From the IMG/VR virus record IMGVR_UViG_3300036826_000115, positions 1-52,037 of that record: 52,037 bases of DNA. One strand, 5' to 3'. Under the pieces are notes generated by a model. That model was not told the origin of the DNA. It saw nothing but the letters and a program-made list of their open reading frames with translations, and searched no databases. The stretch's first letter is position 1. Each line of letters starts with the position of its first letter. Of this stretch, positions 1 through 52,037 are shown piece after piece. The stretch comes from a virus. A program made the translations under genes and the position numbers.

Positions 1-147
1 GCGGGGCGCAACATCAGCGGTGCGACACCTGGGACCTTCGGCAAGGACCAGATGTTCGACATGATCTACGCGATGCCGAACAAGTACCGGAACCAGCCCG
101 GCGTGTCGTGGATCATGTCCCCAGCCCGTCAGATCTCCTGGTGGGAG
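1..147. repeat. Terminal direct repeat, left copy (contig closure)
   Basis: The first 147 bases are the same as the last 147 (51891-52037) except at base 21 (T here, C at 51911). The difference is synonymous (GGT/GGC, Gly) in the capsid gene. A repeat inside one open reading frame, at both extreme ends, is the mark of a circular assembly and not of a packaged terminal repeat. The unique length is about 51,890 bp. The mismatch suggests two strains in the sample. Confidence 0.95.
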
Positions 148-456
148 ACGCTGACCAACCGCGAGTCGGACGCAGGTGACGCGCTCCTGCTCGGGTCCAG
201 CGGTGCCGCCGAGAAGCCGCTGGGCTATGGGATCATCACGCCTCCGGCATGGCCGGACAGCGTGGTCATGCTCACGACCCCGAAGAACTTCCATCGGGTC
301 ATCTCGTGGCAGGTCCGCCGTCGCACGGTCACGGGTGCCACCGACATGGAACTGGCCGCGAAGGACAAGCGGTTCTACATCTTCTTCATCAAGTCAGACG
401 TCATCGTCGAGGAGTTCGACGCCGTCGTCCGTATGCACTCGCTGGCGGCGGTGTGA
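1..456 (+). CDS. Major capsid protein, C-terminal part (continues from the right end)
   Basis: The reading frame is open from base 1 and is the continuation of the frame that starts at 51399. Joined across the 147-base overlap it gives 948 nt, or 315 residues. It forms the icosahedral shell. The identification rests on size, on position directly after portal and protease/scaffold, and on the general look of the sequence (N-terminal arm, acidic QVPYTT region, SWIMSPA motif). These fit HK97-fold coat proteins; no fold could be computed. The stop at 454-456 is followed by a good ribosome site for the next gene. Confidence 0.85.
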   Translation, partial: AGRNISGATPGTFGKDQMFDMIYAMPNKYRNQPGVSWIMSPARQISWWETLTNRESDAGDALLLGSSGAAEKPLGYGIITPPAWPDSVVMLTTPKNFHRVISWQVRRRTVTGATDMELAAKDKRFYIFFIKSDVIVEEFDAVVRMHSLAAV

Positions 457-469
457 GAAAGGGAACCTG

Positions 470-1015
470 ATGCCATACGTCTACGAGGGGGATGCGCCGA
501 CTCGTGTCAACGGCGTCCGGTACGCCCCCGGCAACACCACCGACGACGAGGCCGTGAAGGGGAAGCCCGGCTTCAAGGAGATCAGCGACGACGACGCCGC
601 GAAGGCCGCCGCCTCCCGTCCGGGCACCTTCGGCGACGCCAAGGAGGACTCCTGGAAGGGCAAGTTCGCCGAGAACTCCGAATGGGTCGCGCACGCTGGG
701 ACGAGCGCCGTCCTGAACCGGGTGATCGGTGACGACGAGGCTCCGTATGGCCCGCCGAGTGGCACCATCACCACGAAGCAGGCTGTCATGCGCGACGCGG
801 AGCAGCGCCCGCATTTCGGCGACCTGGAGTGGACTCCCGAAGAGGTTGAGGAGCGCAAGCTGAACGAGATGGGCTCCTCCGGCGAGGTCCAGTACGCTCA
901 GGGCAAGGCCAGTGGGAAGGCCGAGGAGGTCGCGAAGGAGTTGATCGAGGGTGGCGAGGGCACTGCGGAGGCCCCGAAGGCGACCTCCAAGCGCCGCTCT
1001 TCCTCGGAGTCGTAG
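470..1015 (+). CDS. Hypothetical virion-module protein after the capsid gene
   Basis: 181 residues, hydrophilic, rich in Glu, Lys, Ala and Gly, with a Lys/Arg/Ser tail at the C terminus. The ATG at 470 follows AAAGGGAACCTG, a good Shine-Dalgarno, 13 bases after the capsid stop. Small proteins in this place are often decoration proteins or head-completion proteins. The low complexity and charged C terminus would suit something bound to the capsid surface or inside, but nothing recognisable decides this. Confidence 0.75.
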   Translation: MPYVYEGDAPTRVNGVRYAPGNTTDDEAVKGKPGFKEISDDDAAKAAASRPGTFGDAKEDSWKGKFAENSEWVAHAGTSAVLNRVIGDDEAPYGPPSGTITTKQAVMRDAEQRPHFGDLEWTPEEVEERKLNEMGSSGEVQYAQGKASGKAEEVAKELIEGGEGTAEAPKATSKRRSSSES

Positions 1016-1067
1016 TCCTAGGACAATAGCGAAGGACAATGCGGATCGGTCGGGGTAGCGTTCGCTC

Positions 1068-1718
1068 ATGGGTTACCCCACCGCCGCAGAACTGGTCGCC
1101 GAGTCGGTCATCCCTGCTCTGACGAGCCTGAGCCCAGAGCAGCAGGAGGAGCTTTATGCCCAATCCGTCGCAGCCATCGAAGAGTTCTGCGGCCAGACAT
1201 TCGACTACCTCCCAGACACGACCTACGTCCTCAATGGGAGTGGCTCAGACGTCCTCTACCTCCCGAAACGTCTGGAGGTCCTGGCAGCCCTTGTCGTGGA
1301 AGGCAGCGCACTATCCACAGGGGACGTCGTCTTGGACGATCCCTTCGACCGACTCGTGGTGAAGCCGAACGTCACCAGTTCGCTCAACTACTACGAGCAG
1401 GCGCTCTACGAGTTCGAGGGAGCGCTCCCGTACAAGTTCACGTACGACGACGAGAACGTCACCATCACTGGCGACTGGGGCTGGAGTGTATTCCCGCAGC
1501 AGGTCCGGACTGCGATCCGCAAGGACATGGAAGACACCGCCCTCGCAGATACCAACCTCCTCAATCAGACGATCCGTGCCTACCGCAAGTTCGGGATGCG
1601 CGATATCAGCCAGGGGAACCTCCGCGCCACCTTCGGGTTCGCACCTGGTCTTGGTGATGACGTGATCCATCTTCTTCAGCCCTATGTCTGGCTTGGACAA
1701 GTCGGGTACATGGTATGA
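1068..1718 (+). CDS. Head-tail connector (adaptor) protein
   Basis: 216 residues. The N-terminal part ([33 protein letters not shown]) looks like the helical adaptor that docks under the portal (gp6/gp15-like connectors). The later part has a beta region and ends in tryptophan and tyrosine-rich sequence. Order (capsid, small protein, adaptor, then stopper, neck, terminator) supports this. The last four bases overlap the next start (ATGA). Confidence 0.65.
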
Positions 1719-4072
1719 GCGAGGTTCAAACGATCTTCGTGCCGTTCATCGTCACTGCTCGTGATTATGCGGGGAATGTTGTGAACGGCGCGGTCGTAGA
1801 GGTTCGTGATAAGGAAACGCAAGAGCCCGCCACGGTCTATCTTGATGAGGCTGGGACACTCCCGCTCGCCGAGACGATCACCGAAAACGGCGGCAGCGTT
1901 ATCGGATGGATTGAGGGGGAGAAGACGTATGAGTGGCGGGCCTGCTACTCGGGATACGCGCTGGATTGGGTGATTTACTTCGCCCAGATCGCACAGGGTC
2001 CTCGTGGTCCGGCCGGTGGCGACCCAGGACCGCCAGGCCCAGGCGGACCCTCTGGTGCGACTGGGCCTCCGGGTGATACTGGACCTACCGGTCCTCCTGG
2101 ACCACAGGGTGAGCCCGGTCCCCAGGGGATCCAGGGACAACAGGGTATCCAAGGTCCAGCGGGAACAGGTGAGCCGGGCGACCAGGGTATCCCAGGCCCT
2201 CAGGGTCCGCCTGGGACTACTGGACCCCAAGGGGTTCCCGGTCCTACGGGACCCTCTGGTCCTCGCGGTGCCGACGGTGCCGACGGTGCTCAGGGTGCGG
2301 TCGGGCCGATGGGTGGCAAAGGGGATACCGGCCCTCCGGGTCCCGTTGGTCCCGCATCTACCGTTCCCGGCCCTCCTGGGGAGCCTGGCCCGGCTGGTCC
2401 GCAGGGGGTCGCGGGTCCTTCTGGTGCCGACTCGACAGTTCCTGGCCCGCCTGGTCCTCCAGGCCCCGAGGGCATCGAAGGCATTGAAGGGCCGCAGGGC
2501 GTCCAGGGACCGCAGGGTCCGCAGGGGCCTCAAGGGACGCAAGGTCCACAGGGACCGCAGGGTCCTCAGGGCGTCCCCGGTGCTCAAGGTGTTCAAGGTT
2601 CTCAGGGTGAGACAGGCGCGCAAGGTCCGGTGGGTCCGTCCGGCCAGGCGGCAGGGAAGATCTTCTACTTGGATGCCACCGATGATGCCGATATCACTGG
2701 CTACAAGCGACTGCTCTCGTCACCAAGCCCTAATCCTGAGAAACAGCTCACGGTGTCGTGCGGGACGGTCGGTCAGGATGTTCCTGTTGCTTCCTTCGTA
2801 TCAGATGTGGGGCAGCCCGGTGTCACAGATTTCCCGGCTGGGACCGCATCAAGACGGTTCTGGGTCCATCTCAACCAGGGAACCGTCAAGCTCCATCTAC
2901 TCATCTACGCACGCGCCACGAACGGTACTGAGACATTGCAGCGTGATGAGTTCAGCCCGGAGTTCTCCGACAAGACGGTAACGCTTGTCAATTGGATGAC
3001 GACAGTCTTGTCTGCGTATCCGATCAATGCCACCGATCGTATAGTCCTCAAGCTCTACGCCCAGAAGATAAGTGGGAGCGGCACCCTTCAGGTCACAGTT
3101 CACTTCGAGGGGTCATCCGCTGCTTCCCAGATCCAGACCACCATCTCGGCTGGTGCACAGGGGCCTCAGGGACCGGCGGGGCCGACTGGTCCGGGGGTTG
3201 CGACTGGTGGGACTGTGGACCAGCTTCTCGCCAAGAACTCTGGTGCGAACTATGACACGAAGTGGGTCAACGCGCCCTCGGGCGGCGGGTCGGGTGGGCA
3301 CACGATCCAAGATGAGGGCTCGGCGCTCACGGCGCGCACCGGTCTGAACTTCATCGGGGCTGGCGTCACCGCGAGTGATGACGCGGCCAACAACCGAACG
3401 CTCGTTGTGATCCCCGGTAGCAGTGCGAGCACATCGGAGTTGCAATTTCAGGAGACGTTCAGTGGTGACTTGACCGCCTATACGTTCGACACTGGTACTG
3501 GGACATGGACGATCCAGAGTGGTGTTCTAGTCCCGCAGAGTGTCGCTGAGAAAGTTCTCTATCGGACTGGGCTGGTCATGGGTGACAGCTTCAAAGCCAA
3601 GTTGCTGATCGCAGCGCTTGGTGCTGGGAACCCGGCTTTCGACTATGGGGTCATCTGGAAGCGGTCCGATGCGAACAACTATCTCCTCGGACAGCTCATC
3701 AACTCACCGACACAAGGGCTACGGCTTTTCGAGAAGCGTGGAGGGACATTCAACTCGCTTGCCACCGTGAATTTCACAGTTCCTACGCCCGTAGTTGGTG
3801 GAACACCCCTCACGTTGATCGTCCGCCAGCAGCTCGACTCCATCATTCTAGAGGCGTGGGCTTGGGATCGTACTCGTGATCCATCTGGGCAGCCCATGGG
3901 GACACTGACCTTCGTACTGTCCGGTGCCCCGAAGACTGCTTTCGGTGCAGGGACAAGCGGTAATGTCGGTCTGCGCACAGCACCACCCTCTGCTACGACA
4001 ACGACGAGCGGTATTGATGAGTTCGTTGTCGCCAAACCGATTGCCTCAACCGGGAACCCGCAGGACTTCTGA
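1715..4072 (+). CDS. Collagen-like structural fibre (possible head or neck fibre)
   Basis: 785 residues. Residues 1 to about 90 form a beta-rich head domain ([11 protein letters not shown], then [16 protein letters not shown]). About 92-305 are continuous Gly-X-Y triplets rich in GPQ, GPP and GPT, expected to form a collagen triple helix. A middle domain follows, then a second short GXY patch near 480. Next comes a piece common in phage fibres ([16 protein letters not shown], then [11 protein letters not shown]), and last a C-terminal jelly-roll-like domain of about 190 residues that may bind carbohydrate. The gene lies between adaptor and stopper genes, not with the tail fibres, which points to a fibre on the head or neck. 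It overlaps both neighbours by a few bases. Confidence 0.85.
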
Positions 4073-4395
4073 TGCCAGAAGCCACGTTCCCATTCGTTGT
4101 CTACCCCTCTTCCCAATCTCTCCCGTTCTTGAGCTTGGCGCGGTTGATCAGCAACGACGTGTGGGTGGCAGACAACATCCCTATCACCATCTGGCCATCG
4201 CCCGGAGGTGTTACGGAGGTTGGTGCTAGTTACGATCATCAGGGTGAGTCGCCACTCGACAGTGCTGGTCTTTATCGGTTCCCGAATGTGCGGGTTTTCG
4301 TAGATGATGCCCGCTATACGGTTGTGGACATTGAGGAGAACAGGTTCTTACCTCATGTGGCACTCCGCTTGCGTGAGATGAGGCCCATGATCTGA
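4072..4395 (+). CDS. Head-tail stopper-like protein
   Basis: 107 residues, beta-rich, with no membrane segment. Size and place (after the adaptor, before the gp10-like neck protein and tail terminator) fit head-completion stopper proteins of the SPP1 gp16/HK97 gp9 type. Start and stop overlap the neighbouring genes, as in the rest of this tightly coupled operon. The call rests mainly on gene order. Confidence 0.55.
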   Translation: MPEATFPFVVYPSSQSLPFLSLARLISNDVWVADNIPITIWPSPGGVTEVGASYDHQGESPLDSAGLYRFPNVRVFVDDARYTVVDIEENRFLPHVALRLREMRPMI

Positions 4396-5066
4396 TGCCA
4401 CGCGACGATCAAACCGCCGTTGTCAAGGTCACAGCGCGAGGGTTGCGCAAGGCCGAGAAGATCGTCCAGATCCAAGAGAAGTACATCCGAGAACTGCTTC
4501 AGGACACCGTTGGCGAGGTCGGCCTGGTCGGACAGGAGATCTTGCAGGACTACGCGCCCGAGCGCAGCGGGCGCTTGAAGGAGAGCATCGTCGTCACAGG
4601 CCGCAACCGCTCCGCCTATAAGCCGAACATCCGGATCGGTGTCGAGGGTGCCATCAGCGACGAGGGCTTCAACTACTTGAATGTGACACGCTTCGGCCGA
4701 AGGGCAGTTGAGGCGCGGCGGACAAGAGAGGGCTTCCGTCCGGGAGCCGGTATCGGTGCGTCGCGCCTCGCTCGCTCCTACAACATCGAGCCGGGAACAC
4801 CGGGAGCGCAGCATCGTCCGTTCCGGCGACACATGCTCCGGTACTCGCCCGGCCCGCTGGGGAGTCCTTCGATCTACCGGTTCCGTGCTCGTGCGTACCA
4901 TCCCAAGGCAGACTGGGTGCGTCTTGCTCAAGAAGACATCAACACGATGGCCGACTACGCCTTCCAGAAGTTGACGAAGGAGATCGAGTTGGTCCTCACG
5001 AGAGGCACAACCACCCCGAGGAAGGTCACCGTCAAGGTCGCATCGAGGTCCGGTAACTTCCGATGA
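4395..5066 (+). CDS. Neck / tail-completion protein, HK97 gp10-like
   Basis: 223 residues. The segment EILQDYAPERSGRLKESIVV, followed by a beta strand with IRIGVEG, is the usual signature of HK97 gp10-like proteins (a helix, then P-x-x-S/T-G-x-L-x-x-S). These join head and tail. A longer arginine-rich middle (residues 100-160) exceeds the usual size of about 130-180. The stop overlaps the next ATG (ATGA at 5063). Confidence 0.7.
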   Translation: MPRDDQTAVVKVTARGLRKAEKIVQIQEKYIRELLQDTVGEVGLVGQEILQDYAPERSGRLKESIVVTGRNRSAYKPNIRIGVEGAISDEGFNYLNVTRFGRRAVEARRTREGFRPGAGIGASRLARSYNIEPGTPGAQHRPFRRHMLRYSPGPLGSPSIYRFRARAYHPKADWVRLAQEDINTMADYAFQKLTKEIELVLTRGTTTPRKVTVKVASRSGNFR

Positions 5067-5518
5067 TGTTCGGCTCCGACGGGATGGTCACCGCTATCCG
5101 AGACTGGTGTCGGGAGCAGATCCCCGAACTGGAGAACGGATATAACTTCGAGCCGACCGAGAAGACCGTGCTCCCAGATGTGGTGGTGGTCTTGGACACC
5201 AGCTCGGTTGAGTTCGGGGACTCGTCGTTTCCCTTGGTTGCACTCCAGCAGAACGTCATCCAACGGTACGACTGCACCATCAGCTTCATGGTGGACAATA
5301 CGGACCCTGGACCGGCGGCTGAGCAGCTTCGGAGGTTCGCCGACACCCTTCGGGCTCAACTGTTGAAGGACGGTACGCTTGGGCAGAGAGTTCCTGTGGC
5401 CTCACCGTTCGTCACATTTGACTACACACCGCCCTTCGTGGTCTACCCGGATGGCACGAGAGGCCGGGAGATGACCATGACGATCAGCGTCGCGGAACTA
5501 GCGGAGGTGGAGCAGTAG
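5063..5518 (+). CDS. Tail terminator-like protein
   Basis: 151 residues, beginning MMFGSDGMVTAIRDWCREQIPELENGYNF. A short N-terminal helix, then mixed alpha/beta sequence with RYDCTISFMV and a C-terminal strand (REMTMTISVAEL), is the pattern of lambda gpU/SPP1 gp17-type tail terminators. The position between neck protein and tail tube agrees. The stop TAG directly abuts the next ATG. Confidence 0.6.
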   Translation: MMFGSDGMVTAIRDWCREQIPELENGYNFEPTEKTVLPDVVVVLDTSSVEFGDSSFPLVALQQNVIQRYDCTISFMVDNTDPGPAAEQLRRFADTLRAQLLKDGTLGQRVPVASPFVTFDYTPPFVVYPDGTRGREMTMTISVAELAEVEQ

Positions 5519-6187
5519 ATGGCTATGGTCACGGGAGCCTTCCCGTACGACATCGACAATCTGCTGGGCGGGGCGGTCCGGGTGCTCTACGCGCCTGTCT
5601 CCGCTGATGTCCCGGCGAGCATTGACGAAGTGATCGACATGCAGACCCCGTACGCCGTCGTCTCTCCCTGGATGGACTTCGGCGCCACGAAGGAGTCCTT
5701 CACGTACACCCGGGGGTTCGATACCGAAGGGTTCGAGATCCAGCAAGTCCCGGGAGCCATTCTTGAGGACATCACCGACCTGAGCCGCACGATCACGGTC
5801 AGCGTTGCCGAGCTTCGCCCGGAGACGTTGCAGATCATCGAGCAGGGTGTCATCGCGACCGATGTCGCCGCTGGCACAGGTCAGGGCGCTCAGGACATCG
5901 TCAAGTTCGGCTCGTTCAACTCCGTCACGCAGTACCGCATCGCCTGGGTGAGCCGCCGCCATCAGGGCTCCGGCACTGTGGACGAAGGTGGAGGTGTGGT
6001 CCGCGGACGGTTCTTCATGGGTGTCGGCTTCCGCTGTCAGATCACGGCCGACGAGGTGGAGTTCGAGGGCGCGAAGGGCGAGCTCACCGGGCTCGGCCTC
6101 TCCTTCAAGCTCTTCCCAGAACCGGGCGGGGTCTACGGTGAGGAGTACGGGCTCTGGGCGTCTGAACAGGCCGTCGCGACACCCTGA
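5519..6187 (+). CDS. Major tail (tube) protein
   Basis: 222 residues, beta-rich, with no membrane part. It starts MAMVTGAFPYDIDNLLGGAVRVLYAPVSADVP and includes KESFTYTRGFDTEGFEIQQ, as in actinophage tube proteins that stack into hexameric rings. It stands between the terminator and the frameshifted chaperone pair, exactly where the tube gene is expected. Stop and next ATG overlap (TGATG). Confidence 0.75.
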   Translation: MAMVTGAFPYDIDNLLGGAVRVLYAPVSADVPASIDEVIDMQTPYAVVSPWMDFGATKESFTYTRGFDTEGFEIQQVPGAILEDITDLSRTITVSVAELRPETLQIIEQGVIATDVAAGTGQGAQDIVKFGSFNSVTQYRIAWVSRRHQGSGTVDEGGGVVRGRFFMGVGFRCQITADEVEFEGAKGELTGLGLSFKLFPEPGGVYGEEYGLWASEQAVATP

Positions 6188-6726
6188 TGGCGAACACTCG
6201 GAAACTGGAGCGCGACCGCCCGGCTGCGCTCGGGTCAGCAGGCGTGGACGTGGTCCTCGGGGACTACGAGTATCACGTTGTTCCTCAGCGCATCGGCTAT
6301 CTACGCTCGAAGTTCGGAATCGCGCTACAAGGGCTCGATACGGCATCACTCTCCTCAAGCAACATCGTCGAGTTCTTGGGGGACCGCGTCCACGCCGTGC
6401 TGGCCGTTTTCATCCCTGATCTCATGCCCAAGTACGAGTTCCTCGGATACGCCACCCAGGAGGCGTTAGACGCAGACGAGTACAACGAGGAGTACGACCG
6501 CTCACCGTCGCCCACACAGATCAAGGAGGCACTGCTCCTGGGCGCGGAGGTGAATGAGATCGATCTCCTGAAGCACTTGGGAAAACTGATCGGTCCGGAC
6601 CTCATCCAGACGTGGGCGCAGACGGTGATGATCGACTCTATGAAGGCGACCTTGCAGACCTCTGTGGAGTCGAGTGGGGATACACCTGGGACTACGTCTG
6701 GTCTGAGCGGCCCAACCTCGGAGTAG
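6187..6726 (+). CDS. Tail assembly chaperone, upstream (G) product
   Basis: 179 residues. It lies directly before the tape measure gene, is acidic, and its last 115 bases are overlapped by a second reading frame in -1. This is the standard arrangement of the lambda G/GT chaperones that coat the tape measure during tail assembly. The final residues (GTTSGLSGPTSE) look like sequence that is only translated when no frameshift happens. See the next entry for the second frame. Confidence 0.75.
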   Translation: MANTRKLERDRPAALGSAGVDVVLGDYEYHVVPQRIGYLRSKFGIALQGLDTASLSSSNIVEFLGDRVHAVLAVFIPDLMPKYEFLGYATQEALDADEYNEEYDRSPSPTQIKEALLLGAEVNEIDLLKHLGKLIGPDLIQTWAQTVMIDSMKATLQTSVESSGDTPGTTSGLSGPTSE

Positions 6727-6947
6727 AGAGGGGCATCACATACCCGCGTCTGAAGTCACTCCTTCGGGCGCGGCGGCAGCGTCGTCAGCGGGAGATGAAG
6801 GAGCTGGGCACGGTGATGGCCTTCGCCTTCAACGAGCCCTCCAAGCTCGAAACGTTGTTCAAGCCGCACATCGAGGACACACTCGAACGGGCCAAGAAAG
6901 ACCCGGACGAGTGGGACTACGACGAGTGGTGGAACACCGAGTCCTGA
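6612..6947 (+). CDS. Tail assembly chaperone, -1 frameshift (T) extension
   Basis: Open in the -1 frame relative to the previous gene. It contains DLADLCGVEWGYTWDYVWSE, which resembles the start of T domains, then a basic stretch (LRARRQRRQREMK) and an acidic end. It has no good start of its own, so it is probably made only as a G-T fusion. No perfect X-XXY-YYZ heptamer was found in the overlap. GGGGAT at 6676-6681 (in frame GGG GAT) is the nearest slippery-looking sequence, but the T-like similarity begins before it, so the site is unresolved. The given start is where the second frame opens, not a proven boundary. Confidence 0.65.
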   Translation: MGADGDDRLYEGDLADLCGVEWGYTWDYVWSERPNLGVERGITYPRLKSLLRARRQRRQREMKELGTVMAFAFNEPSKLETLFKPHIEDTLERAKKDPDEWDYDEWWNTES

Positions 6948-6959
6948 GAGACTGAGTCC

Positions 6960-9900
6960 ATGGCCGACACCCGCAAGGTCGAGTTCGATTTCAGTGGGTC
7001 GGCAGAGAAGCTCATCAAGACACTGGAGCGGATCGAGCAGCACATCCGCCGTGTGCCTGAGAGCAAGAAGGTAGATATCAGTGCCAAGACGGCGCAGGCT
7101 CGCAAGGAGCTTGACGCCTTCATGGCCGAACTCCGGGCGGCTTCGGAGCAGTCGCCGGAGATCACCGTCCAGTTGAACTTGAAGCGGATGGCCGTGGATG
7201 TGGCACGGGCGAAGGCGATGGTCGCCAGCCTGCCCGAGCGTCGGACCATCACCATCCGTGCCCGAGAGACTGCCTTCGGTCGTCTGGCCAACGCCGCCCG
7301 GCTCGTACAGGGAGCGGCAGATGGCGCTGAGAAGGCCCTAACGACGCTCGGTCAGTCGTCCCAGAACGCCGAGAAGGCGATGGAGGGCCTGACCAGTATC
7401 GGCTCCCACTTGTCCACATTCCTCCGACGCCTCGGCCCCCTCATGGCTGGTCTGGGCATCGCGGTTGCGGCGTCGCTGCTCCCGGCGATCATCGCGCTCG
7501 GTGAGGCGTTCGTCGGGGCAGCGGCGGGAGCGGGAGCACTCGCCACGGCGCTCGGGACCGCACTGGTCCCAGGTGTGATCGCCGCGATCGGCATCATGGG
7601 CCGCTTCAACGCGGTCATGGACGTGCTGAAGTCCAAGCAGGCGGCTGACGATGCGGCGAAGAAGGCGAGTCAGAAAGCCGCGGAGGGTGCGACAGCCGAA
7701 GAAGAGGCGCTGACTAACGCTCGTCGTGCCGCCGCAGATGCCTCCCGTCGTGTGGTTCAGGCCGAAGAAGATCTCGCCGAGGCCCGGAAGAAGGCCCGCG
7801 AGGATATCGCCAATGCCGAGCAGCGTCAGATAGACGCACAGCGGCGCGTTGCCGATGCGACCAGGGCGCTCGCCGATGCGGAGGTGCGCTCCTACCGTCA
7901 GATCCGAGATGCGGTAGAGGCGGCCAGCGACGCGATACGGGACTACGAACACGCGCAGTTGAGCGTCGCGCAGTCGAAGTTGAATACGAAACGCGCCGTC
8001 CAGGAACTGAAGAACCTGCGCAAGCAGACCGGGCTGATCAGTACCGACTTCGATGACCTGTTCAAGAAATTCACCGATGTCAACGTCCCCCTAGATGATC
8101 TCGCACCAGCGCTGAAGAAGGCGGCGCAGCAGGCTGGAGGGATCTCCGGTACGGACCAGCTTGACATCGAACAGGCGATCCTCGATGTGCGCGAGGCGAA
8201 GCTGAACGAGAAGGATGCGACCGACCAACTAAGCGACGCCAACCGCAACATGAACGACACGCAGCAAGACGCTGCGAAGCTCAAGGAGCAGGGCGTTCAT
8301 GGGACGGACACATACCGCACGGCGGTTGAGAACTTGGAATCCGCCCAGCGCGACGCCACCGAGGCCCAGAAGGACTACAACGAGCTCTTGAAGAAGGGTG
8401 TCGAGGGCGCCGATGGTGTCGTCGCCGCGCATGAGGCGCTTGGGGATGCGATCCGTAACGAGAAGCGCCAGTTGGCCGATCTGAAAGACGCCCGCAAGAA
8501 GGCTGCGGAGGGCGACCAGGCGGCCAAAGACGCGATGGATGAGTACAGGCGGAAGCGTGAGGAACTAACCGGTGCGGAGAAGAACTTCCTCGATGCGGTG
8601 GTCAAGTTCCAGGCTGCGTGGAAGACGCTGTGGAAGGGCGCTTCCCAGCCAGTCATAGACGCTGTCGCCAAGATCACCGATACGCTCGCAGGCGCGCTCC
8701 CGTTCCTGGCGGTCCCCATGCAGCAGCTCTCTGAGTCGTGGGGCAAGGCCATCGACAACTTCGTGAGTAAGGTCAGCAGCCTCCAGAACCTCGGCAACCT
8801 CGCCGTTGGTCTTGAGGGGCTGAAGACGATCTCAGAAGACCTGGGTGACATCCTGGGGAATGTCGTCAACACGTTCCTGAACCTGGGGAACGCGGCGATG
8901 CCGTTCCTTCAGGACATGTTCAAGGACTTGAAGAAGGTCACCGGCGCGTGGTCTGACCAGACGAGTGACATCGAGGGTGTGCGCAAGAAGATCGCCCCGA
9001 TGGTCCGTATGTTCAAGCTGTTCGTCGGCATCGTCGCCGCCGTGGGCGATGCACTCCTATCGGTCTTCTCTGCGGGTGCAGCACCGATTGAGGACTTCGT
9101 GAAGTGGATCTTGAAGGGGATCAAGGGCTTCGCGAAGTGGTCCAAGAGTGCGGACGGCCAGAAGAAGATCAAGCAGTTCTTCGAGGACACACTCCCGCTC
9201 GCGAAGAGCCTGATCAAGTTCATCATCGGGTTCGGGAAGATCATCCTCAAGGCGTTCCAATTCATCGCGCCTGTCATCAAGCCTGCGATTGACTCGATCA
9301 ACGATTTCCTCGATATCGGCAACTTCATCCTCGACCTACTTCTCAAGATTCCCACGCCGGTCCGCACGGCCCTCGGCTGGTTGGTGACATTCGGCTTCGC
9401 CTTCCTCAAGATCGGCAAGTTCGCCAAGGGCGCGGCGGAGTTCATCGGGAAGTTCCCGTCCATCGCCGAGGCGGTTGTCGGCTTGCTGAAGGGGATCGGC
9501 AGCAAGATCGTCACGCCTTTCAGAGAGGCGTGGAACGGGATCAAGAGCCTGTTCTCGCTCGTCAACTTCCGGACGCTGTTCGGGGGTATCGGCAGCTTCC
9601 TGCGGGGTGCGCTGACAACGGTCAAGAACATCATCGTCGCGCCGTTCCGGGCTGCCTGGACCACGATCAAGCGCATCTTCACCAGTGGGAAGACCTCGGT
9701 CGGCACGGTCATCAACGGCCTGGTGGACATCTTCAAGGGTGTCGTCAGCAAGCTGAAGCCTGTCTGGGAAGCACTGAAGTCGGGGTTCCGGTCGGCTGTC
9801 GCCGGTGTCAAGAAGATCTTCGACGGCTTCAAGAAGGTCATAGAGGGTGCCATCAATACGGTCACCACCACGGTCAAGAGCGTGGTCAACATCCTTGTCG

Positions 9901-10331
9901 ATGGCATGAATCTCGTCATCCGTGGCCTCAACAAGATCCACTTCAAGATCCCCGATTGGGTGCCGAAGGTTGGTGGCAAGGAGTGGGGGATCAACATCCC
10001 CGAGGTTCCGCACATGGCGAAGGGCGGCATCGCCACGGGGACCGTCGTAGCCATGATCGGCGAGGCGGGTCGGGAGGCGGTGCTCCCGTTGAGTGCCGCT
10101 GTCTACAAGGAGCTTGCCACTGGCATCGTCAACGCGATGCAGACCATCGTTGCTCCGCGCCAACCTGGGGTCGCGGCTGCGACGGCGGGAGGTGGCGGGG
10201 TCACTATCGAACAGCAGACGGTGATCCTGCCCCCCGCTCCCGGCCATGACCAGATGGGAGATACGCGGCATCAGGCCGTACAGTTCGCCCGAGAGATGTC
10301 ACGTCGAGGTGGTTCTTCGGTCGGTCACTGA
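6960..10331 (+). CDS. Tail tape measure protein
   Basis: 1123 residues, the longest gene. It sets tail length and helps DNA ejection. The order is: an N-terminal helical part, a Gly/Ala-rich hydrophobic stretch near residues 150-215, a long charged coiled coil (about 225-560, many EEAL, ADASRR and AEEDLAEARKKA heptads), hydrophobic helical segments (600-900), and a C-terminal MIGEAGREAVLPL motif typical of tape measure ends. At about 0.15 nm per residue the tail would be near 170 nm. The ATG at 6960 lies 12 bases after the chaperone stop. Confidence 0.92.
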   Translation: MADTRKVEFDFSGSAEKLIKTLERIEQHIRRVPESKKVDISAKTAQARKELDAFMAELRAASEQSPEITVQLNLKRMAVDVARAKAMVASLPERRTITIRARETAFGRLANAARLVQGAADGAEKALTTLGQSSQNAEKAMEGLTSIGSHLSTFLRRLGPLMAGLGIAVAASLLPAIIALGEAFVGAAAGAGALATALGTALVPGVIAAIGIMGRFNAVMDVLKSKQAADDAAKKASQKAAEGATAEEEALTNARRAAADASRRVVQAEEDLAEARKKAREDIANAEQRQIDAQRRVADATRALADAEVRSYRQIRDAVEAASDAIRDYEHAQLSVAQSKLNTKRAVQELKNLRKQTGLISTDFDDLFKKFTDVNVPLDDLAPALKKAAQQAGGISGTDQLDIEQAILDVREAKLNEKDATDQLSDANRNMNDTQQDAAKLKEQGVHGTDTYRTAVENLESAQRDATEAQKDYNELLKKGVEGADGVVAAHEALGDAIRNEKRQLADLKDARKKAAEGDQAAKDAMDEYRRKREELTGAEKNFLDAVVKFQAAWKTLWKGASQPVIDAVAKITDTLAGALPFLAVPMQQLSESWGKAIDNFVSKVSSLQNLGNLAVGLEGLKTISEDLGDILGNVVNTFLNLGNAAMPFLQDMFKDLKKVTGAWSDQTSDIEGVRKKIAPMVRMFKLFVGIVAAVGDALLSVFSAGAAPIEDFVKWILKGIKGFAKWSKSADGQKKIKQFFEDTLPLAKSLIKFIIGFGKIILKAFQFIAPVIKPAIDSINDFLDIGNFILDLLLKIPTPVRTALGWLVTFGFAFLKIGKFAKGAAEFIGKFPSIAEAVVGLLKGIGSKIVTPFREAWNGIKSLFSLVNFRTLFGGIGSFLRGALTTVKNIIVAPFRAAWTTIKRIFTSGKTSVGTVINGLVDIFKGVVSKLKPVWEALKSGFRSAVAGVKKIFDGFKKVIEGAINTVTTTVKSVVNILVDGMNLVIRGLNKIHFKIPDWVPKVGGKEWGINIPEVPHMAKGGIATGTVVAMIGEAGREAVLPLSAAVYKELATGIVNAMQTIVAPRQPGVAAATAGGGGVTIEQQTVILPPAPGHDQMGDTRHQAVQFAREMSRRGGSSVGH

Positions 10332-11206
10332 TGGCACTTGCTCCTGCAACTATCTCCGAAGGGATCCTAGGTCTGGAGGCCATCCACAACCTCCGGGGTC
10401 TGGAGATGAACAACAAGGACGTCGGGTTCCCGCGCATCGTGTTGGACAAGATCAACGGGATCCATGGTCGGGCAGACGGTGACGACAACCGCGAGCCCCG
10501 TCGTGGTCACATGGGCGAGTGGGTGTATCCGTCCGCATTACGTGGCCGCACGATCACCTATGAGGGGCGTATCCAGGGTCTTGACCTTGTGTCCATGCGG
10601 GCCAAGGCCAACTCACTCCGTAGTGTGTTCGCGTCGAGCGAGCCGGAAGACCCCATGCTCGTGTCGCCGCCGCTTGCCCGTGGTGGTGTCGCCTGGATCA
10701 TGTGGGTGAAGCCTCTGGGCCTCGATCTAGATGATGAGCAGGCATTCGGGCCGACACGCCTGCCGACCGGCTTCCAGCGCACGTTCACAGCTTCGGTCCG
10801 CCAGAGCGACCCGCGCTACTACGTGAACGGGTCGGTCAGTATCGTTGGCTCCAGCGGTCAGATCATCTCTGTCACCAACCTGGGGAACGCCCCGGCAGAG
10901 CCCTGGTTCGTACTGACCAGCCTGGCCTCTTCTGGCGACATCACACTCCAGCGTCTCGATGGCGACCCGCGTAGTCTCATCATCGACGGTGACACGATCC
11001 GTGGTGGGGGGGCTGCGTCGCTCTCAATCGACTTCAAGTCTCGGGTGGTCACAGCCGTCGATCAGCCCGGTTCGGATTACTCCGGGGCTGTGAAGTTCTC
11101 CTCCAACTGGTGGGATGATCAGGTCCAGGGGCTCATCTCCGGAGCACAGATGATCCGCGTGACCGGAGCTGCTTGGAACCTCCAATACCATCACGCGAGC
11201 TACTGA
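10331..11206 (+). CDS. Distal tail protein (Dit-like)
   Basis: 291 residues, beta-rich. Its place between tape measure and Gp37-like hub and its size fit Dit proteins, which form the ring joining the tube to the tip. The N-terminal half (GLEMNNKDVGFPRIVLDKINGIHG) followed by a jelly-roll-like C-terminal half (GNAPAEPWFVLTS, near residue 185) matches the two-domain layout. It overlaps the tape measure stop (TGATG) and abuts the next GTG start. Confidence 0.7.
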   Translation: MALAPATISEGILGLEAIHNLRGLEMNNKDVGFPRIVLDKINGIHGRADGDDNREPRRGHMGEWVYPSALRGRTITYEGRIQGLDLVSMRAKANSLRSVFASSEPEDPMLVSPPLARGGVAWIMWVKPLGLDLDDEQAFGPTRLPTGFQRTFTASVRQSDPRYYVNGSVSIVGSSGQIISVTNLGNAPAEPWFVLTSLASSGDITLQRLDGDPRSLIIDGDTIRGGGAASLSIDFKSRVVTAVDQPGSDYSGAVKFSSNWWDDQVQGLISGAQMIRVTGAAWNLQYHHASY

Positions 11207-12406
11207 GTGCAGCTCAAAGCATGGATCACCGATATCTGGGGCGTTCCTAAGACGTACTTGGAGCAATTCTCCAACCTAGAGGTCCGCGACCCGGTCAACG
11301 ATTCACGGACAGCAAAGCTCCTTCTGAGTATGCATGACCCATCCGTGCGGAATGTCATGCCACTCCAGCGTCTTCTGAAGATCACGTATGGACCATTCTT
11401 GATCTTCTGGGGCTATATCACGCGACCAGTCCACGATTTCAACGCAGGCACGGTGGAGGTCAATGCGCACGACCCCACACTGAAGCTGAAACATCACTAC
11501 CATCGGTACGGGGACATGGCGGTGGACTACGGCTACCCGATAGATGGCACTGGATACCGGGTCCTCATCGAGTCATCGGTGCCTATCGAGCCACAGCTTG
11601 ATCGCCTCCCGCCGATCCCTGGGAACGGGATTCTCTGGGGGTACGACGCGTCTACGCCGCAGGGGCCGAAGCCCACGACTGATCCTCCGAAGGACACTGA
11701 TGGTATCTGGCGGCGTGCGGAGCGGGGGGCGAACGTCTGGGAGACACTCGTCAACGCCTCCCAGGTTGTCGGTGCTCCGGATTTCCGGTTCCGGCCCGTG
11801 GATGATGAACATGTCGGTGTCTTTGGCTCCGTACCGTCTGGTTTCTTCTGCGAACTCGACACCTTCGACATCCTCGGTGAGGACAAGACCCAGCGTGTCG
11901 TGTTCGACTGTGGGTTCGGCGACGACACTGCGGAGAACATCATCTGGGAGCCTGATGGTGACGCGGTCCGCAACTACTGGGTCCAGGTCTACCCTGGAGG
12001 CGAGAGAAACAGGGCTGATGAGAACCGGAAGGCGCTGGTCCATTCTGGTGCGTCCTGGGAGCAGTACGGCATCTACGAGGGGTGGGAGAGCAGTGGACAG
12101 AAGGACAGCAAGGAAGTTCTGACCGCGAAGGCGAAGGCGTGGGTCCGCGCTTACGCATGGGTCCCCGATTTCTTCACGATTACGCCCGCTATGGACTCTG
12201 TACGAACGCCGAAGTACGGCACTGACTTTGTGACCGGTGACATCATCCGAGTCCGAGCGAAGCGTGGCTACTCTGCGATCGAGATGAACGGGCGCATCAC
12301 CGTGACGACGTTCACTCAAGTTGACGCCGTCTCGAATACGAAGCTGGGTCTCGAAGTGGTTCCGGACTACACAGTGGATGAGGACAGCACGGACCCCGAG
12401 GACTAA
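11207..12406 (+). CDS. Minor tail / tail hub protein, ReqiPepy6 Gp37-like
   Basis: 399 residues, started by GTG directly after the previous stop. The start (VQLKAWITDIWGVPKTYLEQF) and the centre (FWGYITRPVHDFNAGTVEVNAHDP) resemble the actinophage Gp37-like family, which forms the hub of the tail tip. It is beta-rich with no hydrolase motif. The next gene overlaps at its stop. Confidence 0.7.
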   Translation: MQLKAWITDIWGVPKTYLEQFSNLEVRDPVNDSRTAKLLLSMHDPSVRNVMPLQRLLKITYGPFLIFWGYITRPVHDFNAGTVEVNAHDPTLKLKHHYHRYGDMAVDYGYPIDGTGYRVLIESSVPIEPQLDRLPPIPGNGILWGYDASTPQGPKPTTDPPKDTDGIWRRAERGANVWETLVNASQVVGAPDFRFRPVDDEHVGVFGSVPSGFFCELDTFDILGEDKTQRVVFDCGFGDDTAENIIWEPDGDAVRNYWVQVYPGGERNRADENRKALVHSGASWEQYGIYEGWESSGQKDSKEVLTAKAKAWVRAYAWVPDFFTITPAMDSVRTPKYGTDFVTGDIIRVRAKRGYSAIEMNGRITVTTFTQVDAVSNTKLGLEVVPDYTVDEDSTDPED

Positions 12407-12900
12407 TGCCGATCCACGCCCGTACACCTGACTATCTCAGAAATCACATCACGTTGGAGCATCGTGTCACGAACTTGGAGACGGGCGTCCACCCAACCAC
12501 TGCTGATGTGGACTACTTCGACTCGACGCCGTGGACAGAGATCATCGTTACGAACAGTAATCTCACCTACGCGACAACCGGCCTCATCCAAGAGCGTCCG
12601 TACTGGCGTAAGCGCGTCGGGATGATCGCTCTACGTGGAGCTATCGAGCCGAAGGGCGGCATCGGCGGGCACTGGCCGACATCACCCCCGGAGGGTGTGC
12701 TCTTCTCGACACTGCCCAAGAACGCTCGTCCTGGTGTCACGCTACGGATGCGTATCACTGTCCGTGAAACACCGTGGGCGGGAACACTGGAGGTCCGCGA
12801 CAACGGCGAGATGCGGATCATCTACGAACCGTGGACCCCTTCGGCAGGAGGTGTCCAGGCCCGCTTCGACGGCGTGATGTGGGTGCCCGACGATGGGTAG
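12406..12900 (+). CDS. Minor tail protein, small
   Basis: 164 residues. It opens with a short basic helix (ITLEHRVTNLETG) that could be a trimer or attachment element, followed by a beta-rich domain with many Trp and Pro. Its position directly after the hub gene suggests a baseplate or tip component. The family is not recognised. It overlaps the next gene by eight bases. Confidence 0.7.
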   Translation: MPIHARTPDYLRNHITLEHRVTNLETGVHPTTADVDYFDSTPWTEIIVTNSNLTYATTGLIQERPYWRKRVGMIALRGAIEPKGGIGGHWPTSPPEGVLFSTLPKNARPGVTLRMRITVRETPWAGTLEVRDNGEMRIIYEPWTPSAGGVQARFDGVMWVPDDG

Positions 12901-14464
12901 GGTCACACAGCGAACAGGCGCGGACGTGATCGACGGGATGATCGATGTCTCCGAGCGTGTGCGCAAGCTGGAGGTCATGGCGTCAAGCCTGACGGTACGT
13001 CCAAAGGGCTGGGAGCCGACATATGACGACTCCGACACGATCGCCCGACATCTGTTCTCCATCGCGCCTTGGAACTGTGACCAGACAATCGCGGCTGGTG
13101 AGACGAATGGATTCCCGAAGGCATGGCTGAACCGGCCCGCTTCGTTCCTACGTGACAAGTTAGACGAGGAGGGCTTCGGCCCCGCTTACGGGTCTCCCGA
13201 CAGGCCGGTGAATCAAGACGGAGCCGGATGGACACTCTTCCTGATCGCGCTCCATAGCGCGCCTCGCATCGGGCTACCGTCGATTGAGATGGTGCGCTTT
13301 GGCGACGACGAACCGCCGTATACGACAATAGCCATCGGCGGGCGCGAGACCAGCGAGGTCGATTGGTGGAACCAGACGACGCGACGCTGGACGGTCTGGC
13401 ATGGGTTGGCGACGGGGAAATGGGCGTTCGCTACGCCTGGTCACACATACTCCGCATGGGATCCTGGGTCTCCAGATCTGACACCCCTACTGACGTTGTT
13501 CGGGGTCCCGATCACTACGTCTGGTTGTTATGTCCTCTCTCATGGCGGCGCGTACGAGCCGTGGTGGTGGGTCAACGGGATGGACACCGCCAAGTGGGTC
13601 GGAGCGAACTGGGACGGTGACCCGTCACGCATCTCTAGTTGCGAGAACACCCAAGTCTGGCTCGCGGGGCAACTCCAGTGGGTCTACGGGACCGCCGCGT
13701 CCAAGGTGGGAGCACCGTGGCCTCCCGATCCAACTCAATACGCACAGCTCTGCAAGAAGTTCGGCCAACAGTGGGTCATAGGCGGCCAATCGGGCTTCTA
13801 CGTTGTCCTAGGTGCCGAGCTTTGGATGGGAGGACCACCACTAGCTTGGAGTCAGTACGAGAAGCCGAAGTGGGCGTGGTTCACCCGTTCGGATCAGATG
13901 AGTGCGATGCAAGTGCTCCGAGATGACTACGAGTGCCCTACATATGGGATCACTCCCTATTTCGGCTTCCCGGGATGGCAGGTCTTCAAGGATCGTATCA
14001 ACGGTCTGTTGGAGATGTTCCCCGGTATCCAGGCATGGTACGACACATGGCTGCCGATCGCGAAGGCTGAAGAGTCGAAGAACCGGCAGTGGATGCATGT
14101 CAACCCCGGAGCTTTCGGCAGCGTCGAGGTCGCGGTGCGCGACAAGCACGTCTATCTCAATGGGACGCTGAGACGCTGGGGGAGTTGGAACCCGATCGGC
14201 GCGCTCTGTGGTTTCACGAGCCCTGATATCCCTCCACCGGCTGGCCTTGCGGATGGGAATTACATGCCCTTCCCCGCCCGCACGAAGGATGGTAGGGACA
14301 TCCAATTACGTCTCGGACGGTCTGGGAACCTCTACACGTTCGGGATCCTTGGTGGACAAGAACAGGTCTATAGCAACACCTACACCGACCCGGAGAGCGA
14401 CCCTGCCGACTATCACATCGTCTTTGATGACGTGAGATGGGCGACTGACCAGGACGTCGATTGA
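12893..14464 (+). CDS. Large tryptophan-rich minor tail protein, function unknown
   Basis: 523 residues, very rich in Trp, Tyr and Gly. A short N-terminal helix (VIDGMIDVSERVRKLEVMAS) is like the one in the preceding protein and may attach both to the same tip structure. The central part (WWNQTTRRWTVWHGLATGKW, then WWWVNGMDTAKWVG) could be a carbohydrate-binding or receptor-binding surface. No glycosidase or peptidase motif was identified. The stop overlaps the next ATG (TGATG). Confidence 0.75.
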   Translation: MGRVTQRTGADVIDGMIDVSERVRKLEVMASSLTVRPKGWEPTYDDSDTIARHLFSIAPWNCDQTIAAGETNGFPKAWLNRPASFLRDKLDEEGFGPAYGSPDRPVNQDGAGWTLFLIALHSAPRIGLPSIEMVRFGDDEPPYTTIAIGGRETSEVDWWNQTTRRWTVWHGLATGKWAFATPGHTYSAWDPGSPDLTPLLTLFGVPITTSGCYVLSHGGAYEPWWWVNGMDTAKWVGANWDGDPSRISSCENTQVWLAGQLQWVYGTAASKVGAPWPPDPTQYAQLCKKFGQQWVIGGQSGFYVVLGAELWMGGPPLAWSQYEKPKWAWFTRSDQMSAMQVLRDDYECPTYGITPYFGFPGWQVFKDRINGLLEMFPGIQAWYDTWLPIAKAEESKNRQWMHVNPGAFGSVEVAVRDKHVYLNGTLRRWGSWNPIGALCGFTSPDIPPPAGLADGNYMPFPARTKDGRDIQLRLGRSGNLYTFGILGGQEQVYSNTYTDPESDPADYHIVFDDVRWATDQDVD

Positions 14465-15375
14465 TGCCAGGATTCGCGGACACCGGCGACTATCTGGTCC
14501 ACCTCGTGGGTGCTCCGGCGGGTGCGGGGACTACGACATATGTCCATGACCCTTGGCCTCGCAGCGGCTATATCTCGATCCGTGTCTCTGGGATCTACTA
14601 CAAGTTCGACATCCGTGCGGGAGGACCTCCCTACTATGCCGACTATATCCCTCCAGGACAATATGACGACGCCAGCGAAGAGGTCACAGAGGGCCAGCAG
14701 GGGGAGCAGGGGCCGACAGGCGAACCTGGTCCTATCGGTCCTCAGGGGCCGCAAGGAGAACCCGGCGCGGCGATGCACTGGGAGGGTGACTGGGCAGCAG
14801 GGACTGTCTACGACAGCTTCGCAGTAGTCCAGCGTGACCACTCGGCGTATGCCTCCTTACAGGATTTCAACCAAGGGAATGACCCGCTCACAGCGACATT
14901 CGCATGGGGTCTCATCATCGATGGTGTCGTTGGTCCACAAGGACAGCCAGGCCCCGTCGGTCCTCAAGGACCAAAAGGTGATCCGGGTTCGCCTCTCCCC
15001 ACACGGTCGTCGTTGACGTTCACAACGTCATCGCTCGCGACTGCGGCTGGTGAGAGTGGGAGCGTGACCTTGGCGCTCGGCTATCGGATTATGAGGGTGG
15101 ACACGACCAGAGCAGCACGAGTGCGGCTCTACACGACGCCCGCGAAGCGCAGTGCAGACATCTTGCGTCCGGTGACCGACGATCCAATTGGTGATCATGG
15201 GTGTGTGGTGGAAATTCTGACAACTGCATCAGTTCTCGGTGTTGATACGTCACCAGTCCCACAGGGCTATTCGATGGAGACGCCGCCGACATCAGTTATC
15301 GCTTGGCGTGTAGACAACCTTGATACTGCTGGACCTGTGGGAGTCACCTTGGTCTGGCAACCTCAGGAGACCTGA
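14461..15375 (+). CDS. Collagen-like tail fibre with carbohydrate-binding-like module
   Basis: 304 residues. Two short Gly-X-Y blocks (about 82-101 and 158-177) flank a module of about 55 residues containing WEGDWAAGTVYDSFAVVQRD. This resembles the W-x-x-G-T-x-Y-x-x-x-x-V pattern of CBM5/12-like chitin or sugar binders. A C-terminal beta domain follows. Probably a thin receptor-binding fibre. It overlaps both neighbours by TGATG-type junctions. Confidence 0.75.
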   Translation: MMPGFADTGDYLVHLVGAPAGAGTTTYVHDPWPRSGYISIRVSGIYYKFDIRAGGPPYYADYIPPGQYDDASEEVTEGQQGEQGPTGEPGPIGPQGPQGEPGAAMHWEGDWAAGTVYDSFAVVQRDHSAYASLQDFNQGNDPLTATFAWGLIIDGVVGPQGQPGPVGPQGPKGDPGSPLPTRSSLTFTTSSLATAAGESGSVTLALGYRIMRVDTTRAARVRLYTTPAKRSADILRPVTDDPIGDHGCVVEILTTASVLGVDTSPVPQGYSMETPPTSVIAWRVDNLDTAGPVGVTLVWQPQET

Positions 15376-16283
15376 TGGCGACCGACTATCGCACTGCTGA
15401 CGCCTACTACATCAATTCGGATGTTCGATGGCAGGCGTACGTGCAGAACTTTGAGGCGTGCCTGCTGGCGAGTACTGGGATGGTCGTAGCATCTGACACC
15501 GGCCAGTTGAACCCGGCGACGACGACCCGTCCTGCGTCTGGTCTGCCCGGCGCGGGGTTTCGTATGTACCGATTCGATGATGCAGCGCAGACGACGTTCC
15601 CGATTTTCCTGCGCGTTGATTTCGTCGTTGCGACTGGACAGATCTTTGCCATGCCCACCGTTCGTGTCAGCACGCAGACCGATGGGGCCGGGGCGATGAC
15701 GGGCACGCGGCTATCGACATCGACTTCCCTCGATGTCAACACCGCTGGCGGCACGGTCGGCGCGACACGTCACTTCTGGGCCTCTGGAGGGCCAGGACGG
15801 CTCGCGTTCGTGACTGGCGATCCGAGCGATACTCGCGGGTGTTGTTGCATCATCGTAGAACGGATGCGCAAGCTTGATGGCTCTGCCTCGTCGTCGGGTG
15901 TCTTCTATCTATTCGGGTATGGACAGGTGCCGTCGAGTATCGGAGCTCGGATGGGTGTGATCCCACATACCAGCTATGGGGTGAACGTGATGGAGATCGT
16001 CCAGGGTGCTGGCGCACAAGGTCAGCCGAACGCTGGTGCATCGTTGTCACGGGCGGCAGCGGGGAACGCACTCTGCTTGGTCCCATATCTCATGCCGATG
16101 GCACCCGACTGGCTCTCGATCATGGGTCTGCTCGGGGCACCTAGCGGCGTGACCGTCCACGGTGGGGTCATCAATACGGAATGGATGGGTGCGAGCCGGG
16201 CCTACATGCCGCTGAACAACAATCTCATCCCAGCGTCACTCATGGACCCGAGCAACCTCCAGGGCTGCATCCTATGGGAATAG
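15375..16283 (+). CDS. Tail-tip structural protein, unknown family
   Basis: 302 residues, Gly/Ala/Ser-rich and beta-rich, with a run of three cysteines (RGCCCIIVE) near residue 157, which is unusual for a virion protein. It sits in the block of fibre and tip genes and is followed directly by a lectin-like gene. No catalytic motif was seen. Confidence 0.7.
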   Translation: MATDYRTADAYYINSDVRWQAYVQNFEACLLASTGMVVASDTGQLNPATTTRPASGLPGAGFRMYRFDDAAQTTFPIFLRVDFVVATGQIFAMPTVRVSTQTDGAGAMTGTRLSTSTSLDVNTAGGTVGATRHFWASGGPGRLAFVTGDPSDTRGCCCIIVERMRKLDGSASSSGVFYLFGYGQVPSSIGARMGVIPHTSYGVNVMEIVQGAGAQGQPNAGASLSRAAAGNALCLVPYLMPMAPDWLSIMGLLGAPSGVTVHGGVINTEWMGASRAYMPLNNNLIPASLMDPSNLQGCILWE

Positions 16284-17090
16284 ATGACCTACTCCGACGT
16301 CATCCTCGCCGAACCAACGCTCCGCCACTTCTGGCATCTGGGTGCGAACAACACTGATCTCAAGGGTGGCGTGGGACTGACATATGGGTCCGCTGTAGTC
16401 CGGAATGTCACCGGTTATGCGCCGGAAGATACCGCGACCGTGTTCGACCGGAACACGAATGCCTACGGGACTGCTGATCCGACGGCGTATGCGGGAGCGC
16501 ACTCAGTGGAAGTGTTGTTCTCGGCAGACCCGGCCACGATGACGAACGGCTGGTACATCTTCGGGACGAGGACGGCGGGCGGAGCGATACTCAGCACAGA
16601 GTGGACACTTGACCCAGCCAGCAACACGACGATGCGGTTCGCCTTGGGGAATGGATCGACCTCCTGGAGTTCCTCGACACTCGCGGCTGGTCTTTTACGG
16701 AATGTCTGGCATCACGCTGTGCTCGCGATCGGATCTGACGGCTCATGGGAGATCTTCCTCGATAGGGTGAGTGTCGGTTCCGGAACATGGGGCATCACGG
16801 GTACGCCGACGCTGTTCACAGCGACCAACAAGCTCACCCTCGCCCACTACAGCCGCTCCTTTGATGTCAACTGGGCTTTCAAAGGCATCATGCAGAACTT
16901 CGCCATCTACACATCGAAGTTGACGCTGGCGCAGGTCCAAGCGCACTACGATGCGCTCCCTCCGCGAACATACCGTCTCCCCCTCGGTGACTTCCCGACC
17001 GCACCGAGGGAGTTCTTCCCACTCCCGGTTGGCGGTGGTGGGAGTGGTAGTGGGGACCGGCCTCTCTTCGGGCAGCTCTGGCCGCGATGA
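16284..17090 (+). CDS. Lectin-like (LamG/concanavalin fold) tail protein
   Basis: 268 residues. The spacing of HFWHLG, then SVEVLFSADP, NVWHHAVLAI, WEIFLDRVSVGSG and IYTSKLTLAQVQAHYDA is that of LamG/ConA-like modules, whose strand W-H-H-x-x and final helix are typical. Such modules in phage tips bind cell-surface sugars. A Gly/Ser linker (GGGGSGSG) and short C-terminal tail follow. The stop overlaps the start of the holin-like gene (ATGA). Confidence 0.75.
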   Translation: MTYSDVILAEPTLRHFWHLGANNTDLKGGVGLTYGSAVVRNVTGYAPEDTATVFDRNTNAYGTADPTAYAGAHSVEVLFSADPATMTNGWYIFGTRTAGGAILSTEWTLDPASNTTMRFALGNGSTSWSSSTLAAGLLRNVWHHAVLAIGSDGSWEIFLDRVSVGSGTWGITGTPTLFTATNKLTLAHYSRSFDVNWAFKGIMQNFAIYTSKLTLAQVQAHYDALPPRTYRLPLGDFPTAPREFFPLPVGGGGSGSGDRPLFGQLWPR

Positions 17091-17281
17091 AGGTGATCGC
17101 CACCAAGCTCTGGGAAGAACCCGCCGCATGCATCGGCCTGTTCGTCACGCTCGGCCTGTTGCTACTGAACCTCCTTGGTGACACGGATTGGTCGCTCCAA
17201 TCAATCATCGAGGTTCTTGCCCCGTTCGTGTCGAGCCTGGGCATCCGTCAGGTTGTGACCCCGGCCAAGGCGGAACCGTGA
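17087..17281 (+). CDS. Holin-like membrane protein
   Basis: 64 residues. It has one clear membrane segment (CIGLFVTLGLLLLNLLG, about 15-31), a second weaker hydrophobic helix (SIIEVLAPFVSSLGI), and a short charged C terminus. Size, position between tail genes and endolysin, and overlap with the next small membrane protein suggest a holin. Which of the two neighbours is the holin and which the antiholin or accessory protein cannot be told from sequence. Confidence 0.65.
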   Translation: MKVIATKLWEEPAACIGLFVTLGLLLLNLLGDTDWSLQSIIEVLAPFVSSLGIRQVVTPAKAEP

Positions 17282-17861
<580 letters not shown>

Positions 17862-17892
17862 GCCGCCGCTGCTTCTGAGAAGCTTGTCCGCC

Positions 17893-18129
17893 ATGAACGC
17901 CACTCCGGCTGTCCACATGGGCTGTGTACTGAAGGAGTGTCGCGAGCGTGGCTACGACTTTGACAAGGCGTGGGAGCTTGCGATGCGTAGCCTCCCACGA
18001 GGGCGGACGATGGAACAGAGGGATTACCTCACAGAATGGAAAGACGCCCTACGATGGGCCAAGCCGATGTTCCGTCAGTCATACACAGAGGAGCAAGAAC
18101 ATGTCGGAGACTACGTCACCGCAGCCTGA
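17893..18129 (+). CDS. Hypothetical 78-residue protein
   Basis: Starts MNATPAVHMGCVLKECRERG. It is helical and charged (DKAWELAMRS, LTEWKDALRWAKP). The ATG at 17893 is chosen because the longer frame upstream runs through the end of the collagen-like gene. The Shine-Dalgarno is weak. It overlaps the next gene by 29 bases. No known family. Confidence 0.6.
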   Translation: MNATPAVHMGCVLKECRERGYDFDKAWELAMRSLPRGRTMEQRDYLTEWKDALRWAKPMFRQSYTEEQEHVGDYVTAA

Positions 18130-18364
18130 CCCCGAAGCCGACCCGACCGCCGTCGATCCGGACGCGGCTGAGCAGGAGCGTCTCAAGCAGCAGTCGTACC
18201 AGCAGGCGGCAGACCCCGGGGGCGAAGGCCATCCGGTTCCCGGTGAGACTGGCGAAGATGCGGAGGACGAGGAGGCCGAGCCGGTGGACCCGGCCCAGGC
18301 CGACACCCCAGAGGACAATGACCCTGAGCCGGACGAAGAGGACAAGCCTGACGGGGAGGCATGA
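18101..18364 (+). CDS. Small acidic hypothetical protein
   Basis: 87 residues, starting MSETTSPQPDPEADPTAVDP after GAGGAGCAAGAAC, a good ribosome site. Nearly half of the residues are Asp, Glu or Pro, so it is probably disordered. It sits directly before the endolysin. It could be a regulator or DNA mimic, but nothing supports a specific function. Confidence 0.65.
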   Translation: MSETTSPQPDPEADPTAVDPDAAEQERLKQQSYQQAADPGGEGHPVPGETGEDAEDEEAEPVDPAQADTPEDNDPEPDEEDKPDGEA

Positions 18365-18862
18365 GTGGCGAGTTATTCGGGCCTGGACAAGAAGGAGCGG
18401 CTCCGCTGTCGTGAGTTGATCGCGAACGCGGCCTGGCTCGCCTACGAGCACCGGTCGGCTGTCCACTACACACAGGGCGCGAAGCGCTGGGACGGCATCA
18501 ACAAGGACCTGAAGGCGTACCAGGGTGAGTACCCGAAGTACGCCGACTGCTCATCCCTTGTGACGTGGTGCTTGTGGAACGGGCTCGATCACTTCCACCT
18601 GAAGGACATCGTCAACGGTGCTGCCTGGAAGGCTGGCTACACCGGGACCATGTTGCAGCATGGGAAGGTCGTCAAACACAAGGAGAACTTCCTGCGTGGC
18701 GACTGTGTGATCTACGGGAACGCACCGGGGAAGCACACTGCGATCATCGTGGGTGCCAAGAATGGTGTCCCGATGGTGATCAGCCATGGCAGCGAGTCCG
18801 GCCCGCACTACATCCGCTGGGACTACCGCAGTGACATCAACTGTGTCAGGCGGTACGTCTAG
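18365..18862 (+). CDS. Endolysin, NlpC/P60-type cysteine peptidase/amidase
   Basis: 165 residues, GTG start one base after the previous stop. It should cut peptidoglycan peptides or amide bonds. C62 in ADCSSLVTWC is the expected nucleophile, and H124 in GKHTAIIVG the catalytic His, the usual D-C-S-(S/G) and (G/P)-x-H order of NlpC/P60 enzymes. A third polar residue is likely in VISHGSE (near 143). No separate cell-wall-binding domain is present, so this is a short single-domain lysin. The stop overlaps, tail to tail, the last minus-strand gene. Confidence 0.85.
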   Translation: MASYSGLDKKERLRCRELIANAAWLAYEHRSAVHYTQGAKRWDGINKDLKAYQGEYPKYADCSSLVTWCLWNGLDHFHLKDIVNGAAWKAGYTGTMLQHGKVVKHKENFLRGDCVIYGNAPGKHTAIIVGAKNGVPMVISHGSESGPHYIRWDYRSDINCVRRYV

Positions 18863-18951
18863 CGGATGATGAAGTAGATCATCAGGAAGACCAGGACCAG
18901 CACCACCGTCAGAAAAGCGATAGCCAGGTCGGTGGCGTCTGCGAAGGTCAA
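18859..18951 (-). CDS. 30-residue single-span membrane peptide
   Basis: TTG start overlapping the previous stop (TTGA at 18948-18951). The frame reads a short polar start (LTFADATDLA), a long hydrophobic helix (IAFLTVVLVLVFLMIYFII) and a final Arg. Codon phase and four-base coupling to the upstream gene support that it is real. It ends the minus-strand operon and overlaps the endolysin stop convergently. A holin-like or membrane-modulating role is possible. Confidence 0.55.
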   Translation of the reverse strand: MTFADATDLAIAFLTVVLVLVFLMIYFIIR

Positions 18952-19259
18952 GGCAGGTCCCGGAGCCTGTTTGAGAAGAGGATCATAAACTCGGGGCCGA
19001 TCCGTTGGGCGATGCCGAACAACTCGCTCACGATCGCCGCCGCACCGTCCGCATCGAACAGGTAGAGGTTGTCCTCCCGACGCTTGGACTTGTTCACACG
19101 ACCCGCGAGCTCAAGGGCGAGCACGACCTCCTCCATCTTGCCCTCGCGGATCGCGCCGACAACCGCGACCTCCACCGTATCCATGAGCACCGCATCCGTC
19201 GTGTCTACGACCACTTGGTCTTTGTCGTACGGGCTTCCCGGTCCCGCGATCCTACCCAT
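18948..19259 (-). CDS. Hypothetical 103-residue protein
   Basis: Starts MGRIAGPGSPYDKDQVVVD and is mainly alpha-helical, with a basic patch (VNKSKRRED) and a hydrophobic C-terminal helix (AAIVSELFGIAQRIGPEFMI). Start and stop are coupled to both neighbours. The family is not recognised. Confidence 0.65.
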   Translation of the reverse strand: MGRIAGPGSPYDKDQVVVDTTDAVLMDTVEVAVVGAIREGKMEEVVLALELAGRVNKSKRREDNLYLFDADGAAAIVSELFGIAQRIGPEFMILFSNRLRDLP

Positions 19260-19374
19260 GCGCGGCCTTCGCCTTCCCGCACTTCACGCACATCGGGTGA
19301 CGCTTCGGGTTCCCGTGCGGCGCGAACTGGCAAGGCCCGCGACGACGGCGGTGGAACATAATCAGCTTCGACAT
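19252..19374 (-). CDS. 40-residue zinc-knuckle-like protein
   Basis: MSKLIMFHRRRRGPC, then a H-x4-H pair, then CVKCGKAKAAHG. A Cys, two His and a final CxxC could hold one zinc. The Arg-rich start suits nucleic acid binding. The ATG at 19374 lacks a strong Shine-Dalgarno. The end overlaps the next start by eight bases, as in other pairs of this operon. Confidence 0.5.
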   Translation of the reverse strand: MSKLIMFHRRRRGPCQFAPHGNPKRHPMCVKCGKAKAAHG

Positions 19375-19671
19375 GGGCTCGACGCCGAGTGAGTACCGGA
19401 GCCCTTGGAGTGGGTCCCTAGCGGTCAAAACGTGTCCTCTCGGTTCGCTGTTTGCGAAGTAGGTGGCGGACCTTCTTCATCCGCTCTTTGCGAAGTCCTC
19501 GCGGCTCAGGTCGCAATTTCCGAGTTCCGGAAATTGCGGGACGAACGCATGACATTACGTCTCGGTCAGAGCTTGCGGACTGACCAGTGGTAGAGCCTCC
19601 AAGAGAGCTCTCCGAAACGTGGCTCGCAGAGCCCTTTCCAGAGGAGCGGCCCCGAACAGATGCTATGTAAG
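19375..19671. other. Intergenic region without a convincing gene
   Basis: About 300 bases between two minus-strand genes. A 45-codon basic frame on the minus strand (ATG near 19552, many Arg and Lys) lacks a ribosome site and runs through the inverted repeat described separately, so it was not called. Two copies of TTTGCGAAGT are at about 19451 and 19488. Probably regulatory. Confidence 0.5.
19512..19538. repeat. Perfect 11-bp inverted repeat, candidate operator
   Basis: CGCAATTTCCG at 19512-19522 and CGGAAATTGCG at 19528-19538, with five bases between. AT-rich arms in a GC-rich genome and perfect symmetry fit a dimeric repressor site better than a terminator. A related palindrome, CCGCAAATTGCGG, is at 37624-37636. 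Confidence 0.6.
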
Positions 19672-20178
19672 TCAGAACTCCACTTCCTTGAGATCATCTT
19701 CGGCTTCCCAGACTTGTCCCTGCTCCAGCCCTCCGCACTCACGGCACTGGAGGACGTTGTACTTGTCCATCCGATAGTCGGTAGGCCGTGGTATGCACCC
19801 GCAGACAGGGTTCCCGGCGTCCATCAGCATCCTCACGCGCACCAGCGCCTCTGGCCTCGACCACGGCGGCTTCCTCCTCCCGTACCTGTCCTTCTCGCTC
19901 TCCCTCGCCTGCTGCTTCTTCGCGGCGACGCCCTGCATCTCCCTGTAGAGAGCTGACGGTGATGGTCGCCATTGCTCACCTCTCATGGTTCGTAGTACCG
20001 ACATGACTTTAGACGCAGGGTCCTCATGGAGTGCGTCCAGATACGGAGCAAGGTCTTCGATAGACATGCGCTTCGGCCACCATCCTTTCAGCGCATCGTA
20101 GACCTCCAGCCATCCAAGCTCGCTGAGAGATTGATAGTCTCCATTGAGAGACATCTCCATCAACTTCGTTCGTTCCAT
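19672..20178 (-). CDS. Zinc-ribbon protein, possible helicase-loader-like
   Basis: 168 residues. ATG after GGAGGGACG, an excellent ribosome site. The N-terminal half is helical, with W-W-P and a run WRPSPSALYREMQG. Short phage proteins with W-x-P-S/T-x-x-x-x-R near the middle are often replicative helicase loaders or G39P-like factors. The C-terminal part has CGC and CREC (VCGCIPRP, then LQCRECGG), a likely zinc ribbon. The loader idea is only a suggestion. If right, this would be the only replication-linked protein recognised here. Confidence 0.6.
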   Translation of the reverse strand: MERTKLMEMSLNGDYQSLSELGWLEVYDALKGWWPKRMSIEDLAPYLDALHEDPASKVMSVLRTMRGEQWRPSPSALYREMQGVAAKKQQARESEKDRYGRRKPPWSRPEALVRVRMLMDAGNPVCGCIPRPTDYRMDKYNVLQCRECGGLEQGQVWEAEDDLKEVEF

Positions 20179-20624
20179 CGTCCCTCCTCTTCCGTCGTAG
20201 ACTGCCGAGCATCAGATCGTAATTCGCTCCGAGGCGTACTGCCCCCATTGAAGGGAGCAGTCTGCCGATCACCGAGTCGGTCATCGTCGTCGGCCCAGGA
20301 GTTCTAGCGATGCCAGATACCTGCTTCCTCATCATCACTCCTGTCTGCCCAGCGCAAGGCTCAGGACTATCAAGCCACGCCGGGTGAGCGTGGCTCTGGT
20401 ACGGATTCCGCGACCCCCACAGGATCGCCTCAGCTCCCGACGCCTTATTTTCTTCCAACGAGCGGAGGAATCCCGTGGCCCTAGAGGAAGTTGGCCACGG
20501 AGACGTCCCATCGTGTGTTTTGGTGATACGATGAGGTACGCATCTGTCGCAAGAATGCACGTTACACGAGGTTGCTCCTCCCGGCAACCTCGTGTCGTTT
20601 TTGGACTCCGCATCTACCGCCTTT
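20179..20624 (-). other. Unresolved region with two overlapping minus-strand frames
   Basis: Two minus frames compete. One (20335-20613, 92 codons, ATG after GAAAGGCGG) ends in GTGATG just before an ATG-ATG pair that has its own AGGAG. The second (20024-20587, or shorter from about 20339) then overlaps the zinc-ribbon gene by 155 bases. Neither looks strongly like a protein. The first contains a full terminator-like hairpin in its coding part, so at most one of them is real. Confidence 0.4.
20564..20602 (+). terminator. Rho-independent terminator facing the plus strand
   Basis: A 12-bp perfect stem (ACACGAGGTTGC at 20564-20575 and GCAACCTCGTGT at 20584-20595) with an eight-base loop, then CGTTTTT. 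On the plus strand this is a standard terminator. The T tract follows only in this direction. All genes around it are on the minus strand, so it implies a short plus-strand transcript or protection from antisense readthrough. Confidence 0.8.
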
Positions 20625-20903
20625 CTAGTTGTCTGACGTGGGCATGGGAAAGATCGCGATAGGCTTCCCGATCCGCTTGGCTACCTGTGTCGCATGTGAC
20701 ATCAGTTCTGTGATCAGGTCTACCGGGTCTTTGTAGCCGTACCCTGCGACGCAGGCGTCAGGCTCCATCCCGGTCACGGATACCGCGATGAAGATGTTCT
20801 CCACCTCGCCACCGTGGCTCTCGACCAGTGCCCCGATGATCTGCATCCCTCTGTCCACTACTACGGCGAGGGGGGAATCGGGATCATCGAATCCATGGTG
20901 CAT
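20625..20903 (-). CDS. Hypothetical 92-residue protein
   Basis: Start at 20903 (MHHGFDDPDSPLAVVVDRG) because GGAGGGCTGAAA stands directly upstream and the previous stop ends five bases before. A longer frame to 20960 would overlap that gene. The product is alpha/beta with a conserved-looking core (GMQIIGALVESHGGEVENIF, then VAGYGYKDPVDLI). No family recognised. Confidence 0.7.
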   Translation of the reverse strand: MHHGFDDPDSPLAVVVDRGMQIIGALVESHGGEVENIFIAVSVTGMEPDACVAGYGYKDPVDLITELMSHATQVAKRIGKPIAIFPMPTSDN

Positions 20904-20905
20904 TT

Positions 20906-21121
20906 TCAGCCCTCCAGAGGCCCGAAGGCCCACGTTCGGCACTGCTCCCTTGGCGACCACTCCAACGCCGTTCTAGCCGGGTGGACGGCCCTGATGGACT
21001 CCTCTAGCGTAGGGGCTCGGTAGAGCACCCAGCCGCCGCGTTCCCACTGCACGATGTAGCCGGTCTTCGATCCGAGCGTGCGCGCTGTTTCCCACGATAG
21101 ATATCCCGATACGGCGATCAT
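20906..21121 (-). CDS. Hypothetical 71-residue protein
   Basis: Start chosen at the ATG at 21121, which overlaps the RusA stop (ATGA) and reads MIAVSGYLSWETARTLGSKT. A longer frame would lie inside rusA. The sequence TGYIVQWERGGWVLYRAPTL suggests a small beta-rich fold. Function unknown. Confidence 0.65.
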   Translation of the reverse strand: MIAVSGYLSWETARTLGSKTGYIVQWERGGWVLYRAPTLEESIRAVHPARTALEWSPREQCRTWAFGPLEG

Positions 21122-21498
21122 CTGACTGACCATCCCTCTCTCAGCAACAACACGGTCGCCTTGTAGCCCTTCACGAACGTGATACTCCTGAACCGGAAGC
21201 ATTCAGGCGTGTCATCCGGGATCCATCGGCCTTTCACCAATGCATCCCCAGCAGACTTCTCGAGGAGTGAGCGGTAGTTCCCCTCGTCACGACGGCGGCT
21301 GACGGGAAACCACAACATCGCATCCATGATGACCGGGGTCTTCAGGGGGCGTCTCGGGTTCACCTCGGCTAACAGGAGGATACCGATCATGTCCTCCCAT
21401 TCCTTCTTGTGTCGTCTCCAAGTTCTCCAATGGGAAACCCCGCCCACCTTGTTGAGGGAGGGCGGGGTCTTACCGGGAATCTCAAGCCTTATAGGCAT
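21118..21498 (-). CDS. rusA: RusA-type Holliday junction resolvase
   Basis: 126 residues, about the family size (120). RusA resolves four-way DNA junctions during recombination and packaging. The core SRRRDEGNYRSLLEKSAGDA, with D71, D85 and then D95/D96, follows the pattern of acidic metal ligands on two sides of a helix with a conserved Lys (K81). The N-terminal PGKTPPSLNK is also typical. It lies in a recombination and accessory operon. Confidence 0.85.
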   Translation of the reverse strand: MPIRLEIPGKTPPSLNKVGGVSHWRTWRRHKKEWEDMIGILLLAEVNPRRPLKTPVIMDAMLWFPVSRRRDEGNYRSLLEKSAGDALVKGRWIPDDTPECFRFRSITFVKGYKATVLLLREGWSVR

Positions 21499-21721
21499 CG
21501 GCCATCATGTCGTTGAACCGCTCCTTGGCGCAGTCTTCGGAGCAGAAGTCCCACTTCTCTTTGATGCGATCGTCCGTGTCTACTTGGATCACACCTGACA
21601 TCGCACCCCATCCTGATGGTCTTACGTAGAACGGCTGTCCGGTCTGTGGTCGTATCTGTTGCGCGTTCGCCTTCCTTCCGCATACGTCGCATTGGTACGT
21701 GACTCTTTCGTCTCGGGCCAT
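21482..21721 (-). CDS. Small zinc-binding protein
   Basis: 79 residues. CDVCGRKA near residue 11 and FCSEDCAKE near residue 59 form two CxxC-type pairs, a likely single zinc site. ATG follows GGAGGAACCGGGC. It overlaps rusA by 17 bases. Confidence 0.75.
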   Translation of the reverse strand: MARDERVTYQCDVCGRKANAQQIRPQTGQPFYVRPSGWGAMSGVIQVDTDDRIKEKWDFCSEDCAKERFNDMMADAYKA

Positions 21722-21748
21722 GCCCGGTTCCTCCTCATGTATGCCCTC

Positions 21749-22144
21749 CTAGAACAGACCTGTCTGCTCAAACTCGGGGCCTTCTTGATCGTGTGGCGGT
21801 AGCCCGCGTGCGAGGGAGAAGCCCCGGTCGGTCAGGGTATAGACGTAGGATCGACGTCCGTGGCTGACCGCGCTGTGTCCCTTCCGATGCTCCCCGGTGC
21901 TCATCAGGTAGCCCTGCTTCACGAGCGTCTGGACGGCGGCCCCAATCATGTTCCGCTCTGTCAACTGCTGCTCGGTGAGATGATCCGCATGGAACTCCCC
22001 ACGCTGATAGGCGATACGCAGGATGACGATACGCAGCCATCCCCACTCATCGCGTCTCCAGTGCTGGAACAGGGCTTGCGCCTGTTCCAGCGTCAGCGGC
22101 GGGAGCGGGCCTCCTCGGCTACCGGCTCCTGGCTCGTCGGCCAT
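21749..22144 (-). CDS. Winged-helix DNA-binding protein
   Basis: 131 residues. The segment LTEQQLTERNMIGAAVQTLV, then KQGYLMSTGEHRKGHSA, then RRSYVYTLTDRGF, is a helix-turn-helix with a beta wing as in MarR/PadR-like regulators. The ATG at 22144 has GGAGG eight bases upstream although it starts within the end of the preceding gene (52-base overlap). Probably a transcription regulator of the early region. Confidence 0.7.
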   Translation of the reverse strand: MADEPGAGSRGGPLPPLTLEQAQALFQHWRRDEWGWLRIVILRIAYQRGEFHADHLTEQQLTERNMIGAAVQTLVKQGYLMSTGEHRKGHSAVSHGRRSYVYTLTDRGFSLARGLPPHDQEGPEFEQTGLF

Positions 22145-22434
22145 TCAGTCTGCCTCCATTTCGAGACAATCTCCTCTTCGTGCTCTTTCGTAGCATCATC
22201 GTGTGCTACTTTCCGGCTCCTGAGGTGGGTGAACTCTAGTAGTTCCAAGTCTGGTACAAGATCCTGCAAGGCCAAGATGCGGCCGACCTCCAGTGAGAGT
22301 GGATGGAGGCCACGCTCATCTATCGTGCGTGGCCTCCTCCCTCTCAACTCTCCGAGGCGCTCACCCTTCGCGAGCGTGTAGTGATGGCAGACCGCCTCAC
22401 ACCATGCCTTGATGATGAGCGCCTCGTCGATCAT
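22093..22434 (-). CDS. Hypothetical 113-residue protein
   Basis: Start MIDEALIIKAWCEAVCHHYT, coupled by ATGA to the upstream gene. Helical N terminus, charged middle (GELRGRRPRTIDERG), Glu/Lys-rich C terminus. Family unknown. Confidence 0.65.
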   Translation of the reverse strand: MIDEALIIKAWCEAVCHHYTLAKGERLGELRGRRPRTIDERGLHPLSLEVGRILALQDLVPDLELLEFTHLRSRKVAHDDATKEHEEEIVSKWRQTEWPTSQEPVAEEARSRR

Positions 22435-22712
22435 GACCGGCCTACAACCTCCACCGCACGCAACCCGATCAACACTCCCATCGTAAAGGCGTGCGTCGTA
22501 GCCTCGCGGGCCTCGGCCTTGGTCGGTCGTATCTGATGCCGCCGGACGGCATGTTCTGCCCCCATCTCGGCGGCACCCATCACATCGACACCCAACTGAC
22601 GGCCGATCAACTCGGCCCCTCCGTACGTGAGATTGTGCTCTAACGCGATGGCATCGTTCACCTGTGCGGCCCGCGTCAAGTCGGCCTTGCTAATGACACG
22701 GCCCGCGATCAC
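22431..22712 (-). CDS. Hypothetical 93-residue protein
   Basis: Helical protein starting MIAGRVISKADLTRAAQVND, with Ala/Gly-rich C-terminal helices (THAFTMGVLIGLRAVEVVG). It is coupled by ATGA on both sides. Its constant linkage to the IHF-like gene upstream may mean a related role, but no motif shows it. Confidence 0.65.
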   Translation of the reverse strand: MIAGRVISKADLTRAAQVNDAIALEHNLTYGGAELIGRQLGVDVMGAAEMGAEHAVRRHQIRPTKAEAREATTHAFTMGVLIGLRAVEVVGRS

Positions 22713-23053
22713 TTCGCCAGCAGGATCTTGATCAGATGGATCAACTCTGCCCTCCGCTGCATCGACAGTCGCTCGATAGTGGTCTTCCCACTGAGCGCGA
22801 ACTCCCCGAGTACCTCTGCGACCGTTTTCCGGCCGAACCCTCGGATACAGAACAGGAAGTCCTGGACCTGCATCGACCCAGCGACGTCGTACCAGGGATG
22901 TTCCCTCTGGTTGAGCACATCAATAGGATCTACGGACTGGTCCCCGATGAGCCGTTTCAGTTGCGCGATCTTCGTGCGCTTCTCGTTCGCCTTCCGCAGC
23001 GCGGTCATGCGCTGTTCACGGCGGGCTTGGATTAGAGCAGCATCACCCGACAT
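22709..23053 (-). CDS. Integration host factor-like DNA-binding protein (actinobacterial mIHF type)
   Basis: 114 residues, close to mIHF (about 105). The order is as in mIHF: a charged N-terminal helix (LRKANEKRTKIAQLKRLI), then VDPIDVLNQRE, then VQDFLFCIRGFGRKTVAEVL, the helix-hairpin-helix-like DNA-binding turn (I-R-G-F-G-R), and a final helix. mIHF bends and compacts DNA in actinobacteria, so this gene also points to the host group. It may take part in recombination, packaging or gene control. Confidence 0.75.
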   Translation of the reverse strand: MSGDAALIQARREQRMTALRKANEKRTKIAQLKRLIGDQSVDPIDVLNQREHPWYDVAGSMQVQDFLFCIRGFGRKTVAEVLGEFALSGKTTIERLSMQRRAELIHLIKILLAK

Positions 23054-23321
23054 CGAGGGACTCGGACACGTTCACCTTCGGCTGCTTCTTGATCCAGAAG
23101 CGCGCTCCCAGTGACACGATCTCCAAGTCGCCGTTCCGGACGTCGGCCATCAGGTCGAACTTCTCAATGGCCTGCTCCCTCGCGGCGTAGGCTCCCTGCG
23201 CGGTGATCTCGCCAAGCTCCTCCCACACGTTCTTGTCCGCGTTCGGGATGCGCTTGAAGATGATGTACTTCGAGCCGGTCTGCTCCTCAGACTCCTGGCT
23301 CACCTGATCCTCCACTGCCAT
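23043..23321 (-). CDS. Hypothetical 92-residue protein
   Basis: Starts MAVEDQVSQESEEQTGSKYI. It has an acidic N-terminal tail, then a compact alpha/beta piece (IFKRIPNADKNVWEELGEIT, then AREQAIEKFDLM). Small proteins of this look often sit next to phage annealing proteins. It overlaps both neighbours. Confidence 0.65.
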   Translation of the reverse strand: MAVEDQVSQESEEQTGSKYIIFKRIPNADKNVWEELGEITAQGAYAAREQAIEKFDLMADVRNGDLEIVSLGARFWIKKQPKVNVSESLDVG

Positions 23322-24168
23322 CTGGTTCTTCCTCCTGGGGTTGTTCCTGCTGTTCGAGACCGGTGCGGACTGCCACTGCGATATGGAGGATCGACCGATG
23401 GACGATCCGTGGCATGTATCCGCCAGCTTCTTCCTCGATGGTGTGCTTCACCCTCATCGCGGACTGTGCGTCCTGGATGAGGAACGTCATGGCCCGCGCC
23501 AACTTCTCGTTGTCGTGAGGGCTCATCGGCGGCCCGAATGGGGCCTCGTACCCGGAGAAGGTGACGGTGTCCATCTCCTCCGCCGGTGTCGGCTGGTAGC
23601 CAGCCATCGTCACGATGAAGCTCAACGGCACCTTCAACGCCTTCGCCTGCGCTCGGGTCTGCGCCATCGACTTCAGTGCGTAGTCGTCCTTCCGCATCCA
23701 CTTCGACTCGGTGCGCTTGCACTCCGCCTCACCACCGCCCACGACATTCCCCGTGAGCGTCTGGGCCTTGTAGGACGCCGAATACCCGAACGCCATCCCG
23801 TTCGCCTTCATGTCCCGAAGCTTCTCGGGGACGATCTCGGGCCAGGGGATCTCCTCCACCGGCCCGTCCTTCGCCGCGAAGACACCGAGCATCGAACCCA
23901 GCGTCCCCCAGCCTTCCACCTGAACGTGATCGCTGCTGCCGATCCGTTGCGTCAGACCTTGCTTGCGGAGTATCTCCTTGAAGATCGTGGCGACACGCGA
24001 TGCGCGCTCTACAACCTCGGCCGGGTCGTTGGTCCCGAAGAGCGTGATGCTCTGTTCTTCGGGCCTGACCACGACCTCTTGGCCGTAGCGCTCGTCGCTC
24101 AAATCCTCCGGAACCACCTCGGCTTCTACAACCTCCTCCTCGCTAGGTGCGGGTTCCGCGTTTTGCAT
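23287..24168 (-). CDS. Putative single-strand annealing (Rad52/ERF-like) recombination protein
   Basis: 293 residues. An acidic N terminus is followed by a domain containing YSASYKAQTLTGNVVGGGEA, WMRKDDYALKSMAQTRAQAK and ALKVPLSFIVTMAGYQPTP. The block K-x-x-x-x-x-S-M-A-Q-T-R-A is seen in many actinophage proteins placed in recombination modules and resembles the core of Rad52-like annealing proteins. The link is from memory of the pattern, not an alignment. RusA and IHF-like genes follow in the same operon, which agrees. The C terminus is disordered (EEPDGSGGSGEPGV). Its promoter predicts a leaderless transcript. Confidence 0.5.
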   Translation of the reverse strand: MQNAEPAPSEEEVVEAEVVPEDLSDERYGQEVVVRPEEQSITLFGTNDPAEVVERASRVATIFKEILRKQGLTQRIGSSDHVQVEGWGTLGSMLGVFAAKDGPVEEIPWPEIVPEKLRDMKANGMAFGYSASYKAQTLTGNVVGGGEAECKRTESKWMRKDDYALKSMAQTRAQAKALKVPLSFIVTMAGYQPTPAEEMDTVTFSGYEAPFGPPMSPHDNEKLARAMTFLIQDAQSAMRVKHTIEEEAGGYMPRIVHRSILHIAVAVRTGLEQQEQPQEEEPDGSGGSGEPGV

Positions 24169-24203
24169 ACTCGTATTCTACTTTGGGGACATGTCGGACC
24201 CAA
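24169..24203 (-). promoter_or_regulatory. Sigma-A-like promoter, predicted leaderless start
   Basis: On the minus strand TTGGGT (24203-24198), exactly 17 bases, then TAGAAT (24180-24175), then ACGAGT and the ATG of the annealing-like gene at 24168. The expected transcription start falls on or next to the ATG, and there is no Shine-Dalgarno. Leaderless mRNAs are common in actinobacteria. A terminator for the previous unit lies 65-95 bases upstream, which supports a new transcription unit here. Confidence 0.7.
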
Positions 24204-24265
24204 GGTCGTGAGAACATCCGGTGCGCTCCTTGCGGTTTTCCCAATTTGTGAACTCGTTCGCATCT

Positions 24266-24300
24266 AAAAAAGGGGGCAGGAGCACGCGCTCCCGCCCCCT
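24266..24300 (-). terminator. Rho-independent terminator, minus strand
   Basis: On the minus strand a GC-rich stem (GGGGGCGGGAGC and GCTCCTGCCCCC, one mismatch) closes a four-base loop and is followed by TTTTTT. It stands nine bases after the stop of the gene ending at 24309 and separates it from the leaderless promoter downstream. Confidence 0.85.
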
Positions 24301-24308
24301 CGTGATGA

Positions 24309-25034
24309 CTAGGCAGCCGCGAGAGCCTTGATCCGCTCCTCGCAGTCCTTGTCGCCGTTGCAGTCGGACAGCTCGTCCCAGAAGGTCCCCCAGCCCCGCT
24401 CCTCGTGACCGTCCAACCACGCCCGGAACGAGATCATGGCCTCGCTGGACCACTCGGCGGCGGGCTCGTAGCGCTCCTTCATCCGCCTGCTGGGCTCCGG
24501 CGAGAACCGGCCCTTCTTGTCACGGAAGCCGTATGGCGTCCAGTGCCAGCCACGCTTCGCGGCGTTCTCCGCCCAGATCTTGTCCTCGGCGTCGAACACC
24601 GCGTCGGCGATCTCCTTCTTCTCCTCCTCGTTCATCACCTCGTTGGCGTAGGTGACCGCGAAGGTCTGCGCGTGCGGCTTGACCCACTCGATCGCGATGT
24701 CGAGGACCTTCTGGATGTCCTTGAAGTCACGGCCCGAGGCGTCGTTGAAGACCGGGATCTCCGGCATGTCCTCCTCGTACGTCTCCTGGATCGCCCGCAG
24801 GACCAACCGCTCCGCCTCGGACTCCGCGCCAGCGTCGGCCATCGACTTCGGCATCTCCACCGGCTGGTGGATGACGAACCGGATCGCGTTCGCCAAGCAC
24901 TGCGTCTGCCCCTCGAACCAGCCGGACCGGTGCCAGTTCGTCTTCTTGTCCAGGACCTTGTGCCTCGTGTTCATCAACTGCATCCACGTCTTCGTCGGCT
25001 CGTGGACCGTGACGCCGTGGATCACGACTGACAT
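24309..25034 (-). CDS. Hypothetical 241-residue early protein
   Basis: ATG after GAAGGAGATCACAC. Starts MSVVIHGVTVHEPTKTWMQL. Mostly helical and charged, with a Trp-rich C-terminal part (KRGWHWTPYGFRDKKGRFSP, WGTFWDEL) and two cysteines near the end (SDCNGDKDCEER). Last gene before a strong terminator. Not recognised. Confidence 0.75.
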   Translation of the reverse strand: MSVVIHGVTVHEPTKTWMQLMNTRHKVLDKKTNWHRSGWFEGQTQCLANAIRFVIHQPVEMPKSMADAGAESEAERLVLRAIQETYEEDMPEIPVFNDASGRDFKDIQKVLDIAIEWVKPHAQTFAVTYANEVMNEEEKKEIADAVFDAEDKIWAENAAKRGWHWTPYGFRDKKGRFSPEPSRRMKERYEPAAEWSSEAMISFRAWLDGHEERGWGTFWDELSDCNGDKDCEERIKALAAA

Positions 25035-25063
25035 GTGTGATCTCCTTCTTGAGATTGGAGGGG

Positions 25064-25135
25064 TGGACGGAACGGGATTCGAACCCGTATCCCCAGCGAT
25101 GCAGGCCGGGTGTCCTACCGTTAGACGATCCGCCC
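25064..25135 (-). tRNA. tRNA-Cys(GCA), unusual identity elements
   Basis: 72 nt, no encoded CCA. Acceptor GGGCGGA/TCCGTCC, D arm GTCT...AGGAC, anticodon stem CCGGC/GCTGG around CTGCATC (U33, anticodon GCA), and T arm ACGGG-TTCGAAT-CCCGT. Oddities: an extra base between D and anticodon stems, U37 where A is nearly universal, A73 where tRNA-Cys normally needs U73, and a G3-U70 pair, the main alanine identity element. Reading UGC (Ala) would need C33 and a broken stem. The fold is sound, but the charged amino acid is uncertain. Confidence 0.8.
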
Positions 25136-25181
25136 ACCTGTGCCGGGAGCAGATGCTACTCCACCCCCGGCGAGGTCAACG

Positions 25182-25337
25182 CTACTCATCTTCTGGCGTT
25201 ATCTCTAGGGCGATACGCCCGGGACGACCCATCACCACCCATAACTCTTTCGGCAGGTAGAGGATGGCCTCATCCTTGGTGCCGAAGACAACCATTGATC
25301 TGGTCTTGCGTACGAGAGGGATGTAGACAATCACCAC
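25182..25337 (-). CDS. 51-residue hypothetical protein
   Basis: GTG start (GTG-GTG at 25337/25334; CAGGA about 11-14 bases upstream). The product VVIVYIPLVRKTRSMVVFGT, then LPKELWVVMGRPGRIALEIT, looks like one small beta-rich domain. Clear amino acid bias supports it. It follows the next minus gene and precedes tRNA-Cys in the transcript. Confidence 0.55.
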   Translation of the reverse strand: MVIVYIPLVRKTRSMVVFGTKDEAILYLPKELWVVMGRPGRIALEITPEDE

Positions 25338-25544
25338 AACGCATCATTCCTGGGGATCACGGAAGCGCGTCGCACACGCGCTTCCGCTCCTTTCAACTAC
25401 TCCCACTCGGGCAGAATGCTCGGGAGGGAGACCGGCACCGGCGTCGGCCGACTAGGTCGGCTGCGCGACGGCGGCTGATACGGGCCTTACGTCCTCACCT
25501 GATTCCTTTCTCTGTTCGCGGCCCTCGGGCCTGGGTGGACAAGA
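25338..25544. other. Intergenic region with a 10-bp hairpin
   Basis: GGAAGCGCGT (25361-25370) and ACGCGCTTCC (25376-25385) form a perfect stem with a five-base loop and no T tract. A minus-strand Pro/Arg/Ser-rich frame (25406-25490) has no usable start. Otherwise nothing was recognised. Confidence 0.5.
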
Positions 25545-26000
25545 TCAGATCCTGCCTCCGTAGTCTCCCCCATTCCTCTCGGGGATCCATTCGGAGGCGA
25601 GCGTGTCCTTGCAGGCGATGCCACTCAGGTAGGCGGCGTCATGCATCAGCCACAACATTGTGGATATCGCCCAGTCCGACTGGGGGAACGTGCGTCCGTC
25701 GCGGGCGAGCGGGAACACGCACATCCCTCTCGCCTTCTCGACTGGCTCCTTCAACTTTGGGAACGCTGCCCTACACGACGGGCAGTCACAGTCGCCGCCG
25801 TACCAGAACTTTTCGAGATAGACGCACGCCCAATGACTCGGTGCTCTCCTGGGCGTCAGACGGTAGAGCTTTCCGTCGGACCCGCGCACATTGAACGCCT
25901 TGGTCGTTTTCAGGTCCGACTCCTGCTCGGGCGTCAAGAGCCCGAGCAGGAGCTTCCGCGCCTTGCGCTCCGCTGAGACCGGGGAGACCTGTGCGATCAC
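25545..26000 (-). CDS. Hypothetical 151-residue protein with a CxCxxC motif
   Basis: GTG start overlapping the upstream stop (GTGA at 25997-26000), preferred to an ATG 57 bases inside that gene. Helical N terminus (SAERKARKLLLGLLTPEQES), then NVRGSDGKLYRLTPRRAPSH, then GGDCDCPSCRAAF, which may bind metal, then a Trp/Met-rich end. Family not recognised. Confidence 0.65.
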   Translation of the reverse strand: MIAQVSPVSAERKARKLLLGLLTPEQESDLKTTKAFNVRGSDGKLYRLTPRRAPSHWACVYLEKFWYGGDCDCPSCRAAFPKLKEPVEKARGMCVFPLARDGRTFPQSDWAISTMLWLMHDAAYLSGIACKDTLASEWIPERNGGDYGGRI

Positions 26001-26221
26001 GCCCCGCCAGCCATCGGCGGGATGACCAGCGTCTCCTCCTGGTTCTGCGGGTCCCACTTGCCGGGGATCGCCTCCTTGGTGCCACCGTCGAAGACGACCT
26101 TGTGCTCGGCCTTGGCGCGCTTGATCGTCTCCTGCGCGACCTCCAACGACGCGGGGACCTCGGTGTCGTACTCCACGGCCGAGTGCCCCGACCCGTCGAG
26201 GATCTTGATGATGCCCTTCAT
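25997..26221 (-). CDS. Hypothetical 74-residue protein
   Basis: Starts MKGIIKILDGSGHSAVEYDT after GTAGACAGCAGGAGGTCCTT. It forms a small alpha/beta unit of the kind ILDGSGHSAVEYD...VPASLEVAQETIKRA, found in several small actinophage genes. Function unknown. It is coupled to the next gene by GTGA. Confidence 0.7.
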   Translation of the reverse strand: MKGIIKILDGSGHSAVEYDTEVPASLEVAQETIKRAKAEHKVVFDGGTKEAIPGKWDPQNQEETLVIPPMAGGA

Positions 26222-26260
26222 AAGGACCTCCTGCTGTCTACCGACGCGGTTGCGCCGGAA

Positions 26261-26332
26261 TTCCCCGGGCGGGAGTCGAACCTCGCATTCGGCGGGAAAG
26301 AGCCGCCTGTCTTGCCGTTAGACGACCGGGGA
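26261..26332 (-). tRNA. tRNA-Lys(CTT) with an insertion in the T arm
   Basis: 72 nt, no encoded CCA. Acceptor TCCCCGG/CCGGGGA (seven perfect pairs), A73, D arm GTCT...AAGAC, and anticodon stem GGCGG/CCGCC around CTCTTTC, giving anticodon CTT with U37 in place of the usual A. The T arm reads GCGAGG-TTCGACT-CCCGC and pairs fully only if the A is bulged out. Lys is the clear assignment; the bulge and U37 may mean decay or special use. Confidence 0.75.
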
Positions 26333-26339
26333 CTACGAC

Positions 26340-26597
26340 TTAGCCGATGACGACGACCTTGTCGCCGTGGTTCCAGTCGTAGCCGTTCTTGACCACGATC
26401 GTGTTGGCGTCCTGCACGGTCACCTCGATCTGCTTCAGCGGCCTGCCGAGCCGGTCGTACACGCCGACGATCACGTCGGACGTGGAGAGGTTGTGCGCGA
26501 ACGCGAACACCGTCGCGGGCGCGTCCAGGTCCTCGGTCTTGGTGTCGAAGGTCTTCACGGCCTTCCGGACTTCCTGGCTCAAGCCAGCATCGCTCAT
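26340..26597 (-). CDS. Hypothetical 85-residue protein
   Basis: Starts MSDAGLSQEVRKAVKTFDTK. The C-terminal half (IVGVYDRLGRPLKQIEVTVQ, then NTIVVKNGYDWNHGDKVVVI) is beta-rich and resembles small add-on domains of phage fibres, but the gene sits among early genes. It ends eight bases before the tRNA. Confidence 0.7.
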   Translation of the reverse strand: MSDAGLSQEVRKAVKTFDTKTEDLDAPATVFAFAHNLSTSDVIVGVYDRLGRPLKQIEVTVQDANTIVVKNGYDWNHGDKVVVIG

Positions 26598-26607
26598 GTG
26601 TGACTCC

Positions 26608-26958
26608 TCACACCTTGGGGGTTCCCTCCTCCTGGATCCTGTCCAAGAGGATCTTCCGGCGCTTCTCGCCTTCTTCCGCCGCCTTCAGCTTCGCGGCGTC
26701 CATCTCATCGTCGGGCGTGTAGCTGTCGTTCAACACGTCCTTGGCCTCGAACGCCTTGTCCATCTCTTTCAGGAGCTGCCTCTTGAAGCCGACGCTCTTG
26801 TTCATCGCATTGCGACGCACGAAGAGGACACGGCTCACCTCGACCTGCTGCGCTCCATTGTCGAGGAACACGATGATGCCGCTCTCATTCCGACCTTCAG
26901 GGCTGGGGTTCTCGGGCTCGGGCCTGGTCTTGACCTCCCACTGCTTCTGCTTGCCCAT
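26608..26958 (-). CDS. Hypothetical 116-residue protein
   Basis: Charged, mostly helical (VGFKRQLLKEMDKAFEAKDV, then AKLKAAEEGEKRRKILLDRI). Starts MGKQKQWEVKTRPEPENPSP after GGAGGTGAGAT. No recognised family. Confidence 0.65.
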   Translation of the reverse strand: MGKQKQWEVKTRPEPENPSPEGRNESGIIVFLDNGAQQVEVSRVLFVRRNAMNKSVGFKRQLLKEMDKAFEAKDVLNDSYTPDDEMDAAKLKAAEEGEKRRKILLDRIQEEGTPKV

Positions 26959-26961
26959 ATC

Positions 26962-27477
26962 TCACCTCCTCTCCCCATTCGGCATGATGATCGTGACGGG
27001 GGTGTTGCGATGTCGTGTGTAGCGGATCAAGTCCCACACCGGCCCGTCCTCGCCACGCGGGAACGCGATGACCTTGGTGGAGTTCTTGACGATGATCTTC
27101 CATATGTCGGCTTGTTCCATGCGGGGCGGTCGTACTACCTCCACGTCCACCCCGTAAGACTTGCAGAGCGAGTGGACGGCACCGGAGACAGGCGCGTGCC
27201 AGATCTCGTTCATCGCGCCCTTCTCGCCGTTGAGCACCTCGGCCATGCGCACGAACTGCTCGGGTGTGATGCCCTCTTTGCCGACCAGCAGCCCGACCTT
27301 CTCCGACCGTCGCAGGCGCTTGCGACGTTGGCGCTCCTCGTTGACCCGGCGCTTCTCGCTCGGGGCCAGGGTCGCGTTGTGTGCCCACATCGCCAGATGG
27401 ATGTCCAGCGCCTCGTACATCTGTTTCCGCTTCTTCGGCGGATGCAGAGGGAGAGGTGGGATTTCATCCTTCGGCAT
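26962..27477 (-). CDS. Putative nucleotide-binding (Rossmann/SLOG-like) protein
   Basis: 171 residues. A basic helical N terminus (EKRRVNEERQRRKRLRRSEK) is followed by an alpha/beta part whose last third, STKVIAFPRGEDGPVWDLIR, then NTPVTIIMPNGE, has the strand-loop-helix order of SLOG-type nucleotide-binding proteins (V-I-A-F-x-G-x-G-x-x-x-x-x-x-A/R). The full motif set is missing, so this is tentative. Confidence 0.5.
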   Translation of the reverse strand: MPKDEIPPLPLHPPKKRKQMYEALDIHLAMWAHNATLAPSEKRRVNEERQRRKRLRRSEKVGLLVGKEGITPEQFVRMAEVLNGEKGAMNEIWHAPVSGAVHSLCKSYGVDVEVVRPPRMEQADIWKIIVKNSTKVIAFPRGEDGPVWDLIRYTRHRNTPVTIIMPNGERR

Positions 27478-27733
27478 GAGGGAACAACTCCAGCGTTTCG
27501 ACTGGTTCCATCCTTACCAGTCTCACCGGGAGCTCGGTGCGCTCGTGATGGTCCAATGCGTGCTCGCGGTACAGCTTCTCCGCGATTTCACGGCTTCTGG
27601 TGATGAGCGGGACGGGTGTTCTCTCGCCCACGGAGAGCCAGTTCCCCTCGTCCCCAAGGTTGATCAGCATGACGCCGATGGTCCCCCATGCCCCTTGTTC
27701 GTAGACCTGCCAGGCGTAGAGACCGTCGCTCAC
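27464..27733 (-). CDS. Hypothetical 89-residue protein
   Basis: GTG start overlapping the upstream stop (GTGA at 27730-27733). Reads VSDGLYAWQVYEQGAWGTIG and VPLITRSREIAEKLYREHAL, a compact alpha/beta protein. A longer frame up to 27928 would cross the small zinc-finger gene and was rejected. Ends within the start of the next gene. Confidence 0.7.
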   Translation of the reverse strand: MSDGLYAWQVYEQGAWGTIGVMLINLGDEGNWLSVGERTPVPLITRSREIAEKLYREHALDHHERTELPVRLVRMEPVETLELFPHAEG

Positions 27734-27873
27734 CGCCTCCGCCTCGGGTGATCGCTCGGGGCGTGCCAGTAGCGACAGCGGTCGCACCGCTTCCCCTCTT
27801 CGCCGGTGGCCTTCTTCACGTCGGCCTTCGTCTTGTACGGCTTGCGACCCGTGTCGCAATTCACCTGCTTCAT
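27730..27873 (-). CDS. 47-residue zinc-finger protein
   Basis: ATG after GGAGGGACAAC, an excellent ribosome site. MKQVNCDTGRKPYKTKADVK, then GKRCDRCRYWHAP. One Cys near the start, CxxC and a His give the C-x(n)-C-x2-C-x3-H pattern of the small zinc-finger proteins common in actinophages. First gene after the third tRNA. Confidence 0.75.
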   Translation of the reverse strand: MKQVNCDTGRKPYKTKADVKKATGEEGKRCDRCRYWHAPSDHPRRRR

Positions 27874-27895
27874 GTTGTCCCTCCTGTGAGACAGG

Positions 27896-27967
27896 GACCC
27901 CCGACGGGACTCGAACCCGCATTTCCACGGATAACGGCGCAGCGTCCTACCATTAGACGACGGGGGC
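27896..27967 (-). tRNA. tRNA-like gene, anticodon uncertain
   Basis: 72 nt. Acceptor GCCCCCG/CGGGGGT (G1-U72 at the end), C73, D arm GTCT...AGGAC, T arm GCGGG-TTCGAGT-CCCGT. The anticodon stem pairs best as CTGCG/CGTGG, which leaves an eight-base loop CCGTTATC. With A37 placed normally the anticodon is GTT (Asn) but position 33 is C. A seven-base loop would break the stem. So either this is a decayed tRNA or one with an expanded loop, as in frameshift-suppressor tRNAs. Confidence 0.6.
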
Positions 27968-27971
27968 TAGA

Positions 27972-28033
27972 GGCGCTGCCCCGGCTGATCAGGCCCTTGA
28001 ACCCTCGGGAACTCACTCGGGTAGGGCAGCGCC
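27972..28033. repeat. 10-bp inverted repeat upstream of the third tRNA
   Basis: GGCGCTGCCC (27972-27981) and GGGCAGCGCC (28024-28033), with 42 bases between. It fills the gap between a gene stop at 28037 and the tRNA. It may be a processing site or terminator; no T tract. Confidence 0.5.
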
Positions 28034-28036
28034 AAG

Positions 28037-28540
28037 TCATACGACGACACTCTTCTTCTTCTTGCGCATCCACTTAGGAGGCTTGGCTTCCTTCTTACGC
28101 ATTGCTTCCATCATGTCCATCCTGGCCTGCTCCTGCTCCCGATAGCGCTGCTCACGTAGCTTCATCTTGTGCCTCGCGCCCGGTGTAGACAACAGACGAC
28201 GGCTGTCCCTGTCGCTCCTGATGCGGACAGCCATGCCGGTCGCCCTCGCCAGCTCGTAGCATCCCGGCGTGCTCCTCCATTCGGGGGGGCGCGTCGGGTG
28301 CTCCCGTGGGCCAGCGGGGAGCGGAACGTAGCGATAGATGGACTCCCGGGGACCACGACCATTGATCGAGTCCCCGGTGTCCTCGATAATCCCATGCCAC
28401 AGCCCGGCAACGATGAACCGACTCGCGAGTTCCGGATGGATAGCCATGTCGTCTGCGAGGTCCGTTGCTGTGAACGTGTTCAAGTAGACGAACCATGTCC
28501 GTGCTTCGGCGTAGTTCGGTGCCAGGCTGTCGAACGGCAT
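28037..28540 (-). CDS. Hypothetical basic protein, possible winged helix
   Basis: 167 residues. The N-terminal NTFTATDLADDMAIHPELAS looks like a helix-turn-helix (T-x-x-D-L-A). A middle Pro/Arg-rich part and a C-terminal Lys/Arg-rich coil (LREQRYREQEQARMDMMEAM, ending KWMRKKKKSVVV) should bind nucleic acid. It follows a protein with two similar winged helices and may share its target. Its start abuts that gene's stop. Confidence 0.65.
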   Translation of the reverse strand: MPFDSLAPNYAEARTWFVYLNTFTATDLADDMAIHPELASRFIVAGLWHGIIEDTGDSINGRGPRESIYRYVPLPAGPREHPTRPPEWRSTPGCYELARATGMAVRIRSDRDSRRLLSTPGARHKMKLREQRYREQEQARMDMMEAMRKKEAKPPKWMRKKKKSVVV

Positions 28541-30144
28541 CAGGCTATGGAAAGTCCTGCTCTACGCAGGCGCGCCCGGTCGTTGAAGATCGAGCGTGGA
28601 CTGCTCGGCGTTGCCGAGATGAGGATACGCTTCCCACTCCCCGGCACCGTCACTGCGAAATGCCCGGACGCCTCGTGGGTCACACTGGCTCCGGCCTTCT
28701 TGGCGGCGTTGATGAGATCGTTGACGTCCTTGTTGGACGACTTCGCTGTAGTCCCTGTCCCTGGGACTGGAGCGCGGTTACTTCCGGCCCCGTTTCCTCC
28801 TCCCGCCTTTCTTTCGGCGGCGTGGGCCTCGGCTGCTTTTCCCGGTTCCTTGGGGCGACCTGCGTACTGGAACAGACGCATGTCGGCGCTGGGCGACTTG
28901 TCCTCAATAGACCCACGTCGGGCCAGCGCTTCCAGGCAATCCGTAGCCAGGTTGATGGTCATCTCCAGAGCGGCGGCGACACGTTGCGGACTGAACATCT
29001 CATCCGGATGCTGGACCATGAAGTCCCGCACCTTCGCCTGCGCCACCCCCTCGGTAGGGTCCAGACGGAGCAACTCCGCGAGCCTGTACTGGATGGCCGG
29101 TCGTCCTCCCGCCTTCGACGGGTTGGCCTGCCGAGCCGCCAAGATGGCTCTGGGGAACTCCAACTCCCCGGTGCGCTCCACGACACCGCGCTCTTCCAGA
29201 ACACGCATGTCGGTTTGGACTGCTGCCGCACGCTCCACCTTCATGTCCACCGCGAGGTCGCTCGCGTTGAACGTTCCAGAGGAATGATGAGTCTGGAGAT
29301 ACTCCACTGTCTTTTGGAGCCGTTCCTCCTTCTCGACTTCCCCCGCTCGCATTTCCGCAATGGGCTTGGGCGAGCGGGCCAGTCCCCAAGGACCGGCTTC
29401 GGGTGCTGCTTCCGGCGGCGGTTTCTCCTCCTCCGCCGGTTTGATAGGGACGATAGCTGCGGGAGGCGTCTGCATGTCCTGCTTGACCCCGGCAACTTCC
29501 TTGATGCCGGTGGGTCGGTACAGGATTGAGCCGTCTTCCAGGAGATACACCCGGAACCGCTCGTTCAGACGTTCCGTTGCCGTGAGATAGAGGTCCTTGT
29601 TGGCCTTCGGCACGGAGAAGATCGGGCGCGGGTCACCCTTCGGCCCGCTGTCCTTCATCTTCACCTCGCCGACCAACTGCTCCTCAGACGGCAATACCGC
29701 TTCCGGTGCGGCCTCTCTGATTTGCTCGACGAGACCTCTGGCCTCGGCAACGACCCCCTCCAAGCGGGTGACCTCACGCAGCGAGTCGGCCAGTTCGACC
29801 TCCCGCTTGTTCGCCAGGTCACGTGCATCCTGCACTTCCTGTTCGGCTTCGGCCAACCGCTTACTCAGCGGCTCTCCGTCCTCCAACTTGGAGCGGAGGT
29901 TCTTCACCTCGGCCGACAGGCGTTCGATCTTCACCTGCGCCGCCGACAACTCCTCGCTGTCGGCGGCGGTACTTCGGTCACTCACCCACTCCCGACCGAT
30001 GAGGACGTTGGCCGCTTCCCTCATGGAACCGCACTGACCTTCAAGCAGGTCAACACGCTCCATGATTTCGCGGGCCAGTTCCTCGCGATAACTGGTCGTC
30101 GCGGTGAGAATGTCGTCTAGACGCGCTTGCGCGTCACTCATCAC
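28540..30144 (-). CDS. Large early DNA-binding-like protein: coiled coil, tandem winged helices, HicA-like end
   Basis: 534 residues. Order: a long coiled coil (about 60-150, VKIERLSAEVKNLRSKLEDG), a linker, a first winged helix (about 282-350, TFNASDLAVDMKVERAAAVQ), a second (about 368-415, FSPQRVAAALEMTINLATDC), an Ala/Gly-rich linker, and a C-terminal module of about 60 residues (VNDLINAAKKAGASVTHEAS, then ILISATPSSPRSIFNDRARL). That module matches HicA/YcfA-like double-stranded-RNA-binding-fold domains including the S/T-x-P-S-x-P-R/x-x-x-N-x-x-x-x-L-R pattern. Perhaps an early regulator or nucleoid-like protein. The combination is unusual. Confidence 0.7.
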   Translation of the reverse strand: MMSDAQARLDDILTATTSYREELAREIMERVDLLEGQCGSMREAANVLIGREWVSDRSTAADSEELSAAQVKIERLSAEVKNLRSKLEDGEPLSKRLAEAEQEVQDARDLANKREVELADSLREVTRLEGVVAEARGLVEQIREAAPEAVLPSEEQLVGEVKMKDSGPKGDPRPIFSVPKANKDLYLTATERLNERFRVYLLEDGSILYRPTGIKEVAGVKQDMQTPPAAIVPIKPAEEEKPPPEAAPEAGPWGLARSPKPIAEMRAGEVEKEERLQKTVEYLQTHHSSGTFNASDLAVDMKVERAAAVQTDMRVLEERGVVERTGELEFPRAILAARQANPSKAGGRPAIQYRLAELLRLDPTEGVAQAKVRDFMVQHPDEMFSPQRVAAALEMTINLATDCLEALARRGSIEDKSPSADMRLFQYAGRPKEPGKAAEAHAAERKAGGGNGAGSNRAPVPGTGTTAKSSNKDVNDLINAAKKAGASVTHEASGHFAVTVPGSGKRILISATPSSPRSIFNDRARLRRAGLSIA

Positions 30145-30640
30145 TCACCTCTCGTAGTGCTTCTATGAGCGGAGTGGCAACTCCTCCTTCCACGTCGCCC
30201 TTGCCGACCTTCCACTCCCGTAGGGTCGGTGGACTGTCTGGGTGCCTGTCGATGACGGCCAGTGCCGTCAAAGTCTTGTCGGCAGAGTATGTCGCGATGA
30301 GAACTGCCTCCACCCTTTCGGGATGGTCCCGTGGGCGGACGGTCAGCCGCGCCAGCTCCTCCTTCGACATGTGTTCCAAGGTCCAGATGGTGCTCACCAT
30401 CGCGAACGCCTTCGCCCGGCGCTCGATGATCTGGCGACACAACCCGGCGACATAGGCGGCGAACTCCTGCTCGTTCGTCCAACCCTCTGTAGCGATGAGG
30501 ACCATCTGGTTACCCGGTGCGATGAGGAACGCCGTTGGGACCCAGTCGCTATCGGGTTCCAGATCCTGACCGATCGTTTCGACGGCACCCTGCAAGAACT
30601 CGGTGAGCTGTTCCAACGAAAGCTCGGCATCAGGTTGCAA
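30134..30640 (-). CDS. Hypothetical 168-residue protein
   Basis: Starts MQPDAELSLEQLTEFLQGAV. Alpha/beta with FLIAPGNQMVLIATEGWTNE and VEAVLIATYSADKTLTALAV, two similar strand patterns that may be an internal repeat. It overlaps both neighbours by 11 bases. Confidence 0.7.
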   Translation of the reverse strand: MQPDAELSLEQLTEFLQGAVETIGQDLEPDSDWVPTAFLIAPGNQMVLIATEGWTNEQEFAAYVAGLCRQIIERRAKAFAMVSTIWTLEHMSKEELARLTVRPRDHPERVEAVLIATYSADKTLTALAVIDRHPDSPPTLREWKVGKGDVEGGVATPLIEALREVSDE

Positions 30641-30833
30641 GGTAGACCGCCAGTGCGACCAGGAAGACCACGAGGAAGACCATCGCTATCCGGTACGCCC
30701 AGAGCCTCCGGTGGAGTTGTCGGCGGCGACGCATCCGCATCTCCTCGCGACGCGCTCGGCTCACGCCGTTGCTGTGCTCGTAGCGGGCAGTGATGGCGTC
30801 CAAGCTCTTGTGCTCAGGTGGGGTGTGGTTCAT
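30630..30833 (-). CDS. 67-residue tail-anchored membrane protein
   Basis: Start at 30833 (MNHTPPEHKSLDAITARYEH), overlapping the end of the previous gene by 20 bases. A very basic middle (RARREEMRMRRRRQLHRRLW) leads to one C-terminal membrane helix (AYRIAMVFLVVFLVALAVYL). The positive side should stay in the cytoplasm, next to nucleic acid or membrane phospholipid. Confidence 0.65.
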   Translation of the reverse strand: MNHTPPEHKSLDAITARYEHSNGVSRARREEMRMRRRRQLHRRLWAYRIAMVFLVVFLVALAVYLAT

Positions 30834-30975
30834 CGTCGAATCCTGTCGATTCCAACCAGATTTCCAGGAATGCCTTCTGATCACCATCCGCAGCCCGACA
30901 CACGACGCAGCGGCAGCGAGGATCATGCTCTATCGCTACGGAGGCGATGGCTTCGCGCAGCATGAAGAACTTCAT
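30814..30975 (-). CDS. 53-residue hypothetical protein with Cys cluster
   Basis: ATG at 30975 after CTGGAGGGTGCG. MKFFMLREAIASVAIEHDPR, then CRCVVCRAADGDQ: a CxCxxC motif, and a H-D-P just before it. These match small phage proteins with a H-x(4)-C-x-C-x(2)-C cluster. A longer frame to 31077 lies inside the next gene. Confidence 0.7.
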   Translation of the reverse strand: MKFFMLREAIASVAIEHDPRCRCVVCRAADGDQKAFLEIWLESTGFDDEPHPT

Positions 30976-31004
30976 CGCACCCTCCAGGTACGACCTATCC
31001 TCAC

Positions 31005-31457
31005 TCAGACCCATTGGTCCAAAACAGTAAGGACGATGGGCTTCCCAGCTTTCCGCGCCATGCGGATGGTCATCCATGTACCGCTCCTCTTGCTCTGGCC
31101 GTGATCCTCGTTGTGCAACGGGAACGCCAACAGGACGTCACACCCGTCTACAATCGCCGCGTTGCGCGTGCGATGTGGGTGGTTCATCGTGTCGGGTATC
31201 CGGACCACTGTGTCCGCCAGGCTGAGGTACTCGTTGTCCCAATCTGGCCCGTGTGCGGGCAGATAGACACGATGCTCGGCCTTCGGTAGCCATGCGCTCA
31301 TCTTCCTGAGCACGTAGGTATCGACACCGACCGCACCGCCTGTGATGTAGACGTCGCCGTCCAGGTGAGCGGCGAGTACCTCATCCAGTTTCGGATGATG
31401 CAGCGGATTCAAGTATCTAGATCCGGTAACGCCGTAGATCAACCCAGGTGCCTCCAT
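31005..31457 (-). CDS. SLOG-superfamily (DUF2493/DprA-like) nucleotide-binding protein
   Basis: 150 residues. YGVTGSRYLNPLHHPKL at the N terminus, then VYITGGAVGVDTYVLRKM (G-G-A-x-G-V-D), then TRNAAIVDGCDVLLAFP, then SGTWMTIRMARKAGKPIV. This is the full SLOG pattern of strand G-S-R, G-G-A-x-G-x-D and the S/G-G-T switch. Such proteins bind nucleotides or ADP-ribose derivatives, and several act in phage-host conflict. Its job here is unknown. Confidence 0.8.
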   Translation of the reverse strand: MEAPGLIYGVTGSRYLNPLHHPKLDEVLAAHLDGDVYITGGAVGVDTYVLRKMSAWLPKAEHRVYLPAHGPDWDNEYLSLADTVVRIPDTMNHPHRTRNAAIVDGCDVLLAFPLHNEDHGQSKRSGTWMTIRMARKAGKPIVLTVLDQWV

Positions 31458-31885
31458 GTGATGCCTTCTTGGATCAACCGGACTGTCCTACGAGTCACGC
31501 CGAACTCCCTTGCGAGTACCACCTTCGGCTCATCGCTGCGGCTCCTGATGGCTCTCACCTGTTCGTCTGTGAGCTTCGCATTGGGATGTCGGATACCGAC
31601 ACACGATCTCTCCCTAGCCACCCGGTCATCAACGTTGTCCTGGCCTGTACCCAGACAAAGATGGTCTGGCCGGACGCAGCGAGGAGTGTCGCATGTGTGG
31701 CGAACCTGAAGCCCTCTGGGGATAGGCCCCCTAGCGAGTCTCCAAGACACCCGATGCGCTCGCTGCTCACCAGGTAGGCCACGGAAACGACCGTAGCCGT
31801 CCTTGTCTACCTGCGCTTCCCAGAGCCAGCAGCCATCAGACTTCTGGACCTTATCCCAGAAACGCTCTTGAACCGAGCGGGGGAT
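31439..31885 (-). CDS. HNH endonuclease with DNA-binding tail, ATC start
   Basis: 148 residues. The core has FWDKVQKSDGCWLWEAQVDK, GYGRFRGLPGEQRAHRVSWR, then RHTCDTPRCVRPDHLCLGT (H-x(n)-C-x4-C-x3-H) as in phage homing-type HNH enzymes. The end (AKLTDEQVRAIRSRSDEPKV, FGVTRRTVRLIQEG) is a helix-turn-helix that should give site preference. No ATG, GTG or TTG exists before the conserved part. AGGAGGT followed by CACAAA and ATC at 31885 is the best ribosome site, so initiation at ATC is likely. An internal GTG (31750) would remove half the nuclease. Confidence 0.85.
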   Translation of the reverse strand: MPRSVQERFWDKVQKSDGCWLWEAQVDKDGYGRFRGLPGEQRAHRVSWRLARGPIPRGLQVRHTCDTPRCVRPDHLCLGTGQDNVDDRVARERSCVGIRHPNAKLTDEQVRAIRSRSDEPKVVLAREFGVTRRTVRLIQEGITWRHLG

Positions 31886-31942
31886 TTTGTGACCTCCTAA
31901 AAGATCCTATTTGCAGCGCAGATGCGCGCCGCCCACACTGAT

Positions 31943-31978
31943 AGCGTACCGCCTGACACAATCCCGTGCTTCGGCCGA
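31943..31978 (-). promoter_or_regulatory. Conserved early element A (TCGGCCGA type)
   Basis: Minus strand TCGGCCGA (31978-31971), then GCACGGGA...GTCAGGCGG, then a -10-like TACGCT (31948-31943). The same layout stands at 34.15, 36.2 and 42.8 kb. Transcription would start near 31936 and serve the HNH gene and those beyond it. Confidence 0.6.
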
Positions 31979-32024
31979 TGCGGTCGCCGCACTATGCGAA
32001 ACACGGTAGATGCGGGTCTGACGG

Positions 32025-32204
32025 TCAGTGCTCCTCCATCTCGTCCAAGACCTTCTTCACCTTCTCTAGCTCTTCGCCGGTCACGCCATACACCTCGTGC
32101 TCGGTGCAGTCCGCGATACGCCCGAGATAGACAGAGATCATCTCAAGCGCTATCGCGATCCGACCCAGGTTCCGGTACATCTGGATCTCTTCCCGGGTCG
32201 GCAT
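32025..32204 (-). CDS. 59-residue hypothetical helical protein
   Basis: ATG after CAGGAGACGC. MPTREEIQMYRNLGRIAIAL, then GVTGEELEKVKKVLDEMEEH. It starts within the end of the preceding gene (62-base overlap). Helical, acidic C terminus. Short length explains why callers may miss it. Confidence 0.6.
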   Translation of the reverse strand: MPTREEIQMYRNLGRIAIALEMISVYLGRIADCTEHEVYGVTGEELEKVKKVLDEMEEH

Positions 32205-32448
32205 GCGTCTCCTGTTCTCTGAGGATCTTCACGGCGGTATGTAGGAGCGTGGTATCCACCTCATGCCCCTCTGCGAGAAGATTGACCTCGCTGACAATGG
32301 TGGCGACCATCTCCAAGACGTCGGCTTTCTTGCTTGGTTCCCATTCGGTGCTGTCCAGCACGTCTACGAGAAGGAACGACATGGCGGTTGCGATGGTCGC
32401 ACGCTCGCGCTCATCGAAGCCCTTCCAGCGTTCCAGATTCAAGTTCAC
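32143..32448 (-). CDS. Hypothetical 101-residue protein
   Basis: Annotated from GTG at 32448 (VNLNLERWKGFDERERATIA). AAGGAGG lies 13 bases upstream, and an in-frame ATC four bases after it would add three residues. Mainly helical (ATAMSFLLVDVLDSTEW, then VLEMVATIVSEVNLLAE). C terminus Asp/Pro-rich. Unknown function. Confidence 0.6.
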   Translation of the reverse strand: MNLNLERWKGFDERERATIATAMSFLLVDVLDSTEWEPSKKADVLEMVATIVSEVNLLAEGHEVDTTLLHTAVKILREQETHADPGRDPDVPEPGSDRDSA

Positions 32449-32473
32449 AGTGGCGATGGGTCCTCCTTAGGGA

Positions 32474-32506
32474 GCCCCTCGCGGTCCCGGCAGAACCGCG
32501 AGGGGC
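32474..32506. repeat. 12-bp hairpin between two minus-strand genes
   Basis: GCCCCTCGCGGT (32474-32485) and ACCGCGAGGGGC (32495-32506), nine-base loop. Between the Rpf-like gene stop and the ribosome site of the next gene. No T tract on either strand, so it may stabilise or separate messages and not terminate them. Confidence 0.6.
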
Positions 32507-32661
32507 ATGGAGGGAGCTGGGCTTACACCTGGATCGGATGCTCCCGATCGTCCCGGATAACGGGTCGGCGTCAGCAACCGGGCCGCTCACCGATCCCGGG
32601 GTCCCGGTCGTCCAGGAAGCCTTTGCAGCGAGGGTTATGAGCCCACGCACGCTCCCACGAT

Positions 32662-33060
32662 TCAGCGGAATCCACACACCGGCCAGTCCGCCCACGACCC
32701 GCGTCGCTTGTAGACGATCACGGCTCGGTACATCTGTTCTAGCGATGTGTGCCAGTGAGGCATCCCGCGACCTCCTGCGGAGAGCCACGTCCCCACGGTG
32801 AATTGGAGTCCTCCGTAGAAACCGTTCCCGGTGGCGATGTGCCAACGCTGGCCTGACTCGCATGTGGCGATGCGTAAGAGCTTGCCCCGGAACGGGGCGA
32901 CGTACCTCCTCTTCGCAGCCGTGCGCTTCCGGATGATCTTGCGGTCCACGCGCTTGTCGCACGCTCGGGTGTTGCATCCGCGATGTCGCGGCTTGTAGTC
33001 GGGCGGCTGCTCTCCCGCTGTCGGGAAGAACATCGCGAGGACCATCAGGGTCGTAGTCAT
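32662..33060 (-). CDS. Secreted Rpf-like transglycosylase
   Basis: 132 residues. Residues 1-16 are a short signal-like hydrophobic segment (TTTLMVLAMFFPTAG). A basic linker leads to an Rpf domain: LRIATCESGQRWHIATGNGF, YGGLQFTVGTWLSAGG and a final ADWPVCG. E68 in C-E-S-G is the catalytic Glu, and C67 and C129 should form the family disulfide. Rpf domains cut or remodel peptidoglycan and occur almost only in actinobacteria and their phages. In an early operon it may alter the wall or wake dormant cells, not lyse them. Confidence 0.85.
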   Translation of the reverse strand: MTTTLMVLAMFFPTAGEQPPDYKPRHRGCNTRACDKRVDRKIIRKRTAAKRRYVAPFRGKLLRIATCESGQRWHIATGNGFYGGLQFTVGTWLSAGGRGMPHWHTSLEQMYRAVIVYKRRGSWADWPVCGFR

Positions 33061-33066
33061 GAGCTG

Positions 33067-33552
33067 TCATCGCTCAGCGCCCTTTGTCGCTACCTTGACT
33101 TCGCTAGTCCTCTTGGGAGGACCGGGCGTTGAACGTGGGACTCTCCTTCTCGTTCGCTGTATCTCTGCCAGAAGTGGGTGACGAGCCCATCCTTTCGCCT
33201 TGGCCTCCCTGTTCAGGTACTTGGCGATGCGCCGACCCAGGGCTTGTCCAGAGATCCCTCTGGTTCTCCCAAGTTCGGTCAGCGTCTTGCCTTGTTTCCA
33301 TTCCTCGATTGCCTTCCGCGTGTCCTCTTCCATGTCCACTCTGTAGCCATATATGAGACCAGCCTCGCCAAAGGCTACGACACACGCATTCCCGTAGGTC
33401 CCGAAATAGCGCCGGATCGAATGGACACTCGGCAGCCCGAGCTGTGTGACTCCTTTACACATCAGGTTCCAGGACGGTTTCTCGCCCGTACGCTCCTCAT
33501 ACTCCCGAAGCGCACGGACGATAGTTTCCTCGTTCCAGTGATTGCGTTTCAG
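33067..33552 (-). CDS. DNA-binding-like protein, probable CTG start
   Basis: 161 residues. WNEETIVRALREYEERTGEK, then GLPSVHSIRRYFGTYGNACV (S-x-x-T/S-I-x-R-x-F-G-x-x-x-x-A) is the repeat found in homing-type and phage DNA-binding proteins. A second helix-turn-helix (KTLTELGRTRGISGQALGRR) and a basic tail follow. No ATG, GTG or TTG is present before the first conserved helix. CTG at 33552 overlaps the upstream stop (CTGA), with GGGGAA just before, and is taken as the start. Confidence 0.65.
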   Translation of the reverse strand: MKRNHWNEETIVRALREYEERTGEKPSWNLMCKGVTQLGLPSVHSIRRYFGTYGNACVVAFGEAGLIYGYRVDMEEDTRKAIEEWKQGKTLTELGRTRGISGQALGRRIAKYLNREAKAKGWARHPLLAEIQRTRRRVPRSTPGPPKRTSEVKVATKGAER

Positions 33553-33761
33553 ATGTTCCCCAGAACCCGAAGGATCTCTTGGTACTCGCCGTCGGTCGCC
33601 ACCGAAAAGTAGCGACCGTTCTTGGCGCGCACGACGATGACGGGATAACCTCGCGGTGCGAACCGCTGCGTCACATCCTTGACCTTCGTGTGCTTCTTCA
33701 GGTCTCGGGCAATCACTCCGGCCTCCGCTGGGCTCAGCTTCGGCCTCCGTTCGCTGGTCAC
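33549..33761 (-). CDS. Hypothetical 70-residue protein
   Basis: GTG start at 33761. VTSERRPKLSPAEAGVIARD, then KVKDVTQRFAPRGYPVIVVR and a C-terminal strand-helix. Charged and compact. The ribosome site GGAGAG before the GTG can pair with the TTCTCC between it and the start, so translation may be controlled by structure. Otherwise unknown. Confidence 0.6.
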   Translation of the reverse strand: MTSERRPKLSPAEAGVIARDLKKHTKVKDVTQRFAPRGYPVIVVRAKNGRYFSVATDGEYQEILRVLGNI

Positions 33762-33827
33762 GGAGAACTGCTCTCCACGGAGAACCCGATTTCTCGTCTA
33801 AGAATCTTCTCAGATTTTGAGAAACGA
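33762..33827 (-). promoter_or_regulatory. Leader with repeated TTCTC/GAGAA elements
   Basis: Minus strand. It contains TCTCAAAATCTGAGA-type symmetry (about 33810-33824) and two direct copies of GTTCTCCGTG on the approach to the GTG start. GGAGA...TCTCC can sequester the ribosome site. It is AT-rich in part and may also hold a promoter or operator. Confidence 0.45.
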
Positions 33828-34055
33828 TCAACCAAGCTGACGCTCCCCAACCGGCATCTTCGTGATGGTGGCGATACGGTTGCCCTTCGTGTCCCGGATG
33901 TGGATACGACTCCACTGCGACGACGAGGCCAGGATCAGGTTCGCGTGATCGCGGCCGACCTTGTAGGTGTTCGCCGTGCCGAGCCGGACCTTCAGGTTGT
34001 CCTTAGCCCTAACCCCGACGAGCACCACTCCGCCGTACTTCGCATTTCCCTGCAT
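33828..34055 (-). CDS. Hypothetical 75-residue basic protein
   Basis: MQGNAKYGGVVLVGVRAKDN after AAAAGGAGGGTGA, an excellent site. Beta-rich (IRDTKGNRIATITKMPVGER). First gene behind element B. No family. Confidence 0.7.
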   Translation of the reverse strand: MQGNAKYGGVVLVGVRAKDNLKVRLGTANTYKVGRDHANLILASSSQWSRIHIRDTKGNRIATITKMPVGERQLG

Positions 34056-34115
34056 TCACCCTCCTTTTGCCCGTGATCCGGGCGTGCTGGTGACCCAGGC
34101 GCGGGCCACACTAGA

Positions 34116-34151
34116 AGTGTGCCACCGGACAAGGTCCCGTGTGTCGGCCGA
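34116..34151 (-). promoter_or_regulatory. Conserved early element B (TCGGCCGA type)
   Basis: Minus strand TCGGCCGA (34151-34144), CACACGGGACC, GTC and then CACACT (34121-34116) at the -10 place. Same spacing of 22 bases as elements A and C. Upstream of the gene at 34055. Confidence 0.55.
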
Positions 34152-34189
34152 CCTAGGGCTGAAGTATCCACCCCGCATCGGCCGTATTT

Positions 34190-34417
34190 CTAGGCGGTCG
34201 CCTCGGTAGGGGTATTGCTCACGGCCTCGTCATACACGAGCTTCGCGTGCGCGACTACGCCGTCGTAATCGAGCTCCCAGCCAAGGGACTCGGGTCCCGA
34301 AATCGCGCTGAGATCCTCGTCCAACAACCCGACGAGCCCCGCGATGTGATTGACCGCTTCGCAGAAGGAGAGCTGGTCTTCCTCATCGAGCTTCGTAAGC
34401 GTGATGATCAGATGCAT
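34190..34417 (-). CDS. Hypothetical 75-residue acidic protein
   Basis: MHLIITLTKLDEEDQLSFCE, helical, Glu/Asp-rich, ending VSNTPTEATA. Starts directly after the stop of the next upstream gene, with GAGGTGAGATAG before the ATG. Function unknown. Confidence 0.65.
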   Translation of the reverse strand: MHLIITLTKLDEEDQLSFCEAVNHIAGLVGLLDEDLSAISGPESLGWELDYDGVVAHAKLVYDEAVSNTPTEATA

Positions 34418-34609
34418 CTATCTCACCTCTATGTTGGCGACACCGTACTCCCGGCATCGGGAGCACGCATTCCTATGAACCTTCGACCAGGCGTCCGTCA
34501 ACTCGTCACCGATGCTGGCCTCGACGGTGATCGGATCCTCCAACGACGTGAGGAACCGCTCCACCTCGGGGCAATCGGGATCCAATGGGAGGACAAAACC
34601 AGGGATCAA
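34418..34609 (-). CDS. Hypothetical 63-residue protein
   Basis: MIPGFVLPLDPDCPEVERFL, ending ACSRCREYGVANIEVR. A CxxC near the C terminus plus an earlier Cys and His (VHRNACSRC) may hold zinc. Its leader carries the 17-bp hairpin described next. Confidence 0.6.
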   Translation of the reverse strand: MIPGFVLPLDPDCPEVERFLTSLEDPITVEASIGDELTDAWSKVHRNACSRCREYGVANIEVR

Positions 34610-34633
34610 CGCTTTCCTTCCGGTCGTGAACGT

Positions 34634-34672
34634 CTCTCATCCTCCCAACCCACAGGGGTTGGGAGGTGAGAG
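34634..34672. repeat. Strong 17-bp hairpin in the minus-strand operon
   Basis: CTCTCA-T-CCTCCCAACCC and GGGTTGGGAGG-TGAGAG, with loop ACAG and one bulged base. Spans the gap between the 26-residue gene and the 63-residue gene. It has no T run after it on the minus strand. Likely an RNA element (processing, stability or attenuation). Confidence 0.7.
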
Positions 34673-34697
34673 TTTCATCCCGCGCCGTACAGAGGAC

Positions 34698-34778
34698 CTA
34701 GACGTGCTTCGGCTCCTTGAGGAACCAGACGTAGTGGATGGGGAATGCGCCGTGCGGCGCGACGATGACCACCTTCAT
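34698..34778 (-). CDS. 26-residue peptide
   Basis: ATG overlaps the previous stop (ATGA at 34775-34778). MKVVIVAPHGAFPIHYVWFL, then KEPKHV. The exact coupling and hydrophobic composition support translation, but length makes this uncertain. Confidence 0.4.
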   Translation of the reverse strand: MKVVIVAPHGAFPIHYVWFLKEPKHV

Positions 34779-35065
34779 CGCCGGTCCATCGCTTCCTGGA
34801 CCTCGCGGCTGTGCAGGTCGATCACCGTTACCGCCATCTCGGCCGGTTGGTCCGGCATCGGCTCACGCTTGGCCTCGTACTCCATCGTCGCCTCGTAGCG
34901 ACCGTCCTGAACGCCCGCGTTGTACGCGAGGTCGTGGCCGATGTTGATGAGCCGGACGATGACGCCGTTGTCAGCGTCCCAGCCCTCGGGGAGCGTCTCG
35001 AAGTCGAGCAGCTCCGCCTGGGCCTTCTCGTAGAGCTTGTCCCAGAAGCCTTCTTCGGTGCTCAC
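34775..35065 (-). CDS. Hypothetical 96-residue protein
   Basis: GTG start overlapping the upstream stop (GTGA). VSTEEGFWDKLYEKAQAELL, then LINIGHDLAYNAGVQDGRYE and an acidic end. Helical. A longer frame to 35209 would lie inside the neighbour. Confidence 0.65.
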   Translation of the reverse strand: MSTEEGFWDKLYEKAQAELLDFETLPEGWDADNGVIVRLINIGHDLAYNAGVQDGRYEATMEYEAKREPMPDQPAEMAVTVIDLHSREVQEAMDRR

Positions 35066-35301
35066 GGGAGGATCTCCTGGAGAGCCTTGATGGCCTCCGT
35101 CAGTGTCCCGAAGCGACGTGGCAGCTCGACGATGAGCGCGATGTTCCACTTCTCGTCGTCGTCCCACGACAGGAGATACTGATTCCCCTTCTCGTCTTCG
35201 GTGATCCACGTCTCCTGGCTCAGCCGCCAGAGTTGCTGTCCCTCGACCACCCGGGACTTGTGTTGTCCGGGCTCGATATAGGCGATACCTTCACTCGCCA
35301 T
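35062..35301 (-). CDS. Hypothetical 79-residue protein
   Basis: MASEGIAYIEPGQHKSRVVE after CTAGGAGGTGTGAA. Beta-rich then helical, with ITEDEKGNQYLLSWDDDEKW. Headed by the first AAUCCC hairpin, 25 bases before the ATG. Confidence 0.7.
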   Translation of the reverse strand: MASEGIAYIEPGQHKSRVVEGQQLWRLSQETWITEDEKGNQYLLSWDDDEKWNIALIVELPRRFGTLTEAIKALQEILP

Positions 35302-35326
35302 TTCACACCTCCTAGATGTGCGTGCT

Positions 35327-35344
35327 CCGCTCGGGATTGAGCGG
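35327..35344 (-). ncRNA. AAUCCC-loop leader hairpin 1
   Basis: Minus-sense RNA CCGCUC-AAUCCC-GAGCGG: six base pairs with a six-base loop, 25 bases before the ATG at 35301. A GC hairpin (GGGGAC/GTCCCC) lies just upstream. The loop is shared with three other leaders. Confidence 0.65.
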
Positions 35345-35392
35345 GCGCAGGAGGGGACGGGGAAGTGTCCCCAGCCCGCGTCCGATCAAGTC

Positions 35393-35692
35393 CTAACTCG
35401 GAATGCGTCCCAACGGACGCTTGCTGCGATGGCGGCTATCGTCACGTCCCTGGGCCTCACCGAGGTCCGTGGCCGATAGTATCTGGCCGATGCGCAGCGT
35501 CTGCGTCCCCGCTTCGGGACGCAAGCTGAACTGCAACTCCCGGAGGGCTATCGCCTGTCCGGGGTACTGCGGGAACTTCGACGCACCGAGGTACGTCATC
35601 GTGGCCTCGTAGCGATACCACGATCCGTTCCCGCTCTGGAGCTTGTACTCCAGACGGTAGACGTGATGCGGTTGGAGCGTGATCTTGCTCAC
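35393..35692 (-). CDS. Hypothetical 99-residue protein
   Basis: MSKITLQPHHVYRLEYKLQS, a beta-rich domain (SWYRYEATMTYLGASKFP) and a basic C terminus. Overlaps the upstream gene's stop by four bases. Unknown. Confidence 0.65.
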   Translation of the reverse strand: MSKITLQPHHVYRLEYKLQSGNGSWYRYEATMTYLGASKFPQYPGQAIALRELQFSLRPEAGTQTLRIGQILSATDLGEAQGRDDSRHRSKRPLGRIPS

Positions 35693-36138
35693 TGCAACTT
35701 GCTCCTCAGCCAGTGTTCGCCGATCGCGACAACGTCCATCGCGTCAGTCCTGGCATCTGAGCCCAACTGCTCCGAGGTAGTGGACTCCTTCATGTAGATG
35801 GCCCACTCGTCCTCCTCGCGTATCACCTGGACCCAATACTGACCGGCTCTGCCGATCATGGTCTGAGCCCCGCCCTCGAAGCGGTACTCCCACACGACGG
35901 GGCTCTTCGGCTCCATGAAGTACGCGATATCCTCCACGTACGTCTCGGGGTCGGCCCCGTCCGGGTATGTCCCAAAGTCTCCATTGTCGTGAAGGAAGGC
36001 ACCGTCCATCTTCAACTGTGCCTTGCCGAACGCTTGGACGACCTCGAACTCGACCTCGTCGGGTTCCGGATGGTCTTGCGGGTGGAGTAGATCGTGGCCC
36101 AGACTGCATATCTGAGCCTCGTTCAGTGTTACTTTCAA
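35689..36138 (-). CDS. Hypothetical 149-residue protein, TTG start
   Basis: TTG at 36138 with GGAGGGCCG directly before it. LKVTLNEAQICSLGHDLLHP, then FMEPKSPVVWEYRFEGGAQT and WVQVIREEDEWAIYM: acidic alpha/beta. An ATG-type longer frame upstream would cross element C and was rejected. Confidence 0.7.
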   Translation of the reverse strand: MKVTLNEAQICSLGHDLLHPQDHPEPDEVEFEVVQAFGKAQLKMDGAFLHDNGDFGTYPDGADPETYVEDIAYFMEPKSPVVWEYRFEGGAQTMIGRAGQYWVQVIREEDEWAIYMKESTTSEQLGSDARTDAMDVVAIGEHWLRSKLQ

Positions 36139-36185
36139 CGGCCCTCCTTTGAGCCGACTTGGGGACCTGCGGCCCCCACATGAAC

Positions 36186-36221
36186 AGCGTACCGCGTGAC
36201 GTGGTCGGGTGTTTCGGCCGA
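36186..36221 (-). promoter_or_regulatory. Conserved early element C (TCGGCCGA type)
   Basis: Minus strand TCGGCCGA (36221-36214), AACACCCGACC, GTCACGCGG and -10-like TACGCT (36191-36186). The run GTCA(C/G)GCGG-TACGCT is the same as in element A and nearly the same as CTCACGCGG-TATAAT at 38.95 kb, which makes the -10 assignment credible. Confidence 0.6.
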
Positions 36222-36230
36222 CGCACGCTG

Positions 36231-36536
36231 TCAGCACACAGGATCGTCGGGGAACGCGGCGCAGAAGCGCTCCTTCCCGTTGAGCCTGAGAGCCTTGTCA
36301 CGTAGACGCATCACCTCGCGGACTTTCGCCCAGCTTGATTCCTCATTCGGGTCGTAGTCCGTCTCGGCCTTCTCGGCCTGACGCTTCCACTCCGTCACCT
36401 GCTCCTGCGTCTCACGCTTCTCCTGCGCACGATAGGCGGGATCGGTGTAGGTCGTCGGCTCCGGTTTCTCGGCGGCACCGCAGGCCGGGAGCACGAGGCT
36501 CCCAGCCGCGAGGCTGACGATCAGCCACTTCCGCAT
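36231..36536 (-). CDS. Lipoprotein
   Basis: 101 residues. MRKWLIVSLAAGSLVLPACG is a lipoprotein signal peptide with lipobox L-P-A-C, so C19 would be lipidated and the protein anchored outside the membrane. The rest is helical and charged (EQVTEWKRQAEKAETDYDPN) with a Cys pair at the end (FCAAFPDDPVC). Phage lipoproteins made early often block superinfection, which would be a fair guess. Coupled to the upstream gene by TGATG. Confidence 0.75.
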   Translation of the reverse strand: MRKWLIVSLAAGSLVLPACGAAEKPEPTTYTDPAYRAQEKRETQEQVTEWKRQAEKAETDYDPNEESSWAKVREVMRLRDKALRLNGKERFCAAFPDDPVC

Positions 36537-36871
36537 CAGTACGCCTCGGGGACGTCATCCATGCGGACGGTCCAGCCGCGCTGATTCAGGTAGGCGGCCA
36601 TCCGGTCGTCAGACCAGAGACCGCTCGGCTGCTCCTGCTCGATCTCGGTAGTGATCTTCACCAGCGTCCCGTCCAGGTTGAACTCCAGCGAGTCGGGCTC
36701 GCCGAAGTCGTCGCCGAGGGCGTTCGCCACGACCTCCATCAGCGCGTTCAGCGCGGGCTTGTCGCCCGAGCCGAGCTCCACGTCACCGACGACCTGGCGG
36801 CGGACAACCTGCACGATCCCACTCGGCGGTGGGGTCGCGATCGTCTTCCCGTCGTTCTTCCTAGTTGCCAT
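36536..36871 (-). CDS. Hypothetical 111-residue protein
   Basis: MATRKNDGKTIATPPPSGIV, then LNALMEVVANALGDDFGEPD, beta strands (LEFNLDGTLVKITTEIE). Headed by AAUCCC hairpin 2, ATG after CAAAGGAGAGTCACGC. Unknown function. Confidence 0.7.
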   Translation of the reverse strand: MATRKNDGKTIATPPPSGIVQVVRRQVVGDVELGSGDKPALNALMEVVANALGDDFGEPDSLEFNLDGTLVKITTEIEQEQPSGLWSDDRMAAYLNQRGWTVRMDDVPEAY

Positions 36872-36895
36872 GCGTGACTCTCCTTTGAGTCGCTT

Positions 36896-36915
36896 CCTGC
36901 TCGGGATTGAACAGG
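36896..36915 (-). ncRNA. AAUCCC-loop leader hairpin 2
   Basis: Minus-sense RNA CCUGUUC-AAUCCC-GAGCAGG: seven pairs including a U-G that exists only on this strand's transcript (the other strand would give C-A). 24 bases before the ATG at 36871. A second hairpin (GGGAGTG/CACTCCC) lies just upstream. Confidence 0.65.
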
Positions 36916-36959
36916 CGCATGAGGGAGTGTCGCCACTCCCCCCGCGTCTGTCACCCGAG

Positions 36960-37229
36960 TTACTTCCCGGCCTTCTTCACCTCGATGACCGCTGCGGCTG
37001 GGATGTCGCCTGCGAAGTAGCAGACGTTGTCGTCGATCCATCCGAGCGCCCGGTCGTCGAAGCCGATGGTGTGGAGCGCCTCGCTCAGTTGCAAGCGGAG
37101 CGTCTCCTTGGAGTGGACGAGAGCTCCGGCCAGGAGCGCGTCGTACTTGGTCTTGTCCAGACCCTCGGTCGGACCATCGTGCTCGATCTGCACGACCGCC
37201 TCGATCTTGATCAGTACCTCGAGAGCCAT
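36960..37229 (-). CDS. Hypothetical 89-residue protein
   Basis: Start at 37229 overlapping the upstream stop (TGATG). MALEVLIKIEAVVQIEHDGP, then GWIDDNVCYFAGDIPAAAVI. Mixed alpha/beta. A longer reading to 37388 lies inside the neighbour. Confidence 0.65.
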   Translation of the reverse strand: MALEVLIKIEAVVQIEHDGPTEGLDKTKYDALLAGALVHSKETLRLQLSEALHTIGFDDRALGWIDDNVCYFAGDIPAAAVIEVKKAGK

Positions 37230-37522
37230 CACCAACCCTCCGGACCCATCGTCTGGTAGGCGGCGTCGGCCTCGCGCATGAACGCCTCGGCCCGCTTCTT
37301 CGCCTCGGTGAGACAGCGAGCGCGTCCCGAGTTGTAGACCTCGGGCCACTCGCTGCGCTTCCCGGTCGTCTTGACGGACCAGAACCACGGCTCATCCGGG
37401 TTCTGGTCGGCGTCCAGCGTGGGTGCGACCTCGGCATAGATGCCGTTCAGGTCGGCCTCCCACATGTGAGGGATGTTCCACACGTCCCCCACGTCGTTCC
37501 ATGTGATTCCTCCAGAGTCCAT
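37229..37522 (-). CDS. Hypothetical 97-residue protein
   Basis: ATG at 37522 after GAAAGGAGTCTT. MDSGGITWNDVGDVWNIPHM, WFWSVKTTGKRSEWPEVYNS, then a helix (AKKRAEAFMREADAAY). Tryptophan-rich and compact. Unknown. Confidence 0.7.
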   Translation of the reverse strand: MDSGGITWNDVGDVWNIPHMWEADLNGIYAEVAPTLDADQNPDEPWFWSVKTTGKRSEWPEVYNSGRARCLTEAKKRAEAFMREADAAYQTMGPEGW

Positions 37523-37570
37523 AAGACTCCTTTCTCGTGTGGCGCTCCTTCTCATAGAGCGCTCTCGCAA

Positions 37571-37636
37571 GTGGATGGGCATCCATCACCCATCCACAAG
37601 CGGCAGAGCTCATGGAGAGAAGTCCGCAAATTGCGG
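37571..37636. repeat. Leader with a 9-bp hairpin and a palindrome related to 19.5 kb
   Basis: GTGGATGGG (37571-37579) pairs with CCCATCCAC (37589-37597). CCGCAAATTGCGG at 37624-37636 shares the GCAA-ATT-GCGG core with the perfect inverted repeat at 19512-19538. The whole 190-base gap before the gene at 37522 has no reading frame of note. Confidence 0.5.
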
Positions 37637-37712
37637 ATCACTCGCATAGCATCACGTGCCGACCAGGAGGGAGCGAGGCGTTGCACTCACTCCCTCCCGA
37701 CCGGCGTGTGTC

Positions 37713-38498
37713 CTACTCCTCGCCCTGCTCAGCCTCCGGGGTCTCGGTGGTCTTGGCGACCTGCGCCTCCACCTCGTCCACGATGGCCTGGACGTCGCTG
37801 CCCTCCTTGGCGAGCTCCTCCTTCTCGGCGTCGGTGGGCTCGTCGGTCTGCGCGGCCTCCGCCTCGGCGGCCTTCGCGGCGTCGGCGGCGGCCTTCTCCT
37901 CCGCCTCCTTGGCCTCCTTGGCCTCCTTGGCGGCCTTCTCCTCGGCCGCCTTGGTCTCGGCCTCGGCGATGGCGGCGATGCTCTCCTCGTAGCTCTCGCT
38001 GATGAGGAGCGCGGCGGCCACGACGCCCTTCAGCCACATGTGCGACTTGGGGACGCTGGAGCCGTGGCCCGAGTTGTCCTTCCACTCGTTCCACATGGCG
38101 ATGTAGGTCTCGTCCACGTCCTTGGCCTTCTCGCCGAGGGCGCTCTTGCCCTGCTTGGCGATCTTGGCCAGCATCTCCGCGTCGTACTCGCCGAGCACGT
38201 CGGCGATGAGCGGGTGGCTCATGACGTCCTCCAGGGTCTCCGCGACCTCGCCCGTCTCCGGGTCGGTCTTGAAGAACTCCAGGTACGAGGCCATCTGGCT
38301 GCGCGAGATCTTGTCCTTGCCCAAGACCTTCTCCTTGTGATCCTTCAGGAGCAGGTCCTCGATGGTCGGGATGCCGACCATCTCGGGCGTGGACTGGGTC
38401 GTCGTCTCCTGCGTCTCCGTGCCCTCCGGGACCTCCACCGTGTCGGTGGCGACGGTCTCGTCGGTGCTGCGGAGCACGTTGAGGTTGACGTTGAACAT
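37713..38498 (-). CDS. Early protein related to the one at 39600, Ala/Glu-rich
   Basis: 261 residues from ATG at 38498 after AGGAGGGTCAAC. The middle (about 70-180) holds DKISRSQMASYLEFF, AKQGKSALGEKAKDVDETYI, AMWNEWKDN and VPKSHMWLKGVVAAALLI, each with a counterpart in the protein at 39600-39890. The C-terminal third is an Ala/Glu/Lys coiled coil (EEKAAKEAKEAKEAEEKAAA). High GC in the coil makes long opposite-strand frames that are only shadows. Function unknown; its long structured leader suggests high or regulated expression. Confidence 0.75.
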   Translation of the reverse strand: MFNVNLNVLRSTDETVATDTVEVPEGTETQETTTQSTPEMVGIPTIEDLLLKDHKEKVLGKDKISRSQMASYLEFFKTDPETGEVAETLEDVMSHPLIADVLGEYDAEMLAKIAKQGKSALGEKAKDVDETYIAMWNEWKDNSGHGSSVPKSHMWLKGVVAAALLISESYEESIAAIAEAETKAAEEKAAKEAKEAKEAEEKAAADAAKAAEAEAAQTDEPTDAEKEELAKEGSDVQAIVDEVEAQVAKTTETPEAEQGEE

Positions 38499-38568
38499 GT
38501 TGACCCTCCTATGGGTCTCGTCCCTCGCAAACAGAAAGCCCATCCGGGGCTTCTGTTTTGAGCGAAGC

Positions 38569-38586
38569 GAGCGCGGGATTGCGCTC
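38569..38586 (-). ncRNA. AAUCCC-loop leader hairpin 3
   Basis: Minus-sense RNA GAGCGC-AAUCCC-GCGCUC, six perfect pairs, 70 bases before the ATG at 38498. An additional hairpin (ACAGAAGCCC.../GGGCTTTCTGT at about 38530-38555) lies between it and the ribosome site. Its 5' strand also takes part in a longer 14-bp stem upstream. Confidence 0.65.
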
Positions 38587-38624
38587 CGTAGCGACGCGGA
38601 CTGTTCCACATCGCTACGGAGCGC
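38581..38624 (-). repeat. Perfect 14-bp inverted repeat overlapping hairpin 3
   Basis: GCGCTCCGTAGCGA (38581-38594) and TCGCTACGGAGCGC (38611-38624), 16 bases apart. The arm nearest the gene contains the six bases that form the 5' side of hairpin 3, so both cannot form at once. CCCGAG/CTCGGG (38624-38641) makes a further hairpin next to it. Confidence 0.75.
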
Positions 38625-38677
38625 CCGAGGTCTCCCTCGGGCACCCCAACGAGAACATAGTAGGAATCACGCACGAT

Positions 38678-38815
38678 CTAGGTTCCTCTACACGAGAGCT
38701 CAAGCCTTCGCTCGTTCGGCGGCGCACACTTCCTCCGCTTCCCGTACACGTAGCTCTTCACCGTCGTGTAGCGCGGGATGAATTGCCGACATTCAGGGGT
38801 CTTAGGCGTATCCAC
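38678..38815 (-). CDS. Basic 45-residue protein, start uncertain
   Basis: From GTG at 38815: VDTPKTPECRQFIPRYTTVK, then SYVYGKRRKCAPPNERRLEL. The frame stays open upstream to just behind a good AAAGGAGAG (about 38900), and reads SPEDDGTRRSGS before the GTG. No standard start lies between, so the true start may be non-canonical. Two Cys and many Lys/Arg suggest nucleic acid or metal binding. Confidence 0.4.
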   Translation of the reverse strand: MDTPKTPECRQFIPRYTTVKSYVYGKRRKCAPPNERRLELSCRGT

Positions 38816-38952
38816 GCTGCCCGAGCGCCGGGTCCCGTCATCCTCGGGACTGACTATGTGATGTTGATGTTGATTGCCGGTTGGCGACTCTCCTTTGAGC
38901 CTGTGGCAATGAGGCGTGAGCGCTTGCGACCCAGGGGCCGCCGCGCAGACGA

Positions 38953-38984
38953 ATTATACCGCGTGAGCGCGCATCACACCACAA
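38953..38984 (-). promoter_or_regulatory. Minus-strand promoter with perfect -10
   Basis: CTCACGCGG-TATAAT, with TATAAT at 38958-38953. A -35-like TTGTGG stands 20 bases upstream, longer than usual. The CACGCGG part matches elements A and C. It would transcribe the small basic gene and the gene at 38498. Confidence 0.6.
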
Positions 38985-39094
38985 TTGATGGGTCCACAAC
39001 ATTCGCACAACTCGGTTGTTCAGGTGCTCCTTTCCTGGGTTGACATACGCTGACGTCGGGGCATCGCACGCTCCGGCGTCTGCGTATGGCTGAC

Positions 39095-39421
39095 CTAGAT
39101 GTAGATGGGCTTGGCTCCGTCCGCGATGGCGCGGGCGAGGTCGGGACGGATGGAGTCCAGGCCGTCCCAGGAGAGATCTGCGTACTCCTTGGGGACCTGG
39201 ATGATGGGACGCCGGAGCAGCTTGTCGCACAGCTCCTCGGCGCTGGACGCCTTCGGCTTGATGAGATTCCGCGTGTAGAAGGCCAGATCCTGGTCCTCCT
39301 CACGGATGATCTTCACCAGACGCGCCATCCGCTCGTCCAGCTTCCGCTGGGCGTTGGCGATCGCCACCGTCTCGTAGATATAGGCGTCCCGTCCGGTCTG
39401 GCCGGTCGGGGTGGTGAACAT
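39095..39421 (-). CDS. Hypothetical 108-residue protein
   Basis: ATG after TTAGGAGACTC. MFTTPTGQTGRDAYIYETVA, then helical (NAQRKLDERMARLVKIIREE). The ribosome site overlaps the stop of the frame that follows the 96-residue gene, so the junction is tight. Function unknown. Confidence 0.7.
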   Translation of the reverse strand: MFTTPTGQTGRDAYIYETVAIANAQRKLDERMARLVKIIREEDQDLAFYTRNLIKPKASSAEELCDKLLRRPIIQVPKEYADLSWDGLDSIRPDLARAIADGAKPIYI

Positions 39422-39428
39422 GAGTCTC

Positions 39429-39602
39429 CTAACGGATCCGACGGATCCAGTTGATGTGCAGTCCAGGGCCGATGGGCTCTCGGATGATGATGGTCAGCAT
39501 CTGCTGGTCTTTCTTGGTCGTTGTCGTGGGGTCTTCCCACCCTCGCGCACGCTCTGTGTCGTACGCGGGGGTGAGGGGGGCCGGAGCCCCCCGACCCGAC
39601 TA
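39429..39602 (-). other. Possible amber readthrough extension of the upstream gene
   Basis: After the TAG at 39602-39600 the same frame continues for 56 sense codons to a second TAG at 39431-39429. It reads SGRGAPAPLTPAYDTERARG, WEDPTTTTKKDQQMLTIIIR, then EPIGPGLHINWIRRIR. This looks like protein, has no ATG before codon 35, and ends in the ribosome site of the next gene. A hairpin GGGGGG-CTCCGG-CCCCCC begins seven bases after the stop. Either readthrough, a 23-residue ORF from 39500, or noncoding. Confidence 0.4.
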
Positions 39603-39890
39603 GGCGCCGAGGGCGACGCTGACCGCGCCCTTGCTCCACATGTGGGACTTGGGCGGCGCGACCTCGAGGGTCGCGGCCCAGGCGTTCCACGCCGCGACGA
39701 ACGCGGTGTCCAGGTCCTTGCCGTTGGCCAGCGCGGACCAGCCGCTCTTGGCCATGATCAGCCGCTCGCTGATGCTGATGCGCGCCAGCCAGGACAGTCC
39801 CTGGGTGGAGGCGAGGAAGCCCTCCAGCGAGGCGCGCTGCTTCGCGCTGATCTTGTTGTTCCGGCCCATGACGAAAGCCGTGGTCTGCAT
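39600..39890 (-). CDS. 96-residue early protein related to the one at 37713
   Basis: ATG at 39890 after CAAAGGAGACTCATC. MQTTAFVMGRNNKISAKQRA, SLEGFLAST, then AKSGWSALANGKDLDTAFVA, AWNAW and PPKSHMWSKGAVSVALGA. Same order of motifs as residues 70-180 of the 261-residue protein. So this is the short, single-domain form of that family. Its leader carries AAUCCC hairpin 4. Confidence 0.75.
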   Translation of the reverse strand: MQTTAFVMGRNNKISAKQRASLEGFLASTQGLSWLARISISERLIMAKSGWSALANGKDLDTAFVAAWNAWAATLEVAPPKSHMWSKGAVSVALGA

Positions 39891-39915
39891 GATGAGTCTC
39901 CTTTGACTCTTGTTC

Positions 39916-39933
39916 GGATGCGGGATTGCACCC
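39916..39933 (-). ncRNA. AAUCCC-loop leader hairpin 4
   Basis: Minus-sense RNA GGGUGC-AAUCCC-GCAUCC: six pairs, one a G-U that on the opposite transcript would be an A-C mismatch. 25 bases before the ATG at 39890. Further upstream GTGGGGGGG/CCCCCCCGC forms a strong GC hairpin. Confidence 0.65.
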
Positions 39934-39993
39934 CCGGCGCGGTCCGTTCGGTTCACGGGCCGCCTCGGGGGTGGGGGGGTCACCCCCCCGCAC

Positions 39994-40245
39994 TCACACC
40001 AGGTACTTGTAGCGAGTCGAGCCGCCAATCGACAAGGGGTCGCGGCTGGGCGCGTCGACCTTCGCGTGTTCGAGGCATCGGTGCACGTTGCCGGGTCGAC
40101 TCACCAGGGCCGCTCGACCGCACGTGTCGCCAACGGGCACCATTCGCTTGGTCGAGCGGTACCTCGTGCCATCGAGCGGTGGCGTTCGAGTCACGGGTAC
40201 CCAGGTTGTCGTGTGTCGGTAATTACAGCGTTGGTCGTGTACCAC
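39994..40245 (-). CDS. Small zinc-binding-like basic protein
   Basis: 83 residues, GTG start after GAAAGGTACCTG. It reads RYRSTKRMVPVGDTCGRAAL, then VSRPGNVHRCLEHAKVDAPS. Cys, His, Cys and His (C-x(n)-H-x-C-x2-H) could hold zinc. Amino acid use looks natural; the opposite-strand frame is a shadow. Confidence 0.55.
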   Translation of the reverse strand: MVHDQRCNYRHTTTWVPVTRTPPLDGTRYRSTKRMVPVGDTCGRAALVSRPGNVHRCLEHAKVDAPSRDPLSIGGSTRYKYLV

Positions 40246-40458
40246 CAGGTACCTTTCGATAGGGGTCGAGGTGGGCGGCGCGCCCCCTGTGGGCGGCCCC
40301 CCGGCCCCCCGTGTGGGGGGCCTTGCTGCCTTGCACTACTATTATCGACTATTCGACGCCCCGCCGCCACCAGCTTCGCTGCGGCAGAGCGCCTGTTTGC
40401 CCTTGAGAGCTGACCTAGGACCGGGATGGACATAAGCCCCCAGCCGATAGAGAAGAAG

Positions 40459-40502
40459 TGTCACTCCGAACGTACTACTTTAGAGTGCCTTCCGGAGTGA
40501 CA
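40459..40502. repeat. 10-bp inverted repeat
   Basis: TGTCACTCCG (40459-40468) and CGGAGTGACA (40493-40502), 24 bases between. A third, near-matching copy (TCACTCCGG) is at about 40988, so this could be a protein-binding iteron and not only a hairpin. Confidence 0.6.
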
Positions 40503-41004
40503 GGCTCTCAACAGCGCTAGAGAGCAGGCCAGGAGTTCAGGGCTCACAGTGCCGGACCTGACGTAGACGTAGAGAGCAGCGCCCAGGGCGACGCTACCGA
40601 TGAGAGAAGAGAGAGATCTAGACATACCCCGATAGTCGGCAGGTCGGAGCCGGACTGTAGGGACGAGAGAAACTGCTCCCCCCCACCGGGATTTAGAGGA
40701 ATCCCCGTCCTTACATGCTTCGCCTTACTGGCTCTGACCCAGATCGAACGTTGCTGAGGATGTGGGATGAGAGGGCAGGGACCTAGTGACGACTCGGTCC
40801 CAGTCCCCCAGGGCTCTCCACCCTAGATCCCCCACATCGCCTGGCGAGCGCAACGTTGGCACGACGACCGCGACGTCTACGGGCACTTCTGTTACCGAAA
40901 TGCGTAATCCCGGCTGAGTGGCCGGGATGAGTGGTACTCTTGGAGGTATCACAACGCATAGCTCCCGGAGCATAACGCATAGCAACGTCACTCCGGGGGC
41001 GTGT

Positions 41005-41039
41005 CTCAGCCCCGGAAGCCTCCGAGCCCCGGGGCTGAG
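41005..41039. terminator. 11-bp hairpin after the 42.7-41.1 kb operon
   Basis: CTCAGCCCCGG (41005-41015) and CCGGGGCTGAG (41029-41039), 13-base loop. It stands 43 bases after the last stop of the minus-strand operon. On the minus strand no T tract follows, so it may work as a barrier or a factor-assisted terminator. Confidence 0.5.
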
Positions 41040-41081
41040 CCGTCTTTAGGAAGATCGGTATTTCGGAACTGACCCTGTGAT

Positions 41082-41231
41082 CTACAGGGGTTTTGCCCTT
41101 TCGGGCAAACATTCTCGGATACACGTCTTACAGACGAAACGATCGGGTGTGTCGCCGCCGAAGCACACTCTCCAGAACGCCGTCCCGCAGCAGTCGCTCG
41201 ACAGGAACGCCGACGTGTAGAGCATCGTCAT
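41082..41231 (-). CDS. 49-residue Cys-rich protein
   Basis: ATG overlaps the upstream stop (ATGA at 41228-41231). MTMLYTSAFLSSDCCGTAFW, then RFVCKTCIRECLPERAKPL. CC and CxxCxxxC could bind zinc. Pairs with the zinc-ribbon gene before it. Confidence 0.65.
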   Translation of the reverse strand: MTMLYTSAFLSSDCCGTAFWRVCFGGDTPDRFVCKTCIRECLPERAKPL

Positions 41232-41455
41232 CGCCGGATGCACTCCGGGCAGAGGACAACTCGTTGGGCGATGTCCTTCTCGCTGATCCCGAACATCTGA
41301 GCGGTCTTCCCACACGAGACGCAGGTGACCGTGATACCACGCTCCTCGTCCGGATTCGTGGAGACGAAGAATGTGTCCATCCCATCGTGCTGCGCCGCGA
41401 TCTGTTGCGGGACGATCTGCTTCTCGATGATGTGCTTCTCTAGGTCTTCGTCCAT
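41228..41455 (-). CDS. Zinc-ribbon protein
   Basis: 75 residues. An acidic helical start (MDEDLEKHIIEKQIVPQQIA), then VTCVSCGKTAQMFGISEKDI and VLCPECIRR: two CxxC pairs about 25 residues apart, a zinc ribbon. Probably binds nucleic acid or a protein partner. Confidence 0.75.
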   Translation of the reverse strand: MDEDLEKHIIEKQIVPQQIAAQHDGMDTFFVSTNPDEERGITVTCVSCGKTAQMFGISEKDIAQRVVLCPECIRR

Positions 41456-41461
41456 GTCCTC

Positions 41462-41734
41462 TCAGTTCTGGTCGGCATCTATTCCTCCTTGGAGGGCGAG
41501 ACGCTCCGCCTTGTGCACAGCTCCCCAGGCGAGCTTCAACGCCATGAGCACGTACTGGCCTTCGGGCTCGGTGGAGGCGACGGCGACCCTCTGGTTCGGG
41601 GCCGTCACGACGACGGTGATGTTCGGGGCGATGTCCTCACCTCCGAACTCCTCCATCAGCCCGCTCTTGATCCGCTCCATCGCACGATGCACGAGCGCCT
41701 CGGACGGATCGTCGGGATCGTGGAAGTGTCTCAC
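41462..41734 (-). CDS. Hypothetical 90-residue protein
   Basis: MRHFHDPDDPSEALVHRAME, then beta strands (NITVVVTAPNQRVAVASTEP) and a helix (LMALKLAWGAVHKAERLALQ). Coupled to the upstream gene. Unknown. Confidence 0.65.
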   Translation of the reverse strand: MRHFHDPDDPSEALVHRAMERIKSGLMEEFGGEDIAPNITVVVTAPNQRVAVASTEPEGQYVLMALKLAWGAVHKAERLALQGGIDADQN

Positions 41735-42357
41735 GTCGTGTAGTCCTTCAATCGCTTATAGACCTCCGCCAGCGCACCCGCCGCCTCCTGTGCGTCTTTC
41801 TTCCACTGCTCCACCATCTGCGCGTTGGGTTCCGTCGCCAGTGCCTCCTCCACCCCGGCGAAGGCTTGCTCGGCGAGGACGTGACAGTCGCGCACGCGAT
41901 GGGCGACCTTGTTGCGGATCAGCTTGGTCCGCGCTCCGGCGTGCGGCTTCTTGTTCTTCCTCCGGAACGGCTCCACCACCGAACGGACCTGTCGGGCGGT
42001 GGGCTGCGACTCCTCCTTCAAGATCCCGGCCCACACCTCCCCCAACTTGTCCGGCTCCGCTCTCAGCACGGGGACCAACTCGCGAGCCACGAGGTCGTTC
42101 GGGGGGACCGGGAGATCGGCCATCAGCAGTGCCTCGGCCACGCGCCCCGCTCGCACCAGTTGCTCACCACGTCCGCGGGTCTGCCCGAACTCCTCCTCCC
42201 AGTAGTGCCCCCAGCTCTCGTATCCCAAGGCCAGATGGACCGACTTCTTGTACAGCTCGTAGACGCGGACCCAGAGCGCGCTGGCCTCCGCTTTCACCTC
42301 GTCGGTCAGCTTACGCGCCTCTTCCTTGGTGACCCGGGATTGCTCTACGGTCTCCAT
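41731..42357 (-). CDS. Putative DNA-binding early protein
   Basis: 208 residues, ATG at 42357 after GAGGGAGAGGCA. Long helices with LALGYESWGHYWEEEFGQTR, then GRGEQLVRAGRVAEALL. The motif G-Y-x-S-W-x-x-Y-x-x-x-E-F-G-x-x-x-x-x-x-x-x-L-x-x-A is that of helix-turn-helix domains in phage replication or ParB-like proteins (x-x-S-W-E-D-Y-x-x-x-x-x-G-x-S-R-S). The rest is helical and basic (VEPFRRKNKKPHAGARTKL). May control early transcription or replication. Confidence 0.6.
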   Translation of the reverse strand: METVEQSRVTKEEARKLTDEVKAEASALWVRVYELYKKSVHLALGYESWGHYWEEEFGQTRGRGEQLVRAGRVAEALLMADLPVPPNDLVARELVPVLRAEPDKLGEVWAGILKEESQPTARQVRSVVEPFRRKNKKPHAGARTKLIRNKVAHRVRDCHVLAEQAFAGVEEALATEPNAQMVEQWKKDAQEAAGALAEVYKRLKDYTT

Positions 42358-42662
42358 TGCCTCTCCCTCGTTCGTCGTTCGTGACCGTTCATACTGTGAG
42401 CGCGTTCTTGCGCTTCGACACGCGCCTGCGTCAGTTGATCGGCGAAGGTGTGATCCGGATTCGGGCTGGAGGGCCGGTCGAACTGGACACGGAAGCACAC
42501 GATCCACTGCGCACCCTTCTGCAACCGGACCTCGTAGCCGTTGCCGTCCTTATCGGGGACGGAGACGACGTACCACTTGCGGATCAGACGTCCGCGCACG
42601 TAGGCGCGATCGATCAGCGCACCGAGCGCCGCCGCTCCCGCCATGAGGAGCAGATCGAACAT
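42345..42662 (-). CDS. 105-residue membrane-associated protein
   Basis: ATG at 42662 after CAGAAAGGAGAGCG. MFDLLLMAGAAALGALIDRA is a hydrophobic N-terminal helix; then a beta-rich domain (KWYVVSVPDKDGNGYEVRLQ, KGAQWIVCFRVQF) and a charged end. First gene behind element D, so probably among the first made. Unknown role. Confidence 0.7.
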   Translation of the reverse strand: MFDLLLMAGAAALGALIDRAYVRGRLIRKWYVVSVPDKDGNGYEVRLQKGAQWIVCFRVQFDRPSSPNPDHTFADQLTQARVEAQERAHSMNGHERRTRERQWRP

Positions 42663-42686
42663 CGCTCTCCTTTCTGGAGAAGGGGC

Positions 42687-42760
42687 GGGAGCGCCCGGCG
42701 ATCCCAACCCGACCTCCTAGGAGGGTGAGACTCAGAAGCCGGGTCTTTCCGGGCGCTCCC
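42687..42760 (-). repeat. Long stem-loop in the leader of the first early operon
   Basis: GGGAGCGCCCGG (42687-42698) and CCGGGCGCTCCC (42749-42760), 12 perfect pairs closing a 50-base loop. The loop itself has the 12-bp palindrome CCTCCTAGGAGG (42713-42724). The stem lies between element D and the first ribosome site, so it would be part of the mRNA leader. Confidence 0.7.
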
Positions 42761-42794
42761 ACGGCCCACGAGACCGCGTAGGGCCGCCAAGAGT

Positions 42795-42830
42795 ATGGTT
42801 GCACGGGACGCATTCGGCTGCTTCGGCCGA
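42795..42830 (-). promoter_or_regulatory. Conserved early element D (TCGGCCGA type)
   Basis: Minus strand TCGGCCGA (42830-42823), AGCAGCCGAATGCGTC, then AACCAT/CATACT at the -10 place (42800-42792). The weakest match of the four but in the expected divergent region between the two genome arms. Confidence 0.5.
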
Positions 42831-42903
42831 GGCGTGTGTCGTATAACTCCGTCCGGGCTAGGTGATAGTCTCCGTGTTTATGATTTCCCAAGAGCTTGAG
42901 GGC

Positions 42904-43545
42904 ATGGCCGTCCCTCTCCAAGAACTGGTCACACATCCGGGGAACCCGCGACGCGGTTCCATCGACACCATCAAGCAGTCGCTGGAGCGATTCGGTCAGG
43001 TGAGACCGATCGTGGTACACGAGGGCGATGGCGTGATCCTGGCCGGGAATCACACGTTCCTGGCCGCGAGCGAGCTCGGCTGGGACAAGATCGCCGTGGT
43101 GATGGTCGATCTCCCCGAGGACGAGGCTACCGCCTACATGCTGATGGACAATCGCAGTGGGGACATGGCGACCTGGGATGACGTGGGGCTGGCCGAGGTC
43201 CTCGCCGATCTCCACTCCAAGGACATGCTCGACGCCACCGGCTTCACGCTCGACGATCTGGAGGACTTGCAGGCCGCGCTGGATCAGGTCGCGCTCACGG
43301 AGCCCGAGGAGTTCACGGGTGACTACACCGAGACCATCGAGGAGACCGCCGAGCGCTGGAAAGATCACAACGAGGGTGCGAATCGGGAGATCGTCATGCT
43401 CCTCCCGCACGACGATTACGAGATCTTCATGGCGGCCGTCCGGGACCTGATGGCACAGTATGAGGAGACGAGTCAGACGCGCATGATCTTCAAGGCTGTC
43501 ACCGAGTGGGCGGTGTTTCTCAAGGGGCAGGCCGCTCATGGCTGA
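42904..43545 (+). CDS. ParB/sulfiredoxin-fold protein of the DNA-modification cassette
   Basis: 213 residues from the ATG at 42904 (GAGGGC before it), reading MAVPLQELVTHPGNPRRGSI. Upstream ATG (42880) and GTG (42862) starts are possible, but TATGAT at 42878-42883 looks like a -10. The N-terminal domain has the ParB pattern (H-P-x-N-P-R-x-G/D, then FGQVRPIVV, then GVILAGNHTFLAASELGW). ParB-fold proteins of this kind often stand next to phage DNA-modification enzymes and may act as nucleases or NTPases. No HTH of plasmid ParB is present. Overlaps the glycosyltransferase by eight bases. Confidence 0.8.
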   Translation: MAVPLQELVTHPGNPRRGSIDTIKQSLERFGQVRPIVVHEGDGVILAGNHTFLAASELGWDKIAVVMVDLPEDEATAYMLMDNRSGDMATWDDVGLAEVLADLHSKDMLDATGFTLDDLEDLQAALDQVALTEPEEFTGDYTETIEETAERWKDHNEGANREIVMLLPHDDYEIFMAAVRDLMAQYEETSQTRMIFKAVTEWAVFLKGQAAHG

Positions 43546-44320
43546 TACGTGGCCGCACTTCGCGATCCCGTCCTATCATCGTGCACTCATCTGTCAGGAG
43601 CGTACCCTCGCCACGCTAGAGGAGATGGAGGTTCCGAGGGAGAAGATCACGCTGTTCGTATCCGATCCGGACGAGTACATCTTCTACAAGAACGCCTGCG
43701 ATCCCCAGCGCTACGGGAAGATCGTCGTCGCCGAGAAGGGCATGGGAGCAGTGCGACGCTTCATCGCGCACTACTACCCGGAGGGGATGCGCGTCGTCAA
43801 CGTGGATGATGACATCAGCGGCTTCTACATCAAGCGTGACGACAAGCGCTACGATCCGATGACGCCGCACGAGTTCCACGGGATGGTGAAGATGGGCTTC
43901 TGGGCGTGTCAGGAGGCGGGCTGTCGGCTGTGGGGGATCTATCCCGTCCTCAACGCGCTGTTCATGAAGCGACGCGTCCGCGTGGGCCTCACCTACATCG
44001 TCGGTGCGTTCTGGGGCGTGATCAACAGCCAGGAGCGCGAGCTCCAGGTCACCCTCGACGACAAGGAGGATTTCGAGCGCACGATCAAGTTCTTCCAGGC
44101 CGACGGGGCCGTCGTTCGGTTGGAGGCGTACAGCCTCAAGACGTCCTACTACAACACACCCGGTGGGATGCAGATCGATCGCACGCCGGAACGGATCGAC
44201 GCCTCTGCCCGTGAGTTGGTGCGACGTTATCCGCTCCTGGCTAAGCTCAACTTGACCAAGGCGTCCGGGCACACGGAGGTCCGGCTGGTGGATCCCAAGG
44301 GACGGAAGGTGCTGACATGA
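43538..44320 (+). CDS. Glycosyltransferase 1, TET-associated type (GT-A fold)
   Basis: 260 residues. HFAIPSYHRALICQERTLAT at the N terminus and MRVVNVDDDISGFYIKR with D90-D92 are the nucleotide-sugar site of GT-A enzymes. FWACQEAGCRLWGIYPVLNA and GAFWGVINSQERELQVTLDD, EDFERTIKFFQADGAVVRLE are typical of the family that glycosylates hydroxymethylated bases in phages with TET/JBP enzymes. It should add a sugar to 5-hydroxymethylcytosine. The stop overlaps the dioxygenase start (ATGA). Confidence 0.8.
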   Translation: MADTWPHFAIPSYHRALICQERTLATLEEMEVPREKITLFVSDPDEYIFYKNACDPQRYGKIVVAEKGMGAVRRFIAHYYPEGMRVVNVDDDISGFYIKRDDKRYDPMTPHEFHGMVKMGFWACQEAGCRLWGIYPVLNALFMKRRVRVGLTYIVGAFWGVINSQERELQVTLDDKEDFERTIKFFQADGAVVRLEAYSLKTSYYNTPGGMQIDRTPERIDASARELVRRYPLLAKLNLTKASGHTEVRLVDPKGRKVLT

Positions 44321-45198
44321 TCGAGGCACGGCTGCGGACCAAGATCACCCAACAGGAGTTGGACCAGAAAGTGGGTAAGGTCCTGACTCCGAATGATGTG
44401 AACTTGATGCTGGCCGGACCCTCCCGCATCTTGCTCCCATCCGGCCAGCCATTGTGTATCTACCTGCCGGGTGCGCTCCGCAAACAGATGGACGAGGTGT
44501 GGTCCGTCCTCCAGACGATCAAGATGCCCACCGACAATCGGGGTCTCGCCTCGGGCACGCAACGGGTCAACGCGGGCGGCAACCGGAGCCGGACGATGCC
44601 GGTCCTCAGTGGGATCATGGGCTCGATGGACGCCGGGCCGGGGCGAGGATACTGTCGTTTGACGACGTACACGAGGGAGAACGTGGAGAAGTGGGCCGCG
44701 ATGGTTCCGTTCCTGCGTCACATCGCCGACAAGTTCCACACCTACGTACCCGAACGCTTCTCGAACCAGCACCGGATCGCCCTCCAAACCTCACCCGAAT
44801 GGGTTGTTCCCGGGACACCCTTTACCACGATCACGGTCAACAACAGCTACAGCACTGGTGTCCACAAGGACAAGGGCGACCTGGACGAGGGGTTCTCCTG
44901 CCTCGTCGTGGGACGTGCCGGTTCCTACACCGGAGGGTGGCTCTGCTTCCCAGAGTATCGCGTCGGGGTAGACATGCAGCACGGTGATCTTCTCCTCATG
45001 GACGCACATCAGTGGCATGGGAACACGCAGATGACATGCTCTTGCGGCAATATTCTGTCCCAACGGCCCTGTAAGCTCTGTGGAGGTGAACGAGTTTCCG
45101 TCGTTTGCTACTACCGAACCAAGATGGTGCGATGCGGGACCAGAGAACAAGAGAACCAGAAGCGCGTAGTCGCGTCAGAGGCGAGGGCCGGTGTCTGA
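44317..45198 (+). CDS. TET/JBP-family 2-oxoglutarate/Fe(II) dioxygenase
   Basis: 293 residues. It should hydroxylate the 5-methyl group of 5-methylcytosine (or thymine) in DNA. TTITVNNSYSTGVHKDKGDL gives the iron ligands H183 and D185. DLLLMDAHQWHGNTQM gives the second His (231 or 234). SVVCYYR gives the 2-oxoglutarate Arg (267, less likely 259). The helical N terminus and double-stranded beta-helix spacing fit TET/JBP proteins. Unusual: CSCGNILSQRPCKLCGG (241-257), a CxC/CxxC zinc ribbon, between the second His and the Arg. Placed between ParB-glycosyltransferase and terminase genes. Confidence 0.88.
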   Translation: MIEARLRTKITQQELDQKVGKVLTPNDVNLMLAGPSRILLPSGQPLCIYLPGALRKQMDEVWSVLQTIKMPTDNRGLASGTQRVNAGGNRSRTMPVLSGIMGSMDAGPGRGYCRLTTYTRENVEKWAAMVPFLRHIADKFHTYVPERFSNQHRIALQTSPEWVVPGTPFTTITVNNSYSTGVHKDKGDLDEGFSCLVVGRAGSYTGGWLCFPEYRVGVDMQHGDLLLMDAHQWHGNTQMTCSCGNILSQRPCKLCGGERVSVVCYYRTKMVRCGTREQENQKRVVASEARAGV

Positions 45199-45766
45199 TC
45201 ACAACGGAGTATTTCGCCCGGAAGCCGACGCACATCAAGGGCCAGATGAAGCTGTTCACGCCGAAGAAGAAGAGCGCCTCGGGCACCGTCGCGAGGTAGC
45301 CCGACGTACTCGCGGCGGGATCATCGAGCGCGCCAAGCGACGTAATCGCGTGCTAGAACTGCGCGCCGCCGGGCTGACGGAGGCGCAGATCGCCGAGCAG
45401 TTGTCCATGTCCCAGTCCAACGTCAGCCGCAGCATCCAGCGGGCGTTGACCAAGTGGGCCGAGCAGGACGCGCAGAACGTCGAACAGGTACGGGCGATGA
45501 AGCTGTTCGAGCTGGATCAACTCAAGCGCGCTATCTGGGCGAGGGCGTTGAAGGGTGATCTCAACGCCGTGCGCGAGGCGGCCAAGATCATCGGGATGCA
45601 GTCGCGTATCGCGGGTGCCGACAGCCCGGTGAAGATCGAGCGGCACACGACCGTCGAGGTCGGCATCGACACCGCTGAGATTGATCGCATGGAGTCGGCG
45701 TGGCTGGCGAGCGGCGGTGACGTGATCGACGGGACAGCGATAGACGATGATCCGGACGTTCGGTAA
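45191..45766 (+). CDS. Helix-turn-helix protein, terminase small subunit candidate
   Basis: 191 residues from GTG at 45191. A charged N terminus is followed by ELRAAGLTEAQIAEQLSMSQ, SNVSRSIQRALTKW, an HTH of the sigma-70-4/transposase type. The C-terminal half is helical (MKLFELDQLKRAIWARALKG). Upstream of the large terminase, this pattern fits a small terminase subunit. A second frame (45105-45299) overlaps the start region but is probably a shadow. The gap to terL by the second glycosyltransferase is unusual. Confidence 0.6.
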   Translation: MSDHNGVFRPEADAHQGPDEAVHAEEEERLGHRREVARRTRGGIIERAKRRNRVLELRAAGLTEAQIAEQLSMSQSNVSRSIQRALTKWAEQDAQNVEQVRAMKLFELDQLKRAIWARALKGDLNAVREAAKIIGMQSRIAGADSPVKIERHTTVEVGIDTAEIDRMESAWLASGGDVIDGTAIDDDPDVR

Positions 45767-46460
45767 TCACAAGCTCTACGTCGTGGTCTTGTCCACACAG
45801 CGTCCGCAGAACGTGGCGATGATGACCATGAAGATCGGCTCCGCGACATGGTGCGTCCCTCGGGGCGAGGTGGACGCATATCGCAGCGAGGGGGCGAAGC
45901 ACTTCATCACCGATGGTGGCGGCAATGTCGCGTCGGCGCGCAACGTCGCACTCCATCACGCTCGCAAGCTCAAGCTCCCATGTCTTCAGATGGACGATGA
46001 TCTCATCAGTATGAAACTCGCCAACGACGGTCGGGCGCGACCTATCCGGTTCCCCGCTGCCGCCGTTCTCATGGCGAATCTATTGGAGGCCACACCCTTC
46101 AAGCTCGCGGCCTCCAACATCGTGACCAACGCGATCTACGTGAAGCATCCGGTCACACAGAACAAGACGATCAACGGCGGGATGTTGCTCATCCTCCCCA
46201 CCAAGCTCTCCTTCGATCCGGAGCAACAGGTTAGCGAGGACATCGACTACGCACTCCGTCATCACGAGGTCTACGGCGGCTACCTCCGTATCGACTGTCT
46301 GATGACCGCCTTCCGTCATCGGCAAGCTGGCGGTGTCCAGGTGTACCGTGATCGTGAATGGGATCGTCGCGGCACCGAGATGCTAAAGCGGAAGTGGGGC
46401 GACAAGGTGCGCGACCGACAGTCGAAAGACAATCCCTACCACGTCCTCGTGAACTTGTGA
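45747..46460 (+). CDS. Glycosyltransferase 2, TET-associated type (GT-A fold)
   Basis: 237 residues. YVVVLSTQRPQNVAMMTMKI, GGGNVASARNVALHHARKLK and LPCLQMDDDLISMK with D83-D85 give the GT-A nucleotide and metal sites. KTINGGMLLILPTKLSFDPE and QQVSEDIDYALRHHEVYGGY follow as in base-modifying glycosyltransferases. It shares fold signature but little sequence with glycosyltransferase 1, so it may add a second sugar or another linkage. It starts 20 bases before the small-subunit stop. Confidence 0.75.
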   Translation: MIRTFGNHKLYVVVLSTQRPQNVAMMTMKIGSATWCVPRGEVDAYRSEGAKHFITDGGGNVASARNVALHHARKLKLPCLQMDDDLISMKLANDGRARPIRFPAAAVLMANLLEATPFKLAASNIVTNAIYVKHPVTQNKTINGGMLLILPTKLSFDPEQQVSEDIDYALRHHEVYGGYLRIDCLMTAFRHRQAGGVQVYRDREWDRRGTEMLKRKWGDKVRDRQSKDNPYHVLVNL

Positions 46461-46521
46461 GCCGGGTGTCTGCGCGCTCATTGGCGCAGACAGTAATGAC
46501 CAGCGATAACGGCGACCCGGC
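46461..46521 (+). promoter_or_regulatory. Nested inverted repeat before terL with a 15-codon leader
   Basis: Outer arms GCCGGGT (46461-46467) and ACCCGGC (46515-46521), inner arms GTCTGCGC (46468-46475) and GCGCAGAC (46484-46491). An ATG at 46496 opens a 15-codon frame (MTSDNGDPALLLWRH) that ends at 46543, beyond the GTG start of terL at 46531. There is no good Shine-Dalgarno for terL, so coupling through the leader peptide is plausible. Confidence 0.5.
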
Positions 46522-46530
46522 TCTCCTCTT

Positions 46531-48060
46531 GTGGCGACACTGACCGAGAAGCGGCTCCAGCGGGTCAAGCGGGCGCTCGCGAACCCGGTCTTCTTCGCCG
46601 AGACGTACTACCGGCCCTACGATCAGCATTGGGTCGAGATGATGCCGCCCTTCTCACAGGAGATGCTGCGATTCATCCGTCAGACACAGCGCGGCGTCGT
46701 GATGCTGCCGCCCGAGTTCATGAAGACGACGATCTGCTCGCAGGTCTATCCGCTCTGGTTGACCTACAGAAGCGCCGTCATGAAGAAGATGATGCGCGGT
46801 ATGTTGGCCTCGGAGGAAGAGGGCCTCGCTGCCGCCAACCTCGCGGTGATCGCGTGGCATATCGAGAACAACGAGTTTCTCGCACGCGATTTCGTAGATA
46901 GCAAGGGGAAAGCGCTCGTGTTCCCCGACCCGACCGAAGAGTGCTGGCGCTACGACGCCATCATCGTCAACAGACCGGGCGCAAGTAAAGATCCGACCTG
47001 GCAGGCGAAGGGCCTCGACTCCAAGGGCGTGCAGGGACGAAGAATCGACTGTCTCATCGCCGACGACCTCGTAACCCCGAAGAACGCCATGAGCCCGACG
47101 CTCCGACGACGCGCCCTCGACTTCTGGGATCTCCAGTTCGAGACACGTCTGGTGGCGAGTGGTCAGGCCGTGGTGTGCGGGAACTTCAACGACATCCGCG
47201 ATCTACTCAGCACGCTCGCCATCCGTCCCGGCTACTCGACGTTCAAGCGCCCCAGCATCCACTCCGTCGAAGACCCCTCCGAGCCACCCAAGGAGTCGGA
47301 TCTCAACAACGAGGAGCGGAGCGTCCTCACGTGGCCCAGCGTGTGGACCCGCAAGCGGCTCATGCAGGAACGTCAGTCCAAGCCTCAGCGCTTCCGGCGT
47401 ATCCACCTGTTGGACAGCCGTGCCGAGATGGGCGAGCAGCTCAAGGTGGAGTGGATGCAGGTGATCGATCCCACCGAGACACCGCTCAAGTACGCGAGGT
47501 ACTACATCGGCCTCGACCCAGCGCCCGGGAGTGGGGAGGACGACGCCGACTATTTCAACATCACGGTTGGGGCACTCCACGGGAGTAACCTCGATGTCGT
47601 TGAGATCCGTGACGTCAGAGCTGACGTACCGCGCCAAGTTGATCTGGTTGGGCTCATGCACGATCGCTATCAACGCCTCGGAATGGGTGTTGTGGCGATT
47701 GGATGCGCTCGTATCACGTTGGATCGTTACTTCCGTGGAGCGCTCACCATCGCCCGGAAGGACCTCGGGCACAAGATCGTCGAGGTCTCCATCGCCGGGA
47801 ACAAGGAAGAGCGGCTCGAAAGCCTCGGTCCCTACGCCCAGTCCGGGTTCTTGCGAGTGTGGGAACAGATGTGGCTGGGGCTCCTGTCCGATGCTACGGA
47901 TCAATGGCAGGAGTTGAGCCTGTACGAGCAGTGGCGGGACTTCCCGCAGGCGCGGCACGATGACAAGCTGGACGGCCTTGACGTGATGATCCGTACGGCG
48001 CGTGAGTTCGCCAACGTGGCGGATGTGGAGTACGAGTTGGAGGTGTTGACCTCAGAATGA
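46531..48060 (+). CDS. terL: Terminase large subunit (packaging ATPase/nuclease)
   Basis: 509 residues, GTG start. It drives DNA into the capsid and cuts it. GVVMLPPEFMKTTICSQVYP is in the Walker A place with the degenerate form seen in many phages. RRIDCLIADDLV is Walker B with acidic pair. The nuclease has YIGLDPAPGSGEDDADYF, then KIVEVSIAGNKEERL, and the final RHDDKLDGLDVMI acid cluster, an RNase H-like set. The length is normal. The stop overlaps a small zinc-finger gene (ATGA). Confidence 0.9.
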   Translation: MATLTEKRLQRVKRALANPVFFAETYYRPYDQHWVEMMPPFSQEMLRFIRQTQRGVVMLPPEFMKTTICSQVYPLWLTYRSAVMKKMMRGMLASEEEGLAAANLAVIAWHIENNEFLARDFVDSKGKALVFPDPTEECWRYDAIIVNRPGASKDPTWQAKGLDSKGVQGRRIDCLIADDLVTPKNAMSPTLRRRALDFWDLQFETRLVASGQAVVCGNFNDIRDLLSTLAIRPGYSTFKRPSIHSVEDPSEPPKESDLNNEERSVLTWPSVWTRKRLMQERQSKPQRFRRIHLLDSRAEMGEQLKVEWMQVIDPTETPLKYARYYIGLDPAPGSGEDDADYFNITVGALHGSNLDVVEIRDVRADVPRQVDLVGLMHDRYQRLGMGVVAIGCARITLDRYFRGALTIARKDLGHKIVEVSIAGNKEERLESLGPYAQSGFLRVWEQMWLGLLSDATDQWQELSLYEQWRDFPQARHDDKLDGLDVMIRTAREFANVADVEYELEVLTSE

Positions 48061-48242
48061 TCGGCTTCCTGCGCGGTCCCATCCCCTCCAACAAGACGGT
48101 CGTCGTCCAATGTCACGGGCCATGTGGACGTTCCCATGTGTTGTGGTCACCGACGGTGACGGGTGTCCTTGTCTGCCCGTATTGCAACACCCGGCTCCTC
48201 ACCGAGAACTCCGAGCGGTTCCCTCACACACTGGCGCGCTGA
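48057..48242 (+). CDS. Small zinc-finger protein between terminase and portal
   Basis: 61 residues. VVQCHGPCGRSHVLWSPTVT and LVCPYCNTRLLTEN: two CxxC-like pairs with a His close by. Coupled to terL by ATGA, followed by the portal gene 18 bases later. It may help packaging or DNA recognition. Confidence 0.75.
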   Translation: MIGFLRGPIPSNKTVVVQCHGPCGRSHVLWSPTVTGVLVCPYCNTRLLTENSERFPHTLAR

Positions 48243-48259
48243 AACCGTAAGCTGAGCTC

Positions 48260-49792
48260 GTGGACGCGGTGGAGCACCTCGAAAAGAGCCATGACATCGT
48301 GGTGGCGGGGCTCCATCTGACCGGCACGACCACGCAGAAACCGAGCAAGAACGAGGTCCAGACGCCAGAGAACGCGCTGGAGCCTCCGGTCAACCTGGAT
48401 GCGCTTGCGAAGCTCAGCCAGATCAACTCCCTTCGGCGCTCTATCATCGACGCGATCGCGACCAACGTGGTCGGTCTGGGCTACGGAGTCGATGTCGCCG
48501 AGGGTCACGAGGAGGAGGTTCCCGACCCACGCGAGGCGGGCCGGGAACTCTCCGCCATGCTGGAGGCGCTGGCGATGCGCGACACTCGTATGGATCGCCC
48601 CTCCTTCACACAGTTGATGAAGGCCGTCAAGACCGACGAGGAAGAGGTCGGCTGGGGCTTCATCGAGGTGAGCCGTAACAAGCTGGACGGGAAGATCGAC
48701 GGGTTGTTCCACTGCCCAGGGAAGCTGATGCGTAGGCTGAAGGACCGGTCTGGCTACGTGCTATTGGACGAGCAGGACAAGGAAGAGACGACCACCTTCT
48801 ACAACTTCGGTGAGAAGGTCGAGTATGACTCCAGCTACGAGCCGACCGGCACTCTCGCGCCGGGCCACGGCTGGAACACGAACGAGGTCATCTGCTTCCG
48901 TCTATATACGTCTGAGAGCAGGGATTACGGGCTCCCACGGGACGTCGGGGCGGCCCTTGAGTATGCGGGCGACAAGCTCGCCGCCGAGTACAACGTGTCC
49001 TTCTTCGATGCCGGTGGGACTCCTCCGACGCTGCTGTTCATCCGGGCGGAGGGCGAGGACCAGATGGGGCAGCGGACGACGTTCCGCGTGCCGCAACAGA
49101 CCGTCGCCCGCATCGCCAACACTATCAAGTCCGATACCGGACATCGTGATCGTGTCGCTATCATCCCGCTCCCGCAGAACTCTGCTGTGGACAAGGTCAC
49201 GCTCGGAGAGATCGCAGAGCGCGACATGGGCTTCGTCAAGTACCGGGCGGACAATACGCAGCGGATCCTCTCGGCCTTCCGTATGCAGCCCATCTTCGTG
49301 GGTCTCCAATCGGAAGGCCGCTACGACGCAGAGGTCCAGCGCAGCATCACACTGGAGCAGTTGTTCGATCCTGAGCAGGATCGCTACGAGGACCGCCTAC
49401 GCGGGACACTCCTGAAGGACCTCGGGTTCCTCAACCTGAAGATGAAGTTCAAGCGTATGGCGGTGGAGAGCGACAGCGCTCGTCGCGAGTCGGCCCAGAA
49501 GATGGCCGAGGCAGCCGCGATCAACGTCCGCGAGTTCCGTGAGGCGCACGGCTACGGTCCGCTCCCCGAGGCTCCGGAGGGTGCAGTCCCCGACGCGGGT
49601 CAGTACCCGGCGGGTATCAACGACCGGCTGGTCAACACGGGGACACCGAGGGGTGCTGAAAATCGCAATGACACCAGTGACCAGCGTGGTCTACGTCCTG
49701 GCCTGGCCGACCGCGTCCAGCGCAGCACGGACAACGAACTGGCAACGCAGCATGAGCGACAGGTGACGAATGGCGGTCCACCTCCTCAGTGA
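48260..49792 (+). CDS. Portal protein
   Basis: 510 residues, GTG start. It forms the dodecameric DNA gate. INSLRRSIIDAIATNVVGLG, VICFRLYTSESRDYGLPRDV and LEYAGDKLAAEYNVSFFDAG, GTPPTLLFIRAEGE are the usual landmarks of PBSX/SPP1-like portals (the Y-G-x-P-x-x-x-x-A pattern). An acidic to polar C-terminal tail (about 440-510) overlaps the next gene start by 23 bases. Confidence 0.88.
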   Translation: MDAVEHLEKSHDIVVAGLHLTGTTTQKPSKNEVQTPENALEPPVNLDALAKLSQINSLRRSIIDAIATNVVGLGYGVDVAEGHEEEVPDPREAGRELSAMLEALAMRDTRMDRPSFTQLMKAVKTDEEEVGWGFIEVSRNKLDGKIDGLFHCPGKLMRRLKDRSGYVLLDEQDKEETTTFYNFGEKVEYDSSYEPTGTLAPGHGWNTNEVICFRLYTSESRDYGLPRDVGAALEYAGDKLAAEYNVSFFDAGGTPPTLLFIRAEGEDQMGQRTTFRVPQQTVARIANTIKSDTGHRDRVAIIPLPQNSAVDKVTLGEIAERDMGFVKYRADNTQRILSAFRMQPIFVGLQSEGRYDAEVQRSITLEQLFDPEQDRYEDRLRGTLLKDLGFLNLKMKFKRMAVESDSARRESAQKMAEAAAINVREFREAHGYGPLPEAPEGAVPDAGQYPAGINDRLVNTGTPRGAENRNDTSDQRGLRPGLADRVQRSTDNELATQHERQVTNGGPPPQ

Positions 49793-51395
49793 CGTTGACG
49801 TCGTCGCGATCAGTCTCGTAGACAAGGGCGCGAACAAGCGGAAGTTCTACCTCCGGAAGAAAGAAGAAGGCTGGAAGACCGAGGAAGAGTTCGAGATCCC
49901 AGGACCAGCTCGCCTCGTCAAGACGGACGATTGGTCAACCGTCTACTGTGTTGTCGCCGAACCCGGTTGGCGTGAGAATCCCGGCGTCGGCGCGAGCACC
50001 GACCTGGAAGACGAGTGGGCGTCCCCCGATGAGATCCGCAAGGCCGCGCACAAGTTCATGCGGAACGGGGCGCTCGTCAACAAGATGCACGAGACACTGG
50101 ATCCGTACGGCTCCGTGGTCGAGAACTTCGTGGCCCAGTCCACCTTCCTCGTCGGAGAAGAGCTGGTCAAGGAGGGTGCATGGCTCGTCGGCATCGAACC
50201 CACCGAAGAAGGGAAGCTCGCCATCGAGAAGGGCGAGTTCACGGGTATCAGTATCCAGGGCAGCGGTGTCCGCAAGCTCGTCGAAAAAGGCGACCCCAAG
50301 GGTGCCGAAGGACCAGACGCCAAGAAGTGCCCCTCCTGTGGGGGGACTGTCAAGGCTGATGTCAAGACGTGTCAGAACTGTGGTCATAGCTTCGTGTCGA
50401 AAGCGGAGTTGACGGCTGCGGGCCGCAAGAAGTTGCCCACGGGAGCGTTCGTCTTCCCGAAAGAGAAGCGCTACCCGATTCACGACAAGGCTCACGCCGC
50501 GAACGCCCTCGCACGCTCCAGTGGGAAGCCCGAGGAGGCTACCGTCAAGCGCGTCGTGTGTTCCCGCTACCCCGACCTCCCCGCCTGTCAGATCAAGAAA
50601 GTCGCCGGACCTCCTGGTACGGATATCAGTCGGAATCAGGCGGCTGCTCGCGGCCCGCTCCGCCATCTCATCGCCTTCTACATGAAGAAGCCGCACCCGT
50701 TCACGGCGTGCGTGCGTGACAACACGAAGCGCTTCGGACCCGAACGAGCGAAGCGTGTGTGCGCGACCCTGAAGGACCTCGGCACCGGGACGACGAAGTG
50801 GCGTCACGGTGGAAAGCAGATCACCAAAGCGGAGGACATTCCCGACGAGCTTCTGGAGTTCTGGTGGTTGTCCCTGAGTCGGGAAGGGCTGACCAAGGAG
50901 GACATTGAGTTCATCGTGGAAGGTCTAGAGAAGCAGGAAGGTACGCTGCGGTCAGTGGAAGACCACGAGAACACCGGCTGGCTCCGCGCCATCGGCATCA
51001 AGCTCGGCATCAGCAAGGAGGAGGCCGAGCAACTCGTAGACGAGGAAACAGGAGAGGAGGAGGCCCAGGTGTCGGAAGCCAGCTCCGACGAGCGGCTGAC
51101 CAAGATGGAGGAGTCGATCGAGAAGACGTCAAAGGACGTCAAGGCGCTCGCTGATCGGCTCGCAGACATCGCTGAGAAGCTCGCCGGAAAGAACAAGGAG
51201 GAGGAGGAAGCTCCGCCTCCGGACCCCACCGCCGAGGTCTACCATCGCTTGGAGGAGGTTTCCAAGTCGTTGGATGAGCTCACGAAGGATGTGGAGAAGC
51301 TCTCTGAGGGCTCCACCAGCCAGGAGAACGGCTCGAAGAAGGAGCCAGTCTCGAAGTCCGACCACCCGCTCGCGGGCCTCCTGTTCGAGGAGTGA
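49770..51395 (+). CDS. Prohead protease/scaffold fusion, XkdF-like
   Basis: 541 residues. The N-terminal 170 residues match XkdF-like serine proteases (EIPGPARLVKTDDWSTVYCV, KAAHKFMRNGALVNKMHETL, VKEGAWLVGIEPTEEGKLAI, GEFTGISIQGSG), with H/S residues in the expected places. Then come two insertions: a zinc ribbon (CPSCGGTVKADVKTCQNCGH, about 187-206) and a basic domain (about 290-350, HLIAFYMKKPHPFTACVRDN, RFGPERAKRVCATL). The C-terminal 170 residues are acidic coiled coil, as in scaffolds. Protease and scaffold in one gene is known; the two inserted domains are not usual. Confidence 0.8.
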   Translation: MAVHLLSDVDVVAISLVDKGANKRKFYLRKKEEGWKTEEEFEIPGPARLVKTDDWSTVYCVVAEPGWRENPGVGASTDLEDEWASPDEIRKAAHKFMRNGALVNKMHETLDPYGSVVENFVAQSTFLVGEELVKEGAWLVGIEPTEEGKLAIEKGEFTGISIQGSGVRKLVEKGDPKGAEGPDAKKCPSCGGTVKADVKTCQNCGHSFVSKAELTAAGRKKLPTGAFVFPKEKRYPIHDKAHAANALARSSGKPEEATVKRVVCSRYPDLPACQIKKVAGPPGTDISRNQAAARGPLRHLIAFYMKKPHPFTACVRDNTKRFGPERAKRVCATLKDLGTGTTKWRHGGKQITKAEDIPDELLEFWWLSLSREGLTKEDIEFIVEGLEKQEGTLRSVEDHENTGWLRAIGIKLGISKEEAEQLVDEETGEEEAQVSEASSDERLTKMEESIEKTSKDVKALADRLADIAEKLAGKNKEEEEAPPPDPTAEVYHRLEEVSKSLDELTKDVEKLSEGSTSQENGSKKEPVSKSDHPLAGLLFEE

Positions 51396-51398
51396 GTG

Positions 51399-52037
51399 AT
51401 GGATCGTAGAGAAGCTCTTAACAAGGCCACCATCACCACCTCGGGTGTCGGGACCGGACTGCTCTCGGCCGAGCGTGGGCGCACCTTCATCCGGCAGTTG
51501 AAGGAGAAGGGCGTCCTATCCTCGAAGATGACGCAGGACACCCGCACTGCCGCGACCGGCGTCGTGGATAAGATCGCGACGGGTGCTCGCATCATCCGTG
51601 GCGCGACCGAGAATGCGGATGACGGCTACCGCGTCGGGGCGACCTTCACCCAGGTCCCCTATACGACCGCCAAGATCCGGCTCCCCTGGGAGATCACAGA
51701 GGACGCGCTCCACGAAAACCTGGAGGACGGGAACCTCGAGAGCATCATGCTCGACGAGATGACCAACCAGTTCTCATACGACCTGGAGGACCTCGACATC
51801 AACGGCGACACCGCTGCTGGTGCCGGTGCAGACCAGGCATTCCTCCAGATCAACGATGGTATCCTCAAGTTGGTGGCGACCGCGAACGTCGCGGGGCGCA
51901 ACATCAGCGGCGCGACACCTGGGACCTTCGGCAAGGACCAGATGTTCGACATGATCTACGCGATGCCGAACAAGTACCGGAACCAGCCCGGCGTGTCGTG
52001 GATCATGTCCCCAGCCCGTCAGATCTCCTGGTGGGAG
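51399..52037 (+). CDS. Major capsid protein, N-terminal part (continues at base 1)
   Basis: ATG at 51399 behind GAGGAGTGAGTG. The first 213 codons are present here; the last 147 bases are the terminal overlap. It starts MDRREALNKATITTSGVGTG and has the acidic helix region (LHENLEDGNLESIMLDEMTN). Joined to 1-456 the protein has 315 residues. See the first CDS entry for the role. Confidence 0.85.
   Translation, partial: MDRREALNKATITTSGVGTGLLSAERGRTFIRQLKEKGVLSSKMTQDTRTAATGVVDKIATGARIIRGATENADDGYRVGATFTQVPYTTAKIRLPWEITEDALHENLEDGNLESIMLDEMTNQFSYDLEDLDINGDTAAGAGADQAFLQINDGILKLVATANVAGRNISGATPGTFGKDQMFDMIYAMPNKYRNQPGVSWIMSPARQISWWE
51891..52037. repeat. Terminal direct repeat, right copy (contig closure)
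   Basis: 147 bases equal to the start of the window except T/C at 51911. The genome closes at this point inside the major capsid gene. Confidence 0.95.

Follow-up and report, generated by a model that had tools for sequence, protein, structure and literature searches.

Hairpins with an AAUCCC loop appear to be an RNA signal, not recorded before, for translation control in phages

Four gene leaders of a phage, read from the minus strand of a 52,037-nucleotide IMG/VR virus record (the whole stretch, hereafter the window), carry a hairpin with the same six-base loop, AAUCCC. The loop recurs in other viruses in a strand-specific manner, ahead of translation starts, in stems whose bases change while pairing is kept, and in a layout common to phages with no detectable protein similarity. 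The evidence for an RNA family ahead of translation starts is good; that for its mechanism is not. The hairpins have the appearance of a signal for phage translation control that has gone unrecorded, and none of the papers listed by our literature search reports such a loop in phage leaders.

Four leaders with one loop

Re-reading of the sequence returned exactly the positions, stems and loop that a sequence-only reading had described (Table 1). The 24-25 nt spacing between hairpin and ATG in three leaders, the G-U wobbles in two stems and the GC hairpin ahead of each AAUCCC hairpin were likewise found as claimed, the last in all four leaders. GGGATT/AATCCC as a hexamer occurs 19 times in the window, where 21.6 copies are expected, and so shows no enrichment. 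Four of these 19 lie within stems of at least 6 bp and the remaining 15 within 0-3 bp; no other AATCCC hexaloop hairpin in the window has a stem of 6 bp or more. AATCCC is also the commonest loop among the 192 minus-strand hexaloop hairpins of the window (four times, the next loop twice). In dinucleotide shuffles of the window, any loop reached four copies once in 1,500, and AATCCC hairpins never exceeded one per shuffle (1,500 shuffles). The view that the four form a family stood up when the leaders themselves were shuffled, as none of 20,000 shuffles shared one hexaloop in three leaders, and in a covariance-model search of this genome, which scored the four at 25-28 bits and everything else at 13.8 bits or less. 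The stems vary among the hairpins, with pairing retained.

Table 1. Leader features and downstream genes in the window (positions in the window; all on the minus strand)
Leader	Feature	Positions	Strand	Remarks
A	AAUCCC hairpin, GGGTGC AATCCC GCATCC	39916..39933	-	1 G-U; ATG 39890 lies 25 nt downstream
A	Shine-Dalgarno hairpin, GAGTC AAAGGA GACTC	39894..39909	-	
A	Upstream GC hairpins	39930..39989 (39973-39989 and 39930-39972)	-	Predicted fold; second overlaps 5' arm of hairpin A
A	Upstream strand, GGTGTGAGTGC	39990..40000	-	Can pair with hairpin A region
A	Downstream gene, 96 aa	39603..39890	-	No known family
B	AAUCCC hairpin, GAGCGC AATCCC GCGCTC	38569..38586	-	ATG 38498 lies 70 nt downstream
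B	Shine-Dalgarno hairpin, GACCC ATAGGA GGGTC	38502..38517	-	
B	Long upstream hairpin, about 20 bp	38581..38624	-	Predicted fold
B	Downstream gene, 261 aa	37716..38498	-	No PHROG match
C	AAUCCC hairpin, CCTGTTC AATCCC GAGCAGG	36896..36915	-	1 G-U; ATG 36871 lies 24 nt downstream
C	Shine-Dalgarno hairpin, GACTC AAAGGA GAGTC	36876..36891	-	
C	Upstream GC hairpin	36916..36946	-	Predicted fold
C	Downstream gene, 111 aa	36539..36871	-	No PHROG match
D	AAUCCC hairpin, CCGCTC AATCCC GAGCGG	35327..35344	-	ATG 35301 lies 25 nt downstream
D	Shine-Dalgarno hairpin, CACATC TAGGA GGTGTG	35304..35320	-	
D	Upstream GC hairpin	35346..35380	-	Predicted fold
D	Downstream gene, 79 aa	35065..35301	-	No PHROG match

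Each of the four AAUCCC leaders presents its Shine-Dalgarno in the loop of a hairpin, compared with 2 of the 23 other AGGAG starts on the same strand (Fisher p = 0.0009). In leaders A, B and C the AAUCCC hairpin is overlapped by, or competes with, upstream structures. The long hairpin of leader B competes with hairpin B, because its 3' end doubles as the 5' arm of the latter; in leader C, CTCGGG just 5' of the GC hairpin could pair with CCCGAG of hairpin C; and the upstream strand of leader A differs by one base from GGTGTGATTGC of the viral locus L026. The predicted pair probability of the local hairpin is 0.01 in A, 0.00 in B, 0.02 in C and 0.69 in D, and the isolated hairpin is predicted not to be the ground state in A, B and C. 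In minimum-energy folds of leaders A, C and D, an upstream strand pairs with the AAUCCC region for at least one choice of folding window. Because the loop is able to pair upstream instead, a simple picture of the hairpin as a binding site is incomplete, and the actual unit is larger than a single hairpin. The proposal that these are protein-binding sites, enhancers or switches thus keeps its basis in an RNA-level family before starts and, given the folds of A-C, loses the lone hairpin as a sufficient site.

This phage has no close relatives by DNA search of GenBank phages, by tblastn of its small leader-associated proteins against GenBank phages or by exact-peptide scans of IMG/VR. Its structural proteins have distant matches only (portal and terminase about 23-28% identity, tape measure about 21-25%). 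The genes after leaders A and B have a segment in common, C-terminal in the former (46% over 52 aa).

Recurrence in other viruses

IMG/VR was scanned for GC-AATCCC-GC ahead of AGGAG..ATG. Stems of at least 5 bp enclosed the loop in 39 of the 95 distinct matches listed (41%), compared with 7 of the 86 listed for the reverse-complement loop (8%; p = 3e-7, or 5e-5 among the matches listed when homologues were merged by hand) and 10 of the 97 listed for other loops in the same loci (10%). This difference supports selection at the RNA level, and the claim that it acts on minus transcripts is borne out by a strand-specific signal in which stems change and pairing stays. The 47 set-A hairpins among the IMG/VR matches listed sit before genes from 36 different protein families. 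Copies are intergenic, many of them a few to about 40 nt past a stop codon, and were found in small inovirus-like contigs and in tailed phages; the copy in L026 precedes an inovirus coat-like gene.

Other searches mark the boundaries of this signal. In other viruses the TC-AATCCC-GA closing of leaders C and D shows no enrichment (10 of the 88 matches listed), and an IMG/VR scan with the window's own Shine-Dalgarno returned mostly chance matches, 2 of the 34 listed having stems of at least 5 bp. Phage DNA that was not selected for the loop seldom has such leader hairpins: a control set of about 1.1 Mb contained two homologous cases. GTDB genomes gave an intermediate rate, 23 of the 117 matches listed, and at least one GTDB match (L432) corresponds to a viral locus (L144). 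The full pattern TGATTNCA..GCAATCCNGC has scattered matches in host chromosomes (345 and 348 genomes of Xanthomonas- and Pseudomonas-genome families), which look like chance.

A 39 kb phage, G041, has 14 AAUCCC-type leaders on one strand within an 8 kb region. Their order is an upstream hairpin, the AAUCCC hairpin and a hairpin with the Shine-Dalgarno in its loop. The AAUCC[C/A/U] hairpin is fully paired in 14 of 14, and one stem pair shows a compensatory change (A-U in eight, U-A in six); with the IMG/VR copies, this answers in the affirmative whether further copies with covarying stems exist elsewhere. The upstream hairpins comprise 12 different perfect ones, several with UACG, UUCG or GAAA loops, and the Shine-Dalgarno hairpin is present in 13 leaders, with outer pairs that co-vary. 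The predicted probability of the local AAUCCC hairpin is low in several of these leaders. Searches by tblastn at 1e-4 found no protein similarity among the window phage, G041 and a third carrier, G054, which argues for a host-encoded reader, with the caveat that such a search could miss a fast-evolving phage protein.

Candidate mechanisms

Our tentative preference is for a cis-acting leader module that acts at translation initiation and that a conserved host factor recognises through the AAUCCC loop. At its core is the hairpin whose C(AAUCCC)G loop is invariant, with a stable hairpin on its upstream side and the ribosome-binding site on its downstream side; the window phage and G041 add a further hairpin holding the Shine-Dalgarno in its loop. 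The hairpins may give the leader a compact fold that insulates it from variable neighbouring genes and keeps the Shine-Dalgarno loop displayed. The host factor would most probably belong to the machinery of translation or of mRNA turnover, and the genes bearing the module would then be co-translated or co-stabilised. In G041 and related small contigs, pairing of the loop with an upstream GAUU box may switch the leader between an open form, with the loop exposed, and a closed one. It is unlikely that all parts of a broader version hold jointly, namely a portable three-hairpin ribosome-entry module with a conserved bacterial reader, an AAUCCC recognition loop and a built-in GAUU switch, spanning protein-unrelated phages, inovirus-like and tailed, of probably different host phyla.

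The strongest rival gives the box the central role, as a bistable switch or H-type pseudoknot in which loop AAUC pairs with the upstream GAUU and encloses the first hairpin, either competing or coexisting with the AAUCCC stem. A UGAUUNCA box lies ahead of the module in G041 and some small virus contigs, and the complementarity of GAUU to AAUC suggests such an arrangement. In about ten of the 14 G041 leaders a GAUUG[C/U] box complements GCAAUC, and it usually begins at the stop codon TGA. Since the box often directly follows an upstream stop codon, terminating ribosomes could block its pairing and couple both genes. Among the matches listed, TGATTNCA precedes 4 of 64 non-G041 hairpins but none of the 211 non-hairpin controls (p = 0.003); boxes of this type are GTGATTGCAG in L026, GTGATTTCAG in L090, GTGATTCCAG in L116 and ATGATTCCAG in L067. 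In minimum-energy folds most G041 leaders, like leaders A, C and D, pair an upstream strand here for at least one folding window. Against this, the window leaders do not conserve the box, their pairing being in other registers and with mismatches or bulges; per-leader complementarity in G041 beats shuffled targets only sometimes; and retention of the last loop bases, CC, is left unexplained. Nor was any connection seen between the form adopted and access to the Shine-Dalgarno. We consider this reading possible, if on the unlikely side.

It is quite unlikely that each phage encodes its own reader, a translational repressor or activator acting as at the T4 gp43 or RegA operators. Precedents exist among the T4 leader operators (reviewed in PMC3014915), and multiplicity over one block of small genes (four copies in the window, about 14 in G041) resembles a regulon. 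However, the three carrier phages have no common protein at the tblastn threshold above, none of the 35 window proteins scanned matched an RNA-binding family, and the presence of one loop in both small inovirus-like contigs and tailed phages would require convergence. Processing or protection of mRNA is more doubtful still. The tandem stable hairpins would mark a cut site or shield a new 5' or 3' end between genes, with AAUCCC as the recognition point of a host nuclease; this would agree with the intergenic position shortly past stop codons, with the frequent UNCG or GNRA loops on the upstream hairpins of G041 and with the copy ahead of the coat-like gene, on the other side, a T run is seen after few copies, so the hairpins are not intrinsic terminators. 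Finally, a loop without specific function, recurring by local duplication and chance among common leader hairpins, is already disfavoured and very improbable: the segment common to the genes after A and B, the likeness of leaders C and D and the general frequency of phage leader hairpins speak for it, but stems diverged while pairing and loop were maintained, the shuffles and the loop-orientation control contradict it, and an unrelated phage holds 14 copies.

Several further candidates were rejected. No T run follows hairpins A-D, and one is rare behind other copies, as would not befit intrinsic terminators. N4-type hairpin promoters have a three-base loop, here there are six bases, and the window has no ORF for a giant virion RNA polymerase (the longest, 1,123 aa, is the tape measure). 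A tRNA T-arm, evoked by TTCAATCCC in leader C, lacks a T-stem in the flanks, and A and B lack TTC. Kissing between AAUCCC and the Shine-Dalgarno loop would allow just three base pairs (UCC with GGA) and leave the remaining loop bases unexplained.

Relation to known leader elements

A search of the leaders with 4,227 Rfam models gave only sub-threshold chance matches in the window and no credible family, nor was there a credible match for L561, L026, L116, L090 or L067. One IMG/VR example, L115, alone reaches the gathering cut-off of Mu-gpT-DE (RF03012; 59.6 bits), and there the inner hairpin has an AAUCCC loop shortly before the Shine-Dalgarno. The consensus loop of that family, however, is AUuguG, and its outer stem extends into CAGG of the Shine-Dalgarno region; the window contains no match (E up to 1 over the whole window, up to 5 over 35250-40050).

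Leader structures 5' of the ribosome-binding site are also known from T4 and RB69, where the gene 43 operator hairpin and the gene 32 leader pseudoknot have conserved loop letters and a role in translational control (PMC3014915). Those operators are autoregulatory, each recognised by its own gene's product, and they have a different loop and no tandem module. The dyads of cluster EG Microbacterium phages, typically 14-22 bp ahead of start codons (PMC7302621), and the 17-bp dyads of cluster O mycobacteriophages (PMC6439249) are, like the module, short multi-copy inverted repeats. They have fixed arms and a two-base centre (GATCAACCNNGGTTGATC in EG), as expected for a DNA site, whereas the module has variable arms and a fixed centre.

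Also comparable are the Start-Associated Sequences (SAS) and ESAS of cluster K mycobacteriophages and cluster EF Microbacterium phages, which occur at non-structural genes, about half of the cluster K ones with an upstream inverted repeat (PMC3203893; PMC7302621). Like the module, SAS have many copies per genome at or just ahead of start codons; the window modules also sit at gene starts, and none of the four downstream genes has a PHROG match. In our reading, which is not that of those papers, GGGATAGGAGCCC or GGGAAAGGACCCC of SAS could be a Shine-Dalgarno in the loop of a GGG..CCC hairpin, like the third hairpin here. SAS arms, though, are fixed in sequence, ESAS are repeats with variable spacers, for whose hairpins the cluster K authors found little support (PMC3203893), and the AAUCCC loop is in neither motif as described. 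The conserved 13-bp SAS is absent from the ribosome-binding sites of the window leaders, which have GAGTCAAAGGAGACTC, GACCCATAGGAGGGTC, GACTCAAAGGAGAGTC and CACATCTAGGAGGTGTG; compared with ESAS, a pair of imperfect 17-bp inverted repeats upstream of SAS, the upstream hairpins of all four leaders differ in sequence, and inspection showed no 17-bp repeat common to them.

The family also provides a simple test set, since a reporter allows loop, stem and box to be altered one at a time. Recognition of AAUCCC by a host factor, if real, would mean a post-transcriptional control point common to unrelated phages and a useful expression part. The role of SAS, ESAS and dyads, as unexplained phage leader repeats, has been open since at least 2011, and the present family suggests a structural reading for them, a Shine-Dalgarno in a hairpin loop with a fixed-loop hairpin upstream.

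AAUCCC hairpins in the window and in other genomes

The four AAUCCC-loop hairpins that the sequence-only reading had placed in minus-strand gene leaders (A-D) lie exactly at the positions claimed (table). They share the loop and the closing C-G pair; all other stem positions vary, and the differing stems are indeed fully paired, two G-U pairs included. The AATCCC hexamer is not enriched in the window, where stems reach 6-7 bp at 4 of its 19 sites and 0-3 bp at the 15 remaining. Among 192 minus-strand hexaloop hairpins of the window, AAUCCC is the sole loop found more than twice. In 1,500 dinucleotide shuffles of the window, any loop occurred four times once, and more than one AATCCC hairpin never. 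The hairpin family was not reproduced when the four leaders alone were shuffled (loop common to three leaders, 0/20,000). Searching the window with a covariance model that also drew on examples from elsewhere retrieved A-D at 25-28 bits and nothing else close (next best, 13.8).

IMG/VR was scanned for GC-AATCCC-GC upstream of AGGAG and ATG. Among the matches listed, stems of at least 5 and at least 6 bp were present in 39/95 and 23/95 distinct matches, versus 7/86 and 3/86 when the loop was reverse-complemented within that frame (p = 3e-7 for stems of at least 5 bp; 5e-5 with homologues merged by hand) and 10/97 and 5/97 for other loops in the same loci. Selection at the RNA level, as had been proposed, would predict such an orientation contrast on the coding strand, and the higher forward rate among these matches supports the proposal. 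TC..GA closing pairs, the type of leaders C and D, gave no stem excess (10/88), and bacterial genomes had an intermediate rate (23/117), both among the matches listed. Also among the matches listed, the genes downstream of 47 GC-AATCCC-GC hairpins span 36 protein families, with named matches including head proteins, ParB-like proteins and an endolysin. Five related phage contigs (L054, L077, L127, L132, L166) have AATGCAGC-AATCCC-GCTG(C/T)(G/A)TT in common, just 10 nt before the start codon (ATG) of a gene for a small protein, MFKFEM..; in them the stem is followed directly by the Shine-Dalgarno. The element is rare in unselected phage DNA. We hold it very probable that the AAUCCC hairpin is a recurrent leader element at the RNA level.

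Features of the window and hairpins of its leaders
Feature	Positions	Strand	Remarks
AAUCCC hairpin, leader A	39933-39916	minus	
AAUCCC hairpin, leader B	38586-38569	minus	
AAUCCC hairpin, leader C	36915-36896	minus	
AAUCCC hairpin, leader D	35344-35327	minus	
Shine-Dalgarno hairpin, leader A			GAGTC-AAAGGA-GACTC
Shine-Dalgarno hairpin, leader B			GACCC-ATAGGA-GGGTC
Shine-Dalgarno hairpin, leader C			GACTC-AAAGGA-GAGTC
Shine-Dalgarno hairpin, leader D			CACATC-TAGGA-GGTGTG
Shine-Dalgarno-in-loop hairpin without AAUCCC hairpin	36139-36156	minus	CGGCTC AAAGGA GGGCCG; before TTG start
Shine-Dalgarno-in-loop hairpin without AAUCCC hairpin	38886-38901	minus	GGCTC AAAGGA GAGTC; no obvious downstream ORF
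TET-associated glycosyltransferase	43538-44320	plus	
Tet_JBP oxygenase domain match	probably 44317-45198	plus	among window proteins scanned
Glucosyltransferase-like gene	45747-46460	plus	
tRNA gene	25064-25135	minus	Rfam match
tRNA gene	27896-27967	minus	Rfam match

A larger leader unit

The unit in the window leaders exceeds one hairpin. All four carry the Shine-Dalgarno in the loop of a short separate hairpin, versus 2/23 other AGGAG starts on the same strand (p = 0.0009). A CACGCGGTA motif, possibly a promoter, precedes both such hairpins that lack an AAUCCC partner (CTCACGCGGTATAATTCG near 38960, GTCACGCGGTACGCTGTT near 36200). The GC-rich hairpin said to precede each AAUCCC hairpin is present, adjoining or overlapping its 5' arm.

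A model search of 50 records for phages with many copies turned up a single one, G041 (IMGVR_UViG_3300047160_001700; 39 kb, G+C about 0.51), which has 12 matches on one strand within 8 kb. Read through, it has 14 leaders of one layout: a box, UGAUUGCAAG, at or near the stop codon of the upstream gene, a perfect hairpin of varying sequence (12 distinct stems; UACG, UUCG or GAAA loops frequent), the AAUCCC hairpin, a Shine-Dalgarno hairpin (13/14) and ATG. The AAUCCC hairpin, CG(A/U)GC-AAUCCC-GC(U/A)CG, has an unbroken stem in all 14, one pair being A-U in 8 and U-A in 6; the loop reads AAUCCA in one copy and AAUCCU in another. In 13 leaders the Shine-Dalgarno hairpin is NNGCC-UAGGAG-GGCNN (GGUC..GGCC in one of them), and its outer pairs co-vary. 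In phage G054 (48 kb) the AAUCCC hairpin occurs four times, on stems of 6-10 bp, twice directly before a start; four copies with stems of at least 5 bp are not unusual given its composition. The closest matches of both phages point towards phages of proteobacteria, and tblastn (1e-4) found no protein similarity among these two and the window.

A possible conserved reader or switch

The element may act on translation initiation via a conserved reader of the loop, a reading that we favor only tentatively and put at somewhat under even chances. Its main rival would be a bistable or pseudoknot switch. The G041 box GAUUGC is complementary to GCAAUC in the 5' arm and loop of the AAUCCC hairpin; pairing of box and loop is possible either as an exclusive alternative to the AAUCCC stem or as a pseudoknot (GAUU with AAUC, stem kept). 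A TGATTNCA box lies 5' of the upstream hairpin in four outside loci (L026, L067, L090, L116) and in 0/211 matches without a stem (p = 0.003). These four carry an identical GGTGC-AATCCC-GCACC with an upstream TGATTNCAGC box and hairpin, and their downstream genes belong to two different families. L026 is a small contig with a coat-like gene: the gene following the hairpin resembles that of an inovirus major coat protein. In window leader A, GGTGTGAGTGC occupies the position of GGTGTGATTGC in L026. In at least one folding window, predicted folding closes the upstream hairpin by box-type pairing in most G041 leaders and L026; it does so too in leaders A, C and D of the window, where the pairing uses other registers. 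Predicted AAUCCC stem probabilities in leaders A, B, C and D are 0.01, 0.00, 0.02 and 0.69. Energy minimization favors the upstream structures in the window leaders. The AAUCCC hairpin would either need a partner for folding or be one of two alternative forms.

The virus and known parallels

The 52 kb virus (G+C 0.62) has only distant matches to known phages in terminase, portal and tape measure, and DNA, tblastn and exact-peptide searches of GenBank phages and IMG/VR found no relative close enough for leader alignment. We guess at an actinobacterial host, since portal matches are mostly in Streptomyces phages. The plus-strand genes at 43538-46460 are likely a DNA hypermodification cluster. 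On the minus strand, 38499-39095 and about 39907-41100 are long spans that separate the small ORFs and lack convincing genes; the span at 38.5-39.1 kb contains two hairpins, one of 20 bp and one terminator-like (AAACAGAAGCCC..GGGCTTTCTGTTT), as well as TATAAT.

Neither the window leaders nor the main outside examples match an Rfam family credibly, except L115, a Mu-gpT-DE RNA, a family whose consensus loop differs from AAUCCC. T4 leader operators (PMC3014915) are a parallel in principle only. In function, the start-associated sequences of actinobacteriophages (PMC3203893, PMC7302621) come nearest; one may read their core as a Shine-Dalgarno within a GGG..CCC loop. In Mycobacterium phage Pixie (L575), the cluster K sequence GGGATAGGAGCCC allows GGG/CCC pairing around the Shine-Dalgarno; two copies break it (GGG..CCA, TTG..CCC), and another, CGGATAGGAGCCG, has a compensatory double change, CGG..CCG.
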